A stretch of 43,525 bases of DNA from Candidatus Kapaibacterium sp. (GTDB lineage: Bacteria > Bacteroidota > Ignavibacteria > Kapaibacteriales > UBA4661). The position numbers were made by a program, and so were the translations under genes. The notes beneath the pieces are model-generated. The model ran no database searches. It was not told where the DNA came from and saw nothing but the letters and a program-made list of their open reading frames with translations. The stretch lies in assembly GCA_025455065.1 (NCBI GenBank), contig JALONG010000040.1, positions 1 through 43,525 on the forward strand, in the 5' to 3' direction. This document shows positions 1 through 43,525 of this stretch, one piece after another; positions within the stretch are counted from its first letter, which is position 1; every line of letters begins with the position of its first letter.

Positions 1-339
1 TTCTCGTGGGACAGTTTCGCAATGATTACTATGAAACAAGGCAAAACTGCACCCCGAAGAGGCAAGCATTGACGCGCCCTCCAGACTTATGTGCAAAGAG
101 TAGCCCTTTGAGAGAGAGAGAGCGGGGTGATGGTCAAGGTTTGAAGCGGCTTCCAGCAATACCCACCCTTGTTAGTTCTTTGGGAGAGGGTTGGGTGAGG
201 GCGGCACAAGAAGCGAGTTTTTATGCAGGTTTTCAAATTTTATCTTACCTTCAGATGAATGAAGAGTGGAACAAATTGGCACAAATTTTCGTAGATTGAG
301 GTTCACATTTTTTACTAACCTCATTTTTACCCTATTTCC
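1..339. other. Intergenic region at window edge with GA-rich motif
   Basis: I see no convincing gene here. An open frame at 6-299 has low-complexity composition and resembles no protein I know. Two related G-rich stretches occur, near 106-135 (with a GA run at about 110-122) and near 178-206. Both follow the pattern CTTTG-GAGAG-n-GGG-TGA-GG, which resembles a dispersed intergenic motif seen in many Bacteroidota and other genomes. The region probably also holds the promoter of the DUF2911 gene at 340, but I could not identify promoter boxes. Confidence 0.4.
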
Positions 340-927
340 ATGCTTAAAACCATCCTCAAAGTTGTCGGCGGTATTGTTGCTGTCATTGTCTTGTTTTTCG
401 GGACAATTTACGGACTGACACTCGCAAAGGTAGATATTTCCTCGTTTTTTGTGATGATTAGCCCCAAAGACAAATCTACTCGCCCCAGCCCCGGTGCGGT
501 CAGCAAGGCAACATTCGGCACAACAAATTGCAGTATTGATTACAGCAAACCCGCAAAAAAAGGTCGTGAAGTCTTCGGGAAACTTGTTCCTTACGGCGAA
601 GTGTGGCGCACAGGCGCAAATGAGGCTACGAGTATTTCCTTCGACAAAGATGTTGTTGTTGCGGGAAAACCTCTGAAAGCTGGGACGTATCAGCTATTCA
701 CGATTCCCACAGCAGACAAATGGACGATTATTTTCAACAGTAAATCCGGTCAATGGGGCGCATTTTTCCACGATGAAAAAAGCGACGTTTTGCGTGTGGA
801 AGTTCCTCAAAGCAGTAGTGATGAGGCATTGGAAAGCCTTGCGCTGAGTTTTGAGACCGCCCCTGAAACAGGTTTGCTCATTGCATGGGATAAGACCAGA
901 GTATTTGTTCCGATAAGCGCACAATAA
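340..927 (+). CDS. DUF2911 family membrane-anchored protein
   Basis: The 195-residue protein has one hydrophobic N-terminal segment (about residues 5-28) that acts as a membrane anchor or uncleaved signal. A DUF2911 domain follows from about residue 48. The family signature is clear: a SPG start, then KKGREVFGKLVPYGEVWRTG, NEAT, AGTYQLFTIP, WTIIFN and QWGAFFHDE. DUF2911 proteins are common in Bacteroidota and are exported. Their biochemical role is unknown. The start at 340 is the first ATG before the hydrophobic stretch, and no SD motif is visible. It stands alone, 29 bases before the next gene's start codon. Confidence 0.9.
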   Translation: MLKTILKVVGGIVAVIVLFFGTIYGLTLAKVDISSFFVMISPKDKSTRPSPGAVSKATFGTTNCSIDYSKPAKKGREVFGKLVPYGEVWRTGANEATSISFDKDVVVAGKPLKAGTYQLFTIPTADKWTIIFNSKSGQWGAFFHDEKSDVLRVEVPQSSSDEALESLALSFETAPETGLLIAWDKTRVFVPISAQ

Positions 928-943
928 TTCATTTTTTGGTTTT

Positions 944-950
944 AAGGAGA
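944..950 (+). promoter_or_regulatory. Ribosome binding site AAGGAGA
   Basis: A strong SD motif lies six bases before ATG 957 and fixes that start over the in-frame upstream codon at 936. Strong SD sites are rare in this window, so it stands out. Confidence 0.7.
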
Positions 951-956
951 AGCATT

Positions 957-1172
957 ATGGAAGCAATGACACAAGGAGAGATGGATGTATTATTTGACAA
1001 CCCTTCCTCTTCAAAGTCAGTAATGGTAAGGCTTTCACAGGAACAAGCTGCACGAATGGAAGCAGTAAAATATGCTGCTGTTGAAGAACAAGAGTCCGTG
1101 TATCAGGTAATTCTCCAAGAAGTAAAACCTGAATTAGAACGGCTTCAACGTCTGCGAGCAGAGGAGAAATAA
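957..1172 (+). CDS. Small ribbon-helix-helix-like protein
   Basis: This 71-residue protein is not confidently assigned. Residues 21-60 have the look of a ribbon-helix-helix domain: a short strand (SVMVRLS), a helix starting QEQAARMEAV and a second helix around QESVYQVILQEV. That fold is typical of small DNA-binding regulators and antitoxins. The C-terminus is charged and helical. The start is set by the AAGGAGA site. The stop is one base before the start of the next gene, which has its own AGGAG motif inside this gene's 3' end (1162-1166), so the two are translationally coupled. With the broken gene downstream it could be the remains of a toxin-antitoxin pair; that is inference. Confidence 0.6.
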   Translation: MEAMTQGEMDVLFDNPSSSKSVMVRLSQEQAARMEAVKYAAVEEQESVYQVILQEVKPELERLQRLRAEEK

Positions 1173-1173
1173 T

Positions 1174-1511
1174 ATGCTTCACGAGACTTCGCTACTGGAA
1201 TTATGCTTTTTGTACAATGCTTTTGCTAAACGCGGAACAATCTTATTTATAGCGGAGGGCGCACTACGGTCAATTGTTAGAATGGCGCAAGTAGAATGGC
1301 GCAAGAAGGATATGCAAGACTTCCGGGAATTATCGTGGAATCATATCACAAAATGAATGCTCATCCGTCGGGCGATGATACGGTTGTGCTTCAAGTTGAG
1401 GTGCATTTGCGTAAAGATGGTATAGACATTCAGAAAATCTTTACTGTATCTTGCCGTTATGTACCGGAGTTCCGTTATTGTGCAATTTATTTTGTTTCCG
1501 AAGAACGGTAA
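1174..1511 (+). pseudogene. Frameshifted small gene (14-bp duplication)
   Basis: Reading from ATG 1174 (SD AGGAG at 1162-1166) gives 60 residues ending at 1356. A second overlapping frame, 1296-1511, carries the rest. The break falls exactly at a perfect tandem duplication of 14 bp (1278-1305). Removing one copy joins both frames into a single 107-residue protein running through IVRMAQEGYARLPGIIVESY to a strand-rich end (QVEVHLRKDGIDIQKIF). I do not recognise the family. Either the gene is recently inactivated, or the copy number toggles it, or the duplication is a sequence error. Its coupling to the ribbon-helix-helix-like gene suggests a functional pair before the break. Confidence 0.6.
1278..1305 (+). 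repeat. Perfect 14-bp tandem duplication
   Basis: Two adjacent copies of TAGAATGGCGCAAG. Fourteen is not a multiple of three, so the second copy shifts the frame of the gene at 1174-1511. Confidence 0.95.
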
Positions 1512-1543
1512 CGTTTTTTGTCCTAACGCAGAGAGGTAGATTT

Positions 1544-2128
1544 TTGAGCAAACAGCACCACAACCACGCCGCAGACGAAGACAAAGCCTATATGCACCGC
1601 ATCGCAGCCGGTGACGAGGCGGCATTTGAAGCGCTCTACGACCGCTATTCTCGGCTGTTGTACAGTATTTTGTTGTCTGTTCTCAAGCAGCCGCCCGAAG
1701 CACAGGATATGCTCCAAGAACTGTTTCTGCATATTTGGTATCAGGCAAAACAATTCAATCAAGAGCGCGGAAGCGTGTACTCATGGCTTGTTACCATGAC
1801 GCGCAACCGCGCTATTGACCGCCTGCGCTCGAAAAGTTTTCGAGAGAAAATGCAGGAATCCAGCAATGATGAAGCAATGATGCTGGTTCCCGACGGTGAT
1901 ATTTCTCCGCTTGACAGCATTTCTCTTGCCGAAGACCGCAGCCGTATTCACGAAGCGCTCGCCAAAATTCCCGCCGAACAGCGCGATGCGCTCATGTTGG
2001 CATATTTTCAAGGATATACCCAAACAGAAATTGCAGAACTGCTCCAAATTCCGCTCGGAACAATCAAAACCCGCATGAGACAAGGCTTAATCAAACTTTC
2101 ATCCCTATTGCAAGGGGCTACACCATGA
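1544..2128 (+). CDS. ECF-family RNA polymerase sigma factor
   Basis: This 194-residue sigma-70 factor of the extracytoplasmic function type directs RNA polymerase to a stress regulon. Region 2 covers about residues 20-90 (DEAAFEALYDRYSRLLY, then QDMLQELFLHIW and YSWLVTMTRNRAIDRLR). Region 4 covers about 135-190 (LAKIPAEQRDALMLAYFQG, then the HTH TQTEIAELLQIPLGTIKTRM). I chose TTG 1544 because GAGAGG at 1531-1536 is well spaced and the frame further upstream runs into the broken gene. The stop overlaps the start of the anti-sigma gene by four bases (ATGA), the usual coupling of an ECF factor to its inhibitor. The sequence does not show the signal it senses. Confidence 0.92.
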   Translation: MSKQHHNHAADEDKAYMHRIAAGDEAAFEALYDRYSRLLYSILLSVLKQPPEAQDMLQELFLHIWYQAKQFNQERGSVYSWLVTMTRNRAIDRLRSKSFREKMQESSNDEAMMLVPDGDISPLDSISLAEDRSRIHEALAKIPAEQRDALMLAYFQGYTQTEIAELLQIPLGTIKTRMRQGLIKLSSLLQGATP

Positions 2129-2826
2129 GTTATCACCACGACCACAATGAGAAAATTAACGAGCAAGTTCTGGAACGCGCTTCAGCACTTGCACTCGGCG
2201 CACTTGAGGCACACGAGGCAGAACAAATTTGCCGCGAAATCGAAGGTTCTTCTTACGATACTGTTAAGGAATATCAACGCATGGTCTGGACAACGCATCA
2301 TCTTCCGGCAGTGCTGCCAATGGTAGAGCCTCCGGCACGGCTTAAAACCGAGATTTTGAAGAAAATTCATATTGCTGAAACACCCAAGACGAAGGCTTCT
2401 CAGGCGCACAGCGAATTTGTACCGGAAGTTCATGCAGAGAGAAGAGAGTTTTACACGGTATTTGGTTCAGAGGGCGCATGGTTACAGCATCCCGTAAAAG
2501 GCATCACGGTAAAACCGCTTTCTACCGACAAAGAGCGAGGGTACGCAACCTTACTGATGAATTTAGAAGCAGGAACGGTCTTTCCATCGCATAACCATGA
2601 GGGTTCGGAACAGTGTTACGTGCTTTCGGGTGCAGTGAATGTGCGCGGAACAACGTTACGTGCAGGAGATTTTTTCAGTACACAAGCACACGCCGACCAC
2701 GGCGATATTATTGCTCCCGAAGGCGCAACAGTGCTGCTTGTGGTGGCATTGGAGGATTACCGAAAATCTGCATTGCAGGTGGGGTGGACGCTGGCAAAAG
2801 AGAGGGTAAAGCGCATTTTTGCGTGA
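2125..2826 (+). CDS. Anti-sigma factor with ChrR-like cupin domain
   Basis: The 233-residue protein overlaps the sigma gene by four bases. The N-terminal 90 residues are helical, as in anti-sigma domains, and the C-terminal half (about 110-225) is a ChrR-type cupin. Likely metal ligands are H156, H158 and E162 in PSHNHEGSEQCYVLSG, with H189 or H192 as the fourth. In ChrR-type proteins an N-terminal HxxxCxxC zinc site holds the sigma factor. Here only H30 and C36 lie in that zone and the spacing does not fit, so sigma binding may not depend on zinc. An N-terminal cluster (H4, H5, H7) is unusual. The family suggests sensing of oxidants such as singlet oxygen or peroxides; that is inference. Confidence 0.85.
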   Translation: MSYHHDHNEKINEQVLERASALALGALEAHEAEQICREIEGSSYDTVKEYQRMVWTTHHLPAVLPMVEPPARLKTEILKKIHIAETPKTKASQAHSEFVPEVHAERREFYTVFGSEGAWLQHPVKGITVKPLSTDKERGYATLLMNLEAGTVFPSHNHEGSEQCYVLSGAVNVRGTTLRAGDFFSTQAHADHGDIIAPEGATVLLVVALEDYRKSALQVGWTLAKERVKRIFA

Positions 2827-2852
2827 CGTAATGTTGAAAAACAAAAACAAAG

Positions 2853-2886
2853 AACGGCTTACAATCAAGATTGTAAGCCGTTTTTT
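2853..2886. terminator. Bidirectional rho-independent terminator
   Basis: A nearly uninterrupted inverted repeat (AACGGCTTACAATC against GATTGTAAGCCGTT) is followed by a T run at 2881-2886 and preceded by an A-rich stretch. It separates the convergent anti-sigma and M1 peptidase genes and can serve both. Confidence 0.9.
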
Positions 2887-2904
2887 ATTGTGAATGTTCT
2901 TGCG

Positions 2905-5298
2905 TTAATTCGTTCCTTTACTCGCATCCGTTTTCTGACGCTCTTGGCGCTCAAGTTGAAGCGGATTGGGGGAAGAAGCCTGACGGTTTTTATACAGCTG
3001 AAAGCGTGTCTGTACCTGCTTTCGCGGGTAGGAATTGTTTGCGAGGTCGGTGTCGGCTGTTTCCAAATACGGATCTACCGTGAATTGAATAATCGGCTTT
3101 GCTGAAGTGATAATTTTTTTCACTTTGTGGTTGTCATGTCGCCAGATTTCTGCCGGAATACGGCGTACTTCCTTTGTGCTGTCGGCATATGTCATTTCCA
3201 AAATGACGGGCATTACCAAACCACCAACATTTTCAAATTCTAATTCGTAGAAATTCAGCGTCGGCGAAATAAGTTTTTTTTCCGTATCGTTCAAACCCTT
3301 CATAAAACTCTCAAAAGCGCGTTGCTGCCAAGGGCGCACGGCAAAGGGGTCGTTACGGTTGTAATAATCAAGTGCCGCGCTGTCTTGCTCCACGAGTGTT
3401 TTCGGAATGTCGGTTTGATTCCGCATAACGGTCAAATCCGGTGGAAGCATGGATTTGTCTTGCTTCTTGTTTTGTAATTCTACTTCAGGATTGCGTGTGT
3501 CCATGAGAAAGCGCTGAACGCTGTTAAGCGCAATGTCCGTATGCTCCGTGCCATAAAACCAACCACGCCAAAACCAGTCCAAATCTACACCGGAAGCGTC
3601 TTCCATCGTGCGGAAGAAGTCTGCCGGAAGCGGGTGTTTGAACATCCAGCGTTGAGCATATTTTTTGAAGGCAAAATCGAACACTTCGCGTCCCAAGACC
3701 GTTTCGCGCAAGATATTAAGCGCTGTTGCGGGTTTGTCGTAGGATTGGCTGCCAAACTCACGGAAGGGAATGTTATCCGAAGTGGTCATAATGGGCGTAA
3801 GTTTGGTCTTTTCTGCGTTCATGTAATCCGTGATAAGGCGCGGAAAACCTGACGACGAGGGGAAATTTCTGTCCCATTCCTGCTCCGCCAAAAACTGCAA
3901 AAATGAGTTCAAACCTTCATCCATCCACGTCCATTGGCGCTCGTCGGAATTAACAATCATCGGAAAGTAATTATGTCCCACTTCATGGAAAATAATGAGC
4001 AACAACGCTGATTTTGTCCGTTCGGAATATGTTCCGTCCGCATCGGGGCGGGGCGCATTAAAGCTAATCATCGGGTATTCCATACCACCGCCGATGTCAG
4101 AATTTGCCGAAATTGCCACAGGATAGGGATACGGGAAGGTGTGCTTGGAATATACCTTGAGCGTATGCGCCACAGCGCGTGTGGAATACTGCTCCCAAAG
4201 CGGGTTGCCTTCTTTTGGGTAATAGGACATTGCCATTACTTTTTTGCCTTCCACGTTCACGCCCATTGCATCCCAAATAAATTTCCGTGAGGAAACAAAG
4301 GCAAAATCGCGCACGTTGTTTGCCTGAAATACCCACGTTTTTTTGCCTTTGGAAGGTGCTGCTTTCGTGGTTTTGTCCATTTCATCATTGGTCACAATTT
4401 TCACCGGAGCTGTCGCATTTTCAGCTTGTTTGAGGCGGTTACGCTGGTCAGCAGACAAGACTTTATCAGGGTTTTGGAGTAAACCCGTCGCGCCAACAAC
4501 GTGGTCATCGGGCGCGGTAATGCTCACTTTGTAATCCCCAAAGGGCAAGGTAAATTCGCCTTCACCGAGGAATTGCTTATGCTGCCAGCCCGTCGCATCG
4601 CCATAAACTGCCATACGCGGGAAAAAATATGCAATGCCGTAAATACGTCCATCGCTGAATTCTTCATAATTCGAGCGTCCACCGAAGTTCTTGGGAACAA
4701 TGTTGTAGCTCCACTCCACCGAAAAACTGAATTTCTGTCCCGTGCGAAGCGGCGCGGGAAGGTCAATGCGCATCATCGTTGCCACGATGGTATATTTTAT
4801 CGGCTTTCCCGCCGCATCTTTTACGGATTTCAGTTTGTAGCCACCGTCAAAATTTTGCATTTCCATCCGGCGTTTTATCTGCCCCAGCGACATGGAATTG
4901 CTCATTGAGCCTGTTTCGGTGAGCGCCGTTTCGGATGTTTTCGCGTACAAATTTTGGTCGAGTTGCACCCACAAATAATCCAGCGCATCGGGCGAATTAT
5001 TTGTGTAGGTAACAGTCTCCGAGCCGCTTATAGACTGCGTTTCGTCGTTCAATTCGACGTTAATAACGTAATCGGCTTTTTGTTGCCAATACTGATGCCC
5101 GGGCGCACCGGAGGCTGTGCGGTAGGCGTTGGGGGTTGGAAGGATGCTGCCAAGCGGTTCAAATTTGCGGTTGGGATTGCCGTCGGGGACAAACTGAGCG
5201 TGGGCAAAGTGCGGTAGCGAAATTCCCTGAACAAGTATCGCTGCGAGGGCTAAAGCGGAAGAAGTAACTGCGCGAAGGGCGCAAAAGCGTCGTTTCAT
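2905..5298 (-). CDS. Secreted M1-family metallopeptidase
   Basis: This 797-residue zinc aminopeptidase-like protein has an N-terminal signal peptide (hydrophobic stretch about 12-33, cleavage near AHA-Q35). An N-terminal beta domain covers about 60-330. The catalytic domain holds GGGMEYP at 403-409 (the exopeptidase-type GxMEN-like motif) and the zinc site HEVGH at 438-442 with the third ligand E461 in WMDEG. A C-terminal region of about 200 residues of unknown role follows. No T9SS sorting domain is visible, so periplasmic location is likely. Its close paralogue lies at 39843-42260. Upstream (5299-5440) is an AT-rich intergenic region with no clear promoter boxes. It faces the anti-sigma gene across the shared terminator. 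Confidence 0.92.
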   Translation of the reverse strand: MKRRFCALRAVTSSALALAAILVQGISLPHFAHAQFVPDGNPNRKFEPLGSILPTPNAYRTASGAPGHQYWQQKADYVINVELNDETQSISGSETVTYTNNSPDALDYLWVQLDQNLYAKTSETALTETGSMSNSMSLGQIKRRMEMQNFDGGYKLKSVKDAAGKPIKYTIVATMMRIDLPAPLRTGQKFSFSVEWSYNIVPKNFGGRSNYEEFSDGRIYGIAYFFPRMAVYGDATGWQHKQFLGEGEFTLPFGDYKVSITAPDDHVVGATGLLQNPDKVLSADQRNRLKQAENATAPVKIVTNDEMDKTTKAAPSKGKKTWVFQANNVRDFAFVSSRKFIWDAMGVNVEGKKVMAMSYYPKEGNPLWEQYSTRAVAHTLKVYSKHTFPYPYPVAISANSDIGGGMEYPMISFNAPRPDADGTYSERTKSALLLIIFHEVGHNYFPMIVNSDERQWTWMDEGLNSFLQFLAEQEWDRNFPSSSGFPRLITDYMNAEKTKLTPIMTTSDNIPFREFGSQSYDKPATALNILRETVLGREVFDFAFKKYAQRWMFKHPLPADFFRTMEDASGVDLDWFWRGWFYGTEHTDIALNSVQRFLMDTRNPEVELQNKKQDKSMLPPDLTVMRNQTDIPKTLVEQDSAALDYYNRNDPFAVRPWQQRAFESFMKGLNDTEKKLISPTLNFYELEFENVGGLVMPVILEMTYADSTKEVRRIPAEIWRHDNHKVKKIITSAKPIIQFTVDPYLETADTDLANNSYPRKQVQTRFQLYKNRQASSPNPLQLERQERQKTDASKGTN

Positions 5299-5440
5299 GG
5301 CGAAAACAAAAAAGTTGCGGTGTGAAAAATTACGTTTTTGGACAATCTACTAACTTACGCAAAGCACCTGATATGACAAGCAGGAAAAGCGTTAAAACAT
5401 CATCTATCTTTGTTATCCCAGAATGAAAATACGTTTTACT

Positions 5441-6127
5441 TTAATACCCCATGCTTGCAAGCCATGTTTCCGTCATCCCGCCTGATGATGTGCCGGATGG
5501 CGAGGTTTCATGCGGTGTTTGAGCATGAGTATCCGATTGACCATACAGCATCATCCGTTCCACATATTTCCCGATAATATCAAACTCAAGATTGACGCGG
5601 TTTCCGACGGATAATTCTTGCAACGTTGTGTTCGCCCACGTGTGAGGAATCACTGCGACGGTGAACGATGAATCCCCAACGCGAGCCGCTGTCAGGCTTA
5701 CGCCGTCAATGCAAATTGAGCCGACAGGCACGATGTACCGCGCATATTCTTTCGGAAATTCAACGCTCAAAAGCCAACTTGTTTGCTGCTCTTCGACAGA
5801 GCGCACCGTTCCTCGCGTGTCCACGTGTCCTTGCACGATATGACCGCCCAACCGTGCGCCCAGCGCCAATGCGCGTTCCAGATTCACCCGTTTGCCCGGT
5901 TGGAATGTACCGAGCGTCGTTTTCAAAATAGTTTCCTCGACGGCTTCCACATCAAACGAAGCGGCATCGCAGCGCACAACCGTTTGGCAAGCACCGTTAA
6001 TGCTCACGGAATCATCTATTTTGAGGTCGTGAAGAATGGTTTTTGCTGCAACGGAAATGCGGAAGCCTTTTCCTTGCGGGCGCATAGAACGAATAGCGCC
6101 AATTTCCTCGACAAGTCCGGTAAACAT
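5441..6127 (-). CDS. ribE: Riboflavin synthase, alpha chain
   Basis: The enzyme converts two 6,7-dimethyl-8-ribityllumazine molecules into riboflavin plus a pyrimidinedione, the last step of vitamin B2 synthesis in the cytosol. The 228 residues start with the hallmark MFTGLVEEIGAI. Two lumazine-binding repeats follow: the first includes SINGACQTVV, and the second starts near residue 98 with GGHIVQGHVDTRG and includes CIDGVSLTAA. I took ATG 6127 because it opens the family motif and because a longer in-frame start (6184) lies inside the LRR gene's terminator. The last 25-30 residues (rich in S, T and G) extend beyond the usual end. No FMN riboswitch or other rib gene is next to it. Confidence 0.95.
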   Translation of the reverse strand: MFTGLVEEIGAIRSMRPQGKGFRISVAAKTILHDLKIDDSVSINGACQTVVRCDAASFDVEAVEETILKTTLGTFQPGKRVNLERALALGARLGGHIVQGHVDTRGTVRSVEEQQTSWLLSVEFPKEYARYIVPVGSICIDGVSLTAARVGDSSFTVAVIPHTWANTTLQELSVGNRVNLEFDIIGKYVERMMLYGQSDTHAQTPHETSPSGTSSGGMTETWLASMGY

Positions 6128-6155
6128 TGGGATTTCAGTGATTATGTGTGGGGGT

Positions 6156-6191
6156 AAAAAAAACAAATTCCCGTGCAAAAGCAACGGGAAT
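6156..6191 (-). terminator. Rho-independent terminator for LRR gene
   Basis: On the minus strand, ATTCCCGT pairs with ACGGGAAT around a nine-base loop, followed by TTG and eight Ts (A run at 6156-6163 on the plus strand). It lies between the LRR gene and ribE, so the two are separate transcripts. Confidence 0.85.
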
Positions 6192-6221
6192 GAGTCTTCA
6201 ACAGCGCATAAATACGTGTGT

Positions 6222-7721
6222 TTACTGCTGGTCGGAGTACTTAATTTCCGTGTTCGGGAGCAGTTTAATCAACACACCAATATCATTTTTCGATACTTTG
6301 GTATCCAAAATATCCAACTTTTTCAGGCGCGACAAACGCAGCATATCGGGAAGGCGCGTCAGTTCTCTGTTGCGGGCAACATTGATTTCTTGTAAGTCCG
6401 TCAAATCTGCCATTGCGCCCGGAAGTGCCGTAAGTTTGTTATCGGCAATATGAAATTTTTGTAGATTAGCAAGTTTTCCCATGTCCGGCGGAAGGCTTAC
6501 AATCTGGTTTCGCGTGGCATTCAGCATTTGCAGATTTACCACTTTCCCGATGTCGGGCGGAATTGCTGTAAGGCGATTGTTGCTGATGTTCAGGCTTTGC
6601 AATTTCGTCAAATTGCCAATATCCGGCGGAAGTGCTGCGATTTGATTGCCATTCAGCGTAAGGCGCTGCAAATTCACGAGTTTGCCAACTTCCGGCGGCA
6701 TAGAACTTAGTTGATTGCCGTTCAGCGATAATTTCTCCAAACGCGAGAGATTACCAAGCGTTGCGGGGAGTTCAGTTAATTTACAACTGCCAAGTTCGAG
6801 AATTTGCAAATTCACTAAGTTTCCGATTTCTTTTGGCAGCGCCGTAAGCGGATTACTGTTCAAATCAAACTGCACTAGCGAGATAAGTTTCCCGATTTCC
6901 GGCGGAAGTGCCGTTAATGTATTGCCCACGAGCCGCAGCACTTGTAATTGTGTCAAAGCGCCTATTTCTGCGCCCAGCACTTCAATTTGGTTCGTGCTGA
7001 GTTCCAAACGCTGCAAGGCGGTAAGTTTGCCGAGTTCCGCCGGAAGGGCTTTTAACTGATTGCCTTCCAACGCCAACACTTTAAGTTTTGTCCATGTCGC
7101 AATCTCTGCGCCGATAATGCTGATGCGGTTCCGGCTGGCATCAACGTACTCAAGCGCCGTTGCCTGACCAAGTTCGGTCGGGAGCGATGAAAGTTGATTA
7201 TTGCTGACATCCAAAAATGTGAGTTTGCTGAGTTTGCCCACTTCAACAGGAATAGAGGTGAGCGTGTTGCTCTGCAAATTCAGTGTTTGCAATTCCACAA
7301 GCAGCCCCAAATCAGTGGGCAGCGCAGGGATTTGGTTCTGCCCCAAATTCAAGGTTTGAAGCGATGTTAGTTTCGTTACTTCGCGGGGAAAGGTTTCGAG
7401 AAGATTCGATTTTGCGCTCAAAACCTGAAGTTTGGTGAGTTTGTTAATCGTCGCGGGAATAGATTTGATACGGTTTGCGTCCAAAAGCAGTACGCGAAGA
7501 TTCACCAATTTTTCAATCTTTGTTGGAAATTCCTCCATTTGCAAGCCACTCAAATCCAACTTTTGCACTTTATCGGCATTTTTTGCTGCATCGTCAAGTG
7601 AAGTAAATGTTTGCAGTGCATTAAGTTGAGCCGTGTCGAGGAGTTGAGAGTAAACGTTTTGCGGCGACACCAACAACGAGCAACAAAGCAACACCAACAA
7701 CGACACAAGCCTTGAAGCCAT
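6222..7721 (-). CDS. Secreted leucine-rich repeat protein
   Basis: From ATG 7721 the protein has 499 residues: a signal peptide (hydrophobic MASRLVSLLVLLCCSLLV, cleavage near VYSQ), a short linker, then about 19 tandem LRRs of 23 residues almost to the end. The consensus is LQxLxLxxNxLxxLPxxIGxLxx, the bacterial type related to Leptospira-like LRRs. A longer start at 7808 would put 29 residues before the signal peptide, so 7721 is preferred. LRR solenoids bind proteins or glycans, and exported ones often act in adhesion or host and particle contact. The partner is unknown. No T9SS tail or anchor is visible. The repeats are diverged at DNA level, so rapid copy-number change is unlikely. Confidence 0.9.
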   Translation of the reverse strand: MASRLVSLLVLLCCSLLVSPQNVYSQLLDTAQLNALQTFTSLDDAAKNADKVQKLDLSGLQMEEFPTKIEKLVNLRVLLLDANRIKSIPATINKLTKLQVLSAKSNLLETFPREVTKLTSLQTLNLGQNQIPALPTDLGLLVELQTLNLQSNTLTSIPVEVGKLSKLTFLDVSNNQLSSLPTELGQATALEYVDASRNRISIIGAEIATWTKLKVLALEGNQLKALPAELGKLTALQRLELSTNQIEVLGAEIGALTQLQVLRLVGNTLTALPPEIGKLISLVQFDLNSNPLTALPKEIGNLVNLQILELGSCKLTELPATLGNLSRLEKLSLNGNQLSSMPPEVGKLVNLQRLTLNGNQIAALPPDIGNLTKLQSLNISNNRLTAIPPDIGKVVNLQMLNATRNQIVSLPPDMGKLANLQKFHIADNKLTALPGAMADLTDLQEINVARNRELTRLPDMLRLSRLKKLDILDTKVSKNDIGVLIKLLPNTEIKYSDQQ

Positions 7722-7950
7722 GTTGAGGGGAAAAGTTCTATGGTGTATTGAGACAGATTGCCGCATATTTTGACGCTGTTGAAAAAACATCGTAATTGCG
7801 TTGTTCACGCTGAAAAATGCACATTCTTCACGATTGGTGAATTTCTTAACAAAATGAAAGTTTGTGCAGATTAAAATAGCAAATTACGGGAAATTCAGAA
7901 GCATAAAATTCGGTAATACCTCTCTTTTCCCTGAGAATGTTGGAGAACAT

Positions 7951-9696
7951 CTAGTTTTCATCACCCTCTGCACCAAGCAACCCTGCCGGAACGTGGGGAC
8001 GCACCATGACAACTTCTTCGCGCTCCAAAATGACCGCGCCAACGGCAGCACCTTTGGGCTTGCGGATGTACTTTTTTTGCGTGTACGCAACGGGAGAAAG
8101 TTTCGCATTGCGGGCTTTGGAAAAGTAGGCGGCGATTGATGCAGCCTGCTCTACAACCTGTTTCGGCGGCTTTTTATCTTTGGCGGAACTGCGCAAAACC
8201 GCGTGTGAACCCGGAACGCCCCGTGCATGAAACCAATAATCATTCGGCTTGGCAAAGCGCAAGGTCAGTTCGTCATTGTCGGCGGCAGTTTTGCCCACGT
8301 AGAGCGTGTAATCGTCCTCCAAAGGGAACTCACGGAAGCGTGTTGTTTTACGGTGCTGTTCGGCTCCGCTCGTGGTTTGAAGCGCTTTTGATGGTGATTG
8401 TCCTTGTTCTTTCATCCACTGCTCCAATTCGCGCTCGGTCGAAATGCCCCGAAGTCGCTCTAATGCTTGATTGGTGAGAGAAATAATCCGTTCTTGCTGC
8501 TGACGGCGTTGCTCACGTTTTTTGAGTGTCGCTTTTGCAGTACCGGCTTTTTTGAAATACTCTTCGGCGTTTTCGCGCAGTGTTAGTGCGGGTTGTAGGC
8601 GAATAGTGATTGTCTCGCCGCTCCAGTCCTGCGTTTGAAGTTCTGTCAAACCTTTGTGCTGCACATTGGGCTGCGACAGCAGTATTTCTGCCCAGAGTTG
8701 GCGCTCTTGTGCGCGTTCAGCGCCGTCAGTGTCCTGCAAAATAGCACTCAAAGCGCGTTGTGCCTTTGTTAATGTCTTTGTGCATTGGGCTTCTGCTTGG
8801 CTCTGAAGCGCGTGGAATCTTGCCTCTCGGTGCATTGTTGCCAACGTAAACCGCACCGCCTCGCTTGCAGAGAAAAACGTTTTGTCAATTTTGTAAACGG
8901 TTGCATTTGTAGGATGAACATTTGTAGGATGAATCAGCGAAAGCAAAGGTTTATTGCGCTCATCGCGCACAAGCAAAAACTCCTTCGCGCTAAGGCACTC
9001 TCGGCACACTTCTTCTGCAATGCTTTCAATGACGTGTTTTTCCGTCTGCACTGCTTCATCGGCAAGCGTTAATGCGCCTTCCAAGCCTAAATGTTGTTGA
9101 GTACGCAGCACAACTTCCTTCGCATACTGCACACCAAGCAAATACTTACTTCCTGCAAGCGCCTTTTCAAGCGCTGTTTCGGACGGGAATGTGTCAAATG
9201 CCTGATGCGAAGCAGTGTTCAGGCGAAGCGGCGTTTTTACAAGGTCGCTAGGTGAACGAAATGCAGCAACGATGCGCTCTTGAACGTTATTCTCGCCTTC
9301 TTGTATGGTCGCAGGCAGCGTTACAATCGCATTTGCCGACGAGCGCTCGGCATCTTGATTCCATCCCGCAAAAACAACGCAATGCAAGGTATAGGGTGGC
9401 AACGAGAGCGATAACACCCGTTCATTCGTCATTAATACTGCACGTTCAAGGGTTCGCCCGATAAGTTCGGGAAATACATCCACTGTGTTTTTTCGTGCGC
9501 GGTGAAATTCGGGGCGCAAAAAAACAGCACCCATGCGGCTGTCCAACTGCATTTCCAACGTGTGCGTTTCACGTCCGCGCTCAAAGACACAATGCAGCGT
9601 GTTGCGCTCTTGCGTAAAACATTCGGTTAAAAACGTTCCCGCAAGAGCGTTGATTTCTTGAGCGATATGATGAAGAATGTAGTAATGAAGCAGCAT
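7951..9696 (-). CDS. NFACT-family protein (RqcH-like ribosome quality control)
   Basis: The 581-residue protein has the NFACT layout: an N-terminal NFACT-N domain (about 1-200), a helical and coiled-coil middle (about 280-440, with KKREQRRQQQER) and a C-terminal NFACT-R/DUF814 domain. The last includes YTLYVGKTAADNDELT, DYWFHARGVPGSHAVLR and a basic KKYIRKPKGA tail. RqcH binds obstructed 50S subunits and adds C-terminal alanine tails to stalled chains. The catalytically important Asp-Arg pair of RqcH appears as E92-R93 (TNERVLSL) by my reading, so tailing activity is uncertain. A 15-bp duplication doubles HPTNV in the middle region. The gene is 12 bases downstream of the IcmF-like gene and probably co-transcribed with it. 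Confidence 0.87.
   Translation of the reverse strand: MLLHYYILHHIAQEINALAGTFLTECFTQERNTLHCVFERGRETHTLEMQLDSRMGAVFLRPEFHRARKNTVDVFPELIGRTLERAVLMTNERVLSLSLPPYTLHCVVFAGWNQDAERSSANAIVTLPATIQEGENNVQERIVAAFRSPSDLVKTPLRLNTASHQAFDTFPSETALEKALAGSKYLLGVQYAKEVVLRTQQHLGLEGALTLADEAVQTEKHVIESIAEEVCRECLSAKEFLLVRDERNKPLLSLIHPTNVHPTNATVYKIDKTFFSASEAVRFTLATMHREARFHALQSQAEAQCTKTLTKAQRALSAILQDTDGAERAQERQLWAEILLSQPNVQHKGLTELQTQDWSGETITIRLQPALTLRENAEEYFKKAGTAKATLKKREQRRQQQERIISLTNQALERLRGISTERELEQWMKEQGQSPSKALQTTSGAEQHRKTTRFREFPLEDDYTLYVGKTAADNDELTLRFAKPNDYWFHARGVPGSHAVLRSSAKDKKPPKQVVEQAASIAAYFSKARNAKLSPVAYTQKKYIRKPKGAAVGAVILEREEVVMVRPHVPAGLLGAEGDEN
8914..8943 (-). repeat. Perfect 15-bp in-frame tandem duplication
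   Basis: Two adjacent copies of CATTTGTAGGATGAA (plus strand) inside the NFACT gene give a doubled pentapeptide HPTNV HPTN. Confidence 0.95.
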
Positions 9697-9708
9697 TTGA
9701 GGCAGTAA

Positions 9709-11163
9709 TTAACCTTCGTTCAGAACATCCAAAGCACCTTCCAACTGATACAAACGCCGCGCCAAGCGTACCTGCTCGGCGGTGTGTTTTTTGTAACGGT
9801 CGTGTTCATCGGCGATTTCGGCGAGATAGCGTGTGCGGTTCGGCGGGATGATATAGACTTTCTTGCTCATTTCATCCGAAATGGAAAAGTCTGAAGCGAG
9901 CGCTGCTCCTGTCTTGGCGGCAACAGTGTCCATCAGCATTTTGTACAGCGTGTTCATGCCCGGGTCGTTAAACTGCGAAGCCATTGTGCCGAACACAGGC
10001 ATTTCTTCGGGCTTTGCGTTCCACAAGCCCCGTGCGCGTTGGTACTGCTTTTTCACATCGCGCAGCGCGTCCAACGCACCTGCTTTGTCGAATTTGTTGA
10101 GCGCAATCACATCGGCATAATCAATCATATCAATTTTTTCCAGCTGTGTAGCAGCGCCAAATTCCGGTGTCATCACATACAGCGACACATCGGCAATATC
10201 CGTAATTTCCGAGCCGCTCTGCCCGATTCCCGCCGTTTCGACGATAATGAGGTCAAACCCCGCGCACTTCACTGCCGTAAGCATGGCGTGAAGGGCCGTG
10301 CTGACAGCAGCGTTAGATTGGCGCGTCGCCACAGAGCGCATGAATACTCGCGGATTATGAATCGCGTTCATGCGAATACGGTCACCCAGAAGTGCGCCTC
10401 CCGTCTTGCGTTTCGAGGGATCAATAGAGAGAATCGCAATGCGCTTTTCGGGGAAATCCATGAGAAAACGGCGTACTAACTCGTCTGTGAGCGAGGATTT
10501 TCCCGCGCCGCCTGTTCCCGTGATGCCCAAAATTGGTGTGCGAATAGCTTCAGCACTGGTGCGAAGCGCTTGTACCTGTGCCTCATCAAGAACACCCAGT
10601 TCAATCATCGTCAAAACCCTTGCTAAATGCGGCGTACTGATTTCAGACGCGCTGATATCAGACGTGCTGCCCTTTTGCAGCGCTTCGTAAAGATGTTGTT
10701 CCTTGCCTTGTGAAAGCGCCGCAGGAGAAAAATCCGACTGCTCAACAAGGTCGTTAATCATGCCTTGCAAGCCCATTGTGCGCCCGTCTTCGGGGGAATA
10801 AATGCGGTTTATGCCGTAGGCGTGTAAATCTGCAATTTCTTCCGGCAAAATCGTACCGCCCCCGCCGCCAAAAATCTTGATGTGCGGCGCTCCGCGCTCC
10901 GTAAGCAAATCCCGCATATACTTGAAAAACTCGTTGTGTCCGCCTTGATAGCTCGTAATGGCGACCGACTGCACATCTTCCTGAATCGCAGCATCAACAA
11001 TCTCGCCCACAGAGCGATTATGCCCAAGATGAATCACCTCTGCGCCCGTAGATTGGATGATGCGGCGCATGATGTTGATTGCGGCATCGTGTCCGTCAAA
11101 GAGCGAGGCTGCGGTAACGATGCGAACATTGTGTTTCGGCTTGTATGGATGCGGGTTTTGCAT
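9709..11163 (-). CDS. IcmF-like B12-binding/MeaB GTPase fusion without mutase domain
   Basis: The 484 residues match the N-terminal half of IcmF, the fused isobutyryl-CoA mutase. A cobalamin-binding domain (about 10-140) has DGH at 23-25, the TSYQGGH segment near 70-76 and the FGGGGG loop near 98-103. A MeaB-type G domain follows, with Walker A GTGGAGKS (216-223), ETAG (309-312) and NKFD (356-359). In IcmF the G domain loads and protects adenosylcobalamin on the mutase. Here the chain stops after the linker ([16 protein letters not shown], then 25 more residues). The roughly 550-residue acyl-CoA mutase domain is absent and the next gene is unrelated. The catalytic subunit may be encoded elsewhere, or this is a stand-alone chaperone. 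Confidence 0.88.
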
Positions 11164-11260
11164 GATTTTGGAGAAAGAAAATGCTTCTAAGGTCTTGAGA
11201 ATTATTGATTTTCAGAGACTTCGCAAATTTTAGATTGTCCGAACTACTGATTGTAAGCCA

Positions 11261-12310
11261 TTATTCAGCAATCTTCCTTTTACAGAATTGTGTCCACGTT
11301 TCATTGCTTGGATGAGAATAAATTACCGGATTTTTACCGTAGTACGTGATATTTTTCACTCCTACGGCATCCGCTCTTTTTTTTAATTCTCTTGCGTGAA
11401 AAGCGTGATGTGATGGTATATCGGGGCTATAAGGGTTATAGGGATTCACAACATCTCTCAGCGTATTATTTACCCAAATTTCAGGGTCATCGGAAGTCAT
11501 TAGCGACAGCATATCAACCTCTTTTCTATAAGCATCAATTGCAGGTAATTCGTATTGGGCAGTTGAGGATATGCCATATATTTTGCGGATATTTCCGGCT
11601 TCATTTGCCAGTATCTCCGCCCACGTCAGGCGATAATCAGCAAAAACATCATTAACCCAACGGTCTTCGATATTATAACTTGCTTGAGTTTCTCTCGCAA
11701 CGACACCTTTTACTCTGCTTGATTCTCTCAAAACAGGGTCGGTGCTTTGAGCATTAGCAGCGTCATTATTAAGTGCAATCCACAGAGAAGTACCCGCGCC
11801 AGCTGAATTACCGGCTAAAATGATGTTATTTTTGTCAATATTAAAGTCGCCCGCACGGCTTCTGATGTATTGCAATGCTCTCCTTACATCCGACATTGAT
11901 TTTTTAATGCCTTCAGTTTCTGCGCTAGGACTTAAAAGTGTGTAACGAATGGTCGCAAAAGCAATGTTATTTTGAAGCAAAAACCGAATATCCATTGGAA
12001 AATCCCACGCACCACCCGACTGCACAGCATATACAAAATCCTTATCACCGCTTGTAAAGCCGCCTCCGTGGATATATATCACCAAGCCTGTGGGAATGGT
12101 AGAATTTGGCAACCAAATATCAAACTGCGTTCTTTCCTTGTTATCATAAGCGATGTCTTTTGCAAATTTTGCATTGACACTTTGCAGAGAAAAAGGCGAG
12201 TTTGAAAATGTGATAGTTGAACTTGGGTTTGTCGGATTGCCAGTATTTCTCTCACAAGAAAATGTACATGAGAGTAACAGGACGAGCAGTATTTTGGGGT
12301 ATTTGTCCAT
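11261..12310 (-). CDS. Alpha/beta-hydrolase esterase, probable lipoprotein
   Basis: This 349-residue protein has a lipoprotein-type signal (hydrophobic ILLVLLLSCTFSC, candidate lipid cysteines C15 or C19). A carboxylesterase/lipase-like fold follows: oxyanion motif HGGGF at 81-85 and nucleophile elbow GNSAG at 167-171 (S169). A histidine-rich HHAFHARELKKRAD segment near residue 305 is where the catalytic His is expected. The family cleaves esters of small or acylated substrates; the substrate is not predictable. It would sit in the periplasm or on the outer membrane. The coding sequence is noticeably more AT-rich than its neighbours, which suggests recent acquisition. It starts 26 bases downstream of the DUF3224 gene. 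Confidence 0.85.
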   Translation of the reverse strand: MDKYPKILLVLLLSCTFSCERNTGNPTNPSSTITFSNSPFSLQSVNAKFAKDIAYDNKERTQFDIWLPNSTIPTGLVIYIHGGGFTSGDKDFVYAVQSGGAWDFPMDIRFLLQNNIAFATIRYTLLSPSAETEGIKKSMSDVRRALQYIRSRAGDFNIDKNNIILAGNSAGAGTSLWIALNNDAANAQSTDPVLRESSRVKGVVARETQASYNIEDRWVNDVFADYRLTWAEILANEAGNIRKIYGISSTAQYELPAIDAYRKEVDMLSLMTSDDPEIWVNNTLRDVVNPYNPYSPDIPSHHAFHARELKKRADAVGVKNITYYGKNPVIYSHPSNETWTQFCKRKIAE

Positions 12311-12336
12311 TTTTTTGTTGGGTTAATGATTGCTGT

Positions 12337-12732
12337 TTAATCAATCGCATAATCAAACGTGTAGGAATGGCTACCGTTCTCAATAATGATGTTGAACGTG
12401 CCACTCAAGCCCGTCAATTCGCCCGTTCCCGAATCCGGCACAACCACCACCGAAAGCCCATATTCACCGCGATTCATCGTTCCCACGTGCATCAGCACAA
12501 ACGTTCCCGTGCGCCCATGGAGTGTGCCGCTAACACGCTCAATGGCTACATATCCGGCAGAACCTTTTGTTGTGGTTTGAGCGCTTAACATCTCACCCGT
12601 CGTGATGCCGGAAAGGTCGCCGTGCAAGGTTTTATCAATGCTGAGACGTGCAAGCAAGGAATCTTCGTAACTGTGCGCCAGTGCTTGGGGCGAAAGTTTT
12701 ACCTCAAATGTGCCTGTTGCTTGGGTATTCAT
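12337..12732 (-). CDS. DUF3224 domain protein
   Basis: The 131-residue protein fits DUF3224 throughout: GTFEVKLSPQ near the start, GDLSGITTGEML, GSAGYVAIERVSGTLHGR and a C-terminal strand-rich SGTGELTGLSGTF. The family forms a small beta-barrel related to allene-oxide-cyclase-like folds and has no established reaction. I used ATG 12732, which opens the domain (MNTQATGTFEVKL), rather than an upstream start in non-conserved sequence. No signal peptide is present, so it is probably cytosolic. It lies between egtB and the esterase on the same strand. Confidence 0.88.
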   Translation of the reverse strand: MNTQATGTFEVKLSPQALAHSYEDSLLARLSIDKTLHGDLSGITTGEMLSAQTTTKGSAGYVAIERVSGTLHGRTGTFVLMHVGTMNRGEYGLSVVVVPDSGTGELTGLSGTFNIIIENGSHSYTFDYAID

Positions 12733-12837
12733 GCTCTGTTGGAATTGTGAATAGCGGAAAAGAATTGTGCCAAAATACGGAAAAAGCCTTGTTTGAACCA
12801 GAAGAAACAGCACAATGTATGTCCGAATGTTCCTTCG

Positions 12838-14235
12838 TTACAGCGTCCTTGCGCAGCGAAAGCCCGAACTCATCCATCTGTCTTGCGGAGCAAAAAAATT
12901 GCGGTAGGAAGAGCGCATACTCACTCGCGGCGTAGCAAATGAGCCACCGCGCAGCACTTTTTGATTCACAAACCATTTGTCATTGTATTCATCGAACTGG
13001 GTTTGGAATCCCGGATAAGGCGCATAATCGCTGGTTGTCCATTCCCACGCATCACCAATCATCTGCCAAATGCCGCTTTCGGTCTTGCCCTCAGGGAATG
13101 AACCTGCTTCGGATGCTGACCAGAGCTTGTTTTCAAAGAAATTGCCGTGATGCTCTTTGAGTGCGCCGTTGCCCCAAGGAAACGCCCGTTTTTCGCCTGC
13201 GGCGTTCATCGTTGCTGCATATTCCCATTCTGCTTCCGTCGGAAGGCGCTTCCCACGCCACTTTGCGTAGGCAGAGGCTTCGTAATAGCTGATATGCAGA
13301 ACAGGTTCGTTGTTGTTGGCAGAGCGCAACCCGCGATAATCCCTGATGCACCAAGCGCCTTCGCTTGCCGCATCACCACTACGTTCCCAATACATCGGCG
13401 CTTCGATTTTTTCCGTGTTTACCCATTCCCACGCCGCCGAAAGCCACCAACGGTAATTCGTGTAGCCGCCGTCGTTTATAAATTCCAAAAAATCGTTGTT
13501 CGTAACAAGCCGTGTATCTAACGCAAAATCATTGACATACACCTTGTGCCGAGGGGCTTCGTTGTCCCACACAAACACATGGTCTTGGGTGTTTGTGCCA
13601 AGCTCAAACAGCCCTCCGCGAAATTCCACCTCGCCTTGCGGAATATAGTCCGGGTGCGGCATTGAGCGCAGTTCAAGCGGTTTGTATTCATCGGCGAGTA
13701 AATTTTTTATGTCATAGACCAGCAATTCTTGATGCTGCATTTCGTGTTCCAGCCCCAAACGAAAAAGCCGCGCCACTTCTGCCGCTTCGGGCAATGTGGG
13801 CAAGCGTTCCAGCAAAATTTTACAATGCCCGTCTATCCGTGTGCGATAAAGCAAGGTTTCTTGCACCGTCGGGCGCGAGACAGAACCGCGCTTTTGCCGA
13901 TTGATACGAGCGCCCAAGCCTTCGTAGTACGAATTGAAATAGTACAAAAATGCTTCGGAATAAATCTTGTATTCCGGCAAAAAACGCGAAAGCAGCATCT
14001 CGAAAAACCACGACGTATGCCCCAAATGCCAGCGCGGAGGACTCATAAAGGGCGCGGTTTGGATGACAAAATCCTCAATGGCAAGCGGCTGACAAAGTTC
14101 AATCGTTGCGGTACGCACCGTTGCAAAGTCCTCCGCAAGGCGGTTGCGAAGTTCTTCCAATGAAAGTAACGGATGAGATGTGTTGTGTGCAGCGCCGTTT
14201 GTGGCTTTGTGTAATGGCGAACTTGTCGAGGTCAT
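12838..14235 (-). CDS. egtB: Ergothioneine-type sulfoxide synthase EgtB
   Basis: EgtB is a non-haem iron enzyme that joins trimethylhistidine (hercynine) to a thiol donor (cysteine or gamma-glutamylcysteine) using oxygen. The 465 residues comprise an N-terminal DinB-like domain (about 25-175) and a C-terminal formylglycine-generating-enzyme-like domain (about 200-465). The latter shows GKRLPTEAEWEYAA, WEWTTSDY, LRGGSF and RSSYRNFF. The likely iron ligands are H73 (WHLGHTSWFFE) and H164/H168 (LEHEMQHQE). No methyltransferase EgtD is adjacent, so the other pathway steps must be encoded elsewhere. The start codon sits in the divergent region facing the 14522 gene. Confidence 0.9.
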   Translation of the reverse strand: MTSTSSPLHKATNGAAHNTSHPLLSLEELRNRLAEDFATVRTATIELCQPLAIEDFVIQTAPFMSPPRWHLGHTSWFFEMLLSRFLPEYKIYSEAFLYYFNSYYEGLGARINRQKRGSVSRPTVQETLLYRTRIDGHCKILLERLPTLPEAAEVARLFRLGLEHEMQHQELLVYDIKNLLADEYKPLELRSMPHPDYIPQGEVEFRGGLFELGTNTQDHVFVWDNEAPRHKVYVNDFALDTRLVTNNDFLEFINDGGYTNYRWWLSAAWEWVNTEKIEAPMYWERSGDAASEGAWCIRDYRGLRSANNNEPVLHISYYEASAYAKWRGKRLPTEAEWEYAATMNAAGEKRAFPWGNGALKEHHGNFFENKLWSASEAGSFPEGKTESGIWQMIGDAWEWTTSDYAPYPGFQTQFDEYNDKWFVNQKVLRGGSFATPRVSMRSSYRNFFAPQDRWMSSGFRCARTL

Positions 14236-14521
14236 AGTAATTTAGAATCGAAATGTATGGTGGCGTTTTTACCTGAATATACCAAATGCTGTACTTGCTA
14301 CAACGCACAAATTAGGGCTTTATTGCCCTGAAAACAAATTGTTCTGAGCGGGTAAGGAGCGAATTTTTTGACCTCAAGGATAAACTTTTCGTAATCGTTT
14401 GTGTATCTCATTCAAGGAAGCTAAATTGTACACGGCAACAATGCGAGTGCAGATGTTTCCTCTCTCGAACAAGGTTTTTTGTACTATATTCTTTTTTCAT
14501 TTTAATTAGGAGTTTTTTCTC

Positions 14522-15436
14522 ATGAGATATTTTCGTTTGCTTGCTGCTTCGTGTGCAGCCTTGGCATTATTCGTCTTTGTGGCGTGTGATAATTCCGGAA
14601 CAGGTCCCGGAACGACCGTAACCGTTCCTGCGGCTGTGGATAGTCTTCAGGCTACTTCGATTAACCAAACAACCGTGCGTCTGCGTTGGAGAGCATCGGC
14701 AACGGCTGCCGTAACGGGCTACCGCGTAACTATCGTCAATACAGCTTCCGGCGCGACGATTGGCACAACAAACACCACAAGCACACTTTTCGATGTTACC
14801 GGACTTACCGCCGGAACGGTCTATGCCTTCCGCATCCAAAGCCGCACTGCCGACACCGTCAGCACAGCGCGGGAAATTCGCTGGTCTCCGGCGGTGCGCG
14901 TTACCACAATGCAAGGCGGAGCGATTCGGATTTATGAGACGGCTTCAGGGTTTGGAAGTGGTTTGCGGATTCAAGGCGGAACAGCATTAAATCTTACTGT
15001 TGCACGTGGTAATGAATGGGATTTGGGGATTAACACGCGCAGCGACACCATGCGTATTGGTTCTCCGGGCAGATTGGGTTACACCGGTATTACAATGCCC
15101 CGTACAACTCGCATTGGCAATGCAGCGTACACAAATATTGACAGTTTGAGCCAAGTATTTGATACGGAAATCCAAATGGGTCCGGCGGACACATTCGATG
15201 TACCCCGCACAGTTACTCGTGGTTTCGTGTTTGCCTTCCAAACTCAAGAAGGAAATTTTGCAAAAGTCCTCGTGAAATCTGCTAGCGGTGTGATTTTACA
15301 AGGCGCATCGCCCAACCGTTATATCGAAGTTGAAATTTCGTATCAACCTGTCGCCAACGTTCCATATGCGATTGTGCCGACAATGATTTCAAATAATGGT
15401 AAATCCTTCGACGGTGGTGTTTCTTTCTCGCGTTAA
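14522..15436 (+). CDS. Fibronectin type III domain lipoprotein
   Basis: The 304-residue protein has a clear lipoprotein signal ending at FVAC22, so it should be lipid-anchored. One fibronectin III domain spans about residues 36-130 (VDSLQATSINQTTVRLRW, then TGLTAGTVYAFRIQS). The remaining 170 residues form a beta-rich domain I do not recognise. Such proteins usually take part in surface binding. TTAGGAG at 14507-14513 is a reasonable SD for ATG 14522. The gene is divergent from egtB across about 290 bases of AT-rich sequence in which I found no certain promoter, and it precedes another small exported protein by 54 bases. Confidence 0.82.
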   Translation: MRYFRLLAASCAALALFVFVACDNSGTGPGTTVTVPAAVDSLQATSINQTTVRLRWRASATAAVTGYRVTIVNTASGATIGTTNTTSTLFDVTGLTAGTVYAFRIQSRTADTVSTAREIRWSPAVRVTTMQGGAIRIYETASGFGSGLRIQGGTALNLTVARGNEWDLGINTRSDTMRIGSPGRLGYTGITMPRTTRIGNAAYTNIDSLSQVFDTEIQMGPADTFDVPRTVTRGFVFAFQTQEGNFAKVLVKSASGVILQGASPNRYIEVEISYQPVANVPYAIVPTMISNNGKSFDGGVSFSR

Positions 15437-15490
15437 ATTGTAGCGCAAAACTCAATAAACAGATTACAACTCACTCTTTTTTGAATAGCT

Positions 15491-15907
15491 ATGAAACTCT
15501 CACGTTTATTCACAGGCGCGGCATTGGCACTTGTTTTGCCGCTGTGCGCTTTTGCTCAAACGAAATCTTCCGCTCCAGCACCGCAATCGGAAGGAACGGT
15601 AACGAAAACATCTTCTGCGCAGGTTGCACCAGTCCGCACCAAGACTTCAAAACCTGTTAAAGGTGTTGTTGTGAACCTGCTTACGTTGAAACGTATTAAC
15701 GCACAAGAAGCATCCACCTTACCCAACAAAAGTGTTCTTGCGCTCCTTGTCGGCTCGCGCATTGTCTATGTGTTTAAGGCTGATGGTACTTCGGTGGGTG
15801 ATGATTTGGCACGTTTGGCTGATGCGCCCGTCGGTGTTATTGGCAGAACACTTTCCCGTAACGGGGTTACGGTTATGCTTGCCGACATAGTTGATACAAT
15901 GAAATAA
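15491..15907 (+). CDS. Small exported protein of unknown function
   Basis: I do not recognise this 138-residue protein. It begins with a standard signal peptide (MKLSRLFTGAALALVLPLCAFA, cleaved before Q23). A Ser/Thr/Pro-rich linker of about 30 residues follows, then a compact domain from about residue 53 (VVVNLLTLKRINAQEA) to the end with alternating strands and one helix. There are no cysteines in the mature part. It probably forms a transcription unit with the fibronectin-type lipoprotein upstream and ends at the terminator 15935-15975. Confidence 0.7.
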   Translation: MKLSRLFTGAALALVLPLCAFAQTKSSAPAPQSEGTVTKTSSAQVAPVRTKTSKPVKGVVVNLLTLKRINAQEASTLPNKSVLALLVGSRIVYVFKADGTSVGDDLARLADAPVGVIGRTLSRNGVTVMLADIVDTMK

Positions 15908-15934
15908 GTCGTTCAAAAATAGTATTTTATAAGT

Positions 15935-15975
15935 AAATGCCCGTTACGCACAATTTGCGCATCGGGCATTTTTGA
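15935..15975 (+). terminator. Rho-independent terminator
   Basis: AAATGCCCG (15935-15943) pairs with CGGGCATTT (15963-15971), with an inner CGCA/TGCG stem, followed by Ts. It ends the 14522-15907 unit. Confidence 0.85.
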
Positions 15976-16067
15976 TTTGGAAATATCAAAATAAAATGGT
16001 AAATTGATAATCTGTCCTAAAAAATTGGACAAACAATTTTTTGTTTAACTTTTTATGTGTTGGCTCT

Positions 16068-16764
16068 ATGAAACAATATATTTTGCTCTTTGCTCTTTGC
16101 TCTTTGCTCTTTGCTCTTTGTGGCTAGCTGTACAGATAATCAATTGGGTAGTGAAAATCCTACAAAGTCTCCTGCAACAGCACAAAAAACGCCTGTCAAA
16201 AATGAACTCACCGCAAAAATAGACGAGATGCTTCCAAGCATCAGTGCCGCCTACCAACAAGCTAAAAAAGCTGGTACAACTAATGAATCTTTTGAAGAAT
16301 TTTTGCAAAAACAGTTAAATGCAAAAATTACCCAGCCTGTTAAAATTCATAAGATGGAAAATGTCTCGGTTAAGCAATACACACCTGAGTTGCGGACTTT
16401 ACCAAATAACCCTCAAATTCAAAATGGTATTTACAAGCAAACGTACGGTATTGACGGCTCCGTTACACGAAGCTATATGGGTGGGCAATATTACAACTAT
16501 TTGTACATGAGGCTTGCTGTTCTCGCGTTGATAAACGGTTCTTGGGTAGTCTGGTCGTATGATGTAGTAGATCCGTATTCAACAGAATGGTATGTGGTTA
16601 TCAATTATTATGAAATTGATAGATGGGGCTACTTGAATATGTATGCAACAACATATTCTGGTGTCGGTTTAACATATGGTTTAACATTTACTTCTACCAA
16701 TCCAATTGCTGTAACAATGATTGCCAATGGTAACTGGACAAAATATTTTGGCTTTTTTGACTAA
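16068..16764 (+). CDS. Lipoprotein gene with repeat-controlled frame (OFF as sequenced)
   Basis: From ATG 16068 the frame passes through five TTTGCTC repeats and hits TAG at 16125, giving only 19 residues. In the neighbouring frame a 200-plus-residue protein runs to 16764, but the only start there is a poor TTG at 16090, because a TGA at 16069 blocks that frame upstream. With four (or seven) repeat copies the ATG frame joins it and yields MKQYILLFALCSLLFVASC, a textbook lipoprotein signal with lipid cysteine 19, and a 229-residue product. The mature part is rich in Tyr, Asn and Thr (YYNYLYMRLAVLAL, GLTYGLTFTST) and of unknown function. The gene is AT-rich and ends at a strong terminator. Confidence 0.75.
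16082..16120 (+). repeat. Heptanucleotide repeat (TTTGCTC)5
   Basis: Five perfect copies at 16082-16116 plus a partial TTTG. They encode the hydrophobic core of the signal peptide in every reading frame (Leu, Phe, Ala, Cys, Ser), so copy changes alter frame but keep hydrophobicity. Confidence 0.97.
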
Positions 16765-16787
16765 AGTGTAAATCAAACATTCAGTGC

Positions 16788-16831
16788 AAACCCGCTTAGG
16801 ACAAACCCAAGCGGGTTTTTCTTTTTTTTTT
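16788..16831 (+). terminator. Rho-independent terminator
   Basis: AAACCCGCTT (16788-16797) pairs with AAGCGGGTTT (16809-16818), followed by a long T-rich tract. It ends the repeat-controlled lipoprotein gene. Confidence 0.9.
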
Positions 16832-16912
16832 CGGCACGGGAATTTCAGCATGATTTTTGCATGAAGATTCGTATGATTATTCCGTATTTCTTGCACAAAT
16901 GTTGAACACGTG

Positions 16913-19900
16913 ATGAAATCTTGTTTCTCAGCCATTGATACTCTCTGTTTTCGATTGCACCGCCAATCGTGGTGTTTCATTCTGAGCAACGCTGTTTCCT
17001 TTGCTTTTTCCGTTATGCCGATAATAGGTCTCATATCACTCTCTTCTCAAGCCTTTGCGCAAGATGCAACTGCGCAAGATGCAACTGCGCAGGATGCGAC
17101 TGCGCAAGATGCAACTGCGCAAGATGCAACTGCGCCGGATGCGGCGTTGCAAGATGCGGCGTTGTATCGCTCTTCGTATGCAGAAATGAACCATGCCCAA
17201 CCAAGAATTAGCACCGATACCAAAGGAAATGTTTCCGTAAGCAGTGTTTCTGAGCCTTCCAAGACGATTGCGCAAGCAAGTAATCTGGTGTATCTCAAAA
17301 CGAAACAGCGTATCATTACGGACAACGGTGTCATCGCTGATGCAGCCGTTCAAGCCTGTTTGAAGCCTTTTTCAAACGTTCACGTGCGAGAAATTGCCGT
17401 GCTGCCGAATGGTTTTTTGTATGCCGTTTCGTTGCAAAATAAAGAGCGTTCAAGCGTAGATACAGAGCGCCTTTGCAGGGAATTACGTTTGTGTTCAACA
17501 GTAGAATATGCTGAACGAGTGCAGGCTTTGAAGCCGCATCAAACTTCGTTTCCCACGCCAAACGACCCGCTTTTTGCGCGGCAGTACCATTTGCAACGCA
17601 TTAAAACGCAAGAGGCTTGGGCTGTCACGGCGGGTGATTCCACTGTCGTTATTGCGGTGTGTGACACAGGCGTAGATTGGGAACATGAAGATTTGGCGGG
17701 CAATATCTGGGTGAATCCGGGCGAAAACGGCACGGACGCTCAAGGACGGAACAAGCGCACAAACGGTGTGGATGATGACCGTAACGGCAAAATTGACGAT
17801 TGGCACGGTTGGGATTTCGTCGGCGCGGCAAGCGAAGGCGACTTGCTTTCGGGCAGATTCCGCGAAGACAACGACCCCAAACCGCGCTTCCCTAGCGGTC
17901 TTGTGCCACAGGAACTACCGAATCACGGGACAATCGTGGCGGGTATTGTTGCTGCGCAAATGAATAACGCTCGCGGTGGCACAGGTGCTGCACCGCGCTG
18001 CAAAATTTTACCGATAAAGTGCAGTACCGACGGTGTTCGTCTGGACGGCATTTATCGCCCTTACGAAGCCGTGCTGTACGCCGCGCAAATGGGTGCAAAA
18101 ATTATCGTGTGCAGTTTCGGCGGCGGACGTTACAGCCGTGCGGAAGAAGATATTATCAATGCTGCAACAGCGCAAGGAGCCCTTGTTATCGCCGCCGCAG
18201 GCAATTCCGCACGATTAACCGACAACGTTGAGTATCCCGCTTCGTACACTACCGTTTTGGCAGTCGGTTCAAGCAACGCGGCTGACCGTGCGGCGGCGAG
18301 CAGTGATTTTGGCGTAAAAATTGACGTGTTTGCGCCGGGTGAGCGAATTTTCAGCACGGTAACGGGCAACGAATACACCGATAGTTTTTCGGGAACATCA
18401 ATGGCAGCGCCGCTTGTGGCTGCTGCGGCAGCCTTGCTCAAAAGCCGCTTCCCTGCGTGGTCGCCGGAGCAGATTCGCCAACAACTCCGCGCAACATCCG
18501 ATAACGTCTTGCTTGGTGCGGCAGCCCCGCTTAATCGCCCCTTAGGGTTTTTTGGGCGCTTGAATATGCAACAGGCGCTTACAGCCTCGCAGCCGGGTTT
18601 GGTTGCTCAAAACATCAGCGTTCAAGCGGCTACGGGCGTTGTGCAAGACGCACAGCCCGTTGTGGTGCGCCTTACGGTAAAAAATCATCTGGCAACAGCG
18701 CTCAATGCCGCAATAACACTGCGCTCTTTGGACGGACGCGCTGCCGCGCTTGATGATGCGCAAAATCTTGGTACGACAAATATCGGTACGATTGCCGCCA
18801 ATGCGGAACATACTGTTTCTTTGACCATTCAACTCGAACCTGCAGCGCTCACAGGAACAGGGCTGCGCACGGCGGATTTTGTGATAGTGATGCTTGCCGA
18901 CGGCTACATCAATTACCAACGTTTGAGTATTCCTTACAACCTTCGTTCTTCGCAACGCGCACAAATGCTGGTTTCGCCACTTGTGGATTTTTCTCAACAA
19001 ACAAGCACGATGCCGCAAAATGCCCTACAAAATGTTCTGCAAGCCACTGTGCGCAATAGCGGTGTAACAAGCCTGAACATTAGTTCGATGAGCATTTCCG
19101 GCACGAACAGCGCAGATTTCCACGTACAGGCGCAATCGCCAATTTCCCTGAACAGCGCTTCAATGCTTGCACTGCCTGTGCAGTTCTCTCCGCAGACGGG
19201 TTTCGCAGGAATGCGCACGGCAATGCTCACACTGACGGCAGTGCCGCAAGCCTCGCCAATGCTTGGTGCTGTCGCCGGAGGGTATGAATTTAGCAGTACG
19301 CAAGCGGAGTACGTTGAGTTTTCCGACGGAACGCCCTTGCAAGCCGCAGCCGGAGTGCTTGATGATGCGCAAATCACCTTTGGTATGGGCTTTCCTTTTC
19401 GCTACGGTGGCGAACAGTTTGAAAGCATAACACTCAGTTCCAACGGCTTTTGTGCCTTTGCGCCCGCAGAATCGCTTGTGCAGCAAGGCGCAGTTACGAC
19501 GCGCCCGCTTGGTACATTTGTCGCCGCAAAAGGTTATATTGCAGTTGCAGCTGCGGATATGATTTTTCCTGTTTCCGGCACAGGAATTTCCGGCACTGGA
19601 ACGACCGCGCAAAGCGGCACAGTTCCAAGCGATATGCGCTTCAAAACCGAAGGCACAGCACCAAACCGCATTTTTACTGTGCAATGGCGCAATGCAGCTC
19701 TCAAAACCGCACCGGATGTGCGCTTGAACGCACAACTACGATTGTATGAGACTTCGCCGCGTGTGGAAATACACTTCGGCTCATGCTCCATTCCGGCGAC
19801 ACGCGGCACAATCAGCATAGAAACAGGCTTGCGCGGTAATTCGAGCGCAGACATTCACGCCCGAAGAGTGTCGGAAGACATTCGCGCAACGTGGGCGACA

Positions 19901-20392
19901 TCCGCCGAAGCCGCATCCAACGAAGATGTGTGCGAACTTTCGGCAAATGCACCGCCGGAGCGGGGTTTGCCGCAGCGTGGCTTGCTCTACCGTTGGTCGC
20001 CGCTTGCTGCGCCGCGCCAAATAACGCTTCAGCCCATAACAAGGACGATTGCGCTCAAAGGGCTTGTCCGTGCCGCAACGGGTGTTCGCTTGGAAGCCTC
20101 ATCAATGCTTGATTTGAGCAATGTTACCGATGCAATGATTACCGATGCAATAGAGATTGCCCCGAATCCCGTTGAAAGCGAATTTACCTGCGCACTGCCC
20201 AAACTCAGTTCTGAAGCGGTTCTCAGCATCGTCAATCAGCGCGGAGAAATTATTGCGAAGCAGCAAATACCTCGCGCTGAAACACCTCAGCACATTCGTT
20301 TTGCAACACAAGGCTGGGCGCAAGGAATCTATGTTGTGCGTGTTGTTGGTGTTCACCAAACCTTGCAGCAGCGTTTTGTGGTTTTGCGATAG
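16913..20392 (+). CDS. Subtilisin-like S8 protease with T9SS sorting domain
   Basis: The 1159-residue exported protease starts with a long signal region ending at AFA-Q50. Five-residue QDATA-type repeats follow (about 50-83), then a propeptide-like region to about 215. The S8 domain has catalytic D251 (VCDTGVD), H338 (NHGT), oxyanion N431 (AAGNS) and S496 (FSGTSMAAP). Beta-rich domains follow, including a choice-of-anchor-D-like segment around 700-790. The last 75-80 residues are a type A T9SS sorting domain (EIAPNPVESEF, then GWAQGIYVVRVVG and FVVLR). It should be secreted across the outer membrane by the T9SS, whose machinery is not in this window. ATG 16913 is preferred over GTG 16910. Confidence 0.93.
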   Translation: MKSCFSAIDTLCFRLHRQSWCFILSNAVSFAFSVMPIIGLISLSSQAFAQDATAQDATAQDATAQDATAQDATAPDAALQDAALYRSSYAEMNHAQPRISTDTKGNVSVSSVSEPSKTIAQASNLVYLKTKQRIITDNGVIADAAVQACLKPFSNVHVREIAVLPNGFLYAVSLQNKERSSVDTERLCRELRLCSTVEYAERVQALKPHQTSFPTPNDPLFARQYHLQRIKTQEAWAVTAGDSTVVIAVCDTGVDWEHEDLAGNIWVNPGENGTDAQGRNKRTNGVDDDRNGKIDDWHGWDFVGAASEGDLLSGRFREDNDPKPRFPSGLVPQELPNHGTIVAGIVAAQMNNARGGTGAAPRCKILPIKCSTDGVRLDGIYRPYEAVLYAAQMGAKIIVCSFGGGRYSRAEEDIINAATAQGALVIAAAGNSARLTDNVEYPASYTTVLAVGSSNAADRAAASSDFGVKIDVFAPGERIFSTVTGNEYTDSFSGTSMAAPLVAAAAALLKSRFPAWSPEQIRQQLRATSDNVLLGAAAPLNRPLGFFGRLNMQQALTASQPGLVAQNISVQAATGVVQDAQPVVVRLTVKNHLATALNAAITLRSLDGRAAALDDAQNLGTTNIGTIAANAEHTVSLTIQLEPAALTGTGLRTADFVIVMLADGYINYQRLSIPYNLRSSQRAQMLVSPLVDFSQQTSTMPQNALQNVLQATVRNSGVTSLNISSMSISGTNSADFHVQAQSPISLNSASMLALPVQFSPQTGFAGMRTAMLTLTAVPQASPMLGAVAGGYEFSSTQAEYVEFSDGTPLQAAAGVLDDAQITFGMGFPFRYGGEQFESITLSSNGFCAFAPAESLVQQGAVTTRPLGTFVAAKGYIAVAAADMIFPVSGTGISGTGTTAQSGTVPSDMRFKTEGTAPNRIFTVQWRNAALKTAPDVRLNAQLRLYETSPRVEIHFGSCSIPATRGTISIETGLRGNSSADIHARRVSEDIRATWATSAEAASNEDVCELSANAPPERGLPQRGLLYRWSPLAAPRQITLQPITRTIALKGLVRAATGVRLEASSMLDLSNVTDAMITDAIEIAPNPVESEFTCALPKLSSEAVLSIVNQRGEIIAKQQIPRAETPQHIRFATQGWAQGIYVVRVVGVHQTLQQRFVVLR
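17057..17161 (+). repeat. 15-bp tandem repeat, seven units
   Basis: Units of GCGCAAGATGCAACT: four are exact (units 1, 2, 4 and 5), one differs by two bases and the last two are degenerate. They encode (A)QDAT repeats at the mature N-terminus of the protease. The length is a multiple of three, so copy changes would keep the frame. Confidence 0.93.
20124..20151 (+). repeat. 15-bp-period imperfect duplication
   Basis: TTACCGATGCAAT occurs twice with a 15-base period, encoding VTDAM ITDAI in the linker just before the protease's T9SS domain. Confidence 0.85.
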
Positions 20393-20405
20393 TTTGACCG
20401 TATTC

Positions 20406-20451
20406 CCCGTCCTACGCCTTTGTCGCGTCTTCGTAGCTGGTGTAGAACGGG
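20406..20451. repeat. Intergenic hairpin, CCCGTnCTACGCC type
   Basis: CCCGTCCTACGCC (20406-20418) pairs with GGTGTAGAACGGG (20439-20451) with one mismatch and one G-U pair. It may end the protease transcript, though only a short T run follows. A near-identical stem lies at 23177-23208. Confidence 0.6.
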
Positions 20452-20519
20452 TTTCCAAAGTTTTTCCCAAAGAAAAAAAAATCCCCCTCTTGTTTAACTC
20501 TACATCAGTGAGTTTTAGT

Positions 20520-21875
20520 ATGAAAACATTTCGTTTCTTCTCGTTGTTGGGCGTTGTTGCTGCATTTTGCGGCATGGCGCATCCGACATTCGCGCAAAAG
20601 AGCGGTTCTTCTCCTGCCGCCAAACCGCGTATTTCCTTGAGTATTGAGCGCCCGGGCGAAGCATTGCCTTTTTTGGAGAAAGGTTTTGCGCAGCAAACGG
20701 CGGACAGCTTTCCCGCACTGTTGCTGCGTGAGCGTTCTATTAGTCTTTTCCGCCGCGATACCGCATTTCAGTTGGGCAGCGTCGCTATTAACCGCATCGG
20801 CGGTGCGCCGGAGGCATTGCTTGTGGTTGCCTACGCAATGGAGTATTTCGACGCAAACGGGCGACCGCTGCCGAATGTGAGCGCAACAATGGTGCAACTT
20901 CCTGCGCCGCTCCCGACAGGCGCAATCGTAACGCCGCCGTACCCCGCACCCTTGCCTGTGGCAATCAACGGGCTGCAAGGCGACCTCACGCCGACAAGCG
21001 CCGACCCGAATGGAACATTGCTTCCAATCAGCATGGCGACACGCTCTTTGCCCAACACTGCCAATATCCAACCCAGCCAAAATCGCGTGTTGCTCAATTT
21101 TACGGCGCGTTGGAGCGACCAAACGCTTGAGCCGCGTAATGCGGGCTTGCAAGGGCGGCGCTTTGTGCGTTTGACGCTATTGCGGGTGAATGATGTGAAC
21201 TACGAACTCGGCGTAACGCTGGCAACGGTAACGCTGGAAGACCCTTTGCGCGTCGGTCCGGTAATTATGAACGCTATTCAAAACAAGCAGCTTTTGCGCG
21301 GTACGGCAGACCTCGTTGAATTGGAAACGCCCGGATTCCGCAGCGATGGTCGCCCGAACTCAGTCTTTTACGATGAAAATTACAACGTGCTGACCTATAC
21401 GATTACCTCGTCTGACAGCACGATTGTTTCGGCACAAGTGCGCCAAAGCGATGCGCGATTTAACGGTCGTCCGTCGCTCTTTTATGCTGTGCAGCCGGGC
21501 GCACCCGCCGGAGCGGTTGTTTCCTTGACTTTGACGGCAGACGACGGTACGGGCTTGCTTGCACGGGATATGTTTACCGTACAGGTGGTGAACAATATCA
21601 CCTCGGTTGCAGCGCAAGAGGACGCTCCGCTCGCCGTTACGCCAAATCCGACAAGCGACCGCGTGAGTATTGCTGCCAAAGCCCGCAACACGGGGCGCAT
21701 TACAATGCGTTTGATGAATGCGCTCGGCGTGGAAATGATGAACAGCGAACAGCTCATCAATGCTGGTGCGGAGTATCGTCAAGAATTTGATGTTGCTTCT
21801 TTGCCGCATGGTGTCTATTTTGTAGAAATACAAGATGGCGCAACACGGAACGTTCGCAAAGTTGTGAAAAACTAA
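20520..21875 (+). CDS. Secreted protein with T9SS sorting domain
   Basis: From ATG 20520 the protein has 451 residues with a signal peptide (MKTFRFFSLLGVVAAFCGMA, cleavage near TFA-Q). An uncharacterised region of about 260 residues rich in Pro and Ala follows. Next is a cadherin/Ig-like module (about 290-365: NVLTYTITSSDSTIV, then LTLTADDGTG and DMFTVQVVN). The last 75 residues are a T9SS sorting domain (AVTPNPTSDRVSI, then SLPHGVYFVEIQDG). The same frame stays open upstream to 20157, inside the protease gene, but the signal peptide fixes the start. It is probably a cell-surface or secreted binding protein. Its role is unknown. It follows the protease by 127 bases. Confidence 0.85.
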   Translation: MKTFRFFSLLGVVAAFCGMAHPTFAQKSGSSPAAKPRISLSIERPGEALPFLEKGFAQQTADSFPALLLRERSISLFRRDTAFQLGSVAINRIGGAPEALLVVAYAMEYFDANGRPLPNVSATMVQLPAPLPTGAIVTPPYPAPLPVAINGLQGDLTPTSADPNGTLLPISMATRSLPNTANIQPSQNRVLLNFTARWSDQTLEPRNAGLQGRRFVRLTLLRVNDVNYELGVTLATVTLEDPLRVGPVIMNAIQNKQLLRGTADLVELETPGFRSDGRPNSVFYDENYNVLTYTITSSDSTIVSAQVRQSDARFNGRPSLFYAVQPGAPAGAVVSLTLTADDGTGLLARDMFTVQVVNNITSVAAQEDAPLAVTPNPTSDRVSIAAKARNTGRITMRLMNALGVEMMNSEQLINAGAEYRQEFDVASLPHGVYFVEIQDGATRNVRKVVKN

Positions 21876-21902
21876 CGGTCAATATATTCGGCGGTGAATA
21901 AT

Positions 21903-21950
21903 GTCCGTGTTACGAAGCCAGATTGTATGCTCCGTAGCACGGATTTTTTT
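21903..21950 (+). terminator. Rho-independent terminator
   Basis: GTCCGTGTTACG (21903-21914) pairs with CGTAGCACGGAT (21933-21944) through two G-U pairs, followed by a T run. Its stem sequence resembles the hairpins at 20406 and 23177. Confidence 0.75.
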
Positions 21951-21996
21951 GTTGCCAATCACACACCCTTTTTCATCTTTTCCGAAAGTATTCGCT

Positions 21997-23145
21997 ATGA
22001 ACAGACGCGACTTTTTTACAACGACGGCACTCGGCGGAGCGTCTTCACTGCTCGGTTCTTCTCTGGTTTTTCCTGAAACGGCTCATGCAAACGCTTCAGA
22101 AATGTTTGCAGCCGTTCCCGCAGCACGAATGAAACTCAGCTTTAAGCCCTACACGCTGGAACTCAAGCACCCGTTTAGTGTTGCGGTGAACACCCGCACA
22201 ACTACGCCTGTTGTTTTGACGACCATCGAATACGGCAAATTTAAGGGCTACGGCGAAGCCTCCATGCCGCCGTATTTGGGCGAGTCGCAGGAAAGTGTGA
22301 TGAAATTTTTGAGCAAAGTAGATTTGTCGAAATACGACAATCCGCTTGAGTTAGACACGATTTTAAGCGCTATTGACGCTATCGAACCCGGCAACACGGC
22401 AGCAAAAGCGTCGGTAGATATTGCGCTGCACGATTTAGCGGGAAAAATTATGGGGCAGCCGTTGTACAATGTCTGGGGCTTGAACAAAGAAAAAACGCCG
22501 AATACTGTGTTTACGATTGGCATTGACACGCCTGACGTGGTGCGGAAAAAAGTGCGGGAAGTCGATCCGCAATTTAAGTTGCTCAAAATCAAGCTGGGAC
22601 GCGACAATGACCGTGAAATTATCGAAGCCGTGCGCTCTGTGTCCGACAAGCCGCTTGTAACCGACGCGAATCAAGGCTGGAAGGACAAAGAAAAGGCATT
22701 AGACACTATCAATTTTCTCAAGGAAAAAGGTGCGGTGCTGATTGAACAGCCCATGCCGAAAGAAATGATTGACGAAAATGCGTGGATTACCGAGCGCAGC
22801 CCTATTCCCGTCATTGCCGACGAAGCAATTAAGCGCCTTAGCGACTTGATAAAAATGAAAGGAATGTATCACGGTGTTAATCTCAAGCTGATGAAAACAA
22901 CGGGTTTACGTGAAGCGCACAAAATGATAACCGTCGCAAGGGCATTCGGCATGAAAGTGATGATTGGCTGTATGACCGAAACGTCTTGCGGAATCACCGC
23001 CGCAGCCCATTTAACGCCGCTTGTGGATTGGGCGGATTTAGACGGAGCGTTGCTCATCAAAAATGATGCTTTCAAAGGTTTGACCTTTGTAGATGGGAAA
23101 ATTACGCTTCCAAGTGCGCCCGGAATCGGTGCAGTGCCGCGTTAA
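21997..23145 (+). CDS. Tat-exported dipeptide epimerase (enolase superfamily)
   Basis: From ATG 21997 the 382 residues begin with a twin-arginine signal (MNRRDFFTTTALGGASSLLG), so the folded enzyme is sent to the periplasm. The rest is an enolase-superfamily barrel of the L-Ala-D/L-Glu epimerase type: acid/base K197 and K199 (LKIKLG), metal ligands D223 (TDANQGW), E250 (IEQPMPK) and D275 (IADEA), and K297 (NLKLMK). These enzymes change the stereochemistry of dipeptides such as those from peptidoglycan breakdown. The usual family member is cytosolic, so a Tat signal points to action on murein peptides outside the membrane. The frame is open to 21901, but that stretch overlaps the upstream terminator. 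Confidence 0.9.
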   Translation: MNRRDFFTTTALGGASSLLGSSLVFPETAHANASEMFAAVPAARMKLSFKPYTLELKHPFSVAVNTRTTTPVVLTTIEYGKFKGYGEASMPPYLGESQESVMKFLSKVDLSKYDNPLELDTILSAIDAIEPGNTAAKASVDIALHDLAGKIMGQPLYNVWGLNKEKTPNTVFTIGIDTPDVVRKKVREVDPQFKLLKIKLGRDNDREIIEAVRSVSDKPLVTDANQGWKDKEKALDTINFLKEKGAVLIEQPMPKEMIDENAWITERSPIPVIADEAIKRLSDLIKMKGMYHGVNLKLMKTTGLREAHKMITVARAFGMKVMIGCMTETSCGITAAAHLTPLVDWADLDGALLIKNDAFKGLTFVDGKITLPSAPGIGAVPR

Positions 23146-23176
23146 TATTAAGAAAAAATCAGACGCACGAGGTCTT

Positions 23177-26671
<3,495 letters not shown>

Positions 26672-26686
26672 AGTTTTGAAGCCTCA

Positions 26687-26716
26687 AAAAACAGCTATGA
26701 TAAAAACAGCTATGAT
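26687..26716. repeat. Perfect 15-bp tandem duplication
   Basis: Two adjacent copies of AAAAACAGCTATGAT. On the minus strand each carries an in-frame TAG, so the duplication spans the stop codon of the DUF4276 gene. Confidence 0.95.
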
Positions 26717-27318
26717 AAAAAATGTTGTACACCGCGCACAAATGCTTGAAAACTCGCCGAAGTATTAGATTCAATTGCAATAATTCCGCCTAAGGCTCTT
26801 GCCGCAGACACTTTCTGAAATTCGGGGATAAGCCGCTCCAAATCTCGTGCTGCGAAACATTCATCCGGCACACGAAAGGCTTTCCGAAGGCGAAATTGAT
26901 TGCTTTTGAAGCGTGGATATACTGTTTCCAATGCCTCCATATCACCCAAATACCACGATTCCAACTCGCGGCAGGCAATCCGAATCAGTGCAGATGATTG
27001 ACCGCATAATTGCTGAAGTTCTTGTTTCAGTGTCCGACAATCATTGCTGTCTTGGTCATGGACAATGATAAATCGCGTTGGCAAGTGATAGCCCTGAAAG
27101 CCGCGTATTTTATTGCGAATAGACTTTTGCAAATCGCTTTTTCCTTGATGAAAGCGAATAAAGCAATTCTGCTCAATAGCGAATGAAGGTGGAAGAATAC
27201 GCGGGAGGAACTGCAACAAAAATTCATACATCGAACGTTCTTCCACCAAGATTTCAACACGTTCTTGAGCAAGATGCTGTTCACTAAACGATGTGGTATC
27301 TTGATGTTCGCCGTTCAT
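26710..27318 (-). CDS. DUF4276 protein (Toprim-like), partner of AAA ATPase
   Basis: The 202-residue protein matches DUF4276: the opening VEILVEERS, the FHQGKSDLQKSI segment, FIIVHDQDSND and the RELESWYLGDMEAL signature near 118-130. An acidic residue after the first strand (E26/E27) and the DxD at 88-90 fit a Toprim-type metal site like those of OLD nucleases, so a nuclease role is likely but inferred. Its start overlaps the ATPase stop by four bases (ATGA), so the two are coupled. Such ATPase plus Toprim-like pairs recall PARIS and OLD-family defence modules. The stop codon lies in a 15-bp duplication. Confidence 0.85.
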   Translation of the reverse strand: MNGEHQDTTSFSEQHLAQERVEILVEERSMYEFLLQFLPRILPPSFAIEQNCFIRFHQGKSDLQKSIRNKIRGFQGYHLPTRFIIVHDQDSNDCRTLKQELQQLCGQSSALIRIACRELESWYLGDMEALETVYPRFKSNQFRLRKAFRVPDECFAARDLERLIPEFQKVSAARALGGIIAIESNTSASFQAFVRGVQHFLS

Positions 27319-28508
27319 CGTGCTACTCCGCTTCCACGCAAATATCCTTGCATCCAGAGCGCACCCAGACTATCGCCCGCAGAGACAAGCCGCGTCGTTA
27401 CTTCGTCATCCGAAGCCCGTTGAATGGTCGTTTGACCGTTGTTTTTTGTGAGCCAAAAAACTTCGTTCAACGTGAGTGCATTGACAAAATCGGGCGAATG
27501 AGTTGAAATAAACACTTGCCGCCCCAAAGCCGCGTATTCTCTAAATTCTTCTGCCAATTCCATGAGCAAATCAGGGTGCAGATAATTCTCCGGTTCTTCA
27601 ATGCAAAGCAGTTGATAAGGAAACGGCGTATTCAAAAGCAGTAGGTATGCGAACATTTTTAACGTACCGTCCGAAACATACCGTGCTAAAAAAGGGTCTT
27701 TGAAACTACCATCGTGAAAGCGAAGCAGAATGCGGGCTTCCTCCGATCTATATGCTTGAACGCTTTCAATTCCGGGTACCCTGCGCTGCATTTTTTCCAA
27801 CACACGCTGAAACAGTTCGGGATGATGTTCATACATAAAATCTGCAACTTGCGCTAAATTATCGCCTGTTGGGGATAAACGCTCGCTAAATCCTTGGTCT
27901 TGGGTGCGCTTTGCATCAGGAATTTGAAAATTAGCGACATACCAATTATCCAATAACTTACGGAAATCAGAAATTGCTTTGAAACGCTGAAACTGCCCCA
28001 AACCTTTGATAGCAAGAATATCAGGCGAATCTAAGCGAAATTCCTCGCGCTTTTCTTGAAAATCCTGCTTTGATGCCGCAAATTCTTCTTCATTCACAGT
28101 AGCAAGTCCGATGCCATTGGCAAAATCAAGAAATCGAAATGGGCGACCACTTCGCCCACGCCGATAGCTTAAAATCTCGCGTTTGACCACAGGCAAGGAA
28201 GAATTTTCCGGCAAGCCGACAGCCAATTCATAGGTAATAATCGGGTCTTTGGGGGTATTGCGAAATTTGATGATGATAACAATATCACCGTTTTGTTCCC
28301 GCGAAACAACCTCTTTCCAGCCGCCTCTTGCCCCCAATGCCGCACGAACATTGGTTTTGAGAGCGTCGCTTAAAAAACCGAACACTTCAAAAAATGTTGA
28401 TTTCCCCACACCATTTGCGCCAAGAAACACGCACATCATCGGTAGATTGCGCACTTCCACACTTCGGAAAACCTTGTAGTTTTGTATTTGAATGCTTTCG
28501 ATTTGCAT
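27315..28508 (-). CDS. AAA-family (ABC/SMC-like) ATPase, defence-type
   Basis: This 397-residue ATPase of the AAA_21/RecF-like class shows Walker A GANGVGKST (30-38), a signature-like YVSDGTLKMFAYLLLL (about 277-292), Walker B CIEEPENYLHP (E304/E305) and a switch histidine in ISTHSPDF (H337). The opening MQIESIQIQNYKVFRS is typical of the family. It is encoded in an overlapping pair with DUF4276. In related two-gene systems the ATPase senses a phage or nucleic-acid signal and controls the nuclease. No methylase or helicase is nearby. The pair sits between guaA (46 bases upstream) and a corC-like gene, an insertion among core genes. Confidence 0.88.
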   Translation of the reverse strand: MQIESIQIQNYKVFRSVEVRNLPMMCVFLGANGVGKSTFFEVFGFLSDALKTNVRAALGARGGWKEVVSREQNGDIVIIIKFRNTPKDPIITYELAVGLPENSSLPVVKREILSYRRGRSGRPFRFLDFANGIGLATVNEEEFAASKQDFQEKREEFRLDSPDILAIKGLGQFQRFKAISDFRKLLDNWYVANFQIPDAKRTQDQGFSERLSPTGDNLAQVADFMYEHHPELFQRVLEKMQRRVPGIESVQAYRSEEARILLRFHDGSFKDPFLARYVSDGTLKMFAYLLLLNTPFPYQLLCIEEPENYLHPDLLMELAEEFREYAALGRQVFISTHSPDFVNALTLNEVFWLTKNNGQTTIQRASDDEVTTRLVSAGDSLGALWMQGYLRGSGVAR

Positions 28509-28554
28509 GGTTGTTTTGAGAAGTAAGAACGGCTACATTGTTGGTAAACAGGCA

Positions 28555-30108
28555 TCACTCCCACTCAATCGTCGCCGGAGGCTTGCTCGAAACGTCATAC
28601 ACCACGCGGTTAATGCCCCGAACCTCGCTTACAATGCGGTTCGACATCCGCGCAAGCACATCATAGGGCATCGGAAACCAATTCGCCGTCATGCCGTCCA
28701 CGCTTGTAACGGCGCGGAGGGCGCATACATACTCGTATGTGCGCTCATCGCCCATCACTCCCACCGTCTGCACGGGAAGCAGCACCGCGAATGCTTGCCA
28801 AATCTCGTTGTACAGCCCCGCAGAGCGGATTTCGTCCAGATAAATATCGTCGGCTTTGCGCAAAATTTCCAGTTTTTCCCGCGTAATTGTTCCCGGAACA
28901 CGAATAGCCAAGCCGGGTCCGGGAAATGGATGACGGTCAATAAACCAATCCGGAACGCCCAGTAAGCGCCCCACTGCCCGCACTTCATCTTTGAAAAGCT
29001 CTCGAAACGGCTCTACTAAGCGGAGTTTCATATTTTCAGGCAGCCCACCGACGTTGTGGTGCGTTTTAATCGTTACCGACGGACCTTTGAAGGAGACCGA
29101 TTCTATCACGTCGGGATAGAGCGTACCTTGGGCGAGGAACTCTGCGTCGCCGAATTTTTTTGCTTCCACGTCGAAGACTTCAATAAACGTTTTACCGATG
29201 ATCTTTCGCTTTTGTTCGGGATCGGAAATACCTTCCAAGCGGCTCAAAAACAGGTCGGAAGCATCAACGAAATCAATACTGAGGTCGAAGTGATTTTTGA
29301 ACAATTCCACCACCGTGCGGCTTTCATTCGAGCGCATAAGCCCGTTGTCAATGTGGATGCAGTGCAGTTGTTTTCCGATAGCTCTGTGCAGCAATACCGC
29401 CGCAACCGTAGAATCTACGCCGCCGGACAAGGCACAAATCACGCCGCCTGTGCCGACGTGCGTGCGAATATCACGCACCGCCGCTTCCACAAACGAACCC
29501 GCATCCCAGCCGCCTTTGCAACCGCAAATTTCAAAGAGGAAATTCGCCAGCATCGTCTTTCCGTCCGTGCTGTGATGCACTTCGGGGTGGAATTGCAAGC
29601 CGAAAATGCGTCGTTCAAGATTCTGCAAAGCGCAATAGGGCGCATTTTCCGTTTTGCCGACAATCTCAAACCCTCTTGGAAACGCCGTCAGCGAGTCCCC
29701 GTGCGACATCCAGACCTGCGAACCCGACGAAACGCCCTTCCAAAGCGGGCTTTCGCTGACAATTTCCAACGCTGCATAGCCAAACTCGCGCTTGGCGGCT
29801 TTGTCCACCGCACCGCCTTGGGTGTGTGCGATAAGCTGCAAGCCATAACACAAGCCCAGAACGGGAATTTTCCTTGTTTCGGCAAACGCAAACACGTCAA
29901 ACGACGGCAAGGGTGCGCCTTCGGCATAAACGCTGAAAGGGCTGCCGGATAAAATAATCCCTCGCGGCTGCAAGCCCGATAAAACCTCTTCGCTGACGGT
30001 GTAGGGGTGCAGTTCCGCATACACGCCGCACTCGCGGACTTTTCGGGCGATGAGTTGGGTGTATTGCGAGCCGAAATCAAGAATGATGATGCGTTCTGTG
30101 TGGTTCAT
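28555..30108 (-). CDS. guaA: GMP synthase (glutamine-hydrolysing)
   Basis: GuaA converts XMP to GMP using glutamine and ATP, the last step of guanine nucleotide synthesis. The 517 residues show an N-terminal class I amidotransferase (C87 in GLCYGLQ, H174 and E176 in FHPEVHH), an ATP pyrophosphatase domain (SGGVDST at 228-234) and the C-terminal dimerisation domain ending in [13 protein letters not shown] took ATG 30108 because it directly precedes the family's start ([19 protein letters not shown]). A start at 30144 would add two TKHQV repeats. No SD is seen at either start. The AAA/DUF4276 pair follows on the same strand. Confidence 0.96.
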
Positions 30109-30111
30109 GGT

Positions 30112-30141
30112 TACTTGGTGCTTGGTTACTTGGTGCTTGGT
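30112..30141 (-). repeat. Perfect 15-bp tandem duplication at guaA start
   Basis: Two copies of ACCAAGCACCAAGTA (minus strand) directly before ATG 30108, in frame with an alternative ATG at 30144. Confidence 0.95.
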
Positions 30142-30170
30142 CATTCGTTATGTATGAAAGCATGAGGTTC

Positions 30171-30509
30171 TCACGTCCTCGTGAGGGTCTCACTGCCGTC
30201 GTTAGCATTGAGTGAATTTTGCTGCTCTGCAAGATAGCGTTGATAATTTTTCTCGCTTATACTCCACATTGTGAGACCCCAGCATAAGCCCATAATGAGT
30301 GTCACTGCAAAATCAACAGCGAGAAAGTTCGGGGTTTGTCGGTACGCATTATTCCCGTTGTAGGACAATAATGTTTTTATGACAAAGGTTATCGGGGCAA
30401 ATAACAATACGCCGTATTTGGCTGACCACAGCCACTTTCCTTGTTCGCGCTGCCTCGCCCATTGTTGTGCTTGCGATTCGGTTAAAGTATGTCCGAAAAG
30501 TCTTTTCAT
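30171..30509 (-). CDS. Small membrane protein of unknown function
   Basis: From ATG 30509 the 112 residues begin with a polar segment (MKRLFGHTLTESQAQQW) and contain two hydrophobic stretches likely to span the membrane (about 29-45, YGVLLFAPITFVIKTLL, and about 60-82, FLAVDFAVTLIMGLCWGL). A polar tail follows. I do not recognise the family. A longer frame extends to 30653 but would overlap the upstream gene. It starts 28 bases after that gene, so the two small membrane proteins probably form an operon. Confidence 0.65.
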   Translation of the reverse strand: MKRLFGHTLTESQAQQWARQREQGKWLWSAKYGVLLFAPITFVIKTLLSYNGNNAYRQTPNFLAVDFAVTLIMGLCWGLTMWSISEKNYQRYLAEQQNSLNANDGSETLTRT

Positions 30510-30537
30510 GGTTTTCAATGCAAAACGTGAGAAAACA

Positions 30538-30951
30538 TCAACCTTGCGGAGGATTATCATTCTGTGATTTATCCGAAATGCCCTTTGCTGCGGCTGCTTG
30601 CGTGATGCGCAGTTGTATTTCTTGGTCTTCAATACGCTCTTCCAGCGATGCAACGTAAGAGCGAATATCCATCAGACCGTGTTTGATGTCCTCCAATTCT
30701 CGAAGCGGAAGTTGCGGTGGTAACTCATCGGCATCGCGGTTGCGCTTGGGTGAAAGCCAGATTGCTGCGCTACTGAAGGCTGCTCCGGCAACCGCCAGAA
30801 CCGGTAGTGCATTGATAACTCCACCGCCACCGCCCGCGATTGCTATGAGCGGAATAGACAGCGCCATCATCCCACACGCTATACCACCAACAATACCTGT
30901 TGCAATGACGCGAGGGTCTTTGCTGCCGCGTTCTTCATCATCATATCCCAT
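30538..30951 (-). CDS. Membrane protein with C-terminal coiled coil, unknown
   Basis: This 137-residue protein starts at ATG 30951, nine bases after a GGAG site (30961-30964). A longer TTG start at 30966 would overlap that site, which argues against it. A charged N-terminus is followed by two hydrophobic helices (about 16-40, with a GGGGG turn, and about 46-64). A coiled coil follows (about 80-118: LRELEDIKHGLMDIRSY). I know no matching family. The layout, two helices plus a cytosolic coiled coil, suggests a small scaffold. Confidence 0.68.
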   Translation of the reverse strand: MGYDDEERGSKDPRVIATGIVGGIACGMMALSIPLIAIAGGGGGVINALPVLAVAGAAFSSAAIWLSPKRNRDADELPPQLPLRELEDIKHGLMDIRSYVASLEERIEDQEIQLRITQAAAAKGISDKSQNDNPPQG

Positions 30952-31009
30952 GGTGTTATTCTCCAAAAAAAATAAAAAATGTATTTGTTCAGATTCAGCA
31001 GAAATTTAT

Positions 31010-31113
31010 CCACGAATCGCACGAATTGACACGAATCTTACCCGCAAATCTTGTTCTGTTTGGATAAAAAGCGTTGTGATTTCTTGATTCGTGAGGATTC
31101 GTGCAATTCGTGG
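31010..31113. repeat. Imperfect 28-bp inverted repeat (CACGAAT type)
   Basis: Arms at 31010-31037 and 31086-31113 match in 24 of 28 positions when one is reversed and complemented. Each arm holds three CACGAAT-like units. It lies between the small membrane protein operon and the end of queC and may fold into a large stem around a 48-base loop. Confidence 0.75.
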
Positions 31114-31166
31114 ACAATTATTCTCGCAAGTCCTTACGACATCTGTTTCTCAAAATACAGCGACAA

Positions 31167-31883
31167 TCACTCATACACCGGGCGTTTCGCGTACAAAATG
31201 GGGTCTTCCAAGCCCGCTTGACGAAAACCGCGCAAGCGCAAGGCACAAGAATCGCACTCTCCACAAGCAACATCATTGCTTTTGTAGCAACTCCACGTCA
31301 AATGAAGTGGTGCGTCGAGTTCCGAGCCGCGACGGGCGATGTCTTTTTTTGCAAACGTAATGACCGGAGTTTGAATAATGATGCGGGTTGTAGGCTTTGT
31401 TCCTGTGTCAATGACCGTTTGAAATGCGTCGTAAAATTCCTTACGGCAATCGGGATAGCCACTACCGTCTTCTTCCACAGCCCCGATGTAGAGCGCTGTT
31501 GCGCCTAGAACTTCCGCCCACGACACCGCAATCGAGAGAATATTCGCATTGCGAAAAGGAACGTAACTTGTTGGAATGGCGCTTGTCGTCAAGTCCGGCG
31601 ACGATACGTCTATTGCCGCGTCGGTTAAACTGCTCCCGCCAATCGCTGAAAAATGCGACACATCCACCACTAAACGTTTGGTAACGCCATAAAAATCTGC
31701 CACATCGTGAAATGCCTTTAACTCACGCTCTTGGGTGCGTTGCCCGTAGTTTAAGTGCAGTGCTGCTATTTCGTACCCTTCGGCATGAGCAATCGCCGCG
31801 CATACAGTCGAATCCATGCCACCGCTTAACAGCACAACGGCAAGAGGTTTTTTTCGAGAATCGGCAGTCGAACTATGAATCAT
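31167..31883 (-). CDS. queC: 7-cyano-7-deazaguanine synthase
   Basis: QueC makes preQ0, the precursor of queuosine in tRNA, from 7-carboxy-7-deazaguanine, ammonia and ATP. The 238 residues show the PP-loop SGGMDSTV (about 20-27), [12 protein letters not shown], a substrate-pocket [14 protein letters not shown] segment and a C-terminal zinc site with four cysteines (WSCYKS, then ACGECDSC). I preferred ATG 31883 over TTG 31928, whose extra 15 residues are not conserved. No queD, queE or queF is adjacent. It is divergent from the dus gene across about 95 bases, which should hold both promoters. Confidence 0.95.
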
Positions 31884-31979
31884 TCTTCGCCATGACGTGA
31901 AGTTTTTGTATTTTAGTTGTTTGTTCAAATTTACAAAAATTCTCTCATCTGAAGCGCAGTATTACAGCGCCTACAAAAA

Positions 31980-33020
31980 ATGAACATAGGAACAGTCGAA
32001 GTCGAAGAAGGCGTATTACTTGCGCCGATGGAAGATGTCAGTGATTTGCCCTTTCGCGTAATATGCCGTGCATTGGGGGCAGATATTGTCTATACCGAAT
32101 TTATTTCCTCCGAAGGTTTGGTGAGGGATGCGTGGCGTTCTGTGAAAAAACTCACGATGGACGAAGCCGAACATCCCGTTGCAATCCAGATTTTTGGCGG
32201 TAACTTGGACGTAATGAAAGAAGCGGCGCTTATTGCCGAAGCATCCGGACCGGATTTTATTGACATTAATTGTGGCTGTTGGGTGAAAAATGTCGTGGCA
32301 CGAAGCGCCGGAGCGGCGTTGCTGAAAGAACCCGACACGATGGTTACGATGGCAAAAACGCTTGTTGATACCGTTCAATTGCCCGTAACGGTCAAAACGC
32401 GGCTTGGTTGGGATAAAAATTCCATTATCATTGTGGATTTGGCAAAACGTTTGGAGCAGGAAGCCGGTATTGCCGCGCTGGCGATTCACTGCCGCACACG
32501 CGATATGGGGCATGACGGCGATGCAGACTGGGCGTGGGTGGAAAAAGTCAAAAAAGCCGTAAACATCCCGATTATCCTGAATGGCGACGTAAATACGCCC
32601 GAAGATTGCCGCCGTGCTTTTGACATGACGGGCTGCGATGCGGTAATGATTGGACGCGCTGCGATTACCAATCCTTTTCTTTTCCGTCAAGCAAAAACCT
32701 ATCTCCGCACCGGGCAGCGTGAAGCCCCGCCGACGGTAGCAGAGCGCATAGACCTGTGTTTGCAGCATTTACGCCATTCGGTGAACTACAAAGGCGAAGG
32801 GCTTGCGGTGCGAGAATTTCGGAAATTTTACAGTGGTTATATGAAAGGTCTGTATGACGCTGCTTCGGTGCGGCGCGATATTATGACCTATTCCTCCTTT
32901 GCTCAGGTCGAAGAACGACTTTGGCGCTATCACGCATATTTGCTGGAGCGCGGCGAAGACGATTCCATGAGCAATACAACAGAATTAACAGAATACGAAG
33001 AACACGCAATGGCAGTATAA
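31980..33020 (+). CDS. tRNA-dihydrouridine synthase (DusB-like)
   Basis: This FMN enzyme reduces specific uridines in tRNA to dihydrouridine. The 346 residues carry an FMN-binding barrel: VLLAPMEDVSDLPFR at the start, the catalytic C100 in INCGCWVKNV, PVTVKTRLGW, HCRTRDMGHDG and the phosphate site NGDV, then VMIGRAAITNP. A helical RNA-binding C-terminus follows (about 250-330). The usual GCPxxK motif reads GCWVK here, so the conserved proline is a tryptophan. The last 25 residues are acidic and not conserved. It sits among other tRNA-modification genes (queC and tilS). Confidence 0.93.
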   Translation: MNIGTVEVEEGVLLAPMEDVSDLPFRVICRALGADIVYTEFISSEGLVRDAWRSVKKLTMDEAEHPVAIQIFGGNLDVMKEAALIAEASGPDFIDINCGCWVKNVVARSAGAALLKEPDTMVTMAKTLVDTVQLPVTVKTRLGWDKNSIIIVDLAKRLEQEAGIAALAIHCRTRDMGHDGDADWAWVEKVKKAVNIPIILNGDVNTPEDCRRAFDMTGCDAVMIGRAAITNPFLFRQAKTYLRTGQREAPPTVAERIDLCLQHLRHSVNYKGEGLAVREFRKFYSGYMKGLYDAASVRRDIMTYSSFAQVEERLWRYHAYLLERGEDDSMSNTTELTEYEEHAMAV

Positions 33021-33100
33021 TTGCGGTCTATAGCATTGTTGAAGATACATTTTGTGAAACTAAGGATTCACTAAACAATAAGTAGAATTAACTTTCTGTG

Positions 33101-33125
33101 GCACAGACACTCTATTTGTCTGTGC
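33101..33125. repeat. GCACAGACA hairpin element
   Basis: A nine-base stem around a seven-base loop. The same nine-base core occurs in both arms at 36706-36785. Confidence 0.8.
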
Positions 33126-33130
33126 GCCTA

Positions 33131-33150
33131 ACACGCCTTCTGAGGCGTGT
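33131..33150. repeat. Eight-base perfect hairpin ACACGCCT
   Basis: ACACGCCT, loop TCTG, AGGCGTGT. A stable stem with no T run, directly after the GCACAGACA element. Confidence 0.75.
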
Positions 33151-33384
33151 GCTTACACCGAAAGACTTGCGACACAGCGCATTTGCGACACAGACAAGTC
33201 CAAGCACTGCGCTCAGTGTGTGCAACAAAGTTCAGTTTGTGCATTTTGCTTATTGCTATTCCTAAGTAAGTCTCTCACACAGAAACTAAAACTGAGATGT
33301 GAGAAAATATCAAAAAACACCTCGCCAGTGAGAATGTATCACGCTTGCCGCACACAAAAACACTGCCTTTTACAACAATAACGA

Positions 33385-35925
33385 ATGGCAAAACGACCTT
33401 CACGAACCTCATCCCCAGCGCCCCGCACCGCGAAACCTCGCGCGGGCGCTCGTGCCGATGCACCTGCTCCACCTCGCAATACCGCACGAGGTAATGTGCG
33501 TGGAAACGCACGGGGCAGCAGCGTCCCCGGCAGTAGTACTCGCGCCAACAGCGCTCGCGGCAGCAATCGTCCCGATTTCCGCGCTCCTCACACCCGCACC
33601 ACTTCTCGCGCTCCGTTTATTCCCGACGATATGCGTTCCGATGTCCGTCCCGAAATGCGCCCTGATATGCGATCAGATACGCGCCCTTCACGGCAGGAGC
33701 GCTATCAGAAAGAACAATTCGAGCCTCAACGCGGAAACGTAATCCGTCGCGGTGGTAATACTCCTCCACCAAGGCAGACAAGAGCAAATCTTTCGGCGCA
33801 AAACACGAAAGGTATCTCGCCTTCAGGGAATCCGCCTGTTGTTGCCGCTTCTGCACCGCGCCAACCTGAAAGCCTTTCGGCAATATTTTCGCCGAATATC
33901 CCGCCGTCGCTTGCGGCATTGGAGCAGGAATACCTTTATCTCAGCGATGCAGTGGCTGGCACAGATGTCCTGCGCACATCACGCGAAGAGCAAGCGTTGA
34001 TGCGCTTTGTCGGCAGTGATGCTTTGACAGGGAAAATACCCGTTGTTGTGGCGAAAGATTCTCCGTTGATTGTTCCTGCTAAAGAGCGCTTAGAATCAAG
34101 CATGGAAGCCCATTCTGCGGGAAGTTCGGAAGAAAATGCCGATGGCAAACCCGCACCACGCCCACTTCGCAGACCGCAGCAGGACGAGCCTGAAGACGCA
34201 CGAAGTCCTTTTGGCGACATTATTGCAACGATGCAGGAAGTTCTCATTGCGCGGAACAGTGGGCGCTATATCCCGCTTCCGAAGGCTACTGAGCGTCCGC
34301 GTCCGCCCGGAGTGGAATTGCATCCTGCCATTGGCTTCAAACTCTACGCGCCGAATCCGCATCGTCCGCAGCACCCACAGCAATCATCAAAAAACAAACA
34401 CCATAGGCATAACAAGTCACGTCCCGAAAAAGTCTATCCGGCGGCTGTCCCGCTCCACGATGTGTTTGCAACGATGCCACCTGCGACCGCAGATTTCCAC
34501 GAGCGTTTGCAAAAAACGCTTCACTACGAAGCAGAACTGCCGGAGGGCGCGGAATTGCTTGTTGCCGTCAGTGGTGGCGTAGATTCGATTGCGCTGCTGG
34601 ATATGTTGGTGTGCTTATCGAAAAAGCAGGGCTATTACGTTGCCGTAGTGCATTTTAACCACCGTTTGCGTGGTCAAGAATCGGAGTATGACGCAAATTT
34701 TGTTCGTGAAACTTGCAAGCGTTATGATATTCCCTGCTACATCGCATGGGCAGATGTGGGGCGCTTTGCAGAGGTGCAAAGTATGTCTTTGGAGCAGGCG
34801 GGGCGCGAATTACGCTACAAATTTTTGGAGTTTGTTGCCTACAAACGCCGTTCTGATGCGGTCTTGACGGCGCATACACTCAACGATTCCGTTGAAACAA
34901 TGCTGATGAATATGCTTCGCGGCTCAGGTTTGACGGGGCTTTCGGGGATTCCGTTTCAACGGGTGTTTGGCGAACATACTAAGGTTGTGCGCCCCGCGTT
35001 GAATATGAAAAAAGCGGAACTTCAGGAATATGCTGCCTTGCGGGGCTTGTCGTGGCGAGAAGACGAAACCAATTCGCAAACGGTTTTCCGTCGCAATAAA
35101 ATTCGGAATGAACTTGTCCCATTGCTGGAACGTGAGTATTCATCGGGTGTTGTAGATGTTTTGCACAGAACATCACAAATTATCATGGGCGCAGACGACC
35201 TTGTGCGTGAAACTGTTGAGCGTGTCCTTCCGTCATTAGTGGTGGAAGAAGAATTGCAGCCATTCATTGGATTGAATATCAGTGTGTTGCGTGTTCACAA
35301 GCGATTTTTGCAAACAGAACTTGTGCGCCGCACGGTTCAGCGCCGGTTTGGTCTTGCGCTCAGTTTTGAAGCGGTTGATAGAGTGTTAGCACTTATGGAT
35401 GCAGACGTTGGCGCGAAGGCGGATATAACGAAAGGTTTTATGGCGGTGCGCGACCGAAACCAGATTTTGCTGGGGTCTGCGCCTGCGGTGCATAATTTGA
35501 ATGTGCGCGTGGAAAAAAATAATCACTACGATTTTGGCGGTTGGCGCATTTTTTTAGAGGAAATTGACCGAAAAAATGTGAAATTTACCGCTGACCCTGC
35601 GGTGGAATTTATCGAAACGCGCATACTGCCCTACCGCATGACACTTCGCACATGGCAGCCGGGCGACGTATTTACGCCACTTGGCATGAAGGGGACAATG
35701 AAAGTAAGCGATTATCTTACCAATTCAAAAATTTCCTTTTTCAATCGTCAAAACGTTTTGGTGCTCACGGCAGCAATGCCCGAAGGCGAACAAATCGTGT
35801 GGCTTTGCGGCTTGCGCCTCAGCGAACAATTCCGCCTCCAAACCGATGCGCCGAAAGCGCTACGCCTTGAGTTCCGCCGTCCGAAAGGTATTGTGCTTGC
35901 ACCGCCGCCGCAAGAAAAGGGATAA
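33385..35925 (+). CDS. tilS: tRNA(Ile)-lysidine synthase with long disordered N-terminus
   Basis: TilS changes the wobble cytidine of the AUA-reading tRNA-Ile to lysidine, using lysine and ATP. The catalytic part begins near residue 372, with the PP-loop SGGVDS at 396-401, then VVHFNHRLRG, ELRYKFLE and AHTLNDSVETMLMN, followed by the TilS C-terminal domain. The family usually has 430-470 residues; this frame has 846. The first 370 are disordered and rich in Arg, Pro, Gly and Ser, with RG motifs (ARGNVRGNARGSS) and repeats such as DVRPEMRPDMR. An internal ATG at 34474 (residue 364) would give a normal-sized enzyme, so the extension may be fused, a separate start, or not translated. tilS-hpt-ftsH is a conserved order. 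Confidence 0.9.
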   Translation: MAKRPSRTSSPAPRTAKPRAGARADAPAPPRNTARGNVRGNARGSSVPGSSTRANSARGSNRPDFRAPHTRTTSRAPFIPDDMRSDVRPEMRPDMRSDTRPSRQERYQKEQFEPQRGNVIRRGGNTPPPRQTRANLSAQNTKGISPSGNPPVVAASAPRQPESLSAIFSPNIPPSLAALEQEYLYLSDAVAGTDVLRTSREEQALMRFVGSDALTGKIPVVVAKDSPLIVPAKERLESSMEAHSAGSSEENADGKPAPRPLRRPQQDEPEDARSPFGDIIATMQEVLIARNSGRYIPLPKATERPRPPGVELHPAIGFKLYAPNPHRPQHPQQSSKNKHHRHNKSRPEKVYPAAVPLHDVFATMPPATADFHERLQKTLHYEAELPEGAELLVAVSGGVDSIALLDMLVCLSKKQGYYVAVVHFNHRLRGQESEYDANFVRETCKRYDIPCYIAWADVGRFAEVQSMSLEQAGRELRYKFLEFVAYKRRSDAVLTAHTLNDSVETMLMNMLRGSGLTGLSGIPFQRVFGEHTKVVRPALNMKKAELQEYAALRGLSWREDETNSQTVFRRNKIRNELVPLLEREYSSGVVDVLHRTSQIIMGADDLVRETVERVLPSLVVEEELQPFIGLNISVLRVHKRFLQTELVRRTVQRRFGLALSFEAVDRVLALMDADVGAKADITKGFMAVRDRNQILLGSAPAVHNLNVRVEKNNHYDFGGWRIFLEEIDRKNVKFTADPAVEFIETRILPYRMTLRTWQPGDVFTPLGMKGTMKVSDYLTNSKISFFNRQNVLVLTAAMPEGEQIVWLCGLRLSEQFRLQTDAPKALRLEFRRPKGIVLAPPPQEKG

Positions 35926-36089
35926 GGGACAAGGAAAGAGGGATAAAGGAAAGATAAGGGTAAAATACGCCCTGTCCCCGTTACGGCTTCTCTCAAAAAA
36001 TTGCCCCCAACAAGTGGACAAATTTTTGCCCTGCAAGAATCAAAACTAATTTTTCACGATAAGCGTTTTATGACGCAGAATCTCGCACA
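35926..36089. other. Intergenic region with purine-rich tract
   Basis: The first 40 bases continue a purine-rich run of AAGGGATAAGGG-like units from the end of tilS (about 35915-35965). No terminator or gene is evident, so tilS and hpt may be co-transcribed. Confidence 0.5.
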
Positions 36090-36650
36090 ATGCAGATGAA
36101 TACTGAGATTATCCAACTCCACGATAGGCAGTTCAAAAAATTTATTGCTCGTGAACAGATTCAAGACGCAATCAAGCGGCTTGGCACACAGATAACAGAC
36201 GATTACAATGGAAACGAGGTGGTATTCGTCGTAGTGCTTAAAGGCAGTGTTCTCTTTGCGACTGATTTGATTCGAGAAGTTCATCTGCCCTGTACGCTGG
36301 AATTTATCCGCGCAGAAAGTTATGGTGCGGAAATGCACTCGTCGGGCAGTGTAAAAATCGCGCACTACACAGGTTTAGACCTCACAGGAAAGCACGTCGT
36401 TGTATTGGAAGATATTGTTGATACGGGTTTGACCGTCAAGCAAATTCTTGTGCATCTTCAGGATATGAAGCCCGCTTCACTCAAAATCGCAACTCTCTTT
36501 CTGAAACCGGAAGTCTGCAAAGGCGCTGTGGAAACGCATTACGTGGGCTTTGAAATCTCGCCGCTTTTTATTGTCGGCTATGGGCTTGATTACAACGAAC
36601 ACGGGCGTAATCTCGCGGATGTGTATATTCTGCATGAAGCAGGAAAATAG
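36090..36650 (+). CDS. hpt: Hypoxanthine phosphoribosyltransferase
   Basis: The enzyme salvages hypoxanthine (and guanine) with PRPP to IMP (and GMP). The 186 residues show the family pattern: VVFVVVLKGSVLFATDLIREV with the cis-peptide Lys-Gly, the flexible loop (RAESYGAEMHSSG), the PRPP motif VVVLEDIVDTGLT (about 108-120) and the purine-stacking region (PLFIVGYGLDYNEHGRNL). The start is ATG 36090 or ATG 36096. It lies between tilS and ftsH, a common arrangement across bacteria, and complements guaA at 28555 in guanine supply. Confidence 0.95.
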   Translation: MQMNTEIIQLHDRQFKKFIAREQIQDAIKRLGTQITDDYNGNEVVFVVVLKGSVLFATDLIREVHLPCTLEFIRAESYGAEMHSSGSVKIAHYTGLDLTGKHVVVLEDIVDTGLTVKQILVHLQDMKPASLKIATLFLKPEVCKGAVETHYVGFEISPLFIVGYGLDYNEHGRNLADVYILHEAGK

Positions 36651-36965
36651 TACCGTACATAGTTTCGCGTACAGTCTGGCTTCAAGGCGCACAAACACAG
36701 ACTTCAGTGGCACAGACATTTTTGTCTGTGCGAGCGTTTCGATAGTTTGGTGTTTTCATGCACAGACAAAAATGTCTGTGCCACTAAGCATTAGTATTTG
36801 TCGGCTCTACACTGATTTCTGTTGTTTCAAAGACTAATCTGTAATGCTTGTTCTACAAGTTCTCAAAACGTCCTCAATTAAAATTTGACAACTACAATTT
36901 TTCGTCTTTCACAATCGCCGCAAGCCTGATTAAATCTCGCTTCCGGCGCTCCAAAGGAGAATAGA
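36651..36965. other. 315-base intergenic region with large inverted repeat
   Basis: I see no gene. It holds the 26-bp perfect inverted repeat at 36706-36785, then AT-rich sequence likely to contain the ftsH promoter, and a strong SD (AAAGGAGA, 36953-36960) just before ftsH. Confidence 0.65.
36706..36785. repeat. Perfect 26-bp inverted repeat of GCACAGACA elements
   Basis: Arms 36706-36731 and 36760-36785 are exact reverse complements around a 28-base spacer. Each arm is itself nearly palindromic (GCACAGACA, TTTT, TGTCTGTGC), so it can fold as one long stem or two short hairpins. It resembles REP/BIME-type arrangements. Confidence 0.92.
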
Positions 36966-39062
36966 ATGGCAGCCGATGAACGTAAAAATTCAACCAACAA
37001 CGAGCCGCCGAAAAAACAACCTCGTCCGCAAAACCGCAATAATCGTAATAATTTGAACGGTTTTCGCAATAACAATGATGATTCCCCCACAGGAAAAGTC
37101 ATGAAAACAGCGATGATTTGGTTGTTTATTTTCGGCTTTGTTGTCGTGATGTATATGTTGGTCAATAGCGGGCAGCAATCCGAAGTGTCCGTTAGCTACA
37201 CCGAATACAAACAGTTTCTCGACGCAGGAAAAATCGAATCCGCCACGATTACAAAATCGCAACTGAACGATTTTGTGTTTCACGGCGTTCTGCGCGAAAA
37301 AGTAAGCATCCTGAACCCCAAAGGCAACGGGCAAATCGAAATCCAGCGCTTTTTTACGCGCTTGGGTGTGCTTGATACCGATGCGGAAAAAATATGGGCT
37401 GACAAAGGCATTACATGGCGTTACGAAGAGGGCGACAGCCAATGGGTTGGCTGGCTCGTTTCGTTCTTGCCGTGGATCATCTTGATTGGCGTGTATTTTT
37501 TCATCATGCGTCGGATGCAAGGTGGCGGACCGGGCGGAACACGCGGTATTTTCTCCTTCGGCAGGGCGCGGGCGCGTCTTATCAGCGAAAATGCCAAAAA
37601 GGTTACGTTTGAAGACGTTGCCGGAGCAGATGAAGCAAAATACGAACTGCAAGAAATTATTGAGTTCCTCCGTGACCCCGATAAATTCCAACGTTTGGGC
37701 GGAAAAATTCCGCACGGCGTTTTGATGCTTGGTCCCCCAGGCACAGGTAAAACCTTGCTTGCACGCGCCGTAGCGGGTGAAGCGGACGTACCGTTTTTCT
37801 CCATCTCCGGAGCAGATTTCGTCGAAATGTTCGTCGGTGTTGGTGCAAGCCGTGTTCGGGACTTATTCGAGCAGGCGAAGCGCAGTGCGCCGTGCATCAT
37901 TTTCATTGATGAGATTGATGCTGTCGGTCGTCATCGCGGCGCAGGCTTGGGTGGCGGACACGATGAGCGTGAGCAGACCTTAAACCAACTTTTGGTGGAA
38001 ATGGACGGATTCGAGCAAAATAGCGGTATCATCGTTATTGCAGCGACTAACCGCCCCGATGTTCTTGACCCCGCATTGCTCCGTCCGGGACGCTTCGACC
38101 GTCAAGTCGTTGTTGATAGACCGGATGTGAAAGGGCGCGAAGGAATTTTGCGTGTTCACGGGCGCAATATCCCGCTTGCACCGGATGTGAATTTTGAAAT
38201 TATCGCTCGCGGTACACCTGGACTTTCGGGCGCTGACCTTGCGAATTTGATGAACGAAGCGGCGCTCTTTGCCGCACGTCGTAATAGCGATGCTGTGACG
38301 ATGGACGACATCGAATCAGCAAAAGACAAAATTCTAATGGGCGTTGAACGCAAGAGCATGGTAATTTCCGAAAAGGAAAAAGAAGTAACGGCGTATCACG
38401 AAATGGGACACGCGCTTGCCGGGAAACTCCTGCCGCACAGTGACCCCGTTCACAAAGTTACGATTATTCCGCGTGGTCGGGCGCTTGGCGTTACGTCATA
38501 TGTTCCCAGTGAAGATGCGCACACTTACTCCAAAGACTACCTCGAAACACGCTTGATTACTCTGCTTGCCGGACGCGCAGCCGAAATTATCGTCTTCAAC
38601 CAACTCACTACCGGAGCCGGAAACGACATTGAACGCGCTACAATGCTTGCGCGGAAGATGGTGTGTGAGTGGGGCATGAGCGAAAAAATCGGACCGCTCA
38701 ACTTTGCCAGCAAAGAAGAAGAAGTGTTCCTCGCCCGTGAAATGTCGCATCCGCGCCAACACAGCGACGAAACGGCACGACTCATTGACGAAGAAATTCG
38801 CAACATCGTTACGTCGTCCATGCACAAGGCAGAGGCTCTTTTGCGTCAAAATATCGAAATGCTGCACATCACCTCGAAAATCCTTTTGGAGCGCGAGGTC
38901 TTGGATGCAGAAGAATTGGATATGATTATGCGCGGTGAGGAATTACCGCCTCGCCTCAAAAATGGGCAAAATGGTCATGTAAATGGTGCTACCGCAAACG
39001 GTGCAGTAAACGGTGCTGCGGAAGCGTCTGCAAAGCCTGAAATTACGCCCCCGACAGCATAA
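36966..39062 (+). CDS. ftsH: ATP-dependent zinc metalloprotease FtsH
   Basis: FtsH unfolds and degrades membrane and short-lived cytosolic proteins as a membrane-bound hexamer. The 698 residues have an Asn-rich N-terminus, a first membrane helix (about 47-66), a periplasmic domain, a second helix (about 163-181) and the AAA domain. The AAA domain carries Walker A GPPGTGKT (256-263), Walker B IIFIDE (311-316) and the [19 protein letters not shown] region. The protease has the zinc motif HEMGH (478-482). An Asn/Gly/Ala-rich tail ([18 protein letters not shown]) follows. AAAGGAGA lies five bases before ATG 36966. It follows tilS and hpt in the conserved order. Confidence 0.97.
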
Positions 39063-39096
39063 CGTATTGATTTGAACAAAGATTTGTGTAGTTTTG

Positions 39097-39157
39097 AGGT
39101 TCGTTCCTTCGTGCTGCGTTTCTGCTACGCGCTCATAGGAACGAACCTTTGTTTTTT
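39097..39157 (+). terminator. Rho-independent terminator of ftsH
   Basis: AGGTTCGTTCCT (39097-39108) pairs exactly with AGGAACGAACCT (39137-39148), followed by TTGTTTTTT. The 28-base loop is long and could form an inner stem (GTGCTGCG/CTACGCGC region). Confidence 0.82.
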
Positions 39158-39207
39158 CAAGGGGCAGCAGAGCGTTTGTTTTAGAATGTTGTTATCTCGA
39201 AAAGAAT

Positions 39208-39759
39208 ATGATTCGTAGAAAATCACGCCGTTCTTCCGGTGTTCGTGGGTTGATTGATGGGATTTTAGTGCGCAAAATGCACAATGATTACGCCCAAAAC
39301 GGGTGCAGTTATGGCGAGCTTTCCCGCAAGTATAATTTCTCGCGGAGTAGTATTCACGACGCTTTCCGTCGCTATAACCTCCCGACAAATCTTCAGCGTA
39401 ACGAGCAATCGCGTCAGGACCTGATTAAACAAGTCTGTGAACTCTATTCGGCAGGAAAAACGTATCCCGAAATTCGTGGTATTTTGGGGCGGCGATTCCA
39501 CAACAAAACGCTGACCACCTATTTAACCGAAGGGGGCTTGGAGGTTCGCACCCGCTCCGAAGAAGAAGAGCGCCGTTGGAAAGCGCATCGTAGCCTGATT
39601 CCGCACATTGTGGAAGAATACAAACAAGGCGCAAGCGCTATGGAAATTGCCAAGCGCTATAACGTGGATCCGTCTTTTTGCTACAAATGGCTGCGCCGAA
39701 ACGGTGTTACGATTCGCAATGCCAACGACAAAATATACGCCAGTCGTTCAAAAAATTAG
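39208..39759 (+). CDS. Triple helix-turn-helix DNA-binding protein
   Basis: I do not recognise this 183-residue basic protein as a named family. It contains three similar HTH units of 40-55 residues: about 20-60 (CSYGELSRKYNFSRSSIHDAF), about 72-113 (KTYPEIRGILGRRFHNKTL) and about 130-172 (ASAMEIAKRYNVDPSFCYKWL). Each resembles the homeodomain-like HTH of transposases and recombinases, but no catalytic domain is attached. The N-terminus is Arg/Ser-rich (MIRRKSRRSS). It could be a domesticated transposase DNA-binding part or a regulator. It stands alone between ftsH and an M1 peptidase. Confidence 0.72.
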   Translation: MIRRKSRRSSGVRGLIDGILVRKMHNDYAQNGCSYGELSRKYNFSRSSIHDAFRRYNLPTNLQRNEQSRQDLIKQVCELYSAGKTYPEIRGILGRRFHNKTLTTYLTEGGLEVRTRSEEEERRWKAHRSLIPHIVEEYKQGASAMEIAKRYNVDPSFCYKWLRRNGVTIRNANDKIYASRSKN

Positions 39760-39842
39760 AATTGCTTGAAATGCGACCACTTAAATTCAAGCACCACCCA
39801 AGAAACCATCCCCATTGTTTCATTCCTTTTCATCTCCGTATT

Positions 39843-42260
39843 ATGGCTTCCTTCCTTACCGTTTCGCTTCGCCGAAAAGCCCTTACAGCCTTGTGGCTGT
39901 GCGCTTTTGGTGTGGCTGCTCCTTCCGCGATGCTGTTGGCACAAGGCTTCAGCAATACCGCCGACCACCTGACCGGAAAATTTGAACAACTCGACCAACT
40001 TTTACCCACGCCGAACACCTACCGCACGGCTTCCGGTGCGCCCGGGCATCAGTATTGGCAGCAAAAAGCCGATTACGTCATCAACATTGAACTTAATGAC
40101 GAAAACCAGAGCATTACCGGCACCGAGACGATTACTTACACGAACAACTCGCCCGATGCGCTCACGTACTTGTGGTTGCAGCTTGACCAAAATCATTTTG
40201 CGAAAACCTCCGACACGTATTTGACCCAAACAGGTAGGTTGCAAGGCGGTACAAGCCGTGCGAATCCGGGTGGAGGTTCGTTTGATGGCGTGAAGGCACT
40301 TGCATTTCAAGAAACCTTCGACGGAGGGCATAAAATCAAGTCGGTGAAAGATGCCGCAACGGGGCAGGCGCTCAAATTCACGATTAACAAAACGATGATG
40401 CGTGTGGATTTGCCAACGGCGCTGCGTCAGGGACAAAAATTTGCTTTTACGATTGATTGGTCATTTAACATTGTTCCCTCGGAAACCCGCGCCCGCTCTT
40501 GCTATGAGTATTTCCCGAAAGACAAAAATTACCTCTACGAAATCGCCCAATTTTTCCCGCGCATGGCGGTTTATGCCGATTACTGCGGGTGGCAGCACAA
40601 GCAATTTTTAGGTGCAGGCGAATTTACCTTGCCCTTTGGTGATTACAAAGTCAGCATTACTGCACCTTCCGACATTGTTGTCGGTGCGACGGGTGAACTC
40701 CAGAACGCTTCTGCCGTGATGAGCGCCGAGCAAATTACCCGTATGGAAAAGGCGAAAACCTCAAGCGTTCCCGTGAAAATTATCACCAACGAAGAAGCGC
40801 TCAAAAACGAGTCTTCCCGTGCTACGGCGAAAAAAACGTGGACGTTCCAAGCCGCAAATGTGCGTGATTTCGCCTTTTGCGCTTCACGAAAATTTGTGTG
40901 GGATGCAATGGGCGTGGACGTAGAAGGAAAGCGGGTTTTAGCGATGTCGTATTATCCGAAAGAGGGCAATCCGCTTTGGGAGCAGTATTCAACGCGCTCT
41001 GTGGCTCACACGCTGCGGGTGTACTCGAAACATACGATTGCCTATCCATACCCCGTTGCAATTTCAGTACATGGTCCTGTTTTCGGTATGGAATACCCGA
41101 TGATTTGCTTTAACGGCGGTCGTCCTCTGCCGGACGGCACCTACCCCGAAGCGCTCAAATACGCGCTTATTTCGGTGATTATTCACGAAGTCGGTCATAA
41201 TTTCTTCCCGATGATTGTCAATTCCGACGAGCGCCAGTGGGCGTGGATGGATGAAGGGCTGAACTCGTTTGTACAATTTCTCGCCGAGCAGGAATGGGAC
41301 AGAAACTACCCCTCGCGTCGTGGTCCGGCGCGGAATATGGTGGATTATATGAGAGCCGACAAATCGCGCCTTGTGCCAATTATGACGAACTCCGAACAGA
41401 TTTTGGAATTAGGTAATAATGCCTACGGAAAACCCGCAACAGCGCTTAACGTCTTGCGCGAAACGGTCATGGGACGTGAACTGTTTGATTATGCGTTCAA
41501 AGAATACTCGCGCCGTTGGGCATTCAAACACCCGACTCCGGCAGACCTTTTCCGCACGATGGAAGATGCTTCGGGCGTGGATTTGGATTGGTTTTGGCGC
41601 GGATGGTTTTACACAACCGATTACTGCGACATAGCATTGGAGCGGGTTACACGGTACGACATCAATACCCAAAATCCTGAAACGGAAGTGGCAAAAGACA
41701 AAGCCGAAGCGGGGCGTGAGCCGCTTAATTTGACGATTGAACGCAACAAAAAAGACATCCCGAAAACATATGTGGAGCAAGACGCGGAAGCGCTTGATTA
41801 CTACAACAAAACCGATAAATTTGCCGTCAAACCTTGGGCGAAAGAGCAGTACGAGCAGTATCTTTCGACGCTGAATGACGAAGAGAAAAAACTCGTTAAT
41901 TCGGGGAAGATTTTCTACGAGTTGGATTTTGCAAACAAAGGCGGACTCATGATGCCGCTCATTCTGGAACTCAGCTATGAGGACGGAACAAAGGAAGTAC
42001 GCCGTTTTCCGGCAGAAATTTGGCGCTACAATACGCAAAAAATTACCAAAGTCTTGATGGTATCCAAGCCTGTGGCATCGTTTTTGGTGGATCCGTATTT
42101 GGAAACAACGGACATTGACGTAAGCAACAATGCGCTTCCGTTGCAAGTCCCGCCAACGCGCTTCCAAGTTTTCAAGCAGCAACAAACTCCGCAGCCGAAT
42201 GAAATCCGCACTCAGCGTGAATACGAAGAGCGTGCGAAATCGTCAAAAGGCACGAAGTAA
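39843..42260 (+). CDS. Secreted M1-family metallopeptidase (second copy)
   Basis: From ATG 39843 this is an 805-residue paralogue of the 2905-5298 protein, collinear from the signal peptide to the Lys/Ser/Gly-rich end (ending SKGTK, versus SKGTN in the other). Shared blocks include YRTASGAPGHQYWQQKADYV and YYPKEGNPLWEQYSTR. The zinc site is HEVGH at 448-452 with E471 (WMDEGLNSF), and the GMEYP motif is at 415-419. The signal peptide ends near LLAQ34. An open frame continues upstream to 39678 but overlaps the HTH gene, so the signal peptide sets the start. Divergence is greatest around residues 130-165. It ends at its own terminator. Confidence 0.92.
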   Translation: MASFLTVSLRRKALTALWLCAFGVAAPSAMLLAQGFSNTADHLTGKFEQLDQLLPTPNTYRTASGAPGHQYWQQKADYVINIELNDENQSITGTETITYTNNSPDALTYLWLQLDQNHFAKTSDTYLTQTGRLQGGTSRANPGGGSFDGVKALAFQETFDGGHKIKSVKDAATGQALKFTINKTMMRVDLPTALRQGQKFAFTIDWSFNIVPSETRARSCYEYFPKDKNYLYEIAQFFPRMAVYADYCGWQHKQFLGAGEFTLPFGDYKVSITAPSDIVVGATGELQNASAVMSAEQITRMEKAKTSSVPVKIITNEEALKNESSRATAKKTWTFQAANVRDFAFCASRKFVWDAMGVDVEGKRVLAMSYYPKEGNPLWEQYSTRSVAHTLRVYSKHTIAYPYPVAISVHGPVFGMEYPMICFNGGRPLPDGTYPEALKYALISVIIHEVGHNFFPMIVNSDERQWAWMDEGLNSFVQFLAEQEWDRNYPSRRGPARNMVDYMRADKSRLVPIMTNSEQILELGNNAYGKPATALNVLRETVMGRELFDYAFKEYSRRWAFKHPTPADLFRTMEDASGVDLDWFWRGWFYTTDYCDIALERVTRYDINTQNPETEVAKDKAEAGREPLNLTIERNKKDIPKTYVEQDAEALDYYNKTDKFAVKPWAKEQYEQYLSTLNDEEKKLVNSGKIFYELDFANKGGLMMPLILELSYEDGTKEVRRFPAEIWRYNTQKITKVLMVSKPVASFLVDPYLETTDIDVSNNALPLQVPPTRFQVFKQQQTPQPNEIRTQREYEERAKSSKGTK

Positions 42261-42267
42261 TATTTTG

Positions 42268-42306
42268 AGCCGTTCTGTAACCTTCGTGTTACGGAACGGC
42301 TTTTTT
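42268..42306 (+). terminator. Rho-independent terminator
   Basis: AGCCGTTCTGTAAC (42268-42281) pairs with GTTACGGAACGGCT (42288-42301) through one G-U, followed by a T run. It ends the M1 peptidase gene. Confidence 0.92.
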
Positions 42307-42343
42307 CTCCTTATATTTTTCCTCACCTTTTCCTCTCTGCTCC

Positions 42344-43420
42344 ATGCTAGAACCCATAACGCTTGAAGGCAACTACGTCCGCTTAGAGCCTCTTTCTATG
42401 CGGCATCTGGACGATTTATGCGAAGTTGGCTTAAATCCTGCACTTTGGCGTATGGCGGGCAGAGCAATGACGAAACGTGAGGATATTCAGGCTTATATCG
42501 AAGAAGCATTTTTGCCGGAAACGGCAGGAGTGGCGCTGCCTTTTGCAACGATTGACAAAGCAAGCGGCAAAGCGGTGGGTAGCACACGATTTGGGAATGT
42601 TGCTCTGGCGCACAAACGCATGGAAATCGGTTGGACGTGGATAGGCAAACCATACCAGCGAACCCGCATCAATACTGAGGCGAAGCTGCTCATGCTGACG
42701 CACGGTTTTGAAACGCTGGGGATGAACCGCATGGAACTCAAGGCAAATGCAAAGAACGACCAATCGCGCCGCGCTATGGAGCGTTTGGGGGCGAAATATG
42801 AAGGCGTGTTACGGCGGCATACAATTTTGCCAAATGGAACTGTGCGCGATACGGTGTATTACAGCATTGTCCGCGACGAATGGGCTGCGGTGAAAGCAGG
42901 TTTGGAAGCCGCTTTGCAGCATGAATACGAAGTCGAAACTGTTGCTGACGATGATGACAATGACGAAAAAATTACGGTGCATCGTGCTGATTCGCGCCAT
43001 TTGGAGTTGCTTTTGCCCTTGTTTGACGGCTATCGTCAATTTTATGAGCAGCCCTCGAATTTGGAAGCGGAAGAAGCATTTTTGCGGGAGCGCATTTTGA
43101 AGCAGGAATCGGTCATTTTTGTTGCGCTTGTGGGCAATAAAGGTGCGGGTTTTACGCAGTTGTACCCCTCGTTTTCGTCGGTAACGATGCAGCGCCAATG
43201 GATTTTGAATGATTTGTTTGTTGAGCCGGAATTTCGCAAATTGGGCGTTGCCGATGCAATTATGCAGACTGCTGAAGAATTTTCTTACGCCGACAACGCC
43301 AAAGGGCTGGTACTTTCTACGGCGGTGGACAATCTTCCCGCGCAGACACTCTACGAAAAACGAGGCTGGAAGCGCGATACAGCCTTTTACACCTATGAAA
43401 AATATTTCGTGCAGTCGTAA
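42344..43420 (+). CDS. Double-GNAT acetyltransferase
   Basis: The 358 residues hold two GNAT domains. The first (about 1-185) is of the RimJ/RimL type (LEGNYVRLEPLSMRHLDDL, then GSTRFGNVALAHKRMEIGWTWIG, NRMELKANAKNDQSRRAMERLG). The second (about 210-355) has HRADSRHLELLLPLFDGY and the acetyl-CoA segment DLFVEPEFRKLGVADAIMQ, then VDNLPAQTLYEKRGW. A short acidic linker (DDDDNDE) joins them. Each module could acetylate a protein N-terminus or small amine; substrates are unknown. ATG 42344 is the family start. The gene follows the M1 peptidase after a terminator, so it probably has its own promoter. Confidence 0.87.
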   Translation: MLEPITLEGNYVRLEPLSMRHLDDLCEVGLNPALWRMAGRAMTKREDIQAYIEEAFLPETAGVALPFATIDKASGKAVGSTRFGNVALAHKRMEIGWTWIGKPYQRTRINTEAKLLMLTHGFETLGMNRMELKANAKNDQSRRAMERLGAKYEGVLRRHTILPNGTVRDTVYYSIVRDEWAAVKAGLEAALQHEYEVETVADDDDNDEKITVHRADSRHLELLLPLFDGYRQFYEQPSNLEAEEAFLRERILKQESVIFVALVGNKGAGFTQLYPSFSSVTMQRQWILNDLFVEPEFRKLGVADAIMQTAEEFSYADNAKGLVLSTAVDNLPAQTLYEKRGWKRDTAFYTYEKYFVQS

Positions 43421-43525
43421 TTCCTCAAAAGACAAAATTTAGAGATAACTAATTTTTTTCTCAATGGTTTACACCCAAAGCCCGATAAACTCAGGCTTGG
43501 TAGAGATACAACGAAGATTCGCAAT
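43421..43525. other. Window end, no feature seen
   Basis: This AT-rich stretch after the GNAT gene holds no clear terminator or gene start. Confidence 0.4.

Follow-up and report, generated by a model that had tools for sequence, protein, structure and literature searches.

The question raised by this locus is whether the two genes between guaA and corC form a two-gene defence system and, if so, whether that system is already known. Both lie in the window, which is the whole stretch of 43,525 nucleotides that was analysed, and are co-directional with their flanks:

28555..30144, minus strand: guaA (GMP synthase), flank upstream of the pair (Pfam)
27315..28508, minus strand: ABC/SMC-head-type ATPase (AAA_21), 397 amino acids, ATPase subunit of candidate system HEC-01, proposed sensor/regulator (open reading frame, Pfam, PADLOC)
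27315..27318, minus strand: 4-base overlap of the ATPase stop and the DUF4276 start (open reading frame coordinates)
26710..27318, minus strand: DUF4276 protein, 202 amino acids, small subunit of candidate system HEC-01, proposed two-metal nuclease effector (open reading frame, Pfam, PADLOC)
27238..27243, minus strand: codons E26-E27, first Toprim motif, E-E-x-S-M in this branch (counted from the start at 27318)
27049..27057, minus strand: codons D88-Q89-D90, DxD motif (counted from the start at 27318)
26959..26967, minus strand: codons E118-L119-E120, proposed metal-B acids (counted from the start at 27318)
25310..26671, minus strand: corC-like CNNM/CBS/CorC_HlyC protein, flank downstream of the pair (Pfam)

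The gene pair

The two overlapping genes of the preliminary description are present as minus-strand open reading frames that have positions 27315-27318 in common. This overlap suggests that the ATPase and DUF4276 genes are translationally coupled. A gap of 46 nt separates guaA from the ATPase gene, and one of 38 nt separates the DUF4276 gene from corC. A weak scan of the genes' strand, with a regional promoter-like count not above that of shuffles, finds no promoter- or terminator-like site in either gap.

The ATPase matches the Pfam family AAA_21 (1.2e-32) and the small protein matches DUF4276 (1.2e-11, 45.6 bits, cut-off 30.2). The ABC/SMC-like motifs first attributed to the ATPase can be read by eye from its translation: Walker A GANGVGKS (30-37), a signature-like SDGT (279-282), a Walker B region IEEPEN (303-308) and an H-switch STHSPD (335-340). 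Its AF2 model, made from 53 sequences, has a pLDDT of 90.3 and aligns, among the 50 rows listed, with SMC, Rad50 and PtuA heads at Z 19.5-21.8. The solved relatives found by sequence profile include retron and Septu PtuA, TsOLD, GajA, Rad50 and AriA.

The pair recurs as a unit. The genome contigs were scanned with the five closest sequences, and the best 80 of 192 loci were inspected (L054 and L071 repeat loci of relatives). In 79 of these 80, the reading frame immediately upstream has the same orientation and matches the ATPase profile. The exception, L100, has a small gene that starts 51 bases into its contig. Among the 79, the ATPase is only partly present in L092, L111 and L116, and the small gene of L087 is split into two reading frames. 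The same order is found in all six viral-contig loci, in the three plasmid-collection loci opened (of seven matches) and in seven other loci of relatives from the protein search. The loci chosen by Pfam form a test that is independent of the search patterns, and all 30 have an ATPase-profile reading frame directly upstream (split in two in L146). Because the order recurs in 79/80 genome-contig loci and 30/30 Pfam-chosen loci, the pairing is more than chance. Relatives of the pair are scattered across phyla. The phages collection contains no match, and the viral-contig scan with a single sequence returns no relative.

Assignment to a catalogued candidate system

Both proteins have their best matches in PADLOC-DB 2.0.0 to models of HEC-01. 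For the ATPase this is PDLC04144 (E 3.7e-162, 537.9 bits), which matches 56 of 56 scanned ATPases, the window's included. For the small protein it is PDLC04143 (E 5.2e-44). The next-best ATPase model outside HEC-01, among the 25 of 135 matched families listed, is AriA (6.1e-31), followed by mad3, AbiLi (4.4e-22) and NsnB. The small protein has 16 matches at E <= 1; the only one outside HEC-01 is a weak Cas8b model (0.0065), and none is to an AriB or AbiLii model. Judged by these profile matches, the window pair is a further example of the already catalogued candidate defence system HEC-01. The idea of an uncatalogued system is not borne out, since both proteins match HEC-01 models. The HEC-01A/B labels are inconsistent across PADLOC models, as PDLC04144 (B) and PDLC04182 (A) both match the ATPase.

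NCBIfam places the ATPase below all cut-offs and has no match for the small protein. PHROGs matches to the ATPase are uninformative, and the small protein has none. According to excerpts of two papers, HEC stands for Hma-embedded candidate, and antiviral activity has been shown for several HECs, with HEC-06 named (PMC12988326; PMC11411939). In the literature searched, HEC-01 itself appears in one paper, PMC12724379, whose passage on it gives the name and no more. The literature search, with preprints outside it, returned no mechanism for HEC-01 and no paper that names DUF4276. The HEC candidates, we take it, came to light through their embedding in Hma loci, and their protein models do not require such a setting. 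The pair is therefore filed as HEC-01 by its proteins and not by its site.

Neighbours of related pairs

The gene-neighbourhood survey finds relatives embedded in or beside Hma, PglZ and Dnd genes. The PADLOC neighbour scan, at E <= 1e-15, covers 148 of 153 next-door proteins from 86 of 99 loci. Among the neighbour families listed (25 of 71 and 25 of 78) are HmaB (two proteins), HmaC (three), PglZ (two), PglX (one) and DndA/SspA (two), together with a mad2, a DrmMI and a number of restriction proteins of types I and IIG. HmaB lies immediately before the pair and HmaC immediately after it in L101 and L107, an arrangement that reproduces the embedding behind the HEC-01 name. HmaC follows the pair in L053, PglZ follows it in L106 and L114, and DndA precedes it in L051. 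Eight of ten hand-picked neighbours match defence models and the other two match nothing. The neighbour scan is evidence of repeated embedding and not of enrichment. Together with the HEC-01 models, these surroundings support, as a prediction, the initial proposal of a candidate two-gene defence system.

The L051 pair (5603-8540) is on plasmid pSYSM of Synechocystis PCC 6803, an organism amenable to laboratory work, and is immediately preceded by a DndA-type cysteine desulfurase. Genes for RelE/HigA and for nucleotidyltransferase/DUF86 are found near it, as are genes associated with phosphorothioation.

The site between guaA and corC

A universal core gene pair is ruled out, as the pair occurs in 6 of 99 genomes, its own included (protein search), and Pfam DUF4276 in 55 of 296 genomes of the phylum; it is neither universal nor syntenic there. 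Within the genus, the protein search finds the pair in two of eight genomes, the window's own (G000) and G004, and in both it lies between guaA and corC. These two genes are directly adjacent in G001, G002, G003 and G007, with 18-25 nt from stop to start. They are not adjacent in G005 and G006, and G005 has other DUF4276 matches (Pfam). The insertion that had been suggested from the position between core genes is supported by the four empty sites. The window copy stands out mainly by this site between two housekeeping genes. A defence-type pair thus comes and goes at a place where defence-island-based scans would not look.

In the tree of the two flanking genes (FastTree), G002 and G004 are sisters (support 1.000), and G000 branches outside them. 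The protein search does not find the pair in G002. With this branching order, the occurrence of the pair in both G000 and G004 calls for no less than one gain and one loss, or for transfer between members of the genus. The G000 and G004 ATPases form one clade with a long stem (SH-aLRT 100) in a quick tree that used 39 of 53 rows with a phylum label. Between these genomes, dS is 1.49 and 2.58 for the pair, which are saturated values, against 0.86 for corC and 0.69 for guaA, the only usable orthologues for a baseline. Synonymous divergence above that of the flanks hints that the pair was exchanged between members of the genus or evolved faster. The dN/dS ratio is ~0.07 for both pair genes (dS saturated), so they are conserved as proteins. 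Given this ratio and the lack of internal stops, decay is rejected.

The question of a mobile element rests on the adjacent genes guaA and corC, on tRNA and Rfam matches and on repeats around the pair. Insertion by a tRNA-targeting or repeat-framed element is not supported, as the window is without a tRNA or Rfam match; the repeats around the pair are only 14-16 bases. An exact 15-base tandem duplication lies at 26687-26716, at the downstream edge of the pair, and overlaps the end of the DUF4276 gene. It is possibly a trace of insertion or of later slippage.

Fold of the small protein

A Toprim-type metal site had been proposed from E26/E27 and D88/D90, and these residues stand at those positions in the translation. 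The AF2 model of the DUF4276 protein, made from 78 sequences, has a mean pLDDT of 94.9. It consists of strands at 20-25, 52-56, 81-88 and 110-115 with helices between them, then a helical tail. E26, D88 and D90 are at strand ends, and the alternating beta-alpha core of Toprim is present.

Foldseek returns nothing for this model at E <= 0.001. VIA-align, a second aligner run on Foldseek's own top chains, ranks C-terminal regions of OLD proteins best, with 6nk8 at Z 12.5 (rmsd 3.4, 164 aligned). Further OLD rows are 6njx (11.3), 6njv (11.2), 6njw (11.0) and 6p74 (10.6, 132 aligned). The runners-up are PH0156 (9.5), a designed cage protein (8.2) and lumazine synthases (at most 7.9), and the list also includes small Toprim proteins (2fcj, 6.4) and retron Eco2 (5.9). 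With this aligner, unrelated proteins often give a best Z of 7 to 8. Kinship with OLD is taken as real because the OLD rows are above that value and cover nearly the whole protein (18-202). An OLD-like Toprim fold is therefore a well supported prediction for the small subunit. AriB is not among the 50 rows listed, a list that does not exclude an AriB fold.

Searching solved structures by sequence, with either the small protein or its alignment as the query, gives no credible match. Weak Pfam matches occur in the 81 family members, to RloB in three (best 0.0022) and to OLD-like_TOPRIM in one (0.0039). The Toprim-type metal site is supported as a prediction by the OLD Toprim regions, which align best (Z 10.6-12.5), and by conserved acids.

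Active-site residues

The branch alignment contains 81 sequences, the window's and those of 80 of 99 loci; 19 were omitted because they were near-copies, were truncated or distant, or lacked the gene. E26, S29, D88, D90, E118, E120, S187 and S189 are invariant in it, and only the invariance of E26, S29, S187 and S189 is unbiased, because the fetch patterns contained a DxD or ExE stretch. The Pfam-chosen set consists of the 30 best PF14103 loci among 296 genomes of the phylum, which are the strongest matches and not a random sample. E26, D88, E118 and E120 are present in all 30. The second D of the DxD motif aligns in only 3/30, and most of the others have a longer loop there, which makes the equivalence of this residue tentative. 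S29, S187 and S189 occur in 3/30, 4/30 and 3/30, respectively.

The first motif differs between the two sets. It is E-G-x-T-E in 27 of the 30 Pfam-chosen sequences and E-E-x-S-M in the window branch. E27 is found in 77/81 branch sequences, where most Pfam-chosen sequences have glycine. Position 30 is M in 63 branch sequences, A in 12, G in three, and E, L and I in one each.

The relevant passages of PMC6755086 assign E400, D455 and D457 of BpOLD to metal A and E404, T506 and E508 to metal B. They also report that BpOLD cuts DNA and that joint change of metal-B residues, E404 included, abolished linear-DNA cleavage. E26 would correspond to E400 if the alignment is ungapped from the start of the structural match (model residue 18, chain residue 392). 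E404 would then map to position 30, where 78/81 sequences have M, A or G, and the OLD-type acid four residues after the first Glu is missing from the window branch. The invariant E118-x-E120 may match T506/E508, the T-x-E on the first helix of BpOLD's helical part, in space; E120 is paired with E508 as a guess, from its place in the sequence order and at the beginning of a helix. Retron Eco2 has D378 four residues after its first Glu, and its change with or beside E374 lowered RNase activity, according to an excerpt of PMC12405507. The position that matches D378 is not acidic here, which argues against a simple transfer of mechanism.

HEC-01 gains a testable anatomy from these results: an SMC-like ATPase and an OLD-like Toprim protein in which the acids are named and the first motif is altered in one branch. 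New here are a further HEC-01 example, its unusual housekeeping site and the branch-specific active-site motif.

Comparison with known systems

The pair shares with HEC-01 both proteins, for which its models are best by a wide margin, and its relatives lie between HmaB and HmaC; it differs in that the window copy is between guaA and corC, outside any Hma locus. PARIS also has an ABC-type ATPase and a Toprim protein as separate genes (excerpt of PMC12409363), and the ATPase matches the AriA model at 6.1e-31. However, the best HEC-01 model scores more than 400 bits above the best AriA model, and the small protein has no AriB match. The OLD, GajA and retron Toprim nucleases share the Toprim fold and several acids, and their ATPase is related by sequence profile, whereas the window system is split into two genes and has no counterpart of E404. 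Its neighbours are guaA and corC, unlike the GajB helicase of Gabija or the reverse transcriptase of retrons. AbiL is likewise a two-gene system with a TOPRIM_OLD effector (excerpt of PMC10440598), and the ATPase matches AbiLi at 4.4e-22, but none of the small protein's matches at E <= 1 is to an AbiLii model. The preliminary description drew a parallel with the layout of PARIS and OLD but assumed a "different" nuclease partner. That difference is not supported, as the predicted fold is an OLD-like Toprim, although AriB and AbiLii models are not matched.

Proposed mechanism and alternatives

The pair is best explained, with a probability of roughly 0.7, as belonging to the candidate anti-phage system HEC-01, in which a sensing ATPase would control a two-metal Toprim nuclease that stops the infected cell. 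The ATPase, whose head is of the SMC/OLD/PtuA type, is probably in a complex with its small Toprim partner, which it would hold in check. Infection would be signalled to the ATPase by a cue, which may be a phage protein or an altered state of nucleotides or DNA ends, and the switched ATPase would release or activate the Toprim subunit. This subunit would cut nucleic acid by two-metal catalysis, with metal A bound by E26, D88 and D90 and metal B by E118/E120. The infected cell would be stopped, as with AriA/AriB. In AriA/AriB, according to excerpts of PMC12409363, the ATPase senses trigger proteins of the phage, and a Toprim dimer that cuts tRNA is released; tRNA cleavage by AriB, the Toprim partner of the ABC ATPase, is not seen with the E26A mutant. 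For retron Eco2, the Toprim acts as an RNase in isolation (excerpt of PMC12405507). With these two RNases as precedents, the split Toprim of PARIS and that of retron Eco2, host RNA or tRNA is somewhat favoured over DNA as the putative substrate. Against this explanation count the Foldseek result taken alone, the lack of a conserved acid at position 30, the housekeeping surroundings of the window copy with no defence island, the role of the first archaeal OLD-family protein studied in the cell cycle and not in defence (PMC12796447), and the lack of an NCBIfam family at cut-off.

It is quite possible that the Toprim protein instead cuts invading DNA directly, as a nickase or exonuclease under ATPase control in the manner of a Gabija/OLD-like variant, and spares host RNA. 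Confidence in this reading overlaps with that in the sensing-ATPase explanation because the two differ in substrate only. The closest folds are OLD Toprim regions, BpOLD cuts DNA (PMC6755086) and the ATPase resembles SMC/Rad50 heads. However, the split genes resemble PARIS, whose Toprim cuts tRNA, and the missing counterpart is that of E404, a metal-B residue of BpOLD linear-DNA cleavage. A further reading makes the E-E-x-S-M branch a rearranged Toprim nuclease with altered metal-B geometry and substrate, a separate HEC-01 effector that cuts a specific host RNA. The features cited for it are the Glu missing at position 30, Glu27 in place of glycine and the branch-invariant S29, S187 and S189, and on balance it is doubtful.

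Two alternatives place the pair outside defence. The ATPase may chiefly be an antitoxin for a Toprim toxin, kept by post-segregational killing, which would agree with the pSYSM pair beside RelE/HigA and nucleotidyltransferase/DUF86 genes and with related AAA/TOPRIM_OLD pairs that an excerpt of PMC10440598 lists as predicted neutralising pairs. This is unlikely, as relatives between HmaB and HmaC or adjoining PglZ point to defence and the protein search finds no copy in G002, the sister of G004, so that the pair is losable or was never fixed; an addiction role is also compatible with defence and not exclusive of it. A role in DNA repair or chromosome maintenance, with expression alongside guaA and corC, is very improbable. 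The common strand, the short gaps, in which the weak scan finds no promoter- or terminator-like site, the SMC/Rad50-like head and the Cran1 precedent (PMC12796447) are consistent with such a role. Yet the pair is not found in six of the eight genomes of the genus (protein search), the guaA-corC site is empty in four of the eight, and relatives are scattered across phyla.

The window's own genome contains a second, distant ATPase/DUF4276 pair on another contig (C35; locus L042, 9286-11111). Its genes match the HEC-01 models PDLC04176 (E 8.9e-111) and PDLC04191 (E 2.3e-47), and its first motif is E-G-x-S-D.
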